Below are positions 1-58,293 of a DNA stretch of 58,293 nt, piece by piece. The position numbers and the translations under genes are program-made. Source of the stretch: Candidatus Gastranaerophilales bacterium. Its GTDB lineage: Bacteria; Cyanobacteriota; Vampirovibrionia; Gastranaerophilales; Gastranaerophilaceae. The first letter of the stretch is position 1, and every line of letters starts with the position of its first letter. The stretch is taken from positions 1 to 58,293 of the forward strand of contig CAJOJP010000011.1 of assembly GCA_905234915.1 (NCBI GenBank), read 5' to 3'. The notes under the pieces are model-generated. The model saw only the letters and a list, made by a program, of their open reading frames with translations. It ran no database searches and had not been told where the DNA came from.

Positions 1-158
1 GATGTGTAGTATCGAGATTTGAATATTTATTTCTCTGTCAAAGATATAATTATTAGTTTTACAAGTTTTATACACCAAAATATATTTTTCGGTGTAAAAT
101 TGCATATAACTACCTAAATTTTATTTACATTATTGTTATTTTAAAGTATATTCATTCT
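1..158. other. Upstream region with one hairpin
   Basis: No gene is visible in this stretch. An inverted repeat (ACACC at about 72-76 pairing with GGTGT at 91-95, extended by flanking A/T pairs) lies in the middle. It could be the terminator of a gene outside the window. The promoter of the next gene follows at 124-152. Confidence 0.4.
124..152 (+). promoter_or_regulatory. Sigma70-type promoter, probably leaderless
   Basis: TTTACA at 124-129, a 17-base spacer and TATATT at 147-152. Six bases separate the -10 box from the ATG at 159, so transcription should begin at or next to the A of the start codon. No Shine-Dalgarno is present. Confidence 0.6.
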
Positions 159-1109
159 ATGAGAGTAATTCTTGTAGGATATGGAGAAATGATGCGCGCA
201 CTTGCTTTGGGAATTTTAAATTCCAGACATAAGCTTGTAGGTGTGTTAAGGGCTCAAACGGTAAAACAGAATAAAATACTCCGGCTTATTAATGATTATA
301 TTAAACCCTCTGATGATTATATTTTTCTTAAAACTCATTCACTTTTTGATATAGATGTAAAAAGCGTTAATTCAAAGAAATTTTGCAAAATTATTAAGGA
401 TTTAAATGCTGATGTTGTTGTAGTAGGTTCTTGGAGTGAAAAATTTTCCGTACATACATTAAATACGCTTCCTAACGGATTTATAAATGTCCACCCTTCT
501 TTATTACCAAAATATAGAGGACCTAACCCGTATTTACAGGTTATTTTACACAATGAATCCATGAGCGGAATTACTTTTCATCTTATGGATGTTAATTATG
601 ATACAGGAGCAATACTGCACCAAAAAGAAGTTCGCGTTTTAAAGGATGATACGGGTGGCAGTCTTAGAATGCGCTGCTGTGATAAGGCTCGTAATGAAAT
701 AGGTTTTTTACTCGACAATCTACCCGAACGTATTATGAAGCAAAGAAGCCAAAGTGAGCCTGAATCCTCTTACTATTCGCAGATTTCACTAAAAGACGCG
801 GTTCTTGATTTTGAAAATGAGTCACCTGAGGAAATAGAAAGAAGGATAAGAGCATTATCACCCTGGCTAAAATGCTTTATTCCAATTAAAGGCGAGTTTT
901 TTTCTTTTAGAAGTTACCAAATAACAAAAAATAAATTAAATAATCCGCCGGGTACAATAGTAAATAAATCCGGAAATACAATTTTTATCGTCTGTAAAAA
1001 TTCTACGGTTATGAAATTTTCGGAATTGAAAATAAATCGTCCGTTTTCTAAATATCTTTCAAAATTATATTGGGATAAAATTATAAATATAAATGATCTC
1101 GCTATTTGA
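159..1109 (+). CDS. Methionyl-tRNA formyltransferase-like protein
   Basis: This is a formyltransferase of the Fmt superfamily, which moves a formyl group from 10-formyltetrahydrofolate to an amine. The N-terminal Rossmann half holds the family core NVHPSLLPKYRGPNP near residues 109-123, with the Asn/His/Ser-Leu-Leu-Pro elements used in catalysis. A C-terminal Fmt-like domain follows, with an 'IRALSPWLKC' segment resembling the Fmt 'iRa-nPwPg' motif. At 316 residues the length is normal for Fmt. The usual Fmt 'AYG' segment reads 'GSWSEKF', so a sugar-amine formyltransferase is also possible. A GtrA-like fragment overlaps its end, which would fit envelope glycan modification. The start has no ribosome-binding site but a well-placed promoter. 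Confidence 0.75.
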   Translation: MRVILVGYGEMMRALALGILNSRHKLVGVLRAQTVKQNKILRLINDYIKPSDDYIFLKTHSLFDIDVKSVNSKKFCKIIKDLNADVVVVGSWSEKFSVHTLNTLPNGFINVHPSLLPKYRGPNPYLQVILHNESMSGITFHLMDVNYDTGAILHQKEVRVLKDDTGGSLRMRCCDKARNEIGFLLDNLPERIMKQRSQSEPESSYYSQISLKDAVLDFENESPEEIERRIRALSPWLKCFIPIKGEFFSFRSYQITKNKLNNPPGTIVNKSGNTIFIVCKNSTVMKFSELKINRPFSKYLSKLYWDKIININDLAI

Positions 1110-1221
1110 TTATAAAATAAACAGTTCAATTATCAAAAGTTTTGCAAAAAATTTTATGTTTTACGGTCTGATTGGAGGAACTTTAAGTTGTATATTTACT
1201 CTAACATGTTATGCTTCGTAA
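1093..1221 (+). pseudogene. Short GtrA-like membrane fragment
   Basis: A 42-residue ORF starts with an ATG that overlaps the end of the formyltransferase gene and stops just before the lexA promoter. It reads MISLFDYKINSSIIKSF and then a hydrophobic stretch, FMFYGLIGGTLSCIFTL, which resembles the first membrane segment of GtrA-family flippase-like proteins. Full GtrA proteins have about 120 residues and four segments, so this would be only the N-terminal third. It may be a deletion remnant or a genuine small membrane protein coupled to the upstream gene. The family match rests on one segment and is weak. Confidence 0.4.
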
Positions 1222-1226
1222 AACAG

Positions 1227-1255
1227 TTGACTTTTTATAGACATTCGTCTATAAT
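1227..1255 (+). promoter_or_regulatory. lexA-like gene promoter, leaderless
   Basis: TTGACT at 1227-1232, a 17-base spacer and a perfect TATAAT at 1250-1255. The ATG at 1262 follows six bases later, so the transcript should start on the start codon. No Shine-Dalgarno exists upstream. Confidence 0.8.
1236..1253. promoter_or_regulatory. Candidate LexA-type operator
   Basis: A perfect inverted repeat, TATAGAC-ATTC-GTCTATA, fills the end of the promoter spacer and overlaps the -10 box. Bound repressor would block RNA polymerase, the usual layout for autoregulation of a LexA-family repressor. I saw no second copy in the window. Confidence 0.7.
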
Positions 1256-1261
1256 AAAAAT

Positions 1262-1837
1262 ATGTTAACTGAAAAACAAAAAAATTTCTTTGAAAAATTG
1301 AAAGAAACTTATGGACAACAGGTACTGCCAAGTTTGGAGCAGATAGCAAAAGAGTTCGGCTTTAAACATAAAAATTCCGTTTGGCAGTATTTTAATAAGT
1401 TAAAAGAAGACAATTTAATTCAAGAAAAAAATAACAGGTTTTATATTAATAAAGATTTATTCGGTGCAATACTTTTTTCTTCGGTAGTAAAAGCCGGTTT
1501 TGCCTCAGTTGCCGATGATTATGTTGAAAAAAGAATATCACTGGATGAGAGTTTTAATATAAATAGTCCTTCGACATTTTTGTTTACGGTTTCTGGTGAT
1601 TCAATGATAAATCTTGGAATTTATGAAGGTGACAAAGTTATAGTAAAAAAAACAAACATTGCAAAAGACGGCGACATCGTAATTGCTTTTATTGATGACG
1701 GTTATACATTAAAAACATACAGAAACAGACAAGGAAAAGTTTGGCTTGAACCTGCAAATGAAAATTATCCGAATTTATATCCAAAAGAACAGCTTATTAT
1801 ATTTGGTATAGCTCAAGGTATTGTGCGAAAACTTTAA
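1262..1837 (+). CDS. LexA/UmuD-type self-cleaving repressor
   Basis: A 191-residue transcriptional repressor of the S24 peptidase class, expected to control DNA-damage genes. Residues 1-65 look like a winged-helix domain that binds DNA. The rest is the LexA/UmuD serine-lysine protease domain: cleavage site Ala78-Gly79 in VVKAGFAS, nucleophile Ser114 in SGDSM, and general base Lys151 in YTLKTY. Upon RecA activation it should cut itself between Ala and Gly and release its operator. A perfect inverted repeat overlaps its own promoter, which suggests autoregulation. A umuC-type polymerase gene follows after a terminator-like hairpin, in keeping with an SOS locus. It is close to LexA in length, but its cleavage region is UmuD-like. 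Confidence 0.9.
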   Translation: MLTEKQKNFFEKLKETYGQQVLPSLEQIAKEFGFKHKNSVWQYFNKLKEDNLIQEKNNRFYINKDLFGAILFSSVVKAGFASVADDYVEKRISLDESFNINSPSTFLFTVSGDSMINLGIYEGDKVIVKKTNIAKDGDIVIAFIDDGYTLKTYRNRQGKVWLEPANENYPNLYPKEQLIIFGIAQGIVRKL

Positions 1838-1935
1838 TAAGATAATCCTGTTGAGCATAATTGAAATTTGAAATAACTGATTAAAAAAATTAAAAATAAA
1901 ACTTATATGCGTACAAATAAAATTCTTCTTACATA

Positions 1936-1974
1936 TTGCGGGGAATAAATCTTCCCTTATTCCCCGCAAATTTT
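1936..1974 (+). terminator. Terminator-like hairpin between lexA-like and umuC
   Basis: A 13-bp perfect stem (TTGCGGGGAATAA at 1936-1948 with its complement at 1957-1969) is followed by ATTTTT. It ends only about 18 bases before the umuC start, so umuC needs read-through, antitermination or its own promoter inside this hairpin region. Confidence 0.8.
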
Positions 1975-1991
1975 TATTATAAGGTGCAATT

Positions 1992-3155
1992 ATGAAAGAA
2001 AAAATAATAGGTCTTACAGACGGAAATAATTTTTTTGCAAGCTGTGAAATATTAATGAATCCCGCTTTAAAAAATAAACCGGTTTGTGTTTTGAGTAATA
2101 ATGACGGATGTATAATTGCCCGTTCTTATGAAGCAAAAAAAATCGGTATTAAAATGGGAATGCCCTATTTTATGGCAAAACGCGAATTCCCGCAAGCAAC
2201 ATATTTAAGTGCTAATTTCGGACTTTATCATGATATTTCCATGCGCATGATGCAAATTTTAAAAAATTATACGGATAAACTTGATATTTATTCAATTGAT
2301 GAAGCATTTTTAGATTTAACCGGCTGTGACAAAATTTTTGGCATAAGTTTTGTTGAATTGGCTAAAACAATACAAAAAGATATAGAAAATAATTTAGGTT
2401 TAAGTGTTTCAGTCGGAATTGCAAATTCAAAAACTTTAGCAAAACTCGCTGCACAAAAAGCAAAAGATAAAAGAATTTTTTACTATGTAATAGAAAAACA
2501 CCTTATAAAAAATGAAATTGAAAATATTCCTATTGAAGAAATTTGGGGGATAGGACATAATATTGCACACAGTTTAAGAGCAAAAGGTGTTTTCTATGCC
2601 GATGAAATTTTATTAAAAGATGATAATTTTTATAAAATAAATTATGGTAAAAAAGGGCTGGAATTAAAATATGAATTAGAAGGAAAAAGTGTAATTCCGT
2701 TAACCGGAATTATGGAAAAGCCCAAGTCAATACAAAGAACAAGAGCATTTCCCAAATTTTCTCAAGAAAAACAGTATATAACTTCAGAACTTGCCATACA
2801 TTTGCACAGCGTCTGCAAAAAGCTCAGAGAAAATGCTCTTGAAACTTGTTTTATATCCGTAATGCTAAGGACAAAAGATTTTAGAGTATTTGGACGTGAA
2901 ATGAAACTGAATTTTTATACAAATAGTGAATTACAATTAGTTAAATATATAAAAATTTTATTTGAAAGTATTTATAAAGAAGGTATAATCTATAGGGCTG
3001 CAGGTGTTTATGCCGGAGGATTAAGAGATATCGAAACCTCTCAAATAAGTTTATTTGAAGATAAGTATTCCGATAAAACAAAAAGTATATCCACTGTTAT
3101 GGATAAACTTGAAGATAAATACGGAAAAGGCATAATAAAATTAGGTCACATTTAG
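1992..3155 (+). CDS. umuC: Y-family DNA polymerase, UmuC type
   Basis: Error-prone polymerase for translesion synthesis. The N-terminal palm begins GLTDGNNFFASCE, whose Asp coordinates metal, and residues around 100-110 give IYSIDEAFLD, the family's second acidic motif. The finger motif 'NNDGCIIARSYEAK' is typical of UmuC rather than DinB. Helix-hairpin-helix and little-finger regions follow, and the end contains 'QISLFEDKY', which may be a clamp-binding motif. Length is 387 against about 420 in E. coli. AAGG precedes the ATG. No umuD is adjacent, but the LexA-like neighbour has UmuD-like protease features, so one protein might serve both roles; that is inference. Confidence 0.92.
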   Translation: MKEKIIGLTDGNNFFASCEILMNPALKNKPVCVLSNNDGCIIARSYEAKKIGIKMGMPYFMAKREFPQATYLSANFGLYHDISMRMMQILKNYTDKLDIYSIDEAFLDLTGCDKIFGISFVELAKTIQKDIENNLGLSVSVGIANSKTLAKLAAQKAKDKRIFYYVIEKHLIKNEIENIPIEEIWGIGHNIAHSLRAKGVFYADEILLKDDNFYKINYGKKGLELKYELEGKSVIPLTGIMEKPKSIQRTRAFPKFSQEKQYITSELAIHLHSVCKKLRENALETCFISVMLRTKDFRVFGREMKLNFYTNSELQLVKYIKILFESIYKEGIIYRAAGVYAGGLRDIETSQISLFEDKYSDKTKSISTVMDKLEDKYGKGIIKLGHI

Positions 3156-3239
3156 ATATATACAAATTAATTAAAAAATTATTAATTATTTTAAATATGC
3201 CAATTTTTTATATTATCATTAAAATAAGGAGATTTTGAA

Positions 3240-4334
3240 ATGGAATATAAAGATTATTATAAAATACTTGGTGTAGAAAGGGATGCATCAGAAGCAAAAA
3301 TAAAATCTGCCTACAGAAAACTTGCAAGACAGTATCATCCTGATGTTAATAAATCTCCTGATGCAGTCAATAAATTCAAAGATATAAATGAAGCTTACGA
3401 AGTACTTTCAGATAAAGAAAAGAAAAGCAGATATGACAGCCTTGGCGCAAATTGGCAGCAAGGAGCCAATTTCACACCTCCGCCCGGATTTGAAGGTTTT
3501 AATTTTAATAATTTTAGCGGAGGTCAGGGCGGATTTAAAGGCGGTTTTTCCTCGGGTGGTGCTGATTTTTCTGACTTTTTCAGCTCTATTTTCGGTGATT
3601 TTATGTCAGGCGCGACCGGAAGCTCTCGTTCACGCCGAACCTCCGGTCAAAGCTTTAATTATGATGATTTATTTTCCGGTGCCACAGGATTTCATAATTC
3701 AGCTCAAAGAGAACGCAGTTCGACATGTTCGGCTGACTGTTGCAGCGGCGGAAAAAAAGAAGAAGACCTTGATATAACCCGAGAGCTTAATATAACGGCG
3801 GCAGACTTATTTAGCGATAAGCCCGTTAATGTGAAAATGAAAAATATCGAAAAATGTACAAAATGTTCCGGTATAGGCAGTTCTTGCAGTCAATGCGGAG
3901 GAACCGGCTTTGTTAATGTTTCAAGAAATTTAACCGTTAAAATACCTAAAGGTGTAAAAGAAGGACAGAAAATAAGACTCAAAGGAGAAGGTAAAACAGA
4001 TAATTACGGCAGAAAAGGTGATTTATATTTTATAATTAAATTTAAAGATTCCGAATATGCCATAGATGGTGAGAATATCACAAAAACAATAGAAATCACT
4101 CCTGCTGAAGCTGTTATGGGCTGTAAAAAAGATATTTCAACACTTCATGGTATCATAAATATTAAAATACCGCCTGAAACAGGAAACGGGAAAATATTAA
4201 GGCTGAAAAATCTCGGTCTGCCTTCTAAAAACGGTGACTTTGGATTTCTTAACGTTAAAATAGCAATTAATATTCCAAAAGTTATATCATCTAAACAAAA
4301 AGAACTGTACAAGAAATTACTTGAAACTGAATAA
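3240..4334 (+). CDS. DnaJ-like co-chaperone with reduced zinc domain
   Basis: Hsp40 protein that would stimulate a DnaK ATPase. The J domain covers residues 1-65 with the HPD motif in 'QYHPDVN'. A Gly/Phe/Ser-rich linker of about 90 residues follows, then a shortened cysteine region with only two CxxCxG motifs (CTKCSG and CSQCGG) where canonical DnaJ has four, and a C-terminal substrate domain beginning [17 protein letters not shown]. One zinc site instead of two is expected. A Cys cluster in '[11 protein letters not shown]' lies before the zinc region. AAGGAG sits nine bases before the ATG. A second protein of similar plan lies at 25127-26200. Neither is next to dnaK or grpE in this window, so which is the main DnaJ cannot be told. 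Confidence 0.88.
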
Positions 4335-4345
4335 ATAATGCAGTT

Positions 4346-4780
4346 CTATTTTCCGGTAGAGCCGAAGCCGCCTTCTCCTCGAAGTGAAGCCGTAAGTTCT
4401 GTTGTAACTTCTATTTCTGCTTTTTCAACTTTCATTATAACCATTTGAGCTATTCTGTCATCAGGTTTTATTGTATATTCTTCATTTGAAAGATTAACAA
4501 GACCGACGCATATTTCTCCCCTATAATCAGCATCAACTGTTCCTACTGCATTTATAAGAGTTATTCCGTGTTTTACGGATAAACCGCTTCTTGCTCTGAT
4601 TTGCGCTTCATATTCAAGCGGAATTTCTATTTTTATACCTGTAGGAACAAGAACTCTTTCTAACGGTTTCAATGTTATTTCTTTATCTATTGCCGCATAT
4701 AAATCCATTCCGGATGAACCTTCCGTTTTATATTCAGGTAAATATTTGTTATGTTCCATTCTTGTTATTTTCATTTTCAT
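4346..4780 (-). CDS. dut: dUTP diphosphatase
   Basis: Trimeric all-beta dUTPase, which hydrolyses dUTP to dUMP and pyrophosphate, keeping uracil out of DNA and supplying thymidylate synthesis. All five family motifs are visible: SSGMDLYA (1), RARSGLSVKHG (2), NAVGTVDADYRGEI (3), DDRIAQMVI (4) and the C-terminal RGEGGFGSTGK (5). Length 144 is normal. It is the last gene of a minus-strand run; its ATG overlaps the stop of the preceding gene by four bases, so translation is likely coupled. It converges on the dnaJ-like gene with an 11-base gap. Confidence 0.96.
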   Translation of the reverse strand: MKMKITRMEHNKYLPEYKTEGSSGMDLYAAIDKEITLKPLERVLVPTGIKIEIPLEYEAQIRARSGLSVKHGITLINAVGTVDADYRGEICVGLVNLSNEEYTIKPDDRIAQMVIMKVEKAEIEVTTELTASLRGEGGFGSTGK

Positions 4781-5772
4781 ATTTTTACTCCTTGATTAGA
4801 TACTTCTTTAAATATGAAAAGAGGCTGTACATTTGATATTGAAAGATTTTTAGAAAGATTATACTCTCCTTTTAATATCATTGTATATTTTTGTGATGAC
4901 CTTCTTTCATATATATTCTTAAATTTTTCCGTTAAAATAAAAGTGTTTACAAAATTTAATGATAAAATAGTATCCATTAAATCTAATTCTTTTTCTATTT
5001 CAGATATCATAGTTACTGTACTTAAAACATAATTAAACTTAATATCTATTCCATACTGTTTAAAATCCGAAATAATAGAACTGATTGTAGGATTTATATA
5101 GCATATAAAATCGTCAACATAATTAAAGTTCTTATATACCAAAAACAGATTTTTTCTGTAGTATCCTTTTTGTTGAGGCAAAGAAGATTTTACACTTTCC
5201 AGAATTTGTTTATTAATACGCTGTTTCCAATCTTCAACCTCTTGGAAGGTTAATTCATTATCCTCCGGTTTATTCTTAATTTTATGTATATGCGGATGAA
5301 TACTGAATATCAATACAGAATTTGTATCAAGCATGCTGCTTGAATGTTGTTCATTTTCTTGCGTGTAATCGGCACCTAGTGGAATAGGTTTTGCTCTTCT
5401 TGTTTTTGTATTTTTTTTCTGTTCTAAATACTTTTCCAATTCTTCCTGTAAATCCGAAATTTTTTGATAAAAATTATTTGACATAAATTCACAAATTAAA
5501 CCGATAGAAAGGGATATTATACCTATTATTGCCAGTGAAAAATCAGCACTTATGCCGGAATGCCGATAAAACATACTTACAATTTTATAAGGTAATATAA
5601 AAAGCCAATTAAATAAATATAACCAATCGAGCTCAAAACAATTTAAAAACCAGAATAAAAATGAAAGAAAAGAGTAAGAAAACAAAACAAACTTTGATAT
5701 TTTCACACTTATTAAAATATGTGAAAAACTTTTTATTTTCTTTTTTAATTCTTCGCCTTTATTGTATGCCAT
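4777..5772 (-). CDS. Unknown membrane-anchored protein
   Basis: I do not recognise this 331-residue protein. Two or three hydrophobic segments lie near residues 25-60 and 75-95, followed by a charged, probably coiled-coil stretch (ISDLQEELEKYLEQKKN). A soluble C-terminal domain of about 200 residues begins around 'NSVLIFSIHPHIHKI'. The topology suggests an inner-membrane anchor with a cytoplasmic domain. It sits between panC (eight bases upstream) and dut (overlapping), so it belongs to the same transcript. The function cannot be inferred from these neighbours. Confidence 0.7.
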   Translation of the reverse strand: MAYNKGEELKKKIKSFSHILISVKISKFVLFSYSFLSFLFWFLNCFELDWLYLFNWLFILPYKIVSMFYRHSGISADFSLAIIGIISLSIGLICEFMSNNFYQKISDLQEELEKYLEQKKNTKTRRAKPIPLGADYTQENEQHSSSMLDTNSVLIFSIHPHIHKIKNKPEDNELTFQEVEDWKQRINKQILESVKSSLPQQKGYYRKNLFLVYKNFNYVDDFICYINPTISSIISDFKQYGIDIKFNYVLSTVTMISEIEKELDLMDTILSLNFVNTFILTEKFKNIYERRSSQKYTMILKGEYNLSKNLSISNVQPLFIFKEVSNQGVKI

Positions 5773-5779
5773 TATTTTC

Positions 5780-6640
5780 TTATCTTATTATTATATTATC
5801 TATAAGTCTTGTTTTGCCTGATTTTGCAGCAATTGCCACGAGTGTATTTTTTTGAATTTCGTCTGTTTTGTCAAAATTATCGAAATTTCTAAACTCAAGA
5901 TACTCAAGTTCTATATTTTTATCCAAAACAGATATGGCAGAATCAAAAAGAACTTTTGTATCTTTAATTCCCTGCCGATAAAGATTTTCTATCTGCTTTA
6001 AAGCTTTATTAATTGTTAAAGCATTTTTTCTTTCCTCTGAATTTAAATATATATTTCTGGAGCTTAAAGCAAGTCCGTCTTGCTCCCTAACAATCGGACA
6101 AGGTATAATTGTTAAGTCTAAATTTAAATCTTTAACCATTTTGGTTATTATAAAAAGCTGCTGAGCATCTTTTTGTCCAAAGAATGCAAAATCGGGAGAA
6201 ACTATATTAAAAAGTTTTAATACAACCGTAGCTGCTCCGTCAAAATGTCCGGGTCTTGATTTACCGCACATACAATCGACAATATTATAAGGCGGGCAAA
6301 CAAAAGTTAAATCAGTATTTGAAAGTTTATTATTTTCCCCGTACATTTCATCGGTTGAAGGAGCGAATACAATATCAACTCCGTTTTTCAGACATATAGA
6401 AAAATCATTTTCTATTGTACGCGGATATTTATCATAATCTTCATTGGGTCCAAATTGAATAGGATTGACAAAAACGCTGACAACAACCTTATCACACATC
6501 TCCAATGCTTTTTTTATTAAAGCTTCATGCCCCTTGTGGAGTGCTCCCATTGTAGGAACAAGCCCGATTTTTAATCCTTGCTGTTTCCAAATTTTCACAT
6601 TATTTTTTACATCATTAATTTTATTTATTAATATAGTCAA
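5780..6640 (-). CDS. panC: Pantothenate synthetase
   Basis: Joins pantoate and beta-alanine with ATP to give pantothenate, the vitamin precursor of coenzyme A. Signature PTMGALHKGH carries the HxGH-type nucleotide-binding site; VFVNPIQFGPNEDYDKYPR and the KMSKS-like 'SSRNIYL' are also present. I place the start at the TTG at 6640 because GAGGAG lies ten bases upstream and this gives 286 residues, the usual size. The open frame runs further upstream but only through panB sequence. The start overlaps panB by 20 bases, so the two are coupled. Confidence 0.93.
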   Translation of the reverse strand: MTILINKINDVKNNVKIWKQQGLKIGLVPTMGALHKGHEALIKKALEMCDKVVVSVFVNPIQFGPNEDYDKYPRTIENDFSICLKNGVDIVFAPSTDEMYGENNKLSNTDLTFVCPPYNIVDCMCGKSRPGHFDGAATVVLKLFNIVSPDFAFFGQKDAQQLFIITKMVKDLNLDLTIIPCPIVREQDGLALSSRNIYLNSEERKNALTINKALKQIENLYRQGIKDTKVLFDSAISVLDKNIELEYLEFRNFDNFDKTDEIQKNTLVAIAAKSGKTRLIDNIIIR

Positions 6641-7478
6641 ATTTTTTCTTCTCCTCTGTTGATAATTTAAAAGTATGTTCCGCTGAAGGAAATATACTTT
6701 TTTTAACTTCTTGCGCATACTGCGAAACAGCATTTTTAATTATATCTTTTATATTAGCATATTGTTTGGCAAATTTTGGAATATTTCCCCAAAATCTTCC
6801 GATAACATCATCAATAACAAGCACCTGACCGTCGCAATATTTACCTGCTCCTATTCCGATAGTCGGAATAGTTAAATTTTCGCTTATATATTTTGCCGAT
6901 TCTTCACTGACCATTTCAAGTACAAGAGCGCAGGCACCTGCTTTTTCCAATTTTTTTGCAGTTTCTGACATTTTTATTGTATTTTCATAAGACTTTCCCT
7001 GAACATAATATCCGCCTATGGTATTTATAAATTGAGGGGTAAATCCCAAATGAGCAACTACGCTTATTCCGGCTTCCGTCAATGCATTTACCTGTTCAAT
7101 TATAAAATCTGACCCGCCCTCAATTTTCACGGCATTTGCACCTGATTGAACTAATTTGCCTGCATTCATTAAAGTTTGTTCTTTTGATATTTGAAAAGAT
7201 AAAAACGGCATATCAGCAATAATCATGGCTCTTTTTACTCCGCGGGAAACCGCCTTTGTAAATACAGCCATTTCTTCCATTGTAACTTTTACCGTATCGT
7301 CATAACCCAGCATTGTCATACCGAGAGAATCTCCGACCAATATTGAGTCAATACCTGCTTCATCAACATATTTTGCAGTTGCAAAATCATAAGCAGTCAG
7401 CATTGTAATTTTTTCTCCAGACTCCTTCATTCTTATTAAAGATTTTGAGGTTATACGTTTTATTGTTTCATTACTCAT
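6621..7478 (-). CDS. panB: 3-methyl-2-oxobutanoate hydroxymethyltransferase
   Basis: First step of pantothenate synthesis: adds a hydroxymethyl group from methylene-tetrahydrofolate to ketoisovalerate. Recognisable family blocks are MLTAYDFATAKYVDEAGID near the N-terminus, LVGDSLGMTMLGYDDT with metal-binding Asp, and VKIEGG. Length 285 is typical (about 265-280). The gene begins two bases after the yvcK stop and overlaps panC. panE and panD are not in the window. Confidence 0.95.
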   Translation of the reverse strand: MSNETIKRITSKSLIRMKESGEKITMLTAYDFATAKYVDEAGIDSILVGDSLGMTMLGYDDTVKVTMEEMAVFTKAVSRGVKRAMIIADMPFLSFQISKEQTLMNAGKLVQSGANAVKIEGGSDFIIEQVNALTEAGISVVAHLGFTPQFINTIGGYYVQGKSYENTIKMSETAKKLEKAGACALVLEMVSEESAKYISENLTIPTIGIGAGKYCDGQVLVIDDVIGRFWGNIPKFAKQYANIKDIIKNAVSQYAQEVKKSIFPSAEHTFKLSTEEKKKFDYINK

Positions 7479-7480
7479 TT

Positions 7481-8812
7481 TTATTTTTTCTTTTGATTTT
7501 TTTTATACCAATAATATATAGTTCTTGCTAAACGCATCGGCGAGTGCCTTACAAAAGATGAATGACCGTCTTCATAACGTTTATCTTCAACAAGATTTTT
7601 TTGAACAATCTCAATTCCCATTTTCAATATTTCATCTTTATCAACAATAACAGGAACCGAACCTGCATCTTTATATGGAGCTAAAAGCTCTTTAGGTAAA
7701 TCCGTATTTACGAGTACCGCATCTATTATTTTATCATATTTTGCATGATTTATAAGCGTTTTTATATGATCTGAAACACTAAAACCGTCAGTTTCGCCCG
7801 GTTGAGTCATAATATTACATACATATATTTTTTTAGCTTTAGCATTATTTACGGCTTTAGCTATATCTTTAATAAGTAAATTGGGAATTACGCTTGTATA
7901 AAGACTGCCGGGGCCGAGTATAATTAAATCGGCTTCATTTATTGCTCTTATAACATCTTCAAGCGGTTTACAATCATTCGGTTCAGAGAATAATCTTTTA
8001 ATCTTTTTACCGGACTCAGGTATATTAGATTCACCTCTGATAATCGTTCCGTCATCCATTTCTGCTGCAAGCCGCATATCATCCAAAGTTGAAGGTAATA
8101 CTCTGCCTCTTATTGATAATACGTTTGAAGATTCTTTTACCGCTCCCACCATATTACCCGTTAAACCGCACATTGCGGTAATAAACAAATTTCCAAAACT
8201 GTGACCGGATAGTTCCCCTGCTTCTTTAAAGCGATATTGAAACAGTTTTACAACCAAATCTTCGTCATCAGCAAGAGCAGCAATACAGTTTCTGATATCT
8301 CCCGGGGGTAAAACTCCAAGTTCTTCTCTTAATTTACCTGAACTTCCTCCGTCATCGCCTACTGTCACTACAGCTGTAACATTATTTGTAAGCTTTTTTA
8401 TTCCCTTCAGCATTGTGGAAAGCCCTGTTCCGCCACCAATAGCAACAATATTAGGTCCGTGGTTAAGTTTTCTTCTTTTATATAAATTTTCAAGAACAGC
8501 ATATCTGTTCCTGTCATTATTAACATCAAGTATTGAATAATTAGTTTTAAGCCAGCCTGTTATAAACATGATTAAACCGAGTACAATCAAAGACCAGCCC
8601 ATAATTTCAAGAGGAAGTGTCTGTGCAATTCTTATAACCATTTTGGTTAGTGTAAAAATAGGTTTTAATCCGAATAATATACACACACCTACTGCCGCGA
8701 CAACAGCTCCTGAAATAATAAGCAGAAACCATCTTTTTATTTCAAGCCCCGGTAGAAGCCAAATTGCATCGCGCGGTATTTTTAAGAATTTTGCAAACTT
8801 TATTCCGTTCAT
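7481..8812 (-). CDS. yvcK: YvcK/CofD-like gluconeogenesis factor
   Basis: YvcK-family protein, known in other bacteria to bind UDP-sugars and to be needed for cell shape and growth on gluconeogenic carbon. The signature is GIGGGTGLSTMLKG, followed by TVGDDGGSSG and LPPGDIRNC, which form the nucleotide-sugar site. Unlike the Bacillus protein, this form has an N-terminal extension of about 110 residues with two hydrophobic segments, so it is probably membrane-anchored. I prefer the start at 8812 (MNGIKFAKFLK), four bases after the pxpA stop; the longer frame to 8878 runs through pxpA. Length is 443. Confidence 0.9.
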   Translation of the reverse strand: MNGIKFAKFLKIPRDAIWLLPGLEIKRWFLLIISGAVVAAVGVCILFGLKPIFTLTKMVIRIAQTLPLEIMGWSLIVLGLIMFITGWLKTNYSILDVNNDRNRYAVLENLYKRRKLNHGPNIVAIGGGTGLSTMLKGIKKLTNNVTAVVTVGDDGGSSGKLREELGVLPPGDIRNCIAALADDEDLVVKLFQYRFKEAGELSGHSFGNLFITAMCGLTGNMVGAVKESSNVLSIRGRVLPSTLDDMRLAAEMDDGTIIRGESNIPESGKKIKRLFSEPNDCKPLEDVIRAINEADLIILGPGSLYTSVIPNLLIKDIAKAVNNAKAKKIYVCNIMTQPGETDGFSVSDHIKTLINHAKYDKIIDAVLVNTDLPKELLAPYKDAGSVPVIVDKDEILKMGIEIVQKNLVEDKRYEDGHSSFVRHSPMRLARTIYYWYKKNQKKK

Positions 8813-8816
8813 CTTA

Positions 8817-9587
8817 TTATACCCATCCGGAAACAGCTGCTTTATTATAGTTAGAAGGGGCTGGAGATAAAATATCATTTGCCTTCTTTAGTAATTGTAA
8901 AACATTTGGGTTTTTTGCATCAAAATGTAAAGTATCGCAGTTAACAGGCATAAATGAACCATTGCCTATTTTTATTTGTGATGAATAGCTTATAGTTCTT
9001 ACTCTGTTTAGTGCATCTTCTTCATTTAAATATTTATTATTTTCAAAGTCTAAAGTAAAATCCTGTTTATAATATTTATCGGCAAAAACTTCTCTGTTAA
9101 CAACTATGCCTGTTTCAGCAGAAACCCTCTCAAGAATTTCATTATCCAGACAGGTATAATTAAGCCATTTATCAAATTTTTGAATTGCCTTTGCAATTGA
9201 TAAAGAAAAATCAAAATTTTCACTTGCAAGTTTATACATTGCGCCATGCGGTCTTACGTGGTCAATAACAAGATTATATGACTTTGCAAAAGCTGCAAGC
9301 GCGCCTATTTGGTATAAAACAACCGCTTCAATTTCGTCCTTCGATAATTCCATCGGTCTATACCCCAGTCCCTGTAAATCATTAAAACCGATATGAGCCC
9401 CTATTGTAAGATTTTTTTCTTTACATTTCAATAAATATTCACGAATTAACAAAGGATCTCCGGCATGAAATCCGCAGGAAATATTTACGGAGCTTACATA
9501 ATCGAGCAATTGTGTTTCGACATCATTTTTAAAATATCCGAAACCCTGTGCTACATCTATGTTATAGTCTATATTTTTTGTCGGCAT
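8817..9587 (-). CDS. pxpA: LamB/YcsF family (PxpA-like) protein
   Basis: Family of the 5-oxoprolinase A subunit, which with PxpB and PxpC cleaves 5-oxoproline to glutamate. Evidence: IDYNIDVAQGFG at the start, NISCGFHAGDP near residues 36-46, IGAHIGFND, and 'HVRPHGAMYKL' in place of the usual HVKPHGALYN. The normal GFGRR motif reads LGYRP, so this is a divergent member. No PxpB or PxpC gene is nearby, so the 5-oxoprolinase role is uncertain. AGAGGA precedes the ATG. It is the first gene of the six-gene minus-strand run that continues to dut. Confidence 0.8.
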   Translation of the reverse strand: MPTKNIDYNIDVAQGFGYFKNDVETQLLDYVSSVNISCGFHAGDPLLIREYLLKCKEKNLTIGAHIGFNDLQGLGYRPMELSKDEIEAVVLYQIGALAAFAKSYNLVIDHVRPHGAMYKLASENFDFSLSIAKAIQKFDKWLNYTCLDNEILERVSAETGIVVNREVFADKYYKQDFTLDFENNKYLNEEDALNRVRTISYSSQIKIGNGSFMPVNCDTLHFDAKNPNVLQLLKKANDILSPAPSNYNKAAVSGWV

Positions 9588-9694
9588 AATATTCCTCTTA
9601 TAAATTGTATATTTATACTATTACATTATATACCAATATTGATTTTAATCAAAACGTAACAATTTTTTATTTTCCGAAATTTTAGAGTACTGCA

Positions 9695-9832
9695 AAAAAG
9701 AAAACACTTTTCGGAGCTGTTACACCCGCTTATTTCTTAAGCCGCACCAGCTATTTTTTTATTATTGATAAAAAATAAAAAGAAATGCGCGTGCTCAATG
9801 CTCCTCAAAGTATTTTCTTTTTTTCGTTTTTT
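9695..9832. repeat. Long imperfect palindrome
   Basis: The left arm (from about 9695: AAAAAAGAAAA, ACTTTT, GGAGC, CGC, ATTTCTT) reappears as the reverse complement in the right arm up to about 9832, with scattered mismatches. The A/T-rich centre can also fold. It lies between the 3' end of the pilin-like gene and the start of pxpA. It may end transcription, but it is longer than a normal terminator and looks like a decayed miniature element. Confidence 0.55.
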
Positions 9833-9867
9833 ATTTTAAAAAGTCCAATTATTTAAGGAACGCTATA

Positions 9868-10467
9868 CTAGTTATTACCTCTTGTAACACCGAATGAATC
9901 ATTAATTAATTCATTTTCATAAGTATATGTATCAGGTGTAGAAACTCTGCCGTCGTATCGAACTTCAATTTTCATACCGTCCGTAGAACTTCCTCCGACA
10001 CGTGTTCTGGCATTTTTTTCACCGTCTGATAACTTACGGTCAACGTGAATTGTTTTACTTCCGCGGTTAGGAAAAGAATCCTCCAGCCCCCAGTACCTTA
10101 TACCGTCCGTTGTAATAAAATTTGGAGAATCATAACATGACTTTGTATTAGGTGTACATTTTGAATAACCGGTTGCACCGCAATTAACATTTCCTGATGT
10201 ATTAAGTGAATCTTTAACCGCATTACAAAAATCGGAAGCTCCTACAGCTTCATCACTCCAATAAGCGGCAGAATTAGTTGCCTGAGAATACAGAGTATTT
10301 TCCATTGCGGAAGATACAGCCGATTGAACGGTAAATAAAGCTTTTTTATAGGTAATTTTATCTTTATCGGGTTTTGCACTATTAAGCGTAGGAATTAAGA
10401 TTGAGGCCATAACTCCTAATATTGCCATTGTAATCAAGGCTTCAGATAAAGTAAATGCTTTTCTCAT
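9868..10467 (-). CDS. Type IV pilin-like (prepilin) protein
   Basis: A secreted or surface pseudopilin-type protein of 199 residues. The N-terminus MRKAFTLSEALITMAILG is a class III signal: a short basic leader, the FTLxE motif with Glu5 of the mature protein, and a hydrophobic helix of about 20 residues. PilD would cut before Phe5; the -1 residue is Ala rather than the common Gly. The mature part has four Cys in two pairs (near residues 82/96 and 104/111), likely disulphides, and a C-terminal beta-rich region. No pilus assembly genes are adjacent. Many lineages keep scattered single prepilin genes of this kind. AGGAAA precedes the ATG. Confidence 0.88.
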   Translation of the reverse strand: MRKAFTLSEALITMAILGVMASILIPTLNSAKPDKDKITYKKALFTVQSAVSSAMENTLYSQATNSAAYWSDEAVGASDFCNAVKDSLNTSGNVNCGATGYSKCTPNTKSCYDSPNFITTDGIRYWGLEDSFPNRGSKTIHVDRKLSDGEKNARTRVGGSSTDGMKIEVRYDGRVSTPDTYTYENELINDSFGVTRGNN

Positions 10468-10563
10468 TTAATATTTTCCTATTGAAAATCAAAACAACCT
10501 ATATGAGTATAATACCACATTTTAGAAAATTTCACTACATTAATCATACAATGAGAGTATTAA

Positions 10564-12972
10564 TTAATTTTCGGACGGTATTCTCATTGCATAAAACGAA
10601 CGAATTACAAATATAAGAGCAATTATAAATAATATAATTCCAGTAATTGTCGATATTTTTGTAAATGAAGGAGATATAGCTATTTCCATAGCTAAAAGCC
10701 CGAATAAAGTTGTAAATTTTATTATAGGATTCATTGCTACAGAGGAAGTATCTTTAAAAGGATCGCCTACTGTATCGCCTACTACGGAAGCATCATGCAG
10801 TGGAGTACCTTTTTGATTTAAATCAACTTCAACGATTTTTTTTGCATTATCCCAGCACCCGCCGGCATTTGCCATAAATACGGCTTGAAATAGTCCAAAA
10901 ACTGCTATACCGATTAAATAACTTATAAAGAAAGAAACGGGAGCATTATTTCCATTTGGAGCGGATAAGAAAGCAAATGCAAGTGCAAATGCAAACAATG
11001 CTATAAATATATTGAGCATACCGCGCTGAGCATACTCGGTACATATTTTAACTACCTCTTTTGAATTTTCGGTATTGGCTTTTTTATCTTCAGAATTACC
11101 AAGCTTAATATTATTTGAAATATATTCGACGGCTCTGTATGCACCTGTTGTAACAGCCTGCATTGAAGCTCCCGAGAACCAATATATTACTGCTCCACCC
11201 ATTAATAATCCGAGCAGGGTATATGGATTTAACAAATTCAATATTGATTCGGGTGTAATCCCCAAAGTTTCTTTTATAACCAAAATCAAAGAGAATATCA
11301 TGGTTGTTGCCCCTACTACCGCTGTACCTATCAGTACGGGTTTTGAGGTTGCCTTAAATGTATTTCCGGCTCCGTCATTCTGTTCTAAGAATTTTTTTGC
11401 ATTTTCAAAATCCGGTTCAAAACCAAATTCATTTTTTATTTCTTCGTTTACATTTGGAGTTTCTTCTATTAATGAAAGTTCATAAACGGATTGCGCATTA
11501 TCTGTAACAGGGCCGTAGCTGTCAACGGCTATTGTAACGGGCCCCATGCCTAAAAATCCGAATGCTGTTAAACCAAAAGCAAATACTGAGGGGTAAACCA
11601 TTACGGTATCGGATATATTTACACTTGCAAAATATGCGCCTGCCATTAAAGCTGCAATAACAAGTCCTATCCAGAAACCTGAAAAATTTCCCGAAACAAT
11701 ACCCGAAAGTATTGTTAAAGAAGCTCCGCCTTCTTTTGAGGCTGTTACTACCTCCATTGTATGCTTTGATTTTGGACTCGTAAATACTTTAGTAAACTCC
11801 GGAATTAAAGCAGCACCAAGTGTTCCACAGCTTATTATTACGGAAAGAGTAAGCCATAATCTATCCGGCATTGCACCAAGCAGATATTTACTTACACAAA
11901 ATGTCATTATAATTGATAAAATTGATGTAATCCAAACAAGATTAGTTAAAGGAGCTTCAAAATCCAAGTCTTTTTTATTTTTATATAAAATACCGTTTAA
12001 TAATCCGTTTATGCCATAAGCAAGCACTGAGGTAATAATCATTAAGTATCTCATTACAAAAATCCATGTTAATAAAGGAATTTGGTAATCGGGAAATACA
12101 CCCAGAAGAATAAAACTTACAAGAGCAACACCTGTTACACCGTAAGTTTCAAATCCGTCAGCCGTAGGGCCTATGGAATCTCCGGCATTATCTCCGGTAC
12201 AATCAGCAATAACTCCGGGATTTCTAGGGTCATCCTCTTTTATTCCGAAGCGTATTTTCATTAAATCGGAACCGATATCGGCTATTTTGGTAAATATGCC
12301 GCCTGCAACACGGAGTGCCGATGCACCTAATGATTCTCCTATTGCAAAGCCTATAAAGCAATATCCCGCTAAATCAGACGGAATAAATAAAAGTATTGTG
12401 AGCATAACAAAAAGTTCAACGCTTACAAGTAAAACTCCGATGCTCATACCCGCTTTTAAAGGGATATTTAATATTTCAAGAGGTTTATTTTTTAGTGACA
12501 CAAAAGAAGTTCTTGCATTCGCAAGAGTATTCATTCTTATACCGAACCACGCAACAGCGTAAGATCCTAATATGCCAATTACAGATGAAGCAAGAATAAT
12601 TAATACGTTCTGAATTGTCATTGCTCTTAAAATACCGAAATAAAAAGCAATGCAAAGCCCAATTAAAACTTCCAATACAATTAAAAATTTCCCCTGCTGA
12701 ATAAGGTAGGTTTTACAGGTTTCAAAAATAGTCGTTCCTATGTCAATCATAGATTTATGCGCTTTTATATTTTTAATTTGAAAATAAGCAATTAATCCCC
12801 AAATAATACCTGCTATACTGACAATAATTCCTGCAAGTATAAGATTGTATTCCGTTCCCTGAAAAACCGGTACTTTTAAATCTGCTTCACTTGAATATGA
12901 TGGTGCTTGAGTTAAAAGTAATGTAAAAACATATAATAAAACAGTCTGTGATAATTTTTTTAAAAGCAGCAT
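10564..12972 (-). CDS. hppA: Membrane-bound pyrophosphatase ion pump
   Basis: Hydrolyses pyrophosphate and pumps H+ or Na+ across the membrane. The substrate motif is present in the form DIGSDLMKIRFGIKEDDPRN with 'VIADCTGDNAGD' after it, which marks the divergent branch rather than the plant-type 'DVGADLVGK' form. About 16 hydrophobic segments are spread over 802 residues, preceded by a signal-like first segment. The K+-dependence position reads GNTFKA: the Lys there usually goes with K+-independence, while Ala marks K+-dependent enzymes. I start at the ATG at 12972 because GGAGG lies six bases before it. The pumped ion cannot be read from sequence alone. Confidence 0.93.
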   Translation of the reverse strand: MLLLKKLSQTVLLYVFTLLLTQAPSYSSEADLKVPVFQGTEYNLILAGIIVSIAGIIWGLIAYFQIKNIKAHKSMIDIGTTIFETCKTYLIQQGKFLIVLEVLIGLCIAFYFGILRAMTIQNVLIILASSVIGILGSYAVAWFGIRMNTLANARTSFVSLKNKPLEILNIPLKAGMSIGVLLVSVELFVMLTILLFIPSDLAGYCFIGFAIGESLGASALRVAGGIFTKIADIGSDLMKIRFGIKEDDPRNPGVIADCTGDNAGDSIGPTADGFETYGVTGVALVSFILLGVFPDYQIPLLTWIFVMRYLMIITSVLAYGINGLLNGILYKNKKDLDFEAPLTNLVWITSILSIIMTFCVSKYLLGAMPDRLWLTLSVIISCGTLGAALIPEFTKVFTSPKSKHTMEVVTASKEGGASLTILSGIVSGNFSGFWIGLVIAALMAGAYFASVNISDTVMVYPSVFAFGLTAFGFLGMGPVTIAVDSYGPVTDNAQSVYELSLIEETPNVNEEIKNEFGFEPDFENAKKFLEQNDGAGNTFKATSKPVLIGTAVVGATTMIFSLILVIKETLGITPESILNLLNPYTLLGLLMGGAVIYWFSGASMQAVTTGAYRAVEYISNNIKLGNSEDKKANTENSKEVVKICTEYAQRGMLNIFIALFAFALAFAFLSAPNGNNAPVSFFISYLIGIAVFGLFQAVFMANAGGCWDNAKKIVEVDLNQKGTPLHDASVVGDTVGDPFKDTSSVAMNPIIKFTTLFGLLAMEIAISPSFTKISTITGIILFIIALIFVIRSFYAMRIPSEN

Positions 12973-13086
12973 AATATCCTCCAAGTATAATTTTCTACAT
13001 TATATAGCAGCGTTAGAATTAAAGCTATTATGTAAATTTATATTTAAGTTTATATTTTCTGAGTATTAATATTAAATAATGGCTTT

Positions 13087-13243
13087 GAATTGAAAATAAA
13101 AAAATGTGAAAGCGGATACTACACGCCTAAATTGCAAACTTCAACCCGAAAAGTGCTACTAAGCTACGCACTTTTTGATGTTGTTTCAGTATGCAATTTA
13201 ACGGCGTTCCGTATATGCTTTCACATTTTTTTATTTTCAATTC
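13087..13243. repeat. 157-base near-perfect palindrome
   Basis: Twenty-seven bases at the left end (13087-13113) are repeated exactly, inverted, at 13217-13243. Inside, the arms continue to pair with mismatches (ACGCC, TAAATTGCA and AAAGTGC on both sides) down to a loop near 13155. It is not followed by a T-run beyond its own ends. It resembles a miniature inverted-repeat element or a very stable RNA hairpin in the intergenic gap between the divergent hppA and yqaA genes. No coding potential is credible here. Confidence 0.85.
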
Positions 13244-13299
13244 CACTATTTTTTATGATAGAATTTATAATGATATTAATGAAATAACTATATTTTTAG

Positions 13300-13893
13300 A
13301 TGCGGGGGTATGCAGGAATGAAAGAGATATTTGTTCAAATGACGCAATATTTTAAAGATATGGGCATCTTAGGTTTAGCATTAAACTCTTTTATTGAAAG
13401 TTTTTTTCTTGTACCTCCGCCTGATATTATACTAAGCATAATGGATTTAGCACAGCCTGAAAAAGCATTATATTATGCATTTATATGCACTATTGCTTCA
13501 GCTGTAGGCGGAGCTGTAGGCTACGCTATAGGATACTGGGGCGGCAGACCTGCTTTTAATTGGCTTTTCAGAAAAGGCGGAAAAGAAAAATTCGATGCTG
13601 TAGAACGGCTTTACGGTAAATATGGTACGGCAGCAGTATTTTTCTCTGCCTTTACACCTGTTCCTTATAAAGTTTTTACAATAGCAAGCGGCATTTTAAA
13701 TATGAATTTCTGGAAATTTATGATTGCAAGCTTCTTTGGCAGAGGGTTAAGATTTTTTATCGTAAGCTTTGTTTTAATGTTTTTCGGTGAAGCGGTTAAA
13801 CAGTATATTGAACTTGTAATTATTGCTTTAACAATTATTGTAATAGTATTTTATATAATTGTTTATAAAAAAAGAAAATCATTTGTTAAATAA
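13300..13893 (+). CDS. YqaA/DedA-family membrane protein
   Basis: Inner-membrane protein of the VTT (SNARE-associated, DedA-like) family, whose members act in lipid carrier recycling and membrane integrity. The 197 residues have about five hydrophobic segments. The family region shows 'FFLVPPPDIILS' near the start and 'FTPVPYKVFTIASG' with the conserved Pro-Pro/Lys, as in YqaA proteins. Two starts are possible: ATG at 13300, five bases after a TATATT box and without a ribosome site, or ATG at 13318, with only a poorly placed GCAGGA. MurQ follows 11 bases later, so both are probably on one transcript. Confidence 0.85.
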   Translation: MRGYAGMKEIFVQMTQYFKDMGILGLALNSFIESFFLVPPPDIILSIMDLAQPEKALYYAFICTIASAVGGAVGYAIGYWGGRPAFNWLFRKGGKEKFDAVERLYGKYGTAAVFFSAFTPVPYKVFTIASGILNMNFWKFMIASFFGRGLRFFIVSFVLMFFGEAVKQYIELVIIALTIIVIVFYIIVYKKRKSFVK

Positions 13894-13904
13894 AAGGTAT
13901 AAAT

Positions 13905-14795
13905 ATGATAATAACCGAAAAAACTAATGAAAATACCGTTAATATAGATATATCTTCTTCAATTGAAATTGCGAGAATGATTAATAATGAGGATTTGAAG
14001 GTTGCTGTGGAAATATCAAAAAACCTTGAAAATATTGCGCAGGCAATTGATATAATAAGCAAAAACTTTTTAAAAGGCGGACGTTTATTCTATTTTGGAG
14101 CAGGTACCTCAGGCAGATTGGGAGTTCTTGATGCATCAGAGTGTCCGCCCACGTTTAATACTCCTTATGATATGGTACAGGGTATTATTGCAGGCGGTGA
14201 TAGAGCATTAAGATATGCGGCGGAAGGCGCGGAGGACAGTATTGAACTTGCAAAAAAAGACTTTGAGCAGCATAATATAACATCTGATGATACTGTTGTT
14301 TCAATATCTGCAAGTGGAAACGCAAACTACACAACGGAAATATTAAAGCTCGCAAAAAATAATTCGATTGCGACAATTGCTTTAACCTGCAATAAAGAAG
14401 CGGAAATGAAAAAATATGCAGATATTACAATCTGCATAGAAACAGGAGCCGAGGCGATTACAGGCTCAACAAGAATGAAAGCAGGCTCGGCTCAAAAAAT
14501 GGTGCTTAATATGCTTACAACAGGCTCTATGGTAAAAATAGGAAAAACCTATAAAAATTTCATGGTTGATGTTAACCCCGTAAATATTAAATTAAAAGAT
14601 AGAGCAATAAGAATAGTATCTGAAATAACTGAAGTTCCTTATGAACAAGCTAAACAAGCTTTAGAAAATAATAATTACAAAATAAAAGAAACAATCCTGC
14701 AATTAAAATATAAAATCAGCGAAGATAAAGCAACGGAACTTTTAGAAAAACACAACGGAATATTACGAAAAATTTTTGAAATATCAGATAAATAA
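13905..14795 (+). CDS. murQ: N-acetylmuramic acid 6-phosphate etherase
   Basis: Splits MurNAc-6-phosphate into GlcNAc-6-phosphate and lactate during cell-wall recycling. The SIS domain shows FGAGTSGRLGVLDASECPPTF (family signature) near residues 62-83 and the second phosphosugar loop ISASGN. The C-terminal 'GAEAITGSTRMKAGSAQK' is also diagnostic. Length 296 is normal. AAAGGT precedes the ATG. It sits 11 bases after the yqaA-type gene and converges with the XRE regulator with no gap. Other recycling enzymes are not in the window. Confidence 0.96.
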   Translation: MIITEKTNENTVNIDISSSIEIARMINNEDLKVAVEISKNLENIAQAIDIISKNFLKGGRLFYFGAGTSGRLGVLDASECPPTFNTPYDMVQGIIAGGDRALRYAAEGAEDSIELAKKDFEQHNITSDDTVVSISASGNANYTTEILKLAKNNSIATIALTCNKEAEMKKYADITICIETGAEAITGSTRMKAGSAQKMVLNMLTTGSMVKIGKTYKNFMVDVNPVNIKLKDRAIRIVSEITEVPYEQAKQALENNNYKIKETILQLKYKISEDKATELLEKHNGILRKIFEISDK

Positions 14796-15107
14796 TTACA
14801 TTAAATCAATCATAGAATTAATCCTAATGAGTTTTTCAAGCTGGCAGTTTTGAAGTTTTAAATTTATTATTTGTTGTATATCTGATAAATTTTCCTGCTT
14901 ATCGGGAAGTAAAAGCTCAACAGGAGATGTATTGAAAACTTCGCAGATTTTATCAATTGTTTCACCTGTCGGTAAATATTTGTTATGTTCAATATTTCTG
15001 TACCCTTGAACACTCATATTTATTTTACCCGCAAATTCTTCTTGAGTTAATTGAATTTTTTGCCTAAGTCTTTTTATTCCGTCTGTTATTAGTTTTTGAT
15101 AACTCAT
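14796..15107 (-). CDS. XRE-family transcriptional regulator
   Basis: A 103-residue DNA-binding protein. Residues 8-63 form a Cro/C1 helix-turn-helix (LRQKIQLTQEEFAGKINMS then VQGYRNIEHNKYLPTGETI). A short tail (ENLSDIQQIINLKLQNCQLEKLI) probably dimerises. Its ATG overlaps the ATG of the divergent TupA-like reading frame, so the two share a tiny promoter region or the regulator has invaded an older gene. No Shine-Dalgarno is obvious. Its target is unknown. Confidence 0.85.
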   Translation of the reverse strand: MSYQKLITDGIKRLRQKIQLTQEEFAGKINMSVQGYRNIEHNKYLPTGETIDKICEVFNTSPVELLLPDKQENLSDIQQIINLKLQNCQLEKLIRINSMIDLM

Positions 15108-16060
15108 GTTAATAATTGTTACTTATTTCGAGTATCCACGTTACTTAGCAAAACTGTTTAAGTTAAGAACGGGTGAGGAACTGACGCTTTTAAAAGAGTG
15201 GAGTTTTAAGAGCGGAGATTTGAGCTATAAAATAAATAAGAAAAAATTAAAAACCTTTAATCAGAAAATTCAATGGATTAAGTTGTATGGTATTACTCCT
15301 CTAATGCGTGATTGCACGGATAAAGTAAAAGTAAGAGATTATGTAAGAGAGAGAATAGGGGCTGAATACTTAAAACCTGTACTTCAAGTAGTTAGGATTG
15401 AGGAGAGTGGAGTTAGGAGCAATAATTTAAATTTTTCACTCTCAACTCTTAACTCTCCACTCTTTGATAAAATAGACTTTGATAAACTTCCCGAAAGGCA
15501 AATGGCATTACATTATTAAAGATAAAGAAGAATATCTTAAAAACAAACGATTGGTTGAAATAACGCGACGTAACATTACGGGCTGGCTGGAACAGGAATT
15601 TTGGATTTGGGGCGGGTTTGAAATGCAATATAGAGGTATTAAACCGAAAATATTAATTGAACCTCTTTTAAGAAATGATATTAATAAAAATACAGAAGAA
15701 ATACAGATATTTTGTTTTAGCGGAATTCCAAAACTTATAATAAGAATAGAAGAAGGAACAGATAATAAAACAACATTATACGATGAGCAATTAAATATTA
15801 TTAATGATACTTTTTCCCCCGGAGATATAAACATAAACCGTCCGAAAGATAATTTAATTAATAAAGCACTTGTATTATCCATAAAACTTACCAAATATTT
15901 TAATTTTGTCCGAGTTGATTGGATTGTTTATAAAAAAGAAATTTATTTTGAAGAATTAACATTTACACCTTTTTCAGGATTTCATAGAGAAATTAATTTA
16001 AAATATAACAGATATTTTGGGGAAATAACAAATTTAAAGGAAACTAACAATGAATTATAA
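15106..16060 (+). pseudogene. Broken TupA-like ATP-grasp gene
   Basis: Two overlapping frames (15106-15519 and 15479-16060) together make one TupA-like ATP-grasp protein, a family found in teichuronopeptide and capsule clusters. The first frame has the conserved FNQKIQWIKLYGITPLMRDC, DKVKVRDYV and FDKIDFDKLPE; the second has WHYIIKDKEEY, RNITGWLEQEFW, KILIEPLL and the C-terminal VRVDWIV, ELTFTPFSGF. Between them, near 15495-15510, the expected nucleotide loop (K-x-NHGSG type) is missing and the frame shifts, so a small deletion has inactivated it. A palindromic insert sits upstream of the break. The 5' end touches the XRE gene and may also be truncated. Confidence 0.8.
15389..15466. repeat. 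Palindromic insert inside the TupA-like gene
   Basis: GAGAGTGGAGTTAGGAG on the left and AACTCTTAACTCTCCACTC on the right are inverted versions of each other around an A/T-rich loop. They encode about 23 extra residues (from RIEESGV to LNSPL) between 'VLQVV' and 'FDKIDFDKLPE', which are adjacent in family members. The insertion keeps the frame. Confidence 0.7.
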
Positions 16061-16337
16061 TGTAATTGAAGGGCTGTCAGAAAAAGAAATTATTTCATAT
16101 TTTGATGAGATAATTGAAGATAATAATAAATATTTTTTATCCGAAAGTGGCTACTATAATTATGGAAGAGGTTACGTTTACTGGGATACCCATATAAACT
16201 CTTTGGGTTCTATGAGTTGTATGCCTATCTATATATCTGGTCGTAATACTGATGATTATTACATAAGAAGAACTTTTTATTGTATTTGTGTTGCTGCAGG
16301 TTGGGCTGCAGAAGATTCAAATTGCTACTGCGATTAG
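16050..16337 (+). CDS. Unknown small Cys/Tyr-rich protein
   Basis: I do not recognise this 95-residue protein. AAGGA lies before the ATG and the start overlaps the end of the broken TupA-like frame. The N-terminal third is acidic and probably helical (GLSEKEIISYFDEIIEDN). The middle is rich in Tyr, Gly and Ser. The tail ends FYCICVAAGWAAEDSNCYCD, with four of the five Cys in the last 20 residues. There is no signal peptide. The charged leader plus Cys-rich end recalls peptide precursors, but no modifying enzyme is near. A strong terminator follows. Confidence 0.6.
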   Translation: MNYNVIEGLSEKEIISYFDEIIEDNNKYFLSESGYYNYGRGYVYWDTHINSLGSMSCMPIYISGRNTDDYYIRRTFYCICVAAGWAAEDSNCYCD

Positions 16338-16371
16338 AATTATAAAATTATATTTACGTAGTATTTTTGCG

Positions 16372-16400
16372 GAATTTATTAAAATTCCGCTTTTTTTATT
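16372..16400 (+). terminator. Rho-independent terminator
   Basis: GCGGAATTT and AAATTCCGC form a 9-bp stem with a four-base loop, followed by seven T. It ends the transcript of the small Cys-rich gene and can also serve the converging nucleotidase gene. Confidence 0.9.
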
Positions 16401-16416
16401 TTAATAAAATGAAAAT

Positions 16417-18009
16417 TTATACAATCATAATTCTGTTATCTTTTTTTATTTCAAAAGGATGCTTTAAAGTTTTTATATAATCTATTGTAACTTTATCTTT
16501 ATCGTAATTAAAGCGTTCAATAATATCCTTATCCTCGCGTTTTAGCATACCTAAATTATCTCCGCCCTCAACTAAAAATTCATCATAAACAGCAGTGTAA
16601 GTTTTATTCGGGTCAGGATTATTAACATCAATATTTCTTTTTAAACCCTGCTTATCTGTATATATCATTTCTGTTAAGCAGCCTTCTTTATCAAGTTTAT
16701 AAGTCAGTCCTGATACCTGTAAAAGCCCCGGTTTTGAGTTTGTTGCAATTAACGATTTACCGCATGCATTGACTGCATCGACAAGGTCTTTTTCGTTAAG
16801 TTTTACTTTTAATAATTTATTTGAAAACGGGAAAATACTTGAAATATCACGTTCCGTAATTTTACCCGTATTTATACTCCCTCTGAAATTAGCCGAATTT
16901 ATTAATACTATATCTGCATTCATATTTGTTTTTATAGCATCGGCAACAAAATCGGCGCATGGGTTTTCTTCCAAAAGTGCATTTTTAGGAAGTTTATCAC
17001 GTAATATTAATTCACCTATTACGGGAGATTCGCCTAAAATAGAATTTATTGTTTTAGACATAACCATATTAGGCGAATATGAATTTGTGTCCATTATATT
17101 ATTTTGAACGTAAGTAATTCTGCCTTTATCATCAAATTCAAGATTTAAAATACCGAAATTATTTCCGTCGCGTCCTGCCTGAGTAATAATAACAGGTTCA
17201 CCAACAGGGGAATATAAAAGATTTTTTCCGTCTTTAACTCCTTCTATTAAATCATGGGAATGACCGCCAAGAATTACATCAATACCTGAAACTGTTTGAG
17301 CTATTTCTTTTTCTACGGTATTTCCCTGATGCGAAAGCAGAAAAATTTTATTTACTCCCTGTTTTTGTAACTGTTGGACTTCCTCTTGCAATTTTTGAAT
17401 AGTCTGCTGTTTATTATCTATTGTAATACCTTCCAATACTTCTTTTTTCTTTAATCTTTCATTTATATCGGAGGGTTGAACACCTATTAATCCGTATTTT
17501 TCTCCGTTTTCACCGATATGAATGACGGAGCGCATAACTTTTTTTGATAAACCTTTATCATCATCAGGGAAATTCATATTCATGCCTAATATTTTAGTAT
17601 CTGCATTTTTAAGTAATTCGGCACATTTTGAAGCTGTAATATCAAATTCGTGATTACCGGGAGCTTGAGCATGTATCCCTGCTATATTAAAGAAACCTGC
17701 TATTGCTGTATTTCTTTTTTCATCGGAACCGATAAAAGTATCACCCGAACACAACTTTAAAAAATCCGCTCCGTTCTCTCTTGCCGTAATTCCTGTTTGC
17801 TGGGCCGCAGAAACTAAACGCTCTGTTTTCGGAATCTGACAATGTATGTCATTAACGTACCAGAGCGTAGTTTTTGTTATTGAATTTGGATTTCGCATTA
17901 CCTTGTGTGTATGGTTTGGAAACTTTTGCGTTTTGTAACTGTCAAACTGCACACTATGCGAGGGAGGAGTCTGTTTGTTCGGCGATATATATGACGATAA
18001 AATATTCAT
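16417..18009 (-). CDS. 5'-nucleotidase / metallophosphatase
   Basis: UshA-like enzyme that removes phosphate from nucleotides or related esters. The N-terminal metallophosphatase domain holds YVNDIHCQI (usual D-x-H), SGDTFIGS (GD), APGNHEFD (GNHE), LSHQGN and ILGGHSHD, which bind two metals. The C-terminal nucleotidase domain includes 'NSANFRGSINTGKIT' and 'DEFLVEGGDNLGML'. I take the start at 18009 (MNILSSYIS). There is no signal peptide, unusual because most homologues are exported; the first 30 residues are Ser/Pro/Gln-rich and end in 'HSVQFDSYK'. It is transcribed alone. Confidence 0.9.
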   Translation of the reverse strand: MNILSSYISPNKQTPPSHSVQFDSYKTQKFPNHTHKVMRNPNSITKTTLWYVNDIHCQIPKTERLVSAAQQTGITARENGADFLKLCSGDTFIGSDEKRNTAIAGFFNIAGIHAQAPGNHEFDITASKCAELLKNADTKILGMNMNFPDDDKGLSKKVMRSVIHIGENGEKYGLIGVQPSDINERLKKKEVLEGITIDNKQQTIQKLQEEVQQLQKQGVNKIFLLSHQGNTVEKEIAQTVSGIDVILGGHSHDLIEGVKDGKNLLYSPVGEPVIITQAGRDGNNFGILNLEFDDKGRITYVQNNIMDTNSYSPNMVMSKTINSILGESPVIGELILRDKLPKNALLEENPCADFVADAIKTNMNADIVLINSANFRGSINTGKITERDISSIFPFSNKLLKVKLNEKDLVDAVNACGKSLIATNSKPGLLQVSGLTYKLDKEGCLTEMIYTDKQGLKRNIDVNNPDPNKTYTAVYDEFLVEGGDNLGMLKREDKDIIERFNYDKDKVTIDYIKTLKHPFEIKKDNRIMIV

Positions 18010-18145
18010 GACAATTTTCCGTTTATCTATATATATACCAAAAATCATAAAACAATTTTTTGCTATTTTTCAATATGTTTTTTAATATTGTTTACAATTA
18101 AATTTTAATTATATATTTTTTAAACCTGAAAATATGTTGTGATGA

Positions 18146-18167
18146 ACCGTCACACTTGATTGACGGT
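18146..18167. promoter_or_regulatory. Inverted repeat over a -35 box, candidate operator
   Basis: ACCGTCA at 18146-18152 is repeated inverted as TGACGGT at 18161-18167, eight bases apart. The right arm contains the -35 TTGACG of the next promoter, so a bound protein would affect transcription of the lipoprotein gene. Confidence 0.55.
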
Positions 18168-18187
18168 AAATAAAAATATGCTACAAT
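18160..18187 (+). promoter_or_regulatory. Promoter of the repetitive lipoprotein gene
   Basis: TTGACG at 18160-18165, 16-base spacer and TACAAT at 18182-18187 preceded by TGC, an extended -10. Transcription would start about 40 bases before the ATG at 18235. Confidence 0.7.
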
Positions 18188-18234
18188 ATATCATATTTTT
18201 ATTTAGCTGTTTTAGTTATAAAAAAGGAGAAAAT

Positions 18235-19041
18235 ATGAAAAAAATTATTTTGGCATTGATGTTAATTTCAACAATATGCATTTTTACAGGCTGTACTAAA
18301 GATAACTCAACAGATAACAAGTCTGTTATTACGGCAGAAACAAAAAATTATACGGAAACAACCTCTAAAGATAAAAATGGCAATAAAGTAGTTACTAAGA
18401 ATTTTAAAAACGGTATGATTGAAAAAGAAGTTTATAAAGGAAACAAAATTATAAGAACATATAAACATCCTGACGGATATGAAGAAGAAATAACAGAAGA
18501 AACAACAATCGACAAAAACGGAAACAAAGTTGTAAATAAAAAATATAACGATGGAACGGAAGAACAAGAGATTTATGAAGGCAATAAAATTACCAGAATA
18601 CATAAAAATCCTGACGGCGGAAGCGATAAATCGGTTGAAGAAACTTTTGAAGACGGTACAAGAACTATAACTCATACAAATATGCACGGCAGAATTTATA
18701 AATTTACAGAGAAAAAAACAGGTGAAGGAAAACGTCACAGAACAATTGATAAACAGCTTAAAGACGGAACTATGGAACGAATTGAAGAAGATTATGAAAA
18801 ATTGGATAAAGGAAAACATAAAATTACAAAACGTTTCCAAGACGGAAGAATACAGGAAATGTTTGTTTCTCATAATAAAGATGAAGATATAACCGAAACT
18901 ATAGTTACATACCCGGACGGAAAAAAAGAAAAAACAATAGAACAGGTTTTTCATCTGGAAAATAATATGATAAAAACTATAACAACACATCCTGACGGTT
19001 CAAAAACCGAACATATTGAAGATATGTCCGAAATGCGGTAA
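18235..19041 (+). CDS. Lipoprotein with Asp-Gly repeats
   Basis: A surface or periplasmic lipoprotein of 268 residues with unknown function. The signal MKKIILALMLISTICIFTGC ends in a lipobox with Cys20 as the lipidation site. The rest is built from degenerate units of about 20-30 residues with a DGxxE/NGNKV core (DKNGNKVVTKNF, DKNGNKVVNKKY, HPDGYEE, NPDGGSD, YPDGKKE, HPDGSKT), similar in style to MORN or YD-like beta-hairpin repeats. I place the start at 18235, where AAAGGAG lies seven bases upstream; the longer frame has none. Expression may be controlled by the inverted repeat over its -35 box. Confidence 0.85.
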   Translation: MKKIILALMLISTICIFTGCTKDNSTDNKSVITAETKNYTETTSKDKNGNKVVTKNFKNGMIEKEVYKGNKIIRTYKHPDGYEEEITEETTIDKNGNKVVNKKYNDGTEEQEIYEGNKITRIHKNPDGGSDKSVEETFEDGTRTITHTNMHGRIYKFTEKKTGEGKRHRTIDKQLKDGTMERIEEDYEKLDKGKHKITKRFQDGRIQEMFVSHNKDEDITETIVTYPDGKKEKTIEQVFHLENNMIKTITTHPDGSKTEHIEDMSEMR

Positions 19042-19074
19042 TTTTTAAAAATAAAGTAAATTATTTAAATTTGG

Positions 19075-19110
19075 AACGTGAGTAAAAACAAGATTTTTAC
19101 TCACGTTTTG
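19075..19110 (+). terminator. Rho-independent terminator
   Basis: A 14-bp perfect stem (AACGTGAGTAAAAA at 19075-19088 and its complement at 19094-19107) with a five-base loop and a short T-run ends the lipoprotein transcript. Confidence 0.9.
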
Positions 19111-19164
19111 TATAGTATTATAAGGTAATTTTCAATTTTAATATAATCGTGATAATCTTTATTT

Positions 19165-21018
19165 ATGAAAAAAATAAAGAAAATAATTTTTATATCTGTT
19201 GTTTTAATATTCATATTATGTTCATGTTTTAGAATTGACAGGGAAGAAACTTCGGTAAAAAAGATTGATTTACCACAAAAAAATGAGCAGCAGAAAGTAA
19301 AATCGGATTATAAACCTTATGCAAATACATATATTAACGGAATTGATTATCGATTATCACGTTCAAACCCGGGAAAATACGGCGGTCAAATAGTGGTTTC
19401 TGCGATAGGAGAAGGTCCTAAAACTTTTAACCCCTGGGAATCAAAGGATACAACATCTTCAATGGTTGCTGATTTAATGTATGATTCTCTTTTTACCTCC
19501 GATCCCGATACAGGAGAAGTTATTCCTTTATTAGCAAAAGAAATGATTGTTTCTAAAGACCTTAAAACATTTACGGTTAAATTAAGACATGGGGTAAAAT
19601 GGACGGATGGAAAAGAAATAACCGCAGATGATGTAATTTTTACCTGGAATGAGATTATTCTACCGGGTTTTGGTAATACTTCCCTGCGAGATTCCTTGTT
19701 GATAGAAGGAGAATACCCTACAATAGAAAAAAAAGATAAATATACCGTTGAATTTAAAATTAAAAAGCCCTTTGCGCCTTTTCAAAGGCTTATAGGTATT
19801 CAGGTAGCACCGGAACATATATTTAAAAGCGTTGTACAAAAAGGAAAACGTTATTTTAATTCTTTTATGAATACAACGGTTAATCCCAAAACCATTGTTT
19901 CCTCGGGAGCTTTTATACTTGAAGAATATGTGCCTGCTCAAAGAGTTGTTTTGAAACGTAATCCGAATTATTATGCAATTGATGACAATAAAAATCTGCT
20001 TCCATATATAGATAAATATGTTATTTTGATTGTAGGTGATTTAAATAATGAAATGCTCAAATTTGAAGCGGGAGAACTCGACTTCATATCTGTAGGAGGT
20101 AAGGATTTATCAAGATTTAAGGCAAAAGAAAAAAAATCGGATTTTAAATTATATAATCTTGGTTCCGTAACAAGCACTATGTTTCTGGCATTTAATCTGA
20201 ATACAAGAAAAAATAAGCACGGAAAATATTATGTAAATCCGATAAAACAAAAATGGTTTAATGATTTAAATTTCAGAACGGCAATTGATTATGCAATAGA
20301 TAGAACCGCAATGGTAAATAATGTAGCTAATGGAGCAGCAAAGCCTTTATTTACGGCAGAATCATTATCTTCGATATATTTAAATGAGAATTTAGCCTCA
20401 GGTCATGAACAAAATATAGAATATTCAAAAGAACTTTTATCACAATCAGGCTTTTATATTGATAAAGAGGGTATTTTGCATGATAAAGACAATAATCCCG
20501 TAGAATTTGACCTATACACAAATGCGGGGCAGACAGAACGCGAAACCTGCGGTGTTATGGTTAAAGAAGATTTAAGGCAGCTTGGAATAAAAGTTAATTT
20601 TAAACCCATTGAATTTAATTCACTGGTAAGTAAAATTACAACAACATCTGATTGGGATATGGTAATAATGGTATTAACAGGAAGTCCTATAGAACCTCAC
20701 GGCGGAAAAAACGTATGGTATTCAAAAGGTCATTTACATTTATTTAATATGCGCTTTGCCGGGGATAAAAATGATACCGTTTTGCCATGGGAAAAAGAAC
20801 TTGATGAAATTATGGAACAGGGTGCACTTGAACTTGATTACAATAAGCGTAAAGCAATCTATGATAAATATCAGCAGATAGTTTATGATAAACGTCCTTT
20901 TATATATCTTTATTCGCCTTTATCCATAACGGCAGTAAGAAACAGAATAAAAAATCTGCATCCCACACCTTTAGGCGGAGTTTTGCATAATTTGGACGAA
21001 TTATATATTGATGAGTAA
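19165..21018 (+). CDS. Peptide/solute-binding lipoprotein (SBP family 5)
   Basis: Substrate-binding component of an oligopeptide-type ABC importer. Signal MKKIKKIIFISVVLIFILCSC ends in a lipobox-like LCSC with Cys21. The family 5 core is clear: PLLAKEMIVSKDLKTFTVKLR, 'GVKWTDGKEITADDVIFTW' and, near the end, 'KRKAIYDKYQQIVYDKRPFIYLY'. Length 617 is usual. Permease and ATPase genes are absent on both sides, so it must work with components encoded elsewhere. No Shine-Dalgarno is visible; TATAAT lies at 19142-19147, and a TGn-type TAATCT ends six bases before the ATG, so a very short or absent leader is possible. Confidence 0.9.
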   Translation: MKKIKKIIFISVVLIFILCSCFRIDREETSVKKIDLPQKNEQQKVKSDYKPYANTYINGIDYRLSRSNPGKYGGQIVVSAIGEGPKTFNPWESKDTTSSMVADLMYDSLFTSDPDTGEVIPLLAKEMIVSKDLKTFTVKLRHGVKWTDGKEITADDVIFTWNEIILPGFGNTSLRDSLLIEGEYPTIEKKDKYTVEFKIKKPFAPFQRLIGIQVAPEHIFKSVVQKGKRYFNSFMNTTVNPKTIVSSGAFILEEYVPAQRVVLKRNPNYYAIDDNKNLLPYIDKYVILIVGDLNNEMLKFEAGELDFISVGGKDLSRFKAKEKKSDFKLYNLGSVTSTMFLAFNLNTRKNKHGKYYVNPIKQKWFNDLNFRTAIDYAIDRTAMVNNVANGAAKPLFTAESLSSIYLNENLASGHEQNIEYSKELLSQSGFYIDKEGILHDKDNNPVEFDLYTNAGQTERETCGVMVKEDLRQLGIKVNFKPIEFNSLVSKITTTSDWDMVIMVLTGSPIEPHGGKNVWYSKGHLHLFNMRFAGDKNDTVLPWEKELDEIMEQGALELDYNKRKAIYDKYQQIVYDKRPFIYLYSPLSITAVRNRIKNLHPTPLGGVLHNLDELYIDE

Positions 21019-21175
21019 TTATAAACTTAATTTTATTTTTATGTTATAAGTTAAATATATTTATACTTTATAAATTTTATAAATAATTAATTTTTCATTA
21101 ATATTTAAAAGAAAATAAAAAAAAGATTGTATAAATATAAAAGATAAGTTGTGGTTAGTAAAAGGAGGAATTAAC
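21019..21175 (+). promoter_or_regulatory. groESL upstream region, no CIRCE seen
   Basis: Very A/T-rich. A TTGTAT/TATAAA-like pair is present around 21127-21140, but I see no CIRCE element (TTAGCACTC/GAGTGCTAA) for HrcA control. Heat regulation, if any, must use another signal. Confidence 0.4.
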
Positions 21176-21466
21176 ATGACAATCAGACCATTAGGCGACA
21201 AAATTGTTATTCGTGTAATTGAAGATGCAGAACAAACATCAGGCGGAATTTTTATTCCCGACAGCGCGAAAGAAAAATCACAAAAAGGCGAAGTAATAGC
21301 TGTAGGTGAAGGCAAAATAAATGAAAAAGGCGACAGAGATCCTATGGATGTTAAAGTAGGCGAAATTGTTTTATTTGCAAAATATGCAGGAACTGATGTA
21401 AAAATAGAAAAACAGGATTTGAAAATCATGTCAGTATCCGATGTATTAGGTGTAATAGAAAAATAA
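21176..21466 (+). CDS. groES: Co-chaperonin GroES
   Basis: The 10-kDa lid of the GroEL chamber. Features: IRPLGDKIVIRV at the start, the mobile loop DAEQTSGGIFIPDSAKEKSQ that docks on GroEL, and VLFAKYAGTDVKIE near the end. I start at the ATG at 21176, where AAAGGAGG lies six bases upstream; this gives 96 residues, normal for the family, and the nine extra upstream residues are not conserved. groEL starts 21 bases after its stop. Confidence 0.97.
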   Translation: MTIRPLGDKIVIRVIEDAEQTSGGIFIPDSAKEKSQKGEVIAVGEGKINEKGDRDPMDVKVGEIVLFAKYAGTDVKIEKQDLKIMSVSDVLGVIEK

Positions 21467-21469
21467 TAA

Positions 21470-23131
<1,662 letters not shown>

Positions 23132-23162
23132 TAACATCGTAAAAGTCTTTCAAAAATCCATG

Positions 23163-23191
23163 ACCACCGGCATAGCCGGTGGTTTGTTTTT
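23163..23191 (+). terminator. groEL terminator, member of a dispersed hairpin family
   Basis: ACCACCGGC-ATA-GCCGGTGGT followed by TTGTTTTT. Related hairpins with the same core lie at 45518, 57268 and 58213, so this terminator is also a repeat. Confidence 0.85.
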
Positions 23192-23239
23192 CGGCTGCAA
23201 CAAGTTCATAGATTTTCATATTTGTTTTTTATTAAATTA

Positions 23240-23260
23240 ATATATCCCCTGACAAGCCGT
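23240..23260 (+). repeat. 21-base repeat, plus-strand copy
   Basis: The A/T-rich start and core ATCCCCTGACAAGCCG occur here and, inverted, at 49000-49020. Both copies lie between genes. The identity is exact over about 21 bases, too long for chance in this window. Confidence 0.75.
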
Positions 23261-23267
23261 TAAAAGA

Positions 23268-24227
23268 TTAATTATAAACTTTATTAACTAAATATTCCGG
23301 CATATACAATTTCGCTCCCTGATAAGAGTTTCGCTGTTTAAGCAAGTTATCTATTTTATTTAATACTACAAATTTCTTACTAAGCCAGGCAGGTGCAAGC
23401 ATATTTGGTTTTAACCCGTTTCCTGCTAAACGGTGAATTGTAACGGAAGGAGGAAGCAGTTCCAAAAAATCACATGCCGTTTCAACATATTCATCTTCCT
23501 CCATCATTGGGATTTTGCCCTGAAAATATAATTTTGTAAGCCGTGTATTTTGAAGAACGCATAACAGATGAATTTTTACTCCGTTTACACCTAATTCACC
23601 TAAAACTTTTGCAGTCTGGAGCATTTCACTTCTTGTTTCATTCGGGAGTCCTAAAATTACATGTACACAAACATTTATATTTCGTTTTTGAGTTTCTTGA
23701 AGTGCTTTAACAAAAGTTTCAAAAGAATGTCCTCGGTTTATAAATTTTAATGACTTTTCATGGATGCTCTGAAGTCCGTATTCAAGCCAAACACAATAAT
23801 CTTTTGCATAATTTCCTATCAAATCAAGCTTTGCGGCATCAACACAATCAGGGCGTGTACCTATATTCATGCCTATGACTTCTTCGTGATTTAATGCCTC
23901 ATTATATATTTTTTGAAGTTCTTTAACCGGTTTATATGTATTGGAATATGCCTGAAAATAAGCCAAAAATTTTTTTGCTTTATACTTTTCTTTAGAAAGT
24001 GCTATTCCTAAATCTAACTGTTCTTTAATTGAAATATTATGCGGATAAAGCTGCGAAAAACTACCGCCGCCATCACAAAATATACAGCCTTCATTTGAAA
24101 TTGTTCCGTCACGATTAGGACAGGTAAAACCTGCATCAAGAGTTACTTTATATACTTTTACGCCGTATAAAGCTCTTAAATAATCGCTGAAACGATTATA
24201 TCTTAATTTTGTATTATTAAAAAACAT
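23268..24227 (-). CDS. Radical SAM protein, YhcC/TIGR01212 family
   Basis: Radical SAM enzyme of unknown reaction, 319 residues. Near residues 35-50 it has CPNRDGTISNEGCIFCDGGG, the family's Cys arrangement (C-x10-C-x2-C) for a 4Fe-4S cluster, after the conserved DAGFT. Other YhcC-type blocks are EVIGMNIGTRPDCVD, WLEYGLQSIHEKSL and VCVHVILGLPNET. Its ATG overlaps the stop of the zinc-ribbon gene (TAATG), so the two are translated together. A role in tRNA or protein modification is possible but not shown. Confidence 0.9.
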   Translation of the reverse strand: MFFNNTKLRYNRFSDYLRALYGVKVYKVTLDAGFTCPNRDGTISNEGCIFCDGGGSFSQLYPHNISIKEQLDLGIALSKEKYKAKKFLAYFQAYSNTYKPVKELQKIYNEALNHEEVIGMNIGTRPDCVDAAKLDLIGNYAKDYCVWLEYGLQSIHEKSLKFINRGHSFETFVKALQETQKRNINVCVHVILGLPNETRSEMLQTAKVLGELGVNGVKIHLLCVLQNTRLTKLYFQGKIPMMEEDEYVETACDFLELLPPSVTIHRLAGNGLKPNMLAPAWLSKKFVVLNKIDNLLKQRNSYQGAKLYMPEYLVNKVYN

Positions 24228-24394
24228 TAATCTTTTTGTGCTGATTCAGGAACGGGATAAACATAATGTTCACCGCAATTCGGGCAGACTACTTCCTGCT
24301 GCTTCCCTTCTTCAAGCTGCGCAACTTCAAACAGACATTTACAGCCTGATTGTACACATCTGATTGCCCATGTTGGTCTGATAATTCTTGCCAT
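24227..24394 (-). CDS. Small zinc-ribbon protein
   Basis: A 55-residue protein: MARIIRPTWAIRCVQSG, then CKC, a short linker and VVCPNCGEHYVYPVPE. The C-x-C (preceded by another Cys at residue 13) and CPNCG pairs should bind one zinc. GAGGA lies eight bases before the ATG. The stop overlaps the start of the radical SAM gene, and queE lies 77 bases upstream. Its size and coupling suggest a partner of the downstream enzyme, but I know no named family. Confidence 0.8.
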   Translation of the reverse strand: MARIIRPTWAIRCVQSGCKCLFEVAQLEEGKQQEVVCPNCGEHYVYPVPESAQKD

Positions 24395-24471
24395 AATTAA
24401 ATCCTCTATAATTTTATAACCTGATAATAATACAAATTCTTATATATAGCAAATTAATTGCCTTTAATAAT

Positions 24472-25137
24472 TTATCTTATATTCATAAATTTATGTACCT
24501 GCGGAATTAATCTGGTTTGAGAATATAAATTTATAAATCGATAAAAAACTTTATTTATAAAGTCAGTTCTAAGTTCTAAATTTTCGCCGTTCATTTTCGG
24601 CTGTATAATAAGAGGAACGGAATACTTTTTTGTAAGTGCTGTACATTTAATAATTTCCTCCTCTTTTATATTCTCATCAAAAACAACCTTTACAAATAAT
24701 TCTTTTTCTTTTGCCGTATTTATAAATTTTTCATGTATGTCAAATAAATCACCGTTTTTAGAACTTGATTCAAGTTTTATATCCATTGCTATAATATCTA
24801 CATAGTTTATTATCTTTTTTAAATCGAAAAAAAGAGTTCCGTTTGTTTCCAAATATATTTTATGATTGACAAGCGGAAGAAATTCCGTTAAAAAATCTGC
24901 TTCCATTAAAGGTTCTCCGCCTGTTAAACTTATAGAATGTATGTCTTTGATATTATTTACAAAAGAAGAAAGTTCCGTTGCGTTATATTCTTTTAAATCA
25001 GTAATAAAATCAGTATCACAGTACTCACAGTGCAGATTGCAATGAGAAAATCTTATAAATAACTGATTTGTACCAATATAAAGACCTTCACCCTGTATTG
25101 ATTTAAAAATTTCTTTAATTAAAACTTTATTCCGCAT
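24472..25137 (-). CDS. queE: 7-carboxy-7-deazaguanine synthase
   Basis: Radical SAM enzyme that contracts 6-carboxytetrahydropterin to the 7-deazaguanine core for queuosine in tRNA. The N-terminus shows IFKSIQGEGLYIGTNQLFIR, then FSHCNLHCEYCDTDF with the C-x3-C-x2-C cluster motif. SLTGGEPLME is the GGE motif that contacts SAM, and LETNGTL follows. Length 221 is typical. It overlaps the end of the upstream dnaJ-like gene by 11 bases. Other queuosine genes (queC, queD, queF) are not in the window. Confidence 0.92.
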   Translation of the reverse strand: MRNKVLIKEIFKSIQGEGLYIGTNQLFIRFSHCNLHCEYCDTDFITDLKEYNATELSSFVNNIKDIHSISLTGGEPLMEADFLTEFLPLVNHKIYLETNGTLFFDLKKIINYVDIIAMDIKLESSSKNGDLFDIHEKFINTAKEKELFVKVVFDENIKEEEIIKCTALTKKYSVPLIIQPKMNGENLELRTDFINKVFYRFINLYSQTRLIPQVHKFMNIR

Positions 25138-26200
25138 TTTTAAAATCTTTTCTTATATCAAATTTAGAGCAGTTTTTTAATTTTTCATAAAGCAGCTTTT
25201 CTTCTTCTGAGAGTTTTACGGGCATTTTTATTATAACGGTTATAATAATATCACCTTTTCGAGCTTTATTTTTATTATCCTCATCAAGTCTTGAAATTCT
25301 TAATTTTTGACCGGAAGAAGTTAATGGAGGTAATTTAACGGTTATTTTTTTATTTAAAATTTCAAGCGGAATATCAGCTCCGAGAGCAGCTTCAAAAGGT
25401 GTAACAGGAAGATTAATTAATATATCGGTACCGTCTGTATCTGTATATTTATCTTTTTTTATATTTATTATTAAATATAAATCACCGTTTTCACCGCCGT
25501 TTTGACCTTTATTTCCTTCTTTTCTTATTCTGACTTTTGAGCCTTGCTTTACCCCTTTTGGAATTTTTACGGTAATCTTTTTTTGGCTTTGAATTTGTCC
25601 TGTTCCGTTACATACAGAACATTGTTCACCGTTAAGAAATCTTCTGCCGCTGCAAGTCGGGCAAGATTCGGTATGGAGAATATTAACTTTCCTTATTGCT
25701 CCTTCAATTGCTTCTATCGGCGAAATTGAAACATCAGTTCTTATATCTTCTCCGTCAGCAGGTAAAGGTGATGATTTTGTCTGTGATTTTTCATTTCGTT
25801 TATTTTGAGTATGAAACAAACTGTCTAATGCTTCATTTATGGATTGTGAAAACGATTCTTTCTTTTCCTGTTTTATTTCATTATTAATTTTTGTTTTGGT
25901 TTGTTTTATAAATTCGCTATAGTTTTTTTTATTTTCTTCTTTATTTTTTTCAAAATTTTTTTTCAATTTCTCTTTATAAAAACCGTGGACAATATCGTAT
26001 TTTTGTCTTTTATCCGAATTTGACAATACTTCATAAGCCTCTTGAATTTCTTTAAATTTTTCTTCATCGGAATTTTTTCCTGCAACATCAGGATGATAAA
26101 GTCTGACAAGTCTTCTGTATGCAGCTTTAATCTCAGCAGTTTCAGCATTATAATCAATTTCTAAAATTTTATATAAATCTCTGTTATAGTTATGTGACAA
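25127..26200 (-). CDS. DnaJ-like co-chaperone, second copy
   Basis: J-domain protein of 357 residues. The J domain (1-70) has HPD in 'RLYHPDVAG'. A long, very charged Lys/Glu linker (about 75-150) replaces the Gly/Phe-rich region. The zinc part has only two motifs, CPTCSGRR and CSVCNGTG, then a substrate domain beginning [17 protein letters not shown]. The start is TTG at 26200, with GGAG seven bases before; no ATG fits. It differs from the copy at 3240 in the linker, so their clients or places of action probably differ. It overlaps queE. Confidence 0.87.
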   Translation of the reverse strand: MSHNYNRDLYKILEIDYNAETAEIKAAYRRLVRLYHPDVAGKNSDEEKFKEIQEAYEVLSNSDKRQKYDIVHGFYKEKLKKNFEKNKEENKKNYSEFIKQTKTKINNEIKQEKKESFSQSINEALDSLFHTQNKRNEKSQTKSSPLPADGEDIRTDVSISPIEAIEGAIRKVNILHTESCPTCSGRRFLNGEQCSVCNGTGQIQSQKKITVKIPKGVKQGSKVRIRKEGNKGQNGGENGDLYLIINIKKDKYTDTDGTDILINLPVTPFEAALGADIPLEILNKKITVKLPPLTSSGQKLRISRLDEDNKNKARKGDIIITVIIKMPVKLSEEEKLLYEKLKNCSKFDIRKDFKNAE

Positions 26201-26261
26201 ATCAAATCTCCTGATATAATTTTACGGACAGATTAAAAAATATCAATCCAAAATAGGAGTT

Positions 26262-26933
26262 TTAACTGATTGTTTCGGCAATAATATTAAATATACTTTC
26301 ATTATAGCTTATATTTTTCCCACAATCTTTTATTTTACCTAAAATAGGAATATCCATATACATTTTAAGCTCATCAATAAAATTTTTAACGGCTAAATCT
26401 TTTGTATTATCTGGAATTTTATTTATAATTAATCCTTTTATTTTTAAATTGTTTGTCTTTGCATAATAAATAGTTAAAAGAGTATGATTTAATCTTCCTA
26501 AAAACGGTACTGTTACTATTATTATCGGAATTTCAAGCTGCTTTATTAAATCGGCACAGAGCATGTCATCACAAACAGGTGCTAAAATTCCGCCTGCGCC
26601 CTCAACAAGAGTAACATCATTCAAAGATGAAAATTGAGCAAAATCGTTTTTTATTTTATTTATATCAATTTTTACTCCGCCGAGTCTTGCAGCAAGTGCG
26701 GGAGAAACTTCACCTTCAAGCAGATAAGAGCATTTTGTATTTATATTTTTTGAAACGGCTTTAACAGCTTCAAGGTCAGGTGCTAAATTGCCATTGGCTG
26801 TTTTTATTGCCCCTGACTGTAGTGGCTTAAAAACTCCGGTCTTTTTCCCTTGATTATTAAAAGCTAATGCTAAACCCTTTGTTACAAAGGTTTTTCCTAT
26901 ATCCGTATCGATTCCCGTTATAAAATATTCCAT
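26262..26933 (-). CDS. bioD: Dethiobiotin synthetase
   Basis: Closes the ureido ring of biotin from diaminopelargonate, CO2 and ATP. The P-loop is GIDTDIGKTFVTKG at residues 7-20, with family Lys in 'GVFKPLQSG' and the glycine-rich 'LVEGAGGILAP' that carries the second ATP site. Length 223 is normal. AAAGGA precedes the ATG. No other biotin gene is adjacent, so it may draw on a dispersed pathway. It heads the minus-strand run bioD-dnaJ-queE-zinc ribbon-radical SAM. Confidence 0.95.
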   Translation of the reverse strand: MEYFITGIDTDIGKTFVTKGLALAFNNQGKKTGVFKPLQSGAIKTANGNLAPDLEAVKAVSKNINTKCSYLLEGEVSPALAARLGGVKIDINKIKNDFAQFSSLNDVTLVEGAGGILAPVCDDMLCADLIKQLEIPIIIVTVPFLGRLNHTLLTIYYAKTNNLKIKGLIINKIPDNTKDLAVKNFIDELKMYMDIPILGKIKDCGKNISYNESIFNIIAETIS

Positions 26934-27021
26934 TTTAATTCCTTTCTTAGAAAATTATATTATAAAAAATACAAGCCTTTAAGAGTCAATTCCATTATTT
27001 TGTTAATAGCTCCAAAATTAA

Positions 27022-27050
27022 TTGATTTTTACACGGGAAAATTTTATATT
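27022..27050 (+). promoter_or_regulatory. Promoter of the UbiA-type gene
   Basis: TTGATT at 27022-27027, 17-base spacer and TATATT at 27045-27050. Divergent from bioD, with no obvious ribosome site at the gene it serves. Confidence 0.6.
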
Positions 27051-27075
27051 ATATATTATTAAATAATTGATATGT

Positions 27076-27960
27076 ATGCCTATTAAAACAGAAATGTTAA
27101 AATCAATATTTAAAACTTTAAAAGTAAACCACTATATAAAAAATTTGGTGGTATTTATACCTCTTATATTTTCACACAATTTTATTAATTTGATTTTTTG
27201 TTATAAATGTTTATTAATGTTTATTTCGTTTTGTTTGATTTCATCTTCAGTATATATACTAAACGATTTAATTGATATAGAAGAAGACGAAAAACATCCG
27301 GTAAAAAGCAGACGTCCTATAGCGTCCGGAAAAATTACAAAACCTTTTGCAGTTCTTATGTTTTTTATACTGCTTATGTTAAGCTCTTTATCAGCTTATA
27401 ATATTAATGTTTTTTGTTTGATATCAATATATTCATACCTTGTATTAAACATATTTTATTCATTATGGCTGAAAAAAATTATATTAATAGATTCTGCTTG
27501 TATAGCTCTTGGCTTTATAATAAGAATAATTGCAGGCTGCTGCGTAATAAAAGTAATGCCTTCTGCTCTGGTTATTTTAATGACGTTTTTTATTTCTAAT
27601 TTTTTTACCGGTATAAAACGCCGTTTAGAAATACAATTACGGGATTATTCGTCAAATTTAAGAACATCAATGTCTAAAATTGATATTAATACAATAAATC
27701 AATTTATTCTGATAAATGCTATTTTATCAATATCTTTTTATATTACTTATGTACTTGATGAACAGACAATACTAAAAACGGGAAGTCAATATTTATATTT
27801 TACCGTAATTCCTTTTACACTGATTGTATATCGATTGCTTTTACTTGTTAATACCTCAAAAATTGATGATGATCCGATAATTTACTTAGAAAAAGATAAA
27901 CTTATAAAAATTTTATTTCTGTTATATTTTATTGTGTATGCAATAGTAGTTATATTTTAA
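27076..27960 (+). CDS. UbiA-family prenyltransferase (DPPR synthase-like)
   Basis: Integral membrane prenyltransferase. The first aspartate-rich motif is NDLIDIEEDEKHP followed by RRPIASG, the form seen in decaprenyl-phosphate 5-phosphoribosyltransferases that make the arabinose/ribose donor lipid. About eight or nine hydrophobic segments span 294 residues. The second Asp motif is weak. I choose the ATG at 27076; an in-frame TTG at 27067 lies seven bases after a TATTAT box and could be a leaderless start. It converges on the 27964 gene with a three-base gap. The product could be a polyprenyl-phosphate sugar for envelope glycans. Confidence 0.82.
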   Translation: MPIKTEMLKSIFKTLKVNHYIKNLVVFIPLIFSHNFINLIFCYKCLLMFISFCLISSSVYILNDLIDIEEDEKHPVKSRRPIASGKITKPFAVLMFFILLMLSSLSAYNINVFCLISIYSYLVLNIFYSLWLKKIILIDSACIALGFIIRIIAGCCVIKVMPSALVILMTFFISNFFTGIKRRLEIQLRDYSSNLRTSMSKIDINTINQFILINAILSISFYITYVLDEQTILKTGSQYLYFTVIPFTLIVYRLLLLVNTSKIDDDPIIYLEKDKLIKILFLLYFIVYAIVVIF

Positions 27961-27963
27961 GAA

Positions 27964-28344
27964 TTAATCGCATAAAAATTTTTTAAGCTGATGAATTATT
28001 CCATTAACGTTGTTATTTGAAGGAGTAAGTGCATCATCATGATACGGCAGATATGAGTTTATTATATTTTGGGCTAACTCCGCTCCCTTATCCAAAGTAA
28101 ATGCAATATATTCAATATATTCATCCTGCTCTTTTGCATATAATTCATCTTTTTTTCTTATATCTTCATCTGCCTCAAGATGACAAAGAGCATGCCAAGC
28201 TGCAATAATACTTTTATCCTCGCAATTTTTGGGAAACTGTAATAAAGCTTCACGTACACTCATTTTTTCCGTCAATACGGCTATATAAAGTTTAGATACG
28301 AATTTTCTTTCAGCAGAAAAATCTATATTTTTAGACTTAGACAT
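27964..28344 (-). CDS. Unknown protein paired with BlaI-type regulator
   Basis: I do not recognise this 126-residue protein. It is mostly helical and acidic, with Trp-His-Ala-Leu-Cys-His-Leu-Glu near the middle, which might bind a metal, and no signal or membrane segment. It overlaps the end of the BlaI-type gene by 22 bases, so it is translated with that regulator. It takes the place where BlaR1-type sensor proteases often lie but has no HExxH motif. A sensing or accessory role is a guess. Confidence 0.6.
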   Translation of the reverse strand: MSKSKNIDFSAERKFVSKLYIAVLTEKMSVREALLQFPKNCEDKSIIAAWHALCHLEADEDIRKKDELYAKEQDEYIEYIAFTLDKGAELAQNIINSYLPYHDDALTPSNNNVNGIIHQLKKFLCD

Positions 28345-28673
28345 TGTTTTTCTAAAGCTCTTAAAAACAATCGCATATCATTATTAAAATATTGCAGAGC
28401 AAGTTTATTAATTGCAGATTCTGCCATTTTTTCACGTGATTTTAAAGATTTATAACAAAATTTTTTCCCAAATTTTTCACGTTGCAGCAAATTTTTATCA
28501 ACCAATCTGTCCATAACTGTTTTAATTGTTGTGTAAGCTCTTATAGAACCGTTATTATTAATTTGGTTTAAAACTTCATTTACGGAAATATCTTTTGTAT
28601 TCATTCCGTTTTCTTCAAGTGTCCATACCGCATTTAATATTTCGCTTTCCAATGTTCCGTGTGAATAAGCCAT
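28323..28673 (-). CDS. BlaI/MecI/CopY-type repressor
   Basis: A winged-helix repressor of 116 residues. Residues 1-80 follow the BlaI pattern: SEILNAVWTLEENG, DISVNEVLNQINN, 'RAYTTIKTVMDRLVDKNLL' (recognition helix) and 'REKFGKKFCYKSLKSRE'. Members repress beta-lactamase, copper or other stress genes as dimers and are inactivated by proteolysis or metal. No BlaR1 gene is near; its partner is the 27964 gene. AAAGGA precedes the ATG. Confidence 0.85.
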   Translation of the reverse strand: MAYSHGTLESEILNAVWTLEENGMNTKDISVNEVLNQINNNGSIRAYTTIKTVMDRLVDKNLLQREKFGKKFCYKSLKSREKMAESAINKLALQYFNNDMRLFLRALEKQCLSLKI

Positions 28674-28879
28674 TTATTTGTCCTTTTGCTTAATAAAAAA
28701 TTAATTACTACTATTATAGCATTTAAATCAGAAAAAAACAGCTATTTATGAAATATTATTAAATTTAATACAATATTTTATAAATTGGTACAAAAACTTG
28801 TAAATATAAATTTATGATGTAATATAAATAGAGAAAATATACTGTATTTGTAAAATGACAATTAAATAGAATAATAAAT

Positions 28880-28953
28880 GCGCCTGTGGCTCAGCTGGAT
28901 AGAGCGTTTCGCTACGAACGAAGAGGTCGGGGGTTCGAATCCCTCCAGGCGCG
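28880..28953 (+). tRNA. tRNA-Arg (ACG)
   Basis: Complete cloverleaf: acceptor GCGCCTG/CAGGCGC, D arm GCTC...GAGC, anticodon loop CTACGAA with anticodon ACG (A34 read as inosine), and T arm with GGTTCGAATCC. CCA is not encoded. A T6 run follows directly as terminator. A TAGAAT box lies at 28867. Confidence 0.97.
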
Positions 28954-29075
28954 TTTTTTATGAAGTGCCATAAAAGTGCTTTCTTATTTTTTATGTTTAA
29001 ATGTATATTTTTCAGGACTTTTTGCTACGGATTTTTCTTGGTAGTTTTCGGGGAAGCTGGCATGGTGTTTAACTT

Positions 29076-29280
29076 TTAAAGGTCATGGGGTGATAAGTTT
29101 TTGAAGTAGTATTTAATTCTATTTAAGAACTTATGGTTTTTCTTTTTAGCTTTATGACATTTACAGTCTTTGTATTGGCATTTGCCGTTTTTGATATTTA
29201 AAATTTCAGGGGGGGGTAACATATTCGACATCAAAATCATGGATTTTACCTAAGTTTTGCACCCTTTTAAAGTAACACAT
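29076..29280 (-). pseudogene. Frameshifted small basic protein at a C8 tract
   Basis: Reading from ATG at 29280: MCYFKRVQNLGKIHDFDVEY, then VTPP and a stop. The frame breaks in a run of eight C (G8 on the plus strand, 29209-29216). With seven C the frame continues for 43 codons (EILNIKNGKCQYKDCKCHKA and so on) to a stop at 29076, giving 67 residues. Open frame also extends upstream of the ATG to about 29418 without a clear start. The restored protein is Lys-rich with a C-x4-C-x-C-H cluster. Mutation, phase variation and sequencing error are all possible. Confidence 0.5.
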
Positions 29281-29515
29281 CTGCTTTTCAGGATTTTCAA
29301 GAATTAAAATGAAAGAGCCACACTGTTTGAGCGTAAGAGAGTTTGCGGCTCTTGGGTTGAATGTGCGGCTTGCGAACAGAGGCTGACACGGTGGAACCGA
29401 TGAGGTTTCACCGTGGAATGCCGTTTATCGTGAGCAAGAGGAAACTTTAATATATAACACTTATCCTTGTATAAACAGTCCGGTTATTTACTTTATGTTA
29501 TGCTGTCACATTTGT

Positions 29516-29544
29516 TTGCCAATTAGTAATATTTAGGTTATTAT
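29516..29544 (+). promoter_or_regulatory. Promoter of the TPR protein gene
   Basis: TTGCCA at 29516-29521, 17-base spacer, TATTAT at 29539-29544. The ATG follows at 29567 after an AGAGGG ribosome site. Confidence 0.65.
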
Positions 29545-29566
29545 ATAAGAAAAAGAGGGCTAGTTT

Positions 29567-31324
29567 ATGAGTATTAAGAATAGTATTTTGTTTTTGTTAA
29601 TATTAGTCGGAACGGGAGTGTTTGCAGCGGATGCAATTGTTTATAATCCGGCTTATTCATCTAAAACCCGTTCTGCAATACAATCTTCCAATTACAAGAT
29701 GAAGTCCTTCTATTTAAACAACAAATATGACGATGAAATGACAGAACCGGCAATAAAAGAACTTCAGGCAAAAATATACAAAGAACCCGATAATTATGTT
29801 TTATATGCCCTTTTATCGGATTTATATATAAAATTAAAACAATATGAACCGGCTCTTGATAATTATGTTTATCTGTACAATTTACAAAAAAATAATAAAC
29901 TTTCAAGCGAGACATATTCTGCTATAAAAAAGTTATTTTATTCTTACAAAAGAATTTTGCATAAAGACGGCGGTTTATATTTAAATATGGCAGTTATGGC
30001 ATTGATAACAGGAGAAGATGACGCTATTGATTATGCTGTTGCAGGTGCTGATAAATCAAATAATGTTTTACTTACTAAAAAAACAATAGAACTTATTTTT
30101 GATTCCAATCAGGATCCTGTGAAGGCAATGAATGTATGCGATAAAATATTGGCAAAAAATCCTTACGATGTTGAAGTAAGAAAAATAAAAGCTATTTATC
30201 ATATTATGCAAAATGAACCGAAAGAAGCAATAGAGCAATATACTAAAGTGCTTGAAATTGATTCTGATGATGATGAATCCAGATATGGATTGTATCGTTT
30301 ATTAGCTTCAAAAAAAATTGATGATAAAGAAATGTTAAAAAGATTGTACGGTGTAAAAAATTCAAGTGAATTAGAAGATGCTTATGTTTCAATTACAGAA
30401 TTACTGCTAAAAAATGATGATTTTGCTGATGCAAAAATATATGCCGCAAAATTAATGAAAAAATATGAACAAAATCCAAACGGGTATATATACATGTCAG
30501 AGCTTTATAAACGGGAAGGCAAAATTAAAGAAGCTTATGATACTTTGAGTCTGGCTCGTGATAAAGCCGATGATAATAGTGATGCAGCAAAATATAATGT
30601 AATGCTGGCTAAATTATCCGATGAACCGGTAAAAGAAGCAAACAGCCTTATTGCAAGCGAATTATATGAACAGGCACTTGAAGTTTTAGAAAGTGCAAAT
30701 CCCGAATCTTTATATGTTATTTTGACTCAGGCAAGAACAAACTATTTAATGGGAAATAAGCAAAAAACTTTTGATTATTTGAATAAAGCCATGTCTTTAT
30801 ATAAGGATAATTCTGATGTTTATTGCGCCTTTGGTTATATTTATCTACAGGAAAAAGATATAGAAACTGCAAGACGTTATGCAAATGATTCTTTAAAATT
30901 AGATAAAAATAATAAAACAGCTCAAGATTTAATGGATTTAATTAATAAAACGGAAGCAAATCAATATACTGCTCAAATTCTTGATGCGATTGAGGCTCAA
31001 AATTATGATGAAGCTTTAAGACTTGTAAATACAGCAATAGAAACAGATAAAAAATCTGCTGATTTATATTATTATAAATCCTTAATATTAATTGCGCAAA
31101 ATAACTATGCTGCTTCTACCGCAACATTATACAGATGTCTTGAGCTGAACAGAAATTATAAAGATGCTTATTTCTATCTTGGAGCAGCTTTTGATAATCT
31201 CGGAGAAACTCAAAATGCCTTAAATAATTATAAAAGGTATATTGAAATGACAAATGGCAGTGAGATAGGTTCGACAGAAAGAATAGAATACGCAAAAACC
31301 CGTATTGATAAATTGGAAAATTAA
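29567..31324 (+). CDS. Exported TPR-repeat protein
   Basis: A 585-residue protein with signal peptide MSIKNSILFLLILVGTGVFA, probably cut after 'VFA', and no lipobox, so periplasmic or outer-membrane attached. The rest is made of tetratricopeptide repeats, about 34 residues each, visible as 'LSDLYIKLKQYEPALDNYVY', 'YKVLEIDSDDDESRYGL' and near the end 'AAFDNLGETQNALNNYKRYI'. Such proteins act as scaffolds in envelope or pilus assembly. It has its own promoter and terminator, and nothing near names its partner. Confidence 0.85.
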   Translation: MSIKNSILFLLILVGTGVFAADAIVYNPAYSSKTRSAIQSSNYKMKSFYLNNKYDDEMTEPAIKELQAKIYKEPDNYVLYALLSDLYIKLKQYEPALDNYVYLYNLQKNNKLSSETYSAIKKLFYSYKRILHKDGGLYLNMAVMALITGEDDAIDYAVAGADKSNNVLLTKKTIELIFDSNQDPVKAMNVCDKILAKNPYDVEVRKIKAIYHIMQNEPKEAIEQYTKVLEIDSDDDESRYGLYRLLASKKIDDKEMLKRLYGVKNSSELEDAYVSITELLLKNDDFADAKIYAAKLMKKYEQNPNGYIYMSELYKREGKIKEAYDTLSLARDKADDNSDAAKYNVMLAKLSDEPVKEANSLIASELYEQALEVLESANPESLYVILTQARTNYLMGNKQKTFDYLNKAMSLYKDNSDVYCAFGYIYLQEKDIETARRYANDSLKLDKNNKTAQDLMDLINKTEANQYTAQILDAIEAQNYDEALRLVNTAIETDKKSADLYYYKSLILIAQNNYAASTATLYRCLELNRNYKDAYFYLGAAFDNLGETQNALNNYKRYIEMTNGSEIGSTERIEYAKTRIDKLEN

Positions 31325-31344
31325 GCTCATTTAAGCTGATAAAT

Positions 31345-31371
31345 AAAAAGCTGCTTTTAAAGCAGCTTTTT
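31345..31371. terminator. Bidirectional terminator
   Basis: AAAAAGCTGC and GCAGCTTTTT form a 10-bp stem around a seven-base loop. The flanking A and T runs allow it to work for the TPR gene on the plus strand and the small membrane gene on the minus strand. Confidence 0.9.
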
Positions 31372-31380
31372 GACTATTTG

Positions 31381-31494
31381 TTATACTTGTGCCGGTGCTT
31401 CCTGAGTGATTTGAGATTTATCACTTTTTTTCATAAATTTAAAAAGACCAAAACCTATACCGGCTAAGGCACCTATTAAGAATAATTTATTCAT
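31381..31494 (-). CDS. Small single-span membrane protein
   Basis: A 37-residue ORF: MNKLFLIGALAGIGFGLFKF is a glycine-zipper-like membrane segment, then MKKSDKSQITQEAPAQV as a polar tail. AAGGGAG lies nine bases before the ATG and a terminator follows, so it is probably a real gene. Small proteins of this design often stabilise membrane complexes. No family is recognised. Confidence 0.65.
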   Translation of the reverse strand: MNKLFLIGALAGIGFGLFKFMKKSDKSQITQEAPAQV

Positions 31495-31702
31495 TATATT
31501 TCACTCCCTTTTCTGTAACATTAAAATCATAAAATAAGCATAAAATATCAAATACCCCCTGTAATTCAATAATATTAGCAATTATTCCGCTTATTATAAA
31601 TTGAATAAAACGGCTAATTTTAAACCTAAAAATATATTTGCCTAATATATTAATTTAAATTGTTTTATAGTATAATATACGGTGAACAAAAAGGATTATA
31701 AT

Positions 31703-33076
31703 ATGGCAGTAAGACAAAAACAGCATGAACAAGACCCGTTGGTAAGAAGAACCAATTTTGAAGCGGTAGAATCAAATTTAACCGAAGAACAGGCAAAATT
31801 AGAGGCATCTCGTTGTTTAAATTGTAAAAAACCAAGATGCGTAGAAGGATGTCCCGTAAATATCAATATTCCCTCATTTATTCACGAGCTGAAAGAAGGT
31901 AATATAGAAAAAGCAGGAGAAATTATACGTGAATCAAGTCTTTTACCTTCCGTATGCGGCAGAGTTTGCCCGCAGGAGCGTCAGTGTGAAGGCAAATGCG
32001 TACTGGGCATAAAAGGTGAAGCAGTTGCAATAGGGGCTCTTGAACGTTTTGTAGGTGATGCAACAAATGTAAAAATAGAAAAAATTAAAGAATCAGGGAA
32101 AAGAGTTGCTATAGTTGGTTCGGGTTGTGCCGGTATCACTGCTGCTGCCGATTTAAGACGTGCAGGTCATGAAGTTGTTGTTTTTGAAGCACTTCATAAA
32201 CTTGGCGGTGTATTAAGGTATGGTATTCCTCCTTTCAGACTTCCTCGAACTTTTCTTGATAAAGAAATCAAAAATTTGAAAGATATGGGGGTTAAATTTG
32301 TAACAAATGTTGTTGTCGGTAAATCAATAACAATTAAACAGCTTGAAGAAGATGGTTTTGATGCCGTTGTTATAGGTTCAGGTGCAGGTTTGCCTAAAAT
32401 GATGGGAATACCCGGTGAAAACCTTAACGGTGTTTACAGTGCAAATGAATTTTTAACCCGCATAAACTTGATGCAGGCAAATTTGGAAGAAACTCCGACA
32501 CCTGTAAGAGTTGGTGAAAAAGCCGCAATAATAGGCGGCGGGAACGTTGCTATGGATGCTGCAAGAGTTGCCGTAAGAATAGGCTTTAAAGAAGTGTATA
32601 TAGCATATAGAAGAACAGAAGCCGAGCTTCCTGCACGTCTTGAAGAAATACGCCACGCAAAAGAAGAAGGTGTTATATTTAAATTCTTGTATGCTCCGAA
32701 AGAAATATATAATAAAGATGGTTACGTTGCAGGCATGCAATTTGAAATTATGGAACTCGGTGAAGCAGATGAATCAGGCAGAAGAAAACCTGTTCCGACA
32801 GGTAAAACAGTTGATTTAGATGTCGATACTGTAGTTGTTGCACTCGGTACAGGGCCTAATCCTACAATTCAGGCTTCAATGTTAAGAGATAAAATGAATT
32901 TAAATACGGATAAAAAAGGTTATATAGTGATAGATGAGCAAACAGGGGCTACCTCTGTAGATGGAGTATTTGCGGGTGGTGATGTTGCACCTACCGGAGC
33001 TTCAACTGCCATTAATGCAATGGGAGCAGGTAAAAGAGCTGCAAAAGCTATTAATGCGTATCTCTCGGCAAAATAA
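31703..33076 (+). CDS. GltD-like NAD(P)H oxidoreductase
   Basis: Flavoprotein of the glutamate synthase small-subunit family (homotetrameric GltA/NfnB type). The N-terminal Fe-S domain has 'CLNCKKPRCVEGCPV' and 'CGRVCPQERQCEGKC'. FAD site: IVGSGCAGITAAADLRRAG; NADPH site: IIGGGNVAMDAARVAVR; C-terminal FAD: GVFAGGDVAPTGAST. I use the ATG at 31703 (AAGGA eight bases before) rather than the upstream GTG; length becomes 457. No large glutamate synthase subunit or NfnA gene is next to it, so it may be the NADPH-linked small subunit of an electron-bifurcating complex or an orphan glutamate synthase. Confidence 0.85.
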   Translation: MAVRQKQHEQDPLVRRTNFEAVESNLTEEQAKLEASRCLNCKKPRCVEGCPVNINIPSFIHELKEGNIEKAGEIIRESSLLPSVCGRVCPQERQCEGKCVLGIKGEAVAIGALERFVGDATNVKIEKIKESGKRVAIVGSGCAGITAAADLRRAGHEVVVFEALHKLGGVLRYGIPPFRLPRTFLDKEIKNLKDMGVKFVTNVVVGKSITIKQLEEDGFDAVVIGSGAGLPKMMGIPGENLNGVYSANEFLTRINLMQANLEETPTPVRVGEKAAIIGGGNVAMDAARVAVRIGFKEVYIAYRRTEAELPARLEEIRHAKEEGVIFKFLYAPKEIYNKDGYVAGMQFEIMELGEADESGRRKPVPTGKTVDLDVDTVVVALGTGPNPTIQASMLRDKMNLNTDKKGYIVIDEQTGATSVDGVFAGGDVAPTGASTAINAMGAGKRAAKAINAYLSAK

Positions 33077-33096
33077 TTTTTAATAAAGGATTTGTC

Positions 33097-33807
33097 ATGA
33101 GTGAACGTTTAAACGGCAGAAAAAATAATGAACTAAGAAGTATTAAAATTACAAAAGACTATACAAATAATGCTTTAGGCTCTGTATTGATTGAATTTGG
33201 CAATACAAAAGTTATAGTAACCGCAAGTGTTGAAGAAGGCAAGCCGAAATGGATGGAAAAAAACGACCCGCGGGGCTGGGTGACTGCTGAATATTCACTG
33301 CTTCCCGCATCAACCCATCTGCGCTGCCAGAGAGAAAGAACTAAAATTTCAGGAAGAACACAAGAAATTCAACGGCTTATCGGAAGAAGCCTTCGTTCTT
33401 GTGTAAATTTAGAAAAACTTGGCGAACGGACTGTAACAATAGATGCTGATGTTATACAGGCGGACGGCGGGACAAGGTGTGCTTCTATATGCGGCGGTTT
33501 TGCAGCTATGAATATTGCGTTTGAGAAAATGGTTAAGAATGGTTTATTGGAAGAAAATCCGATAATTGAACCTATTGCTGCCATATCAGTCGGTATCGTT
33601 GATGGTGAAATTAAGTTGGATTTGGATTATAACGAAGATTGTGCAGCGCAAGTTGACAGTAATATTGTAATGACAAAATCTTCTAAAATAATAGAATTTC
33701 AAACAACGGCAGAAGTAGCTCCGTTTGAAAAAGCTCAGCTTGATGAAATTTATAATATTGCCGATAAAGCAATACAAGAAATAATTCAAATTTATTCAAA
33801 AAATTAA
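33097..33807 (+). CDS. rph: RNase PH
   Basis: Phosphate-dependent 3' exoribonuclease that trims tRNA ends. The family fold is clear: LNGRKNNELRSIKITKDYT, FGNTKVIVTASVEE, 'RGWVTAEYSLLPAST', 'GRTQEIQRLIGRSLR' and 'DADVIQADGGTRCASICG'. Length 236 is normal. It begins 20 bases after the gltD-like stop. The tRNAs in this window lack encoded CCA, so 3' processing by this enzyme plus nucleotidyl transfer is expected. Confidence 0.95.
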   Translation: MSERLNGRKNNELRSIKITKDYTNNALGSVLIEFGNTKVIVTASVEEGKPKWMEKNDPRGWVTAEYSLLPASTHLRCQRERTKISGRTQEIQRLIGRSLRSCVNLEKLGERTVTIDADVIQADGGTRCASICGGFAAMNIAFEKMVKNGLLEENPIIEPIAAISVGIVDGEIKLDLDYNEDCAAQVDSNIVMTKSSKIIEFQTTAEVAPFEKAQLDEIYNIADKAIQEIIQIYSKN

Positions 33808-33894
33808 TATATAATATTCGGAAATAGATACAATTATATGCTGAAAAATATATTTTAGTGTATAATATTGTCATAGAATGGTTTTGAGGATAAA

Positions 33895-36800
33895 ATGACA
33901 GCTGAAACAATTAAAGATAATAAATTTGCTTTTTCTTTCAAAAAAAATAATATAGATGAAATGTTCCATAATCTTACGGAAAATCCCGTAGGATGTGAAA
34001 AAAAAGATTTCAGGCTTATGATAAGCACCATATATCAGCTAGTTGAAGATGAATTTTCTGCTACTTTTCAAAATTCCAGCCACGTTATTAAAAATACCGA
34101 TTTTTACATAATTAAAAACGGTGCAAAGCTTGAAGTATTTGTTACTCCTACTAATAATTTTGATTTTTACTTAAAACAAAAAGGCTCAATGTACAGATTT
34201 TCATCTACAGCTCGTGAAATTGAAGAAAACGGTCAAAAAGTTGATAAAATAGGTTATATTGTACCGCTAGATTTAATTTGGGAATATTTTTCCGGATTTG
34301 ATTATATTGTTGATGATCCTAAAATTACGGAATCATTTAAAATTTTAAATATTACAACTCAGTTTGTAAAAAAAGTTGTTGAAAAACTTTATTTTCTTCC
34401 TAAAGTTAATAAATCGGAAAAATTCTTTTATATAACTTATGAAATGTTTGCAATAAATGACCTTTTGCAAAGTTCAACAGATGAAGTTTATTCTTTGGAT
34501 TTTTCAAAAATTTCCAATATTAAGAATATAGCCGATGTTTTAATTGAAAAATATTTAAACGAAATTATATTTATGTTTTTAAAATTTAAGGCATACAGGT
34601 TTAAAGATATTATATCTTCAATCTATTTTTTGAAACCTTTAAATAATAAACGTTATTTAAGGTCACTGGATTTAGCCGAGGCTATATCGGAATGGCTGGA
34701 TGAGATTTATATAGGTAAATATCCCGTAAGTCCTCAGCTTGATATAAACAAAATAGAAGAAGATAAATTTGAGCTGACAATTTCAGTTAAAGCAAATGAT
34801 GAAAAATTGAATAAGAAGCAGCCGGCACTTCCTTTGTTAGATATATATAAAGACGGCACTAACTGGGGATATCAAAATACGTATCTGGTTTCAATTACGG
34901 AAAAGCAATTAAATTACGCAATTCGTTATTATAAAGAGCTTGAAATACTTTTTGAGGATGAAGAAAATCTTAAATTATATCTTTCATTGAATGATGTTTA
35001 TAAATTAATGATTCATACGGCATATTATTTGAATAAAGCAGGAATAAACATAAACTTCCCGCCGAATTTCGGAAATATAGTTGTACCAAGAGCCTCTATT
35101 AATGCAAAAATTAAAACGTCAAGGGAACAGGAGGTAGCAGATATTTTAAACGGAAAAATCGGCAATGTAAATCTTTCAAGTATTTTTGATTTTTCTTTTC
35201 AGGTTGCAATCGGTGATGAAAAAATTTCGGTTGAAGAATTTGAACAGCTGATTAAAGGTGCAAACGGTATTATAGAATTTAAAAATAAATATATTCTAAT
35301 TGACCAGAATGAAGCACAGGCAATAATAAATAAATTAAAAAATCCGCAAATTGACAAAATAAGCAGAATGGAAATGCTGCATGCAGCGTTTTCAGGGCAC
35401 CTTGGCGATTATGAATTTGATTACGATGCTGCCTTTGCAAATATAGTAAAAGATATGGGTAAAACAGTTGAAATATCATCACCTGAGGGTTTAAATGGAG
35501 AATTAAGACCTTATCAAATGGGCGGTTTGAAGTGGCTTTATACCAACACAACAAAAGGTTTTGGTTCTTGTATTGCCGATGATATGGGCTTGGGTAAAAC
35601 AATTCAGGTTATAAGTTTAATTTTAAAACTCAAGGAGGAAGGAAAATTAAAAGCTCCCGTACTTGTAATATGCCCTACTACATTAATGGGAAATTGGATA
35701 AAAGAACTGAATATGTTTGCCCCCTCATTAAAAGCTGCTGCATATCACGGGGTTGACAGACAATTAGACCTTAAAGCCGATGTATTGATTACTACTTTTG
35801 CTATTTTACGTATTGATATAGAAGAAGTAAAAAAGACAAACTGGGGCATGCTTATTGTTGATGAAGCTCAAAACATAAAAAATCCCGATACTTCTCAAAC
35901 TATTGCAGTTAAGTCTTTAAAATCGGATATTAAAATAGCGATGACAGGTACACCTGTTGAAAATAAGTTAACCGAGCTCTGGAGTATTTTTGATTTTATT
36001 AATAAAGGCTACTTAGGTTCTATAAGAGATTTTCAAAAATGTTATGCAATTCCTATTGAGCGTTTTAAACAGTATGAACAAGCGGATAAACTTAAATTAT
36101 CAATATCTCCGTTTGTTTTAAGACGTTTAAAAACAGATAAGTCTATTATTGATGATTTACCGGAAAAAATGGTGCTTGATGAGTATTGTTATTTAACAAA
36201 AACGCAGGCTGCTTTATATGAAAAAACGCTTAATACTTTAATGAATGATATTTCAAGCCAAACAGGAATAAACAGACGCGGTATTATTTTTAAGCTAATA
36301 ACAGCATTAAAGCAAATCTGTAATCATCCTTTTCAGTATCTTAAATATGGTGAAATGACAAAGGATGTTTCGGGTAAAACTGAAAAATTTATATCTCTGT
36401 TATCTCAAATACTTGATAACGGAGAAAAAATCATTGCCTTTACTCAATATAAAGAAATGGGGAACATTCTTTCAACAATTATACAAAATGAATTAAATAT
36501 ATCTCCTTTATTTTTCCACGGTTCGTTAAATACCAACCAGAGACAAAATATGCTGCAGGAGTTTGAAAATAATCCCGAGCAGAAAATAATGCTGTTATCG
36601 TTAAAAGCAGGCGGAACAGGTTTAAATCTTACTTCTGCAACAAACGTTATACACTATGACCTTTGGTGGAATCCTGCCGTAGAAGAACAGGCAACAGACC
36701 GGAGCTACAGAATAGGACAAAATAAAAATGTTATGGTTCATAGGCTTGTAACTTTAGGAACTTTTGAAGAAAAAATAGATGAAATGATAAAACAGAAAAA

Positions 36801-36897
36801 AGAACTGGTAAACCTTGCTGTATTTGAAGGAGAAAAGGTTATAACAGAACTAAGCGACGAAGAAATATATAAAATTTTCAGTCTTGGAAATAACTAA
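33895..36897 (+). CDS. SNF2-family DNA helicase/ATPase
   Basis: A 1000-residue Swi2/Snf2-type translocase. The N-terminal half (1-530) is poorly conserved and has no motif I can name. The ATPase core begins near 540: PYQMGGLKWLY, DDMGLGKT (Walker A, about 562), DEAQNIKNP (DEAD-type motif II, about 655), TGTPVENKLTELWSIFDF (motif III region), then the helicase C domain with 'FFHGSLNTNQRQNML', 'LLSLKAGGTGLNLT' and 'DRSYRIGQNKNV' (motif VI). Bacterial members act in transcription recycling or DNA repair. GAGGA precedes the ATG and a TGTATAAT promoter lies at 33859-33866. No methylase or nuclease partner that would make it a defence system is next to it. Confidence 0.92.
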   Translation: MTAETIKDNKFAFSFKKNNIDEMFHNLTENPVGCEKKDFRLMISTIYQLVEDEFSATFQNSSHVIKNTDFYIIKNGAKLEVFVTPTNNFDFYLKQKGSMYRFSSTAREIEENGQKVDKIGYIVPLDLIWEYFSGFDYIVDDPKITESFKILNITTQFVKKVVEKLYFLPKVNKSEKFFYITYEMFAINDLLQSSTDEVYSLDFSKISNIKNIADVLIEKYLNEIIFMFLKFKAYRFKDIISSIYFLKPLNNKRYLRSLDLAEAISEWLDEIYIGKYPVSPQLDINKIEEDKFELTISVKANDEKLNKKQPALPLLDIYKDGTNWGYQNTYLVSITEKQLNYAIRYYKELEILFEDEENLKLYLSLNDVYKLMIHTAYYLNKAGININFPPNFGNIVVPRASINAKIKTSREQEVADILNGKIGNVNLSSIFDFSFQVAIGDEKISVEEFEQLIKGANGIIEFKNKYILIDQNEAQAIINKLKNPQIDKISRMEMLHAAFSGHLGDYEFDYDAAFANIVKDMGKTVEISSPEGLNGELRPYQMGGLKWLYTNTTKGFGSCIADDMGLGKTIQVISLILKLKEEGKLKAPVLVICPTTLMGNWIKELNMFAPSLKAAAYHGVDRQLDLKADVLITTFAILRIDIEEVKKTNWGMLIVDEAQNIKNPDTSQTIAVKSLKSDIKIAMTGTPVENKLTELWSIFDFINKGYLGSIRDFQKCYAIPIERFKQYEQADKLKLSISPFVLRRLKTDKSIIDDLPEKMVLDEYCYLTKTQAALYEKTLNTLMNDISSQTGINRRGIIFKLITALKQICNHPFQYLKYGEMTKDVSGKTEKFISLLSQILDNGEKIIAFTQYKEMGNILSTIIQNELNISPLFFHGSLNTNQRQNMLQEFENNPEQKIMLLSLKAGGTGLNLTSATNVIHYDLWWNPAVEEQATDRSYRIGQNKNVMVHRLVTLGTFEEKIDEMIKQKKELVNLAVFEGEKVITELSDEEIYKIFSLGNN

Positions 36898-36907
36898 CAG
36901 ACATTAA

Positions 36908-37177
36908 TCATTGTTTTGAATTAGAAAAAAGGTCTTTAAAGCCGCGTTTTATTGCCGGTATATTGCTTTTAGGCATATATTTTTCCGCTGCTTTAAATGT
37001 ATCTTTTCCATCTTTTATCGATGTATGTCTGAATAAAAAAATATCATCTCCAAACTGATGTATCCAACAAACACTGACGTTCATTTGATTTGAAAAGTCA
37101 CCTTGAGCTCTTTTTAAAAATGTTCTGTTAATAAGACCAAACGATACATTTTGCGATGAATTAAATCCAACCTTCAT
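36908..37177 (-). CDS. Unknown small protein with N-terminal SFG motif
   Basis: I do not recognise this 89-residue protein. It begins MKVGFNSSQNVSFGLINRTF and ends in a basic tail. The middle, VCWIHQFGDDIFLFRHTSI, is beta-rich. The N-terminal 'short polar segment then SFG' is shared with the proteins at 39157 and 44173 (FGG) and resembles the one at 37365 (FSF). There is no signal peptide. AGAGGTG precedes the ATG. It converges with the SNF2 gene. Confidence 0.6.
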   Translation of the reverse strand: MKVGFNSSQNVSFGLINRTFLKRAQGDFSNQMNVSVCWIHQFGDDIFLFRHTSIKDGKDTFKAAEKYMPKSNIPAIKRGFKDLFSNSKQ

Positions 37178-37364
37178 AATTTAAACACCTCTTTATTATA
37201 TCTATTATTTCACATGATAGTAGCAAAAATATAAAAAATATGTTCAAATTTGAAAATATTTTTTAAAAAATGTAACATTTTTATTTTTATTTTAAAATTT
37301 AATATCAAATTTTAAAATTTTTATAATTTAAACCAAGCGGAAAGTCAAAAAGGAATTTATTTTT

Positions 37365-38048
37365 ATGAGAGTTAATAATATTAATGTAAATAACGGATAT
37401 TTCTCTTTTAGGGCAGAAAATAAAAATAAAAATCAAACAAAAATGCAGCCGGTTTTCCGAAATGAAACAGAGTCATCAGATTCAATTTCGCGTTTAACAA
37501 AAAAAGAAAATATAAAAAATAGCAGAATAACAGCTCAGCCGTTATCTCCTTATGCAAAAATATTATTTAAAAGATTTCAAAATTTTAATGCCGAAAATGT
37601 TATAGACCTTAATACAGGAATAGAAGTTACCGCGGAATCTATCAATGAGGAAACATTAAGACCGGGAGATAAAGCATTTATGCAGATAGCCAAAACTCCG
37701 TTTTTTACAATTATTGATAGAATAGCCGAAAATGAAGAGGAAGAAGAAGCATTAACAGAAAAATTACATTCTTTAATATCCGAGGATTTTAATAATCCTT
37801 CTAATCCTGTGGAAGAAGCATTTTCGCAGTATATTTCGGTTGTACCTCATATTACGCAGGAAAACAGTTTTGGATTTGTTTTACCTATGTTTGAAGATTT
37901 AAAAAAACTTGATAGTGAAACAGTTACTGATAGAGATATATTGAAAGTGATAAAGTCACATGTAAAAAGACAAAAGGAGGAACAGCCGGCTTATGAAATT
38001 CCTTTATTGGGCAAAATTTATAGATTTGTACTTTCCTTTTTAGATTAA
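37365..38048 (+). CDS. Unknown protein with N-terminal FSFRAE motif
   Basis: A 227-residue protein of unknown function. It starts MRVNNINVNNGYFSFRAE, followed by a polar Lys/Asn/Ser-rich region to about residue 60, which may be disordered. A folded acidic domain covers about 65-215 and includes 'IDRIAENEEEEEALTEKL'. An amphipathic or membrane-touching helix ends it (LLGKIYRFVLSFLD). AAAGGA precedes the ATG. It is followed by two more unknown genes on the same strand. Confidence 0.6.
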   Translation: MRVNNINVNNGYFSFRAENKNKNQTKMQPVFRNETESSDSISRLTKKENIKNSRITAQPLSPYAKILFKRFQNFNAENVIDLNTGIEVTAESINEETLRPGDKAFMQIAKTPFFTIIDRIAENEEEEEALTEKLHSLISEDFNNPSNPVEEAFSQYISVVPHITQENSFGFVLPMFEDLKKLDSETVTDRDILKVIKSHVKRQKEEQPAYEIPLLGKIYRFVLSFLD

Positions 38049-38130
38049 TAATTAAAGCTACATCATTTAGATTAAAAATATCAGTTATTTATTAAAAAAT
38101 ATGTAACTTGGTGGTATAATTTTTTGCGAA

Positions 38131-39054
38131 ATGACAGAAAATACTTATATGAGTCCGGTAAGTCCGGCTTTATACAAAAATCAAACAAATAAATATGCTG
38201 ATATAAAGCAGGATTATTGTGATATTAAAAAATGTGCCGATAATTTTAAAGTCAGGATTGAAAAAATAGAAAAAATCCAGCAGGATTACTTTGAACATAC
38301 TAATGGTATAAATACGCCAAAAGAACTTCGTTCAATACTTAACATTATTCCTACAATAAGAAGAATTGACCGTGTTCCCGATAAAATAGAAAAAAAAGAT
38401 AATATTCCTGCATACGGTCTAATTGCACTTGCAGCATTAAACCTGCCTGAAGATATGCGTGATACAAGGGCTGCAATCAGGCAGCTGGTTCAAGGTGATA
38501 AGTTTGAGTATCATTATGACTATAAAAAAGCACAGCATCCTTTTTCATTTTTTAGAGGAACTGCCATACATAAATTAATAGATACGAAAACCAGTCCGTT
38601 TCCTAAACTTGCAGAATGGCTGGTAAGTAAAGATACTACATTATATGAAACAAAATTCGGTAAATTTGTTAATAAAGTTTTTAATATTGAAACGAATGAT
38701 GTTGAAACCGGAATTAAAAATATGAATAAGAATTCAGAATGCGTATATGCTCATAAATATAATACCAAATCATATATAGGTGAATTAACGGCAAGAGCAT
38801 TAACAAGAACAACAAAAATCGGTGCAATGGTTTTAGCGGGGATTGAAGCAGCTCATTTTGCAAAAGAGGTAAATTCCGGTAAAAATGTAAAAAAAGAACT
38901 TGTTCAATCTGCTGTTACATATATAAGCAGTATTGCAGGCATAGGCTATTTAGGCGCAATAGGAGCTAAATACTTTGGGCCTGCCGGCTCTATTATAGGA
39001 ATGGGTTTAGGTGCAGTCGGCGCAAATAAAATTTCTAACAGTATTGATACCTAA
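38131..39054 (+). CDS. Unknown protein with Gly/Ala-rich C-terminal membrane region
   Basis: A 307-residue protein I cannot place. The N-terminal half is charged and probably helical. The C-terminal 90 residues are hydrophobic and rich in Gly and Ala (TKIGAMVLAGIEAAHFAKE; SIAGIGYLGAIGAKYFGPAG; IIGMGLGAVGANKI), like glycine-zipper membrane-inserting segments. No signal peptide. The promoter box TGGTATAAT ends ten bases before the ATG and no ribosome site is seen, so the leader can be only three or four bases. A membrane-disrupting or host-directed protein is conceivable but unsupported. Confidence 0.55.
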   Translation: MTENTYMSPVSPALYKNQTNKYADIKQDYCDIKKCADNFKVRIEKIEKIQQDYFEHTNGINTPKELRSILNIIPTIRRIDRVPDKIEKKDNIPAYGLIALAALNLPEDMRDTRAAIRQLVQGDKFEYHYDYKKAQHPFSFFRGTAIHKLIDTKTSPFPKLAEWLVSKDTTLYETKFGKFVNKVFNIETNDVETGIKNMNKNSECVYAHKYNTKSYIGELTARALTRTTKIGAMVLAGIEAAHFAKEVNSGKNVKKELVQSAVTYISSIAGIGYLGAIGAKYFGPAGSIIGMGLGAVGANKISNSIDT

Positions 39055-39156
39055 AACTTAAAAAATATATAAATAATTAAAAAAGTTATAGAAATATCTA
39101 AAATTAAAACGCAAAAATTTTTTTTACGAGTTTTAATACTTCCGGGAGTGTAAAAT

Positions 39157-39732
39157 ATGAATAAATTAATTTCAAATTATACCCAGTCTTTTGGGAAGCA
39201 GGCATTAATGACATGTGATATTAAAGAGTTAAATACAAATGATAAAAAAAGTGCAACTTTGTACAAACTTAATCCGGAAAATCCATCTGATATAAAAGAT
39301 GTTTTTTACAGTAAACATACGGGATGTATAGCAAGGGATTTTGAGAAGGCTTATTACGCTTCTTACCCGCAAAAAGAATTTTATATGCTTCAAAATAATT
39401 CAACCGGTGAGGTTGTTTCCTGCGCGCAAACCTCTCATCATTACAGACCTTCAGCACTTTCACAATCCGGTCAATATACTTTGATTGAAGAAGCAAAAGA
39501 AAATAATAAATATAAAAATGCAATAGAGCCTTTATTGGCATATATTACAAAGTCTGCTTCCGATAAGTTTGATGAATCCGTATTCACTGCCTTTGATGAA
39601 AATACAATTAAAGGACTTTCTGACAGTAGTTTCTCAAAAGCTGATACCGGAGAATATTTTATTTCACGGAAAAATTTTGTACCTTTTATTAAAAATACGG
39701 AAAAAGCCTGCAATATCGAATATATTGTATAA
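39157..39732 (+). CDS. Unknown protein, SFG N-terminus, possibly GNAT-like
   Basis: A 191-residue protein beginning MNKLISNYTQSFGKQALM. Residues 70-140 read FYMLQNNSTGEVVSCAQTSH and 'YTLIEEAKENNKYKNAIEPL', a strand-turn-strand then helix pattern like an acetyltransferase core, but the acetyl-CoA loop (Q/RxxGxG/A) is not obvious. I treat the GNAT idea as weak. GGGAG lies before the ATG. It shares the short SFG leader with genes at 36908 and 44173. Confidence 0.55.
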   Translation: MNKLISNYTQSFGKQALMTCDIKELNTNDKKSATLYKLNPENPSDIKDVFYSKHTGCIARDFEKAYYASYPQKEFYMLQNNSTGEVVSCAQTSHHYRPSALSQSGQYTLIEEAKENNKYKNAIEPLLAYITKSASDKFDESVFTAFDENTIKGLSDSSFSKADTGEYFISRKNFVPFIKNTEKACNIEYIV

Positions 39733-39867
39733 GTATATTTAAAGTGCTTTATTTCAAGTAAAATCAAAATGTAAAATGTAAACAAAATTAAATATTACTG
39801 CATACAATAACAAATTATTTTATAATTGTATTTTGTATTAATAGAAAAATTGAAATTGGAGAAAAAT

Positions 39868-40716
39868 ATGCCGGGTGAAATTTTAATAGAACGCGAAATT
39901 GATAAAAGCAAAGAAACAAATTTGAACGGCATTGCTTTCAGAATAATTGACGGTTTAAAAGATATACTTTCAGAAGACAGAAGACAAAAACAACCCTTAA
40001 TTCTTTCCATAAATGAACAAATGCTTATTAAAATTGTAAAGGAATTTATTGTTAATAAAAGGCGTCAGTGTCTTATAGGTATAACGGGCGAATCCGCTTC
40101 AGGTAAAACAACACTTGTAAACTATATTTCAAAAGCATTAAGAAAAAAATTATATAATGAATCATATACAAGCTTATGCTGTGATGATTATTACAAAGAT
40201 ACCTCGGCAGAATTAAAAGCGGCAGGAAGTTACGAAGAATTATACAAAACCGGTTTTAGTTTTGATAAGCCCGAAGCAATTAATTTAGATTTAATGCGGG
40301 CGCATTTAATAAGTCTTAAAAACGGCTGCGGAGTAAATGCTCCCGAATATGATTTTGTTACTTGCGAAAGCATTCCAAACAGAGCCTATAAAAATCCTAC
40401 AAAAGCTATTCTTGCGGAAGGACTTTATGTATTGGGCAAGGAACTTGTCGATTTATTTGATATTAAAGTTTACGTATTCACTCCTTTTGATAAAATCAAA
40501 GAAAGATGGTTTACAAGAGCAATTTTAAGAGGTAAATCAGGTGCTGCGGCAGAACATCAGTTTAATGACGTTAATTCCACAGCACAAATATATATACGTC
40601 CGACCATGAAAAATGCCGATATTGTTGTAAACGGATTAACAGGGGCAGATTATATTGAAGATATAACAACAAAAATTATCAGTTTAATAACGGATATAAT
40701 AAATTTTTATAAGTAA
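39868..40716 (+). CDS. Uridine kinase/phosphoribulokinase-like P-loop protein
   Basis: A 282-residue kinase of the PRK/uridine kinase fold. A 60-residue N-terminal extension precedes the P-loop GITGESASGKTTLVNYI (about residue 73). 'LCCDDYYKD' matches the uridine-kinase 'DxFY' strand; 'FSFDKPEAINLDLM' gives the D-x-P-x-A/S-x-D element; 'NPTKAILAEGLYVL' corresponds to the EG motif. The phosphoryl acceptor is probably a nucleoside or sugar. The start is the ATG at 39868, with GGAG seven bases before it; the open frame upstream is not supported. A TATAAT box lies at 39821. Confidence 0.8.
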   Translation: MPGEILIEREIDKSKETNLNGIAFRIIDGLKDILSEDRRQKQPLILSINEQMLIKIVKEFIVNKRRQCLIGITGESASGKTTLVNYISKALRKKLYNESYTSLCCDDYYKDTSAELKAAGSYEELYKTGFSFDKPEAINLDLMRAHLISLKNGCGVNAPEYDFVTCESIPNRAYKNPTKAILAEGLYVLGKELVDLFDIKVYVFTPFDKIKERWFTRAILRGKSGAAAEHQFNDVNSTAQIYIRPTMKNADIVVNGLTGADYIEDITTKIISLITDIINFYK

Positions 40717-40727
40717 GAGTTTTTAGC

Positions 40728-42170
40728 TTGAAGTTTTGGTTTAACGATAAAAAATTTTTTATTGCTTTATTTATATTATTGTTTATATACCTTTTAACGG
40801 GATTTTACATAATATATAATCATTTGGATATTATAACCAAAGCGGAAGTATTTTTAGGAGCAGATAATGCCAGAGCCTGGAATGATTTAACCGTAATTAA
40901 TTCAGACCATTACAGAATTAAAGTTCACCCGTTATTTATTTTACTTATTCAGCCATTTGTGCATACATTAAATTTAATTATAAATAACACTGCTGTTTCT
41001 CTTATAATTATTCAGTCTGTTTTTGGAGTTGGAACATGTGTTTTAATTTTTTTTATTTTGAAAAATTTTAATGTTTCTAACAATATATCATTTATTTCAA
41101 TGTTACTTTGGGGATTATCTTTTTGTGCATTAATATTTTCCTCAATTCCTGAAACGTATATATATTCAGCTTTTTTTAATCTGCTGTTATGGTTTTATAT
41201 TTCTAAATTAATGAAAAACAATAAATTATCAACAGGTGAAATTATTAATACATCTTTATTTTCTGCACTTGCAACAGGAATAATTCTTTCAAATTTTTTA
41301 ATTTGTATAATAAGTATTGTTTTTTTATTACAAAATGTATATGAGAATAAATTAGTTCCTATAATTAAAGAATTATTTAAAATAATTCTTTTAAGTATTC
41401 TATTTATTACAATTTTAAATTTTTTACAGTCTTTATTATGGAAAACCCCGATATTATTTAAGAGTTTATCGGTTATATTTACTAATCCTAATGAATATGA
41501 GGATTTTAAATACTTTAATTTCCATATCAATTCAGCTGTAATGCATTCACTTTTTTATCAATATTTTATTGCTCCTTTTTATGCAATAAAAATTATTGAA
41601 CTGCCCCAATGGGGAAGCCGTTTTACAAAAATAGTATTTAAATATCACCAAAATATAATGCTGACCTTACCTGTTATACTTATTTATTGTTATGCATTAA
41701 TTTCTGCAATAAAAAATAAAATAATAAAAAACAAATTAATTATAACTTTATTTTTTATTATTTTAATAGAATTTATCTCTTTTATATTTTATGGGAATTT
41801 TGAAGCCTTCATATATTCGCCGAATTATTTAATATTTATAATTTTATTTTTTGCAAATATATTTAATAACTGCCAAAATAAATTTTTATACCTTATATTA
41901 TCTTTGATTTTTATATGTCAGATAATATTAAACTTTAAAGCAATATTATATATAGTACAATATCTTAATAAATATGCCATGCCTGATGCAAATTATGCGC
42001 TTTTCCCGATTTATTCCTTAATAATTGCAATTTTATTTGCAATAATTGCATTTTTTATCTCAAAAAAAATAAAAAAAATACAAATAGAAAAGGTTTTATA
42101 TATATACATTTTTTATTGTTTATTATTTCTTACATTACAAATATTAAGTAATTTATGTAAAAATATGTAA
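40728..42170 (+). CDS. Polytopic membrane protein, GT-C-like
   Basis: A 480-residue protein with about ten to twelve hydrophobic segments and an acidic loop between the first two (TKAEVFLGADNARAWNDL), a layout like GT-C glycosyltransferases of the PMT/ArnT class, which use polyprenyl-phosphate sugars. A His and a Pro (IKVHPLF) follow in the second segment, also common in that class. No sequence signature is certain. Only a TTG at 40728 is available at the N-terminus, with a weak AAGAG site. It starts 11 bases after the kinase gene stop. Confidence 0.6.
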   Translation: MKFWFNDKKFFIALFILLFIYLLTGFYIIYNHLDIITKAEVFLGADNARAWNDLTVINSDHYRIKVHPLFILLIQPFVHTLNLIINNTAVSLIIIQSVFGVGTCVLIFFILKNFNVSNNISFISMLLWGLSFCALIFSSIPETYIYSAFFNLLLWFYISKLMKNNKLSTGEIINTSLFSALATGIILSNFLICIISIVFLLQNVYENKLVPIIKELFKIILLSILFITILNFLQSLLWKTPILFKSLSVIFTNPNEYEDFKYFNFHINSAVMHSLFYQYFIAPFYAIKIIELPQWGSRFTKIVFKYHQNIMLTLPVILIYCYALISAIKNKIIKNKLIITLFFIILIEFISFIFYGNFEAFIYSPNYLIFIILFFANIFNNCQNKFLYLILSLIFICQIILNFKAILYIVQYLNKYAMPDANYALFPIYSLIIAILFAIIAFFISKKIKKIQIEKVLYIYIFYCLLFLTLQILSNLCKNM

Positions 42171-42362
42171 ATTTTTTGGTCAAATATTCAATATTTAATT
42201 AAAGAAAAAACTGTTAAATGCCGAATATAATAACAGGAAAGAGATATTTTTTCCTGTTAAGAAACAAGAAAAAAGGCTTAAAATATGTTAAAACATAAGG
42301 CAATAAGCAAAAATTCGATGTTTTAATATATATGTAGTCCTTAAAAAATCAAGGAGAACTTA
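42171..42362 (+). promoter_or_regulatory. Upstream region of the coiled-coil pair
   Basis: A TATAAT box lies at 42226-42231, and an inverted repeat (TAACAGGAAA at 42231-42240 with its complement to about 42260) follows directly, in the 5' leader. The leader is about 125 bases, long for this genome, which may indicate control at the RNA level. Confidence 0.45.
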
Positions 42363-42647
42363 GTGGCAAAAGCAAGTGCTTCATCGGCAATAGAACTACA
42401 AATAAGACAAATGAAAAACTTTATGGGATTTACGGTTGCTTTTTTGAAAAAAAGAAACCCCGTAAAGTTACTTAAAGAAGGGGTAACTGCGTATATACAA
42501 AATCTATTAACGGTAAATCAAAAACTTACAAGAATACAAAATCGTATAAACTATGAAAGGTACAAATTAAAAAAAACAGAATTGATATTAGCGCAAAATT
42601 CAGAACACGTATTCTTGAAAGGAAGGCAGATAAACCAGACAAGATAA
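42363..42647 (+). CDS. Unknown small basic helical protein
   Basis: A 94-residue protein starting with GTG behind AAGGAG. It is basic and mostly helical: MAKASASSAIELQIRQMKNF, 'FMGFTVAFLKKRNPVKLLKE' and a coiled-coil-like end 'LTRIQNRINYERYKLKK'. No signal peptide. The next gene, 30 bases on, encodes a clear coiled coil, so the two may form a complex. A flagellar or export accessory role is possible because the genome has a FlhB-like protein, but nothing here proves it. Confidence 0.55.
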   Translation: MAKASASSAIELQIRQMKNFMGFTVAFLKKRNPVKLLKEGVTAYIQNLLTVNQKLTRIQNRINYERYKLKKTELILAQNSEHVFLKGRQINQTR

Positions 42648-42677
42648 CAATATAATATAAAGTAAGGTAAGGGAAAA

Positions 42678-43016
42678 ATGGGCTTTTTAACATCATTTTC
42701 AAGGTCAATGTATTTAACAAATTACATTAACAAACTGCAAATACAGTTGAATGACGTAACTACTGAGCAGCTGGATTTAACAAATGAAATTGCTCAATTG
42801 ACGTCAGAGATAAGTGATTTGGGAAAAACCGATTCTGCTGCCGTGAAACAATTAACAGCTCGAAGGGTTGAACTTGAAGCGTTGGACAGGCAATTACAGG
42901 CAAGAATGAAAAAAATTCAAGCTCAAATTCAGGCGGCAACTACGGAAATGCAGTCAGCAGAACAGATGCTGCAGCAAAATATCCAAAAATCATTTGGTTA
43001 TGCCGGCGGAAGGTAA
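42678..43016 (+). CDS. Unknown coiled-coil protein
   Basis: A 112-residue protein. After MGFLTSFSRSMYLTNYI, almost all of it is a heptad-patterned coiled coil rich in Gln, Leu, Glu and Ala (LNDVTTEQLDLTNEIAQLTS, 'RRVELEALDRQLQARMKKIQ') and ends KSFGYAGGR. AAGGG lies before the ATG. Its size and form resemble FliJ-like or chaperone proteins of export systems, but these have no reliable signature. It is probably co-transcribed with the gene at 42363. Confidence 0.6.
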   Translation: MGFLTSFSRSMYLTNYINKLQIQLNDVTTEQLDLTNEIAQLTSEISDLGKTDSAAVKQLTARRVELEALDRQLQARMKKIQAQIQAATTEMQSAEQMLQQNIQKSFGYAGGR

Positions 43017-43054
43017 TTTACGTTTCTTATAGCTTTTATGCTAATATTCTTGTT

Positions 43055-44080
43055 ATGAGTGAAAAATTTATATTAGTAGGAAAAAATCTTGAGGAACTCG
43101 AAAATTTTGTCACGGAGCTTGGATTAACAAAATTTAGAGCAAAACAAATTTATAACTGGATTTATTTGAAATCAGTAAAAAACATTGATGATATGACTGA
43201 TCTGCCTGTTAATGCGCGGGAATTATTAAAAGAGAAATCTGTTTTAAGTGATATTTTTATAAAAGATAAACAAATAAGTTCAGACGGAACAATGAAATTT
43301 CTGTTTGAACATAAAGATGGAACTTTTGTAGAAGCGGTTTTAATGCGTTTTGATAACAGGTCAAATTTAACAGCCTGTATATCAACCCAAGCAGGCTGCC
43401 CTATGGGGTGTGATTTTTGTGCAACAGCAAAATTGGGTTTTATTCGTAACCTCACTACTCGTGAAATTATTAATCAAATATACTTAATACAGGCTGATAC
43501 GGGCTTAAAGGTTACCAATATTGTGTATATGGGGCAGGGTGAACCTTTGTTAAATTTTGATAACCTTATTTCCTCAATAAAAATTTTCAGAGAACAATTC
43601 CAAATAGGAGCAAGAAGAATAACAATTTCTACCTGCGGAATAATTCCCGGAATTAAAAAGCTTGCGCAATTAGATTGCCAATCTACACTTGCAATATCAT
43701 TGCATGCTCCTAATCAGTCAATACGTGAAACAATTATGCCTGTTGCAAAAAAATACGCATATAATGATTTATTAGAAACATTAAAGGAATACATTCAAAC
43801 CGTAAACAGGCGCGTTACAATAGAATATGTACTTATAGGCGGAATAAATGATTCCATCAGAAATGCGGAGGAACTTGCCAAAAATATTGCAAAGCTTAAA
43901 TGTAATGTAAATTTAATAATATATAACACTCACGAAAAAAGTAATTATAAAAAACCCGATAAAATTGCGGTGCAAAAATTTAAGTATATTTTGGAAGCCT
44001 CTGGCAAAAAAGTTACAATAAGGCTGGAACGAGGTTCTGATATTGATGCTGCCTGTGGTCAATTAAGTTCTAAGATTTGA
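43055..44080 (+). CDS. rlmN: 23S rRNA (adenine-2503-C2)-methyltransferase
   Basis: Dual-specificity radical SAM methyltransferase acting on 23S rRNA A2503 and some tRNAs. N-terminal accessory domain: LTKFRAKQIYNWIYLKSVK. The cluster motif is GCPMGCDFCATAKLGF (C-x3-C-x2-C). 'YMGQGEPLLNFDN' is the GE motif, and the catalytic Cys lies in the tail 'DIDAACGQL'. Length 341 is normal. No Shine-Dalgarno is visible. A TGCTAATAT box ends seven bases before the ATG, so the message may be leaderless. Confidence 0.96.
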   Translation: MSEKFILVGKNLEELENFVTELGLTKFRAKQIYNWIYLKSVKNIDDMTDLPVNARELLKEKSVLSDIFIKDKQISSDGTMKFLFEHKDGTFVEAVLMRFDNRSNLTACISTQAGCPMGCDFCATAKLGFIRNLTTREIINQIYLIQADTGLKVTNIVYMGQGEPLLNFDNLISSIKIFREQFQIGARRITISTCGIIPGIKKLAQLDCQSTLAISLHAPNQSIRETIMPVAKKYAYNDLLETLKEYIQTVNRRVTIEYVLIGGINDSIRNAEELAKNIAKLKCNVNLIIYNTHEKSNYKKPDKIAVQKFKYILEASGKKVTIRLERGSDIDAACGQLSSKI

Positions 44081-44172
44081 TAGTTTAGATAGAATTAACA
44101 ATATTGCATACGTTTTCACGATTTTCTACAGTTAATATTAAACTGCTTAAGTTTTATGAAATTTTTCCAAAA

Positions 44173-45186
44173 TTAAGATTTATCGGTTTTATCGGCAAGA
44201 TATGTTGTAGCCATTGGCAAAAGACCGTAATAAACAGCGGCAAAAATCAATGTCGGGCGGATTATATTAATACCTTCTATATATTTTGCAAGTTTCGGGT
44301 CATTTTTATTTTGTTCTTTAAATTTTAAAATAAAATTTTTTGTATTTTTTTTAACGGCTTCATCAATGGCACATCCGCCGATAATACTTGCAATTGTTCC
44401 GTACAATGTATTCATTATTAAAGGTTTTTTGCGTTCTTTTTCTATATTTTCATTTTTAATTGTTTCGTTCGCAAAAGAGGCAGTGAGTAATATATCGGTT
44501 GCAACAGCCATATTACGTGTTATATCCGTATCATAAGGAGTGAATTTTTCTGCCGTATTTTGAACTGTTTTACTATTAAGAATTTTTGCTGCACCTTTTG
44601 CTGCTATATTCGTAATACCGCCTTTAAAACTTGGTATTTTCCCGAATACCTGAGGGGTAACCGGTTTTTTATGTTCAATCTTCTTTTTTTCCTTTTTTTG
44701 TGAAAAAAGTTTTTTTGTTAATACGGGAATTAATGCTACAGTCATTACAGATTTTGGAATTGCGGTAATAAAACCTATACTTTGTTTCATAAACTGGGTA
44801 GCAAATTTAAAAGTTCTTGAATTAGAAAGAGAAACTGCTCCTTTTTTAAAGGTATCAATTGTATTTTTTGAAAGAAATTTTTCGGGATTTTTTTCTACTT
44901 TTTTTATTGCATTTTCAATAGGAACAGCAACAGCAAGACCTATGCCTAATTTTACCAATCCCGAAGCTATAGAATTAGAAACAGCATATTTTTTATTTTC
45001 TTCTTTAACGTTTGGAGTTGCAGCTATAGCAACAGGGCGGACACCTGAAGCCATAACAAAAGTAGTTGCAGCAATAAAACTTGTGCTGTGTTCGGAAACG
45101 GTTTCCAAACCTTTTAAAACCGTTTTATTATTCCATAAACCGCCAAATGTTGCCGGAGATTTATTATAGTCATAACCGATTTTCAT
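44173..45186 (-). CDS. Unknown membrane-associated protein, FGG N-terminus
   Basis: A 337-residue protein of unknown function, starting at 45186 as MKIGYDYNKSPATFGGLWNN. Several Ala/Gly/Val-rich segments look membrane-interacting (IASGLVKLGIGLAVAVPIEN; ITAIPKSVMTVALIPVLTKK; NTLYGTIASIIGGCAID; LIFAAVYYGLLPMATTYLA) between strongly basic linkers. There is no signal peptide. The layout (polar FG leader, amphipathic repeats, basic linkers) is like the proteins at 37365 and 38131. The start has no ribosome site, but a TATAAT six bases upstream. Confidence 0.6.
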   Translation of the reverse strand: MKIGYDYNKSPATFGGLWNNKTVLKGLETVSEHSTSFIAATTFVMASGVRPVAIAATPNVKEENKKYAVSNSIASGLVKLGIGLAVAVPIENAIKKVEKNPEKFLSKNTIDTFKKGAVSLSNSRTFKFATQFMKQSIGFITAIPKSVMTVALIPVLTKKLFSQKKEKKKIEHKKPVTPQVFGKIPSFKGGITNIAAKGAAKILNSKTVQNTAEKFTPYDTDITRNMAVATDILLTASFANETIKNENIEKERKKPLIMNTLYGTIASIIGGCAIDEAVKKNTKNFILKFKEQNKNDPKLAKYIEGINIIRPTLIFAAVYYGLLPMATTYLADKTDKS

Positions 45187-45192
45187 AAAAAA

Positions 45193-45222
45193 ATTATAAA
45201 TCAAAAGCCATTTTGGATACAA
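45193..45222 (-). promoter_or_regulatory. Leaderless promoter of the 44173 gene
   Basis: Read on the minus strand: TTGTAT, an 18-base spacer, TATAAT (45198-45193), six T, then ATG at 45186. The transcript start should coincide with the start codon. Confidence 0.7.
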
Positions 45223-45255
45223 TATTCTATATTTTTGCTTATGTCTTCTTGTTAA

Positions 45256-45322
45256 TGAAACAATAGAAGTCGTCGTAACTCGCTTCGCTCAGACAGACGA
45301 CGACCTGCTATTGTTTCACTAA
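45256..45322. repeat. Long hairpin with palindromic core
   Basis: GAAACAATAG on the left pairs with CTATTGTTTC on the right, and AAGTCGTCGT with ACGACGACCT inside, around CTCGCTTCGCTCAGAC. It lies in the gap upstream of the 44173 gene. No T-run follows. It looks like a dispersed palindromic repeat. Confidence 0.7.
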
Positions 45323-45469
45323 GAATTTTTAAATATTTTCGTCAAGGGGCAGTTTATTTGTATTTACTTCCTTGATAGTGTGAACAGGCTCTAAAAATTA
45401 ATTAATAAAAACAAATAACAATGTTCGTTAGAACTTGTGTAGCATGTAGTGCGAGAGGCGAACTTTCGG

Positions 45470-45538
45470 TGGCTCTATAGAGCCAAACAGGTAACAGCGG
45501 TTATAGCCGCATAAAAAACCACCGGCTTAGCCGGTGGT
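45470..45538. repeat. Three consecutive short hairpins
   Basis: GGCTCTATAGAGCC (45471-45484), GCGGTTATAGCCGC (45497-45510) and ACCACCGGC-TTA-GCCGGTGGT (45518-45538) follow one another, all with TATA- or TTA-type loops. The last belongs to the dispersed ACCACCGGC family and can terminate the GGGtGRT gene on the minus strand (a T6 run follows on that strand). Confidence 0.75.
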
Positions 45539-45554
45539 CATGATTTTTAGTTTG

Positions 45555-46553
45555 TTATTTCATTGCTTTTTCAACAGCAACTGCAACTGCAACGGTAGCA
45601 CCTACCATAGGATTATTTCCCATACCTATTACTCCCATCATCTCTACATGAGCCGGAACTGATGAGGAACCTGCAAATTGAGCATCACCGTGCATTCTGC
45701 CCATTGTATCCGTCATACCATAAGAAGCAGGACCTGCCGCAACATTATCGGGGTGAAGTGTTCTTCCTGTTCCTCCGCCTGACGCTACCGAAAAATATTT
45801 TCTTCCGTTCTCGATTGCCCATTTTTTATATGTTCCTGCTACAGGATGCTGAAATCTTGTAGGATTTGTTGAATTACCCGTTATTGAAACATCAACGCCT
45901 TCTTTAATCATAATAGCAACACCCTCTGAAACATCATCAGCACCATAGCACTTTACTTTTGCCCTTTCACCGTCAGAATAAGAAGTTTCTTTAACAATTT
46001 TTAAATCGCCTGTTTTATAATCATACTCGGTTTCAACGTGGGTAAATCCGTTAATTCTTGATATAATTAATGCCGCATCTTTACCTAAACCGTTTAAAAT
46101 GACTCTTAAAGGCTCTTTTCTTACTTTATTTGCATTTCTTGCAATACCGATAGCCCCTTCAGCAGCTGCAAAAGATTCATGCCCGGCTAAAAAGCAGAAG
46201 CACTTTGTTTCCTCTCTTAAAAGCATCGCGCCTAAATTACCATGACCTAAACCTACTTTTCTTGTATCACCAACGGAACCGGGTACTGCAAATGCCTGTA
46301 AACCTTCTCCGATTGCTTCAGCTGCATCTGCCGCATTTTTAATACCTTTTTTTATTGCAATAGCACAGCCGAGAGTATATGCCCAGGAAGCATTATCAAA
46401 TGCTATAGGCTGAATACCTTTTACAATTTCATCTACATTTATACCTTTGGATAAACAAAGCTCATTAGCTTCATCTAAAGACTTAAAACCAAATTTGGCA
46501 AGTGCTGCCGCCAATGATTTTTCACGTCTGTCTTGTCCTTCAAATTTTGCCAT
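45555..46553 (-). CDS. GGGtGRT protein
   Basis: A member of the GGGtGRT family, conserved in many anaerobes with no known function. The name-giving motif is in 'FSVASGGGTGRTLHPDN' near residue 265. Other conserved parts are 'FAVPGSVGDTRKVGLGHGN', 'CFCFLAGHESFAAAEGAIG' and 'GMGNNPMVGATVAVAVAVE'. Length 332 is as in other members. AAGGA precedes the ATG. The family usually sits beside a NifU/IscU-type scaffold gene, as here (46872-47573), which suggests Fe-S or related metal chemistry. The pair is split here by a relic repeat element. Confidence 0.93.
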   Translation of the reverse strand: MAKFEGQDRREKSLAAALAKFGFKSLDEANELCLSKGINVDEIVKGIQPIAFDNASWAYTLGCAIAIKKGIKNAADAAEAIGEGLQAFAVPGSVGDTRKVGLGHGNLGAMLLREETKCFCFLAGHESFAAAEGAIGIARNANKVRKEPLRVILNGLGKDAALIISRINGFTHVETEYDYKTGDLKIVKETSYSDGERAKVKCYGADDVSEGVAIMIKEGVDVSITGNSTNPTRFQHPVAGTYKKWAIENGRKYFSVASGGGTGRTLHPDNVAAGPASYGMTDTMGRMHGDAQFAGSSSVPAHVEMMGVIGMGNNPMVGATVAVAVAVEKAMK

Positions 46554-46593
46554 TTTATATTTTCCTTCTTTTTATTTTACTTATTTTATTTAT

Positions 46594-46864
46594 CGTCATT
46601 GCGAGCGTATGCGAAGCAATCCAGCTAAATATTATCTAATTTATTATATAAATCTTCCCAATCGGGATTTATATTTTCGATTAATTTTAATTTATCTCTT
46701 CGTGAACCGCCTTTTATTTGCTTTTCTCCCGTAATTGCTTGAGCAATATTATCGTATTCTTCAAAGTAACCCAGTTTGGTTATATTATATTGTTTGGTGA
46801 AACCTTCTGTTATTTTAACCGGATTGCTTCGTCACAGAAAATGCTAATGCTCCTCGCAATGACG
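46594..46864. mobile_element. Palindromic repeat element carrying a nuclease relic
   Basis: CGTCATTGCGAG at 46594-46605 is repeated inverted as CTCGCAATGACG at 46853-46864. Inside each, GAAGCAATCC (or its complement) is also conserved. The enclosed 190 bases code for the C-terminal part of a GIY-YIG nuclease on the minus strand. The terminal sequence is a repeat type seen widely in bacteria, in my recollection often with CGTCATTGCGAGG ends. Confidence 0.7.
46625..46827 (-). pseudogene. GIY-YIG endonuclease C-terminal relic
   Basis: The minus strand reads ITEGFTKQYNITKLGYFEEY, then 'DNIAQAITGEKQIKGGSR' and 'RDKLKLIENINPDWEDLY', which is the second half of the short GIY-YIG proteins of the UvrC/YhbQ class. 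The GIY-YIG motif and the catalytic Arg part are gone; upstream the frame runs into the right-hand palindromic repeat and a stop. It is therefore a truncated, non-functional copy. It lies between the GGGtGRT and NifU-like genes without disturbing either frame. Confidence 0.75.
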
Positions 46865-46871
46865 GGTAATA

Positions 46872-47573
46872 TTATTCTTTTCTCGGATCTATATATTTAA
46901 CCGCATCTGAATATCTGCCATAAGTTTTTATATTGCTTTCATAAGCTTCTTTATAGTCTTTACCTGCTTTTACGGCTTCCATAAATTTACCCAGATTTAT
47001 AAATTTATATCCGATAACTTCATCATTTTTATCCAAACCGAGTTCAAGAATATAGCCTTCTGTTAAAGATAAATATCTTACACCTTTTTGTTTTGTGGAA
47101 TGAATAGTTCCAACCATTGAGCATAAGCCTTTGCCTAAATCTTCAAGACCTGCTCCTATAGGAAGACCGCCTTCCGAAAATGCGGTTTGAGTTCTGCCGT
47201 AAACAATCTGAAGGAATAACTCTCTCATTGCAACGTTAATGGCATCGCATACAAGGTCAGTATTTAGTGCCTCAAGAATTGTTTTACCGGGAAGAATTTC
47301 GCCTGCCATTGCAGCAGAGTGGGTCATCCCTGAACAACCGACCGTTTCCACAAGGGCCTCTTGAATAATTCCCTCTTTAACGTTTAAAGTCAATTTACAG
47401 GTACCCTGCTGCGGAGCACAGCAGCCACAGCCGTGCGTTAAACCTGAAATATCTTTTATTTCTTTACATTTTGTCCACATACCCTCCTGCGGAATAGGGG
47501 CAGGCACTCCTTTAACCCCCCGTCTTACACAGCACTGATTTTCTATTTCGTGCGTAATTTGCATGTTGTCCAT
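46872..47573 (-). CDS. NifU/IscU-like scaffold protein
   Basis: A Fe-S assembly scaffold-like protein of 233 residues, of the type found beside GGGtGRT genes. The IscU-like core includes 'LTLNVKEGIIQEALVETVGCSGMTHS' (first scaffold Cys), 'AMAGEILPGKTILEAL' and a Cys in 'LVCDAINVAMREL'. An extra N-terminal part carries 'QCCVRRG' and 'THGCGCCAPQQGTC', a Cys cluster not present in simple IscU. AGGAGG precedes the ATG. Its substrate and partner are unknown; the adjacent GGGtGRT protein is the best candidate. Confidence 0.85.
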   Translation of the reverse strand: MDNMQITHEIENQCCVRRGVKGVPAPIPQEGMWTKCKEIKDISGLTHGCGCCAPQQGTCKLTLNVKEGIIQEALVETVGCSGMTHSAAMAGEILPGKTILEALNTDLVCDAINVAMRELFLQIVYGRTQTAFSEGGLPIGAGLEDLGKGLCSMVGTIHSTKQKGVRYLSLTEGYILELGLDKNDEVIGYKFINLGKFMEAVKAGKDYKEAYESNIKTYGRYSDAVKYIDPRKE

Positions 47574-47684
47574 TAGACCTCCTGTTTAACTTTTATACAA
47601 CATATTTAATCACTAACCCTATTCGGTTATTAAAATTATATTGTAAAAAAAATTTATTGTATATCTTTATCGGAGTGTTATAAA

Positions 47685-48635
47685 TTATTTTGCGGCAAAT
47701 TTTTTAGCTATTATTTTTGACATTATTACCATTGCAAGGTTAGTTGCCTCCTGCCTTACATGGCATTCATCAAAATAAATTTTTTCCCCAAACGGCTCAT
47801 AAATATTGTGTAAATCAACAATATAATCAATGTTTTTTATTTTTGCTCTTATTTCTTCATGTGTTTTAATAAAATCAGGAATTTTGTCAACTTGATAAGG
47901 TTGATAAAAAGCTATAAATTTAGCATGCTTGTATTTTCGGGAAGGCAGACTTTCCGTTACTCTTTTTGCCAATTCAAGATTACTAAAATACTTATTTTTT
48001 ATCGTTTCATTCCATTCTTCGCTAAAAGGCTGATATTCTTGTCTTAAATTTTTTATATTGGATAAAAGACTGTATTTCCATTCTAAAGCCCCGAAAAGAG
48101 CGGATTTTTCAACTAATAAACGCTTAAAAGTTGACATTTCATCTCTAAAATAGTAACTGTAAGGATACCCCGGACGCGGGTCGAACCAGCCGTTTTGAAT
48201 TGTTTCGTTAAACCCTCCGTAAAATACTACTATATCAGGCATTCCATTATGTAAAACTTCAAGAAGCATGTGCAAATGCTGTGTGTGATTAGCACTAAAA
48301 CAGGAAAAATTTACCACATCAACCTTTTGTTTAAAGAGTTCCGATAATTTTTTTGCAAAAAATTTTTCATTAAAAGGAACTCCTGTTGAACCACCAAAAA
48401 AAGCCACTCTAATTGTTTTAGGATTATCATCATGCCAAAAATGTGTTTTATCAAAAGAACTGTCACGCGCAAGCCACTCAGCCGTAAATTCAACATAAGC
48501 TCTGGCAGGACGCACGGTATGATAGGTGCTGAAATCTCTCGGATGACCTAATCCCAACCAATTTCTGCATATTACCATATCGAAAAATATAATACATAAT
48601 ATCCAAATTGTTACTAACCCGATTTTTTTCAGCAT
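47685..48635 (-). CDS. SGNH-hydrolase-like membrane-anchored protein
   Basis: A 316-residue protein with one N-terminal membrane anchor (MLKKIGLVTIWILCIIFFDM). The rest follows the SGNH/GDSL esterase order: 'FFGGSTG' (block I, with Ser), 'YGGFNET' (block III Asn) and 'FDECHVRQEATNLA' (block V Asp-x-x-His). It is likely extracytoplasmic and may act on acyl groups of surface glycans. AAAGG precedes the ATG. It lies between the tRNA pair and the NifU-like gene without evident functional link. Confidence 0.75.
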   Translation of the reverse strand: MLKKIGLVTIWILCIIFFDMVICRNWLGLGHPRDFSTYHTVRPARAYVEFTAEWLARDSSFDKTHFWHDDNPKTIRVAFFGGSTGVPFNEKFFAKKLSELFKQKVDVVNFSCFSANHTQHLHMLLEVLHNGMPDIVVFYGGFNETIQNGWFDPRPGYPYSYYFRDEMSTFKRLLVEKSALFGALEWKYSLLSNIKNLRQEYQPFSEEWNETIKNKYFSNLELAKRVTESLPSRKYKHAKFIAFYQPYQVDKIPDFIKTHEEIRAKIKNIDYIVDLHNIYEPFGEKIYFDECHVRQEATNLAMVIMSKIIAKKFAAK

Positions 48636-48660
48636 ATTTAACCTTTTTATGTATAAATAA

Positions 48661-48741
<81 letters not shown>

Positions 48742-48797
48742 ATTTATATAATTTTACTGCTATAGTATTTATATATTTATAAAGTACAAAATTAATC

Positions 48798-48870
<73 letters not shown>

Positions 48871-49167
48871 AATCGCCTTTTATAGCGTATCATAGAGTTT
48901 TTTGTTAGTCAATTAAAAATTTAGCTGTGTTATATCTGTGTGAGATTTTTACATGCAACAAGTATATTATGGTGTATAAATTTTATAAATAATTCTTTGG
49001 CGGCTTGTCAGGGGATATATTTTTCATCTTTGGCGGAGAAATAAATATTAAAATCCTATACGTAATCTCGTAAATTTGTTTATCGAAACTACAGCGGGGC
49101 GGGCACTGTTTGACGGTCTAATTAATTAAAAGATTAAATAGCCGTAAAACACCAATATTGGATTTAA
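48871..49167. other. 297-base non-coding gap
   Basis: No gene. It holds the minus-strand copy of a 21-base repeat (49000-49020) and a short GC-richer patch (GGGGCGGGCACTGTTTGACGG, about 49093-49113, of which the core CACTGTTTGA also occurs at 29321). It must include the promoter for the two tRNAs on the minus strand. Confidence 0.4.
49000..49020 (-). repeat. 21-base repeat, minus-strand copy
   Basis: CGGCTTGTCAGGGGAT plus A/T flank is the reverse complement of the sequence at 23240-23260. Both copies lie in gaps that also contain degenerate sequence. Confidence 0.75.
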
Positions 49168-49896
49168 CTATTTATTAACGCTGTCGATTATGGCTCTAAA
49201 TAAAAAGACAGGCAAAGTTTTATAAATTCTTTTTATTCTCTCAGGCTGTTTTATTGTTCTATATAACCACTCAAGTCCTAATTTTTGGAAAATTTTAGGG
49301 GCTCTTTTTACTTCTCCTGCCCATACATCAAAAGAACCGCCTATACCTATATATACTCCGTTATTATATATTTTTTTACATTTTTTTATAAACATTTCCT
49401 GTTTTGGCGCGCCAAGTGCACATAAAATAAGTTTTGGCTTATTTTTAACAATTTCATTTATTACTTCATCTTCTTTTTCAAAATATCCGTCATGAAAATA
49501 TACTATATTTAAAGATGGCAATTCTTTTTTCAAATTATTTACGGCTTTAATAATTACGTGTTCTTTAGCCCCGATAAGCGCGACCGGATAATTTAAAACG
49601 GCACATTTTTGTAAAAGACGTTTTGAAAAATCAATACCCGGAATCTGCTCCTGTTTTATACCTTTAAAACTTAATGCTTTAACTATTCCCGAACTCTCCG
49701 GCAAAACGAGTTCAGACGCTTTAATTATTTCAGAAAGCTCTCTATTTTTATCTGCCGCAAATATAATTTCAGGATTAATAGTTATTATATGAAGCCCTAT
49801 ATTATTTTTTATTTTATTAAGTATAAAATCAACGGCTTCACCAAATGTAAGCAAATCAACGCTATATCCTAATACTCTGCATCTTTTATCCGTCAT
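49168..49896 (-). CDS. WecG/TagA/CpsF glycosyltransferase
   Basis: Family 26 glycosyltransferase that adds ManNAc-type sugars to lipid-linked intermediates of cell-surface polymers. It shows ITINPEIIFAA, 'LVLPESSGIVKA' (usual D-G-x-G-V/I region), 'YFHDGYFEKE' and 'CALGAPKQEMFI', then the C-terminal 'GGSFDVWAGEVKRAPKIFQK' and 'LGLEWLYRTIKQPERIKR', which are highly diagnostic. Length 242 is normal. It starts three bases after pgi, so both share one transcript that links sugar phosphate supply to envelope glycan synthesis. Confidence 0.93.
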   Translation of the reverse strand: MTDKRCRVLGYSVDLLTFGEAVDFILNKIKNNIGLHIITINPEIIFAADKNRELSEIIKASELVLPESSGIVKALSFKGIKQEQIPGIDFSKRLLQKCAVLNYPVALIGAKEHVIIKAVNNLKKELPSLNIVYFHDGYFEKEDEVINEIVKNKPKLILCALGAPKQEMFIKKCKKIYNNGVYIGIGGSFDVWAGEVKRAPKIFQKLGLEWLYRTIKQPERIKRIYKTLPVFLFRAIIDSVNK

Positions 49897-49899
49897 GCT

Positions 49900-51297
49900 C
49901 TAAAGCTTAATTTCCTGCGATAATTTCTGCATAACCTCTTTTGCAGAATCCTCATAGCCGACTCTGCCCATTAAAGCATAGGTATAGTTTTTAGATTGTT
50001 CGACCCCCGGCTGATTAAAAGGGTCAATATTATATAAAGCCCCTGTAATAGCAGTCTGTACTTCAAACATATATAATAACTGACCTAAATAATAAGGTGT
50101 AACTTTAGGAATTTTTATTGTTACATTAGGACGTTTATAGTCTATTAAAGAAGCCATTGTAGAATCAGCCTCAGCATTAAACAGACTGTTCATTGTCTTT
50201 CCGCCCAAATAACTTAATCCTGTGTATTCAAAAATATTCGGTATTGTTATTTTTGAGTCAAATTCTTTTACTCTAAGAAAGCTGATAATTTTATCATTAG
50301 GTCCTTCATTATACAATTGAATTTGAGAGTGCTGATCCGTAACACCTGTTGCTCTAACGGGAGTCTGACCGGTATTTACGATATTATTGTTTTTATCGCG
50401 CTCCTTGCCTAAAGACTCTGCCCATAATTGGCAATACCAGTCGGCAACATAACGTAACCTGTATGAATAAGGCATCATAACAGATATTCTTTTTCCTTTT
50501 CGGACATCAGCCAAGAAGTGAATTAAAGCATTTTGTGCTGCAATATTATAATTTATATCGGTATTTTTAAGTGCCAAATCCATATCTTTTATGCCCTGAG
50601 TAATTTCCTCAATATTAATACCGACAAGAGCAAAAGGCAGCAGTCCTACTGTCGAGAATACAGAAAAACGTCCTTCAACATCATCAGGGATATAAAAAGT
50701 TTTATATCCTTCCTGATCGGACAATTGTTTCAAAATACCGATATTTTTATCGGTTGTGGCTATAACATTTTTACGGTAATCGTCGCCGAGTTCTTTTTCC
50801 ATAAGGTCTTTCAACAGCATATATTGAGCCATAACCTCAGCTGTAGAACCTGATTTTGTTATTACATTTACAAGTGTCTTTTTTAAATCCAAAATTTGCA
50901 ATAAAGAGGTTATCTGATCAGGATCAATGTTATCAAGGAAAAATATTCGGGGATAATTCTTGCGCTGTTCTTTTGAAAGATAATTCCAGTAAGGAGGCAA
51001 AAGTGCTTCACATACTGCTTTACCGCCTAGAGCCGAACCGCCAAGCCCTACAATAAGAATATTATCAAAACGGTTTTCAACCATTGCTGCAAATTCGCGC
51101 ACGTACCAAATTGTTTCTTCATTGTACCCTAAATTCATCCATTGAAGCTTTTGACCAGGTTTATCCTTGTTGGAATTCATATCGGATATAATTCTATGTA
51201 TGGTTTCCCTGTAATTATTAAATTCTTCCTGAACATTTAATCCGTTTTCTGTTCCTATTACCTCTTGAGTAACATTACGAAAATCAAATTCTATCAT
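49900..51297 (-). CDS. pgi: Glucose-6-phosphate isomerase
   Basis: Interconverts glucose-6-phosphate and fructose-6-phosphate. Two SIS halves are seen: 'ILIVGLGGSALGGKAV' for the first phosphosugar loop and 'VITKSGSTAEVMAQY' for the second. 'VTDQHSQIQLYNEGPNDK' carries the conserved His/Gln/Glu set, and 'NQPGVEQSKNYTYALMGR' the C-terminal Lys motif. Length 465 matches short bacterial Pgi. It starts at ATG 51297; the gene after it is a WecG-type transferase. Confidence 0.95.
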   Translation of the reverse strand: MIEFDFRNVTQEVIGTENGLNVQEEFNNYRETIHRIISDMNSNKDKPGQKLQWMNLGYNEETIWYVREFAAMVENRFDNILIVGLGGSALGGKAVCEALLPPYWNYLSKEQRKNYPRIFFLDNIDPDQITSLLQILDLKKTLVNVITKSGSTAEVMAQYMLLKDLMEKELGDDYRKNVIATTDKNIGILKQLSDQEGYKTFYIPDDVEGRFSVFSTVGLLPFALVGINIEEITQGIKDMDLALKNTDINYNIAAQNALIHFLADVRKGKRISVMMPYSYRLRYVADWYCQLWAESLGKERDKNNNIVNTGQTPVRATGVTDQHSQIQLYNEGPNDKIISFLRVKEFDSKITIPNIFEYTGLSYLGGKTMNSLFNAEADSTMASLIDYKRPNVTIKIPKVTPYYLGQLLYMFEVQTAITGALYNIDPFNQPGVEQSKNYTYALMGRVGYEDSAKEVMQKLSQEIKL

Positions 51298-51692
51298 CTT
51301 ACCCCGCTTATCTTATTGCGTATTTCTAACCGTTTCGGATTTTGGCTTTTAAATATACAACCAACGTTATTGTACATGCTCACACGATATTTTAAAGTGC
51401 CATTTGGTTTATATGTTAAAAAAATTTAACAATTTAATCTTTTTAGTAAATTTTTTATTAAAGATTTTTTTTATATATACAGGTAAAATGATATTTTTTA
51501 ATATGTATCTTTAGTAACGGTATTATATTGGAAAATAGGATAATAAATCAAATTTATTAAAATTTAAAAGTAAACAGTTATAGTCAGTTATAAAAAGCTG
51601 AAAATGTAATCTTTCGGTTCAGGGAAACGAAGGAATACGGGGTTTTTAGTAAATTTATTACACGGCTTATTTATAGGGGAGAATTATTTTCT
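51298..51692. other. 395-base gap upstream of the small paralogues
   Basis: No ORF of note. A pyrimidine-rich A/T stretch fills the first part. Around 51596-51650 the sequence changes to a GC-richer run that includes TTCGGTTCAGGGAAACG and GGAATACGGGG, which could fold. A promoter for the 51693 gene must be present (TATTAT-type boxes near 51521), which would give a leader of 150 bases or more. Confidence 0.4.
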
Positions 51693-51947
51693 ATGGCAGT
51701 TGGGGCTAGAGATAATATTGACCGCGAGTTGGTTCGCAAATATGCAAAATTAAAGATGAATAATCCCGAAACTACAAAGTTGGTGGATACTCAATCAATG
51801 CTTGAAGCGATGAATGACTATGCAAATATGCAGCGGGAAATGATAGAACTTGATAAAAAACTAAGAGAAATATGCGCAAATGTTACGTGTAAATCCGTAA
51901 AATATATGAGAATTAATTTCAATCCTCCGCGCAGACGCCAGCAATAA
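51693..51947 (+). CDS. Unknown small helical protein, first paralogue
   Basis: An 84-residue protein I cannot name. It begins MAVGARDNIDRELVRKYAKL, has a charged helical middle (MLEAMNDYANMQREMIELDK) and ends YMRINFNPPRRRQQ. It is about 70 percent identical (58 of 82 positions by hand) to the protein at 52067. GGGGAGA lies before the ATG. No signal or membrane segment. Its neighbours further on are Maf, Apt and a FlhB-like export protein; whether it belongs to the export apparatus is open. Confidence 0.65.
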   Translation: MAVGARDNIDRELVRKYAKLKMNNPETTKLVDTQSMLEAMNDYANMQREMIELDKKLREICANVTCKSVKYMRINFNPPRRRQQ

Positions 51948-52066
51948 ATTTTATATTGTTAACATTTCTTTACTTATTCTCTCTCAAAAAGCAATTTTTT
52001 GAGTACAAAATTTGTTTATATAAACAAGAGGACTTTATATAAATATAGAGGGGGAATTTGAGGCTT

Positions 52067-52315
52067 ATGGCAATAGGAGCTCAAGATAATATTGATAGGG
52101 AATTAGTTAACAAATATGCGAAAATAAAAGTAGATAATTCAGAATCTGCAAAGTTAGTAGATTATCAGACTATGTTAGAGGCAATGACGGATTTCGCAAA
52201 CCACCAGCGGGACATGATGACGGTAGATAAAAAACTGAAAGAAATATGTTCTAACGCAACAAGCAAGTCAATCCGCTATATGCGTATAAACTTTAATCCG
52301 CCACGGCGTCGGTGA
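52067..52315 (+). CDS. Unknown small helical protein, second paralogue
   Basis: An 82-residue copy of the preceding gene: MAIGAQDNIDRELVNKYAKI to YMRINFNPPRRR. Start chosen at the ATG at 52067, because it aligns with the MAVGA start of the paralogue; a TTG nine bases upstream is closer to GAGGGGG but is not conserved. Both ends are strongly conserved between copies, while the middle varies, which suggests selection for binding at the N- and C-termini. A terminator-like hairpin follows. Confidence 0.65.
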   Translation: MAIGAQDNIDRELVNKYAKIKVDNSESAKLVDYQTMLEAMTDFANHQRDMMTVDKKLKEICSNATSKSIRYMRINFNPPRRR

Positions 52316-52348
52316 TGGTCTGTAAAATTATTAAAAATTATTTTTCAA

Positions 52349-52393
52349 AGGCTGACTTTTAAGATACAATATATCTTGAAGTTAGTCTTTTTT
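52349..52393 (+). terminator. Probable terminator of the paralogue pair
   Basis: GACTTTTAAGATA pairs imperfectly with TATCTTGAAGTTAGTC and is followed by a T6 run. It separates the paralogues from maf. Confidence 0.7.
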
Positions 52394-52423
52394 AATGACT
52401 ATAATTTATAAGGTATGGTAATT

Positions 52424-52996
52424 ATGAAAAAGGTAATTTTAGCGTCAACCTCGCCGAGAAGACGCGAAATATTAAAAAATACAGGAATTAATTTTGATAT
52501 CATAAGTCCTTCTTATGATGAAAATATCCAAAATAAATTTTTCTCTTACTCACTTATAGAAAATACTGCAATAAATAAAGGATTATCTGCTGCAAAAAAG
52601 GCAGGCAGATATTCTGTTATTATCAGTGCTGATACTGTTGTTGTATTTGACAATATCGTGCTTGGCAAACCAAGAGATTATGATGATGCTCTAAGAATGC
52701 TTTCAATGCTTTCGGGAAAAACTCATAAAGTCGTAACGTCAGTTTGTTTTATTGATAATGAAACAGGGAAAAAAATAGTTAAATCAGAAACCTCTGAGGT
52801 TACTTTTAATGAATTGACTCTCGATATGATTAAAGATTATATTTTTGCCTTTAAACCTTATGATAAGGCAGGTTCTTACGGCATTCAGGAATTAAGAGAA
52901 GATTTTGTTAAAGAAATAAACGGAGATTACGATAATATTGTCGGTCTGCCTTCAAAATTAGTCACAAATATGCTAAAAGAAGCAGGTTTATTGTAA
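52424..52996 (+). CDS. maf: Maf-family nucleoside triphosphate pyrophosphatase
   Basis: House-cleaning enzyme that hydrolyses dTTP, UTP or modified nucleotides. It begins KKVILASTSPRRREILKNTG, the family signature SxSPRR, and holds 'SADTVVVFDNIVLGKP' with the catalytic Asp, 'LSGKTHKVVTSVC' and 'PYDKAGSYGIQELREDF'. I take the ATG at 52424 (AAGG ten bases before) rather than that at 52415. Length 190 is typical. apt follows after 51 bases. Confidence 0.94.
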   Translation: MKKVILASTSPRRREILKNTGINFDIISPSYDENIQNKFFSYSLIENTAINKGLSAAKKAGRYSVIISADTVVVFDNIVLGKPRDYDDALRMLSMLSGKTHKVVTSVCFIDNETGKKIVKSETSEVTFNELTLDMIKDYIFAFKPYDKAGSYGIQELREDFVKEINGDYDNIVGLPSKLVTNMLKEAGLL

Positions 52997-53047
52997 AATA
53001 TAAAATAAAAGTACACTAAATAACAATTTAAGTTTAAGGAGATAAGA

Positions 53048-53578
53048 ATGATTACGGCAGTTGAACTTGTAAAAGAAAAAATAAGAACAATAAAAGATTT
53101 CCCGATAAAAGGGGTCATGTTTAAAGATATAACTACAGCCGTAAAAGATAAAGAAGCATTAAGGTCTATGATTGATTTTTTAACATATAAATTTAAAAAT
53201 CAAAATATTGATTATGTCGCTGCCGTTGAATCAAGAGGCTTTGTTTTTGGCAGTGCTCTTGCTTATAATATAAATGCGGGCTGTATTTTAATAAGAAAAC
53301 CCGGTAAACTTCCCGCTGAAACAATTCAAGAAGAATATTCTCTTGAATACGGAACTGATAAACTTGAAATTCATAAAGATGCAATAGAAAAAGGAGCTAA
53401 CGTCCTTGTAATAGATGATTTGCTTGCTACAGGCGGTACAATCGGCGCTGCTTGCAGGCTTTTGAAAAAAGCAGGCGCAAACGTAAAAGCAGCCGCTTTT
53501 ATTGTGGAACTCACATATTTAAAAGGACGCGAAAATTTGCCTGAAGGGCTTGAAGTTGTTTCTATGGTTTCATATTAG
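53048..53578 (+). CDS. apt: Adenine phosphoribosyltransferase
   Basis: Salvages adenine to AMP using PRPP. The N-terminal 'IRTIKDFPIKGVMFKDIT' is typical of Apt, 'VAAVESRGFVFGSALAY' covers the adenine site, 'IRKPGKLPAETI' the flexible loop, and 'VLVIDDLLATGGTIGAA' the PRPP motif. Length 176 is normal. AAGGAG precedes the ATG. Grouping with maf makes a small nucleotide-metabolism block. Confidence 0.96.
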   Translation: MITAVELVKEKIRTIKDFPIKGVMFKDITTAVKDKEALRSMIDFLTYKFKNQNIDYVAAVESRGFVFGSALAYNINAGCILIRKPGKLPAETIQEEYSLEYGTDKLEIHKDAIEKGANVLVIDDLLATGGTIGAACRLLKKAGANVKAAAFIVELTYLKGRENLPEGLEVVSMVSY

Positions 53579-53613
53579 CCTTACAATATACAATCACTTT
53601 ACGGGTAATTTAA

Positions 53614-54678
53614 ATGGGAGATGAGGATAAGCAATTTGAAGCCAGCCACCAAAAGCTGCAAAAAGCAAGACAAAACGGTCAGGTTGTAAAATCTAAAGAT
53701 TTTTCTACTGCTCTTTCCCTTCTTGTTATGTTTTTCGTAGTTTTAAAACTGGCACCTTTTATCTGGGATAAAGTTGCTGCACTATTTGTAGGGTTATATG
53801 ATAAAATACCCGATAAGCATCTTGGTGATATAGGGTATGTTCCTATATTACTTTCGGTTTGTTTACATGGAGCATTAATTATAGCTCCAATTCTTATTTG
53901 TGCGGCTTTTATTGCTGCTATGGGAGATTTAATACAAATAGGTCCTTTGATTACTACAAAACCTCTGGAACCAAGCCTGAATAAATTAAATCCGACAAAA
54001 TATTTTAAAAATATATTTTCTTCAAAAACTGTTTTTGAACTTGTAAAAAATATCGTTAAAGTTTTGGTTTTAGGATTTGTAGGCTGGTTTGTATATAAAT
54101 CTCATTTTGCCGGAATTTTAGCTCTTATTTCAATAGATAACTGTTTTGCAATTTTAGAAAAATTTGGGGCTTTGATAATAGATTTTGCAACGAAAGCTTG
54201 TATGATATTCTTTCTGATTGCAGCAGCAGATTATGCAATGCAAAAACGTAAATTTATGAATGACCAAAAAATGAGTTTTAAAGAAGTAAAAGATGAATAT
54301 AAAAACTCTGAAGGCGACCCTCACGTCAAAGCTCAATTAAGACAGCGAAGGCAGCAAATGGCAAGGCAGAGAATGATGGATTCCGTGCAAGAATGTGACG
54401 TTGTCATAACTAATCCCACACATGTTGCCTGCGGATTAAAATATGACCCTCAGCAAATGGAATCACCTAAATTATTAGCAAAAGGAACAGAACTTTTTGC
54501 TAAAAAAATTATTGAAATTGCAAGAGAGCATTCCATTCCCGTAGTGGAAAACCCTCCAGTTGCAAGGGCTATTTTCCGCCTTGTTGATGTTAATGAGTCT
54601 ATTCCCCCTGAACTTTATAAAGCAGTAGCTGAAATTTTAATATTTGTCTATAACTTGAAAAAATCAGCCTCTCATTAG
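53614..54678 (+). CDS. FlhB/SctU-family export switch protein
   Basis: Integral component of a flagellar or type III export gate that controls substrate class. Four hydrophobic segments lie in the first 210 residues, with the linker 'KRKFMNDQKMSFKEVKDEYK' and a cytoplasmic domain with the autocleavage site Asn267-Pro-Thr-His in VVITNPTHVACGLKYD. The start matches the family (DKQFEASHQKLQKARQNGQV). The residue after NPTH is Val, as in SctU proteins, where flagellar FlhB usually has Tyr; the C-terminal 'IPPELYKAVAEILIFVY' is more FlhB-like. No other export gene is in the window, so type and completeness of the apparatus are unknown. Length 354. Confidence 0.9.
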   Translation: MGDEDKQFEASHQKLQKARQNGQVVKSKDFSTALSLLVMFFVVLKLAPFIWDKVAALFVGLYDKIPDKHLGDIGYVPILLSVCLHGALIIAPILICAAFIAAMGDLIQIGPLITTKPLEPSLNKLNPTKYFKNIFSSKTVFELVKNIVKVLVLGFVGWFVYKSHFAGILALISIDNCFAILEKFGALIIDFATKACMIFFLIAAADYAMQKRKFMNDQKMSFKEVKDEYKNSEGDPHVKAQLRQRRQQMARQRMMDSVQECDVVITNPTHVACGLKYDPQQMESPKLLAKGTELFAKKIIEIAREHSIPVVENPPVARAIFRLVDVNESIPPELYKAVAEILIFVYNLKKSASH

Positions 54679-54823
54679 TGTTTTTTTAATAAATAAACCA
54701 AAATCAATTAAACGAAAGACTATATAATTATTATCTTATCTTTGTACAACAGGTTAATATACGTAAATAATTCAAAACTTTATTATTAATCTATACATAT
54801 TCCACTCTCACTCGTAAACTGTT

Positions 54824-54856
54824 TGACCGAATTTTATTCGTTCGGTCATTTTTTTT
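54824..54856 (+). terminator. Terminator after the FlhB-like gene
   Basis: TGACCGAA at 54824-54831 and TTCGGTCA at 54841-54848 form the stem, and eight to ten T follow. It ends directly before the promoter of the next gene. Confidence 0.88.
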
Positions 54857-54862
54857 ATAATT

Positions 54863-54871
54863 TGATATAAT
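54863..54871 (+). promoter_or_regulatory. Extended -10 promoter, leaderless GTG start
   Basis: TGATATAAT (extended -10) ends six bases before the GTG at 54878. No Shine-Dalgarno and no good -35. It overlaps the tail of the preceding terminator region. Confidence 0.65.
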
Positions 54872-54877
54872 AATTAT

Positions 54878-57262
54878 GTGAAAACAGATTTAAAAATAAG
54901 ATTTTGGGATATACTTTTAACTTCAATATCCAGCCTTTTTTTTACAATTAAAATTTATTATTTTTTATATGATAAAATAGGCTGGAGTTCTTTTAAAGAT
55001 TTTTATGTCGGTATATCTGTATATAATAATCATAATAAATATTTGGATATTTATATATTTTTTATTTATTTAATTTTGTTTTTTGCTATTTTCCCTTTTG
55101 TATATAATTTGTCGGATAAATTATATAAACAAAATAAAGAAAAAAGTTTTGAGTTTAAATTACCGGAAAAAATAAAAACAATTTTTTCTAAATTTCAAAA
55201 GCTGCAATATTTTTTTGTATTAGGATTTTTATTTTTACATCCCTTTAGCGGTAATATTTACCCTAAGTTAGTTTTTCTTACAATAATTTTAATAGGAATT
55301 TCTTTATTTGATATACAAAGAAGAAATAAAAATAACAAAGGTTATTCACCGTTTGCAATCTGCGGATTATTTTTTATATTTGGATTTACTGCTTATCAAA
55401 CAGGAACAGCACCTATCGATGACCATCATTTTGGCGAAAAATTTGCGGCATTTTTTATGCACGATAATTTTAATCTTGAATATTATAAAGATATAATGCT
55501 TGTACACGGAAGAATTGATGTTGCTTCAGCCTGGCTCGGCAAATTTTTCTTTAACGAAAATAATATATACGGATATTGTCTTGGGGAGGCTCTCAATAGA
55601 AATATAATTTTTATAATTACAATGATTACAGCATTATTTATTTTCGGGAATAATATTTTATATACTATTCCCCTGCTGCTGCTAAAAGTTCCCTCCGCTT
55701 CCGTACTTATGGTCAGTATTTATATTGCACTTATTAAAGAAAATATAATTAATAAACCTTTATTTTGGTTTTGGTTTTATATAATTTTTTCAATACTTAT
55801 TTCAAGCTATTGGACAACAATAGGTCTTTTTATTACGATTGCGGCATTACCTGTATTTATTTATATATGCGGTAAACTTCCAAATAAAAAATTAAATTTT
55901 TGGATTGCCAGTATATTTATTTTCTTTTTATCTGTCATATTCAGAAACAGTTTTTTTGAATATCTGACTCAGGCAAAATATTATATTGAAGGCTCTTTAG
56001 CCGCATTTGGAAACGATTTTATTACGCTTGACAATAAAACATATTTTCAAACAGCTTTTGAATGGTTATATAAAATGTCTGCTTTATTTTTTACGCCTGT
56101 TCTTATACTTGAAGCAATAAAACAAATAAGAATAAAAACTACCGATTTAAATACAATATTTTTTATTTCTTTTTCTTTGCTGTTTGTAATAATTTCACTG
56201 CCTTATACAATGGGACGACTTGATAACGGACATTTTTTAAGACTGGAATTTGTTTCTTTTCCTTTTTTATGCATTATTATCCCATATTGGTTATATAAAT
56301 ATGCCGATAAAAATATAAAAACAATAGTTGAAAAATTGTTTTTTGCATTATTATGTTGTTTTCTTTTATTTTCAATATTTAATAAATTACCTGAAAAAAT
56401 AAGCAAACTTAATAAAAATTATTATGAAAGCAATACAAAATTATTTAATACTGGAAACATTGAATTAAATAAAAATGAAGAAAAACGATTAACTAAAATT
56501 AAAGATTTTTTATATCAAAATGATGACAGCGAAACATTTTTAGATTTAACAAACAGAGGAATGCATTATCTTTATTTTAATAAAAAAATTCCTGTACAAT
56601 ATTCCTCGTTTTATAATTCAATTGCTTCAATGCAGGCTGCTGAGACTATTGAACGTTTTAGGAAAAAATCACCTGATAATATATTAGTTTATTCCAATAA
56701 TATTTTACATGATAATATATTTCCTTCTCTAAGAATAAATGCACTATACAGATGGATTTTTCTTAACCAAAAGTATGAATACAAAAAAGCGGGTGAAAAC
56801 GTATTTCTTGTAAAAACAAATAAAGAGCAGCATTATACTTTAGATGAACTAAAAGATTTAGATTATTATTTTGGCGCGCAAAATTTAAATTTTTTACCTC
56901 AGGTTTGGGCAGCTTCCGTCAAAACCTTGCCTTTAGTACGTATTATGAGTGATTTTTCCATAGAAATGTACGGAAATGAAATTAAAATAAAATTTTTAAC
57001 TCCCCAAAAGGTAAAAAATTTTGATTTATTATATATTGATACCGGTAAAAAAAATCTTTTAACAAACTTTACAATATCAATAAATAATTCAAGCTCAAAA
57101 ATCAGATGCAAAACAAAGACGGGTAAAATTCTTGTTCCTATGGATAATTTTCCTTCCTGGCTTTTAAATGACAATTTAACCGAAATAATTATTCAAACCG
57201 ATATTTTTATACAATCTGCCGATATATCTTTTTATAACAGAAGTATAAATCACTATCTATAA
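54878..57262 (+). CDS. Large polytopic membrane protein, unknown
   Basis: A 794-residue protein with about twelve hydrophobic segments up to residue 510, then a soluble C-terminal part of about 280 residues. The acidic 'APIDDHHFGEKFAAFF' in the first long outside loop resembles the DE-type catalytic loop of GT-C glycosyltransferases, but no family signature is certain. The C-terminal domain ends in a beta-rich stretch (NFTISINNSSSKIRCKTKTG), possibly carbohydrate-binding. It starts with GTG and is probably translated from a leaderless message. It may modify envelope glycans. Confidence 0.6.
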   Translation: MKTDLKIRFWDILLTSISSLFFTIKIYYFLYDKIGWSSFKDFYVGISVYNNHNKYLDIYIFFIYLILFFAIFPFVYNLSDKLYKQNKEKSFEFKLPEKIKTIFSKFQKLQYFFVLGFLFLHPFSGNIYPKLVFLTIILIGISLFDIQRRNKNNKGYSPFAICGLFFIFGFTAYQTGTAPIDDHHFGEKFAAFFMHDNFNLEYYKDIMLVHGRIDVASAWLGKFFFNENNIYGYCLGEALNRNIIFIITMITALFIFGNNILYTIPLLLLKVPSASVLMVSIYIALIKENIINKPLFWFWFYIIFSILISSYWTTIGLFITIAALPVFIYICGKLPNKKLNFWIASIFIFFLSVIFRNSFFEYLTQAKYYIEGSLAAFGNDFITLDNKTYFQTAFEWLYKMSALFFTPVLILEAIKQIRIKTTDLNTIFFISFSLLFVIISLPYTMGRLDNGHFLRLEFVSFPFLCIIIPYWLYKYADKNIKTIVEKLFFALLCCFLLFSIFNKLPEKISKLNKNYYESNTKLFNTGNIELNKNEEKRLTKIKDFLYQNDDSETFLDLTNRGMHYLYFNKKIPVQYSSFYNSIASMQAAETIERFRKKSPDNILVYSNNILHDNIFPSLRINALYRWIFLNQKYEYKKAGENVFLVKTNKEQHYTLDELKDLDYYFGAQNLNFLPQVWAASVKTLPLVRIMSDFSIEMYGNEIKIKFLTPQKVKNFDLLYIDTGKKNLLTNFTISINNSSSKIRCKTKTGKILVPMDNFPSWLLNDNLTEIIIQTDIFIQSADISFYNRSINHYL

Positions 57263-57267
57263 TCATG

Positions 57268-57290
57268 ACCACGGTAGAGCAGGCGGTTTC
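57268..57290 (+). repeat. Degenerate copy of the ACCACCGGC hairpin
   Basis: CATGACCACGGTAGAGCAGGC followed by GGTTTC aligns with the groEL terminator repeat (same CATGACCAC start and GGTTTnTTT end), with several changes that weaken the stem. Confidence 0.55.
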
Positions 57291-57310
57291 TTTGCATTTC
57301 ATTCCAATAA

Positions 57311-57339
57311 GAAAGCTGCCCCGGTTGGACAGCTTCTTT
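57311..57339. terminator. Bidirectional terminator
   Basis: GAAAGCTGCCC pairs with GGACAGCTTC around a short loop, with T runs on both strands. It serves the converging membrane-protein gene and the 57354 gene. Confidence 0.75.
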
Positions 57340-57353
57340 AAAACTATTTAATT

Positions 57354-57881
57354 TTACTTTGCCCTTTCTTTTACAATATTAACTATCCTCAAATTGCCTT
57401 TGCGTTTTAATACTTCTACCGCCGATTCGTTACCGAAATCTTTGCGCCATTCTTTCTCAAAAGCTATATCTTTCATTAAATCTTTTACATAATTCATATT
57501 TGTTTTAAATTCTGCCGCCTTATTCAAAACATCAAAAATATATCCTTCATCATTGAGTTTTACGGCTTCTAAATAGTGTCCGTATAAATATTCCTGATAT
57601 TTCCTGCTGTTATCAGATAAACCGTCTTTTGACGCTTCAACCGTTTCATAAAATTCTTCTTCTGTCATAATTTGGGAGTACGGTTTTATTGAATTTTTAT
57701 TTACCGAAATAAAATTGCTGTTTTTTACGGGGATTGTATTAGGAAATAAAAATTGCGAATTTATACTGTTTGTTTTTTTATTTATTAAGGTGTTCATTTG
57801 ATTAAAATCATTTTCAAGTAATATATTTGATATGATTTTTTCAACAGAATTTATCTCATTCATGTTAACTTCTATATTCAT
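57354..57881 (-). CDS. Unknown helical protein
   Basis: I do not recognise this 175-residue protein. The first 75 residues are Asn/Ser/Ile-rich and probably loosely folded; residues 75-175 are helical and charged (TEEEFYETVEASKDGLSDNS; 'EFKTNMNYVKDLMKDIAFEK'). There is no signal or membrane segment. AAAGGT precedes the ATG. It is transcribed alone and converges with the large membrane protein. Confidence 0.6.
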   Translation of the reverse strand: MNIEVNMNEINSVEKIISNILLENDFNQMNTLINKKTNSINSQFLFPNTIPVKNSNFISVNKNSIKPYSQIMTEEEFYETVEASKDGLSDNSRKYQEYLYGHYLEAVKLNDEGYIFDVLNKAAEFKTNMNYVKDLMKDIAFEKEWRKDFGNESAVEVLKRKGNLRIVNIVKERAK

Positions 57882-58065
57882 CCGTATAACCTTTCAGAAA
57901 TACTCTCCATTTTCATAGATATAAATTATGTATCGGCAAAAAAAAAATAAACTTTAGTTTTTTGGGTAAATTTTTAATTTATTGTAAAGATTTTTTAATA
58001 AAATAATAAATAAAGCAATTTTAAATATTTTATATACTTTATATATACAAGAAAGAGATATGGTT
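57882..58065. other. A/T-rich gap
   Basis: No gene. It must contain the promoter of the 57354 gene on the minus strand and probably that of the tiny ORF on the plus strand (TATATA-type boxes at 58031-58047). Confidence 0.4.
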
Positions 58066-58134
58066 ATGAAAGCATTAATTAATTTTATTAACAGATATAG
58101 AAAATTTAATACAATGATTTTATTGAATATCTAA
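58066..58134 (+). CDS. Tiny ORF encoding a basic hydrophobic peptide
   Basis: A 22-residue ORF, MKALINFINRYRKFNTMILL and NI. AAAGAG lies eight bases before the ATG and a strong terminator 21 bases after the stop. The peptide alternates hydrophobic residues with Arg/Lys, so it could insert in the membrane, like leader peptides or type I toxin peptides. It may equally be an sRNA locus in which the ORF is incidental. No family is recognised. Confidence 0.35.
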   Translation: MKALINFINRYRKFNTMILLNI

Positions 58135-58155
58135 CAGATAATTTTATATATAAAG

Positions 58156-58192
58156 AATGCCCTGCATTAATGATTTAATGCAGGGCATTTAA
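58156..58192 (+). terminator. Perfect-stem terminator after the tiny ORF
   Basis: A 15-bp perfect stem (AATGCCCTGCATTAA at 58156-58170 with its complement at 58175-58189) with a TGAT loop and short T tail. It closes a transcript of about 150 bases. Confidence 0.85.
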
Positions 58193-58212
58193 TTGGAATG
58201 AAATGAAAATAA

Positions 58213-58233
58213 ACCACCTGCTATGCAGGTGAG
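58213..58233 (-). repeat. Another ACCACC-type hairpin
   Basis: CACCTGC-TAT-GCAGGTG with GGTTTATTTTC on the minus strand has the same design as the hairpins at 23163 and 45518. The 60 bases to the window end hold no recognised feature. Confidence 0.6.
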
Positions 58234-58293
58234 TTCCCAGTCGCTTTAGCTCCAAGTAATTTTACTCAAGAAAAAATCTTCAAATCGGATTCT

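Follow-up and report, generated by a model that had tools for sequence, protein, structure and literature searches.

Does the polar N-terminal leader that runs into Phe-Gly on several otherwise dissimilar proteins of this locus act as an address label, and if so, for what destination? The window, a stretch of 58,293 nucleotides from contig C11 of a 2.5 Mb Gastranaerophilales genome (G000, 98% complete), encodes three proteins with such a leader and a fourth that had been placed beside them. The proteins and their motifs are as follows.

36908..37177, minus strand: 89-residue leader-carrying protein of unassigned function, N-terminus MKVGFNSSQNVSFGLINR.
37133..37144, minus strand: motif S12-F13-G14-L15 at the end of the 36908 leader, from the alignment of homologs at F13.
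37365..38048, plus strand: 227-residue protein with a polar N-terminus containing GYFSFRAE, without homologs and without a family; membership unsupported.
39157..39732, plus strand: 191-residue leader-carrying protein of unassigned function, N-terminus MNKLISNYTQSFGKQ.
39187..39198, plus strand: motif S11-F12-G13-K14 of the 39157 protein, from the alignment of homologs.
44173..45186, minus strand: 337-residue all-helical membrane protein of a lineage-restricted family, N-terminus MKIGYDYNKSPATFGGLW.
45139..45150, minus strand: N-terminal motif T13-F14-G15-G16 at the end of the 44173 leader (45151-45186), from the alignment and the AF2 model.
44620..44631, minus strand: second, internal motif S186-F187-K188-G189 in a Lys-rich loop of the 44173 protein, from the alignment and the AF2 model.

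The N-termini of the 36908, 39157 and 44173 proteins are as the earlier note had described them. Neither Pfam nor NCBIfam holds a family that matches any of the three, so the bodies show no relationship within the scope of these searches, and by inspection their leaders are polar and lack the hydrophobic stretch of a classical signal peptide, both in agreement with what had been claimed. The 37365 protein, likewise without a matching Pfam family, had been offered as a looser fourth example and is not supported here as a carrier, as it has no homologs in the other 40 genomes of the genus and its F-S-F-R-A fits the motif only loosely. Gene starts were taken from a simple in-house caller; the 44173 reading frame is open further upstream, to a start at 45222, and the combined coding and RBS score favours 45186, in agreement with the earlier note. 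A GNAT-like identity considered for the 39157 protein was dropped, the single-sequence structure being too poor (pLDDT 42).

Whether such leaders exceed chance expectation depends on how the pattern is worded. In its loose form, polar residues followed by FG or FR, it is not enriched, with 117 matches observed against 139 expected in G000 and similar values in the relatives. A sharpened pattern, drawn up by eye and consisting of M-x-[IV], a variable-length, acid-poor linker rich in Asn, Ser and Gln, and then [S/T/N]-F-x-[G/A], is enriched, and the corresponding leader is found on approximately 1.5-2.5% of the proteins in genomes of the window's family; the sampling took in roughly half of G000 and portions of the other genomes, with 73-98 proteins per genome outside the family. 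First, a weight matrix built from 18 proteins of G000, hand-picked by eye, yielded 17 matches at t>4 in two other genera of the family against 7.0 in shuffles (maximum 12), and 2 matches in 815 internal windows. Next, the expression M.[IV]..[SNT]F(.G|G) matched 14 times, against 3.5±1.8 expected, in genomes that had been seen before it was written; in an independent set of 575 non-redundant proteins from 75 further records, which played no part in defining the pattern, it gave 10 matches against 2.74±1.61 expected, one or two of them resembling ordinary domain starts by eye. Only 2 of 1000 shuffles scored as high, and a single match occurred among 485 internal windows. Finally, [STN]F[KT]G appears 24 times within the first 65 residues. 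Its residue classes can be arranged in 23 other orders, which average 8.7 occurrences; one of these, F[KT]G[STN], likewise reaches 24. The outgroups display no excess of [STN]F[KT]G.

The Phe lies within the first 30 residues in 33 of 42 leaders. Their composition is weighted towards Asn, Gln and Ser, with little Glu, Asp or Leu; since Asn, Ser, Thr and Gln are favoured by the scoring, only the depletion of acidic residues and Leu is independent of it. No hydrophobic N-terminal signal of the Sec, Tat or lipoprotein type was found in the leader sets, to which a hydropathy filter was applied. The pattern might nevertheless be a compositional accident, produced by Asn-rich disordered N-termini, an AT-rich genome (genes of about 31% GC), common Phe-Gly pairs and the reader's eye. 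Such an origin would suit the lack of enrichment of the loose pattern, the construction of the first PWM from hand-picked proteins and the occurrence of false matches, of which two were discarded as carriers: L018:11282, where the TFG belongs to a carbohydrate-kinase fold, and L046:2213, an amidase whose genuine signal peptide precedes a mis-called start. The enrichment in data unused for building the pattern makes this very improbable, and it is largely refuted by alignments in which the Phe is nearly invariant across diverged homologs.

In these alignments, which cover homologs of the 36908, 39157 and 44173 proteins, the Phe is retained while the length and sequence of the leader vary. Homologs of the 39157 protein are present in 27 of the 41 genomes of the genus, its own included, and [SNT]-F-[GC]-K is retained in approximately 27 of 28 homologs that are 24-68% identical and have linkers of about 3-10 residues, a count that includes two homologs with the Phe-Gly-Lys codons just upstream of the called start. 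A Phe aligned with F13 is found in all 16 homologous copies of the 36908 protein in another genus, which retain M-[KR]-[IV], a variable linker differing in length and sequence, and F-x-[AVK]. The other leader families keep F-x-G in 8 of 18 homolog pairs against 2.0 expected by shuffling. The invariant Phe within a hypervariable leader leaves a targeting or docking signal well supported, and on these comparisons the element is very probably a recurring, conserved docking motif. The earlier suggestion that one short N-terminus is shared by different proteins is confirmed and extends to dozens of proteins, and its targeting or docking part is upheld, whereas the evidence for its export part is circumstantial. 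The docking leader is real, specific to the lineage as far as sampled and apparently undescribed, no account of the motif having been found in the literature.

The 44173 protein carries the motif twice. Its family occurs in 137 of the 146 genomes of the window's family and in 40 of 41 genera, is present in the family groups f1 and f6 (anonymous labels) and has no member outside the order among the genomes listed. Of 60 aligned members, 41 possess the N-terminal extension, and 40 of these have its Phe; the internal S-F-K/T-G is more strongly conserved still, with F187 in all 60 members, G189 in 59, [STN] in 57 and [KT] in 56, next to neighbouring columns of about 1-2 bits. The AF2 model depicts a confident helical protein (mean pLDDT 86), for which Foldseek returned no PDB match with E<=0.001. 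In the model both motifs fall in low-confidence, predicted disordered regions, with pLDDT below 50 at residues 1-6 and 8-14 of the N-terminus and at residues 177-183 of the internal loop, where the blocks over residues 171-190 are at about 52. As one copy is situated in a disordered loop, the element is better described as a short linear docking motif than as a purely N-terminal signal, and it has the few fixed residues, the disordered variable segment and the occurrence on unrelated proteins by which such motifs are recognized. The same loop bears on another reading, namely that F-x-G is a site of proteolytic cleavage, the leader being cut off at the Phe, or a point of covalent attachment. 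The sharp boundary, with variable sequence before it and the body soon after, and the narrow core with a small residue at +2 would fit such a role, but the identical motif in the loop would cause the 44173 protein to be split in two, and this reading is improbable.

Carriers of the leader are mostly proteins without a known domain. Among the exceptions are an ADP-ribosyltransferase-exoenzyme, a calcineurin-like phosphoesterase and an mTERF-like protein, together with the cytosolic-type domains of a 4-alpha-glucanotransferase, a uridine-kinase/PRK-like protein and a poly(A)-polymerase head. The ADP-ribosyltransferase-exoenzyme domain belongs to L015:7995-8969 (E=1e-14), the first 58 residues of which are 41% identical to the N-terminus of a large HD-domain protein with an unrelated body; that N-terminus is shared by the HD-domain proteins L005:6886-10149, L008:5574-8870 and L008:8884-12471, and the leaders of the large HD-domain proteins end in SFKG at about residue 60. 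Leader genes no more than three genes apart form 5 pairs against 1.3 expected, partly as tandem paralogs. Their base composition equals that of other genes (31%, p=0.4), which gives no sign of a recent foreign origin. Both the common 58-residue N-terminus and the clustering could be taken to mean that a single N-terminal module was copied onto several genes by descent and has no present function. Apart from M-x-[IV] and F-x-[GA], however, most leaders cannot be aligned with one another, and a functionless relic would not retain the Phe amid the turnover around it, while the alignments show the Phe to be more conserved than its neighbours; descent alone is therefore the least probable of the readings considered.

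Several further proteins were noted along with the carriers. By eye, L005:429-1307 resembles another ADP-ribosyltransferase, without a Pfam match. L140:4821-7616 is an M16 (insulinase-type) peptidase with a polar, N-rich N-terminus, no evident signal peptide and an internal SFTG. The homologous loci L201 and L206 belong to public records titled 'uncultured Brachyspira sp.' and 'Clostridiaceae bacterium', which are probably misnamed. The window itself contains one more enzyme with a polar N-terminus.

16417..18009, minus strand: 5'-nucleotidase-type enzyme with a polar N-terminus (PF02872 and PF00149).

F-x-G is kept in none of its three close homologs, in whose N-termini no signal peptide was found either, and since the motif is not conserved, the enzyme is kept apart from the leader carriers.

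A possible destination is suggested by the export gate protein to which attention had already been drawn, and which is confirmed as a full-length family member.

53614..54678, plus strand: FlhB/SctU-like export gate protein (PF01312, E=2e-115, full length).

Further parts are encoded elsewhere in G000. FliE, FliF, a FliG-like protein, FliH and FlhA are clustered at L044:11040-17251 (contig C32), a layout repeated in the fliE-flhA cluster of a genome from another genus (G059), and FliP lies at L028:11538-15068 (contig C18) with FliQ/FliR-like neighbours, assigned by gene order next to FliP only, and a FliM/N-domain protein. The export gate and basal parts FlhA, FlhB, FliP, FliF and FliH are thus all present, and an FlhA-type protein is found in 38 of the 38 order-level genomes searched. 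G000 has no flagellin, and in the window's genus flagellin occurs in 2 of 23 genomes, in one of them as a fragment only; in the other families of the order most genomes retain flagellin and a second FlhA that scores like the flagellar one. PF06429 is represented in the genus by two to three rod-size proteins and by none of hook or HAP size. Incomplete flagellar sets have been noted earlier and interpreted as a loss of functional flagella (PMC4040986). As there is no flagellin to export in G000, the apparatus may instead serve the leader proteins. Each of the 38 order-level genomes searched also encodes one soluble protein related to FlhA, which in G000 (L045:1198-2661, contig C105) has 487 residues and comprises the FlhA/SctV cytoplasmic domain only, with no membrane part (PF00771 positions 321-652, E=7e-48).

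Slightly upstream of flhB, the window holds a tandem of similar 82-84-residue proteins ending in YMRINFNPPRRR (51693-51947 and 52067-52315), the first of which matches no Pfam family; the pair could be small structural subunits. A 112-residue coiled-coil protein at 42678-43016 ends in NIQKSFGYAGGR, and a similar tail, NIQTSFTYR, is found in G059 on a protein encoded some 6 kb away from the fliE-flhA cluster.

The leader resembles known export signals in layout more than in sequence. The core of the flagellar gate recognition motif (GRM) is a Phe with a hydrophobic residue at +4. According to the published account, the signal of rod and hook subunits combines an N-terminal hydrophobic element with a GRM that docks at FlhB-C, at least 26 residues apart (PMC8983047). 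The leader is alike in having a small hydrophobic residue near the start, a disordered linker and a short docking element, with FlhB present. It differs in its F-x-[GA] core, followed at Phe+4, as judged by eye, by a hydrophobic or aromatic residue in no more than about half of the leaders, in its linkers, mostly shorter than 26 residues, and in its occurrence on enzymes and internally in a membrane protein. The leader thus does not match the flagellar export motif in either sequence or spacing. Type III effector signals are disordered, rich in Ser, Asn and Thr and poor in Glu, Asp and Leu, as the leaders appear to be. These signals are not known to have a sequence consensus, in contrast to the nearly invariant Phe-x-Gly/Ala seen here, and the best secretin match in the present genomes (TIGR02516) is below the family cut-off. 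The chaperone-binding beta-motif of type III effectors is a short conserved stretch behind a disordered N-terminus and is similar to the leader in layout, by which alone the two were compared, but it would not account for the internal copy. Short linear docking motifs as a class likewise have three to five fixed residues, lie in disordered segments at the end or in the interior of a chain and occur on unrelated proteins; the present motif is restricted to this lineage as far as sampled.

Taken together, the leader may be viewed as a two-part, lineage-specific address label, in which M-x-[IV] and the disordered, Asn/Ser/Gln-rich, acid-poor linker would form the first part and the docking motif [S/T/N]-F-x-[G/A], able to act also from an internal disordered loop, the second. 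From the sequences we infer a common cytoplasmic receptor that would bind Phe-x-Gly, for which the soluble FlhA-cytoplasmic-domain protein is a candidate, and we infer as the likeliest outcome a hand-over to the conserved flagellar-type apparatus of FlhA, FlhB, FliP, FliF and FliH. Export by this route is plausible because the apparatus is present, the filament is absent and some carriers resemble exported enzymes, and the ADP-ribosyltransferase and HD-domain proteins, with one N-terminus on different bodies, point in the same direction. Against it stand the internal motif of the 44173 family, at a position in which an export signal confined to the N-terminus would serve no purpose, and the leaders on enzymes that are normally cytosolic, and the use of the leader for export through this machine is accordingly rated as possible, a little short of probable.

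These same observations would suit a cytoplasmic docking without export, in which F-x-G recruits soluble enzymes and the 44173 protein to a scaffold or adaptor at the inner membrane. The internal copy in the disordered loop is as conserved as the N-terminal one, the Lys-rich loop suggests the cytoplasmic side by the positive-inside rule, and cytosolic-type enzymes are among the carriers; yet a net positive charge is common to every loop of the 44173 family and does not discriminate between the two sides of the membrane, and an ADP-ribosyltransferase domain of the toxin type would be unusual in the cytosol, as would a 5'-nucleotidase-type enzyme that lacks a signal peptide. Docking without export is a tentative alternative, held with less confidence than export. 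The broadest form of the export reading, that Gastranaerophilales of the window's family have repurposed a flagellin-less machine as a general export system with the label M-x-[IV]...F-x-[G/A] and a dedicated receptor, seems unlikely on present sequence comparisons.

The Gastranaerophilales, non-photosynthetic relatives of the cyanobacteria, are frequent inhabitants of animal guts. Should the label mark proteins for export, it would allow exported proteins, most of which have no known domain, to be recognised from sequence throughout this uncultured lineage. The incomplete flagellar gene sets, which have been interpreted as a loss of functional flagella (PMC4040986), would then also have a role. 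Should the motif serve docking without export, it would still be a short linear motif that recurs on bacterial proteins, with a core that hardly varies and a putative receptor.
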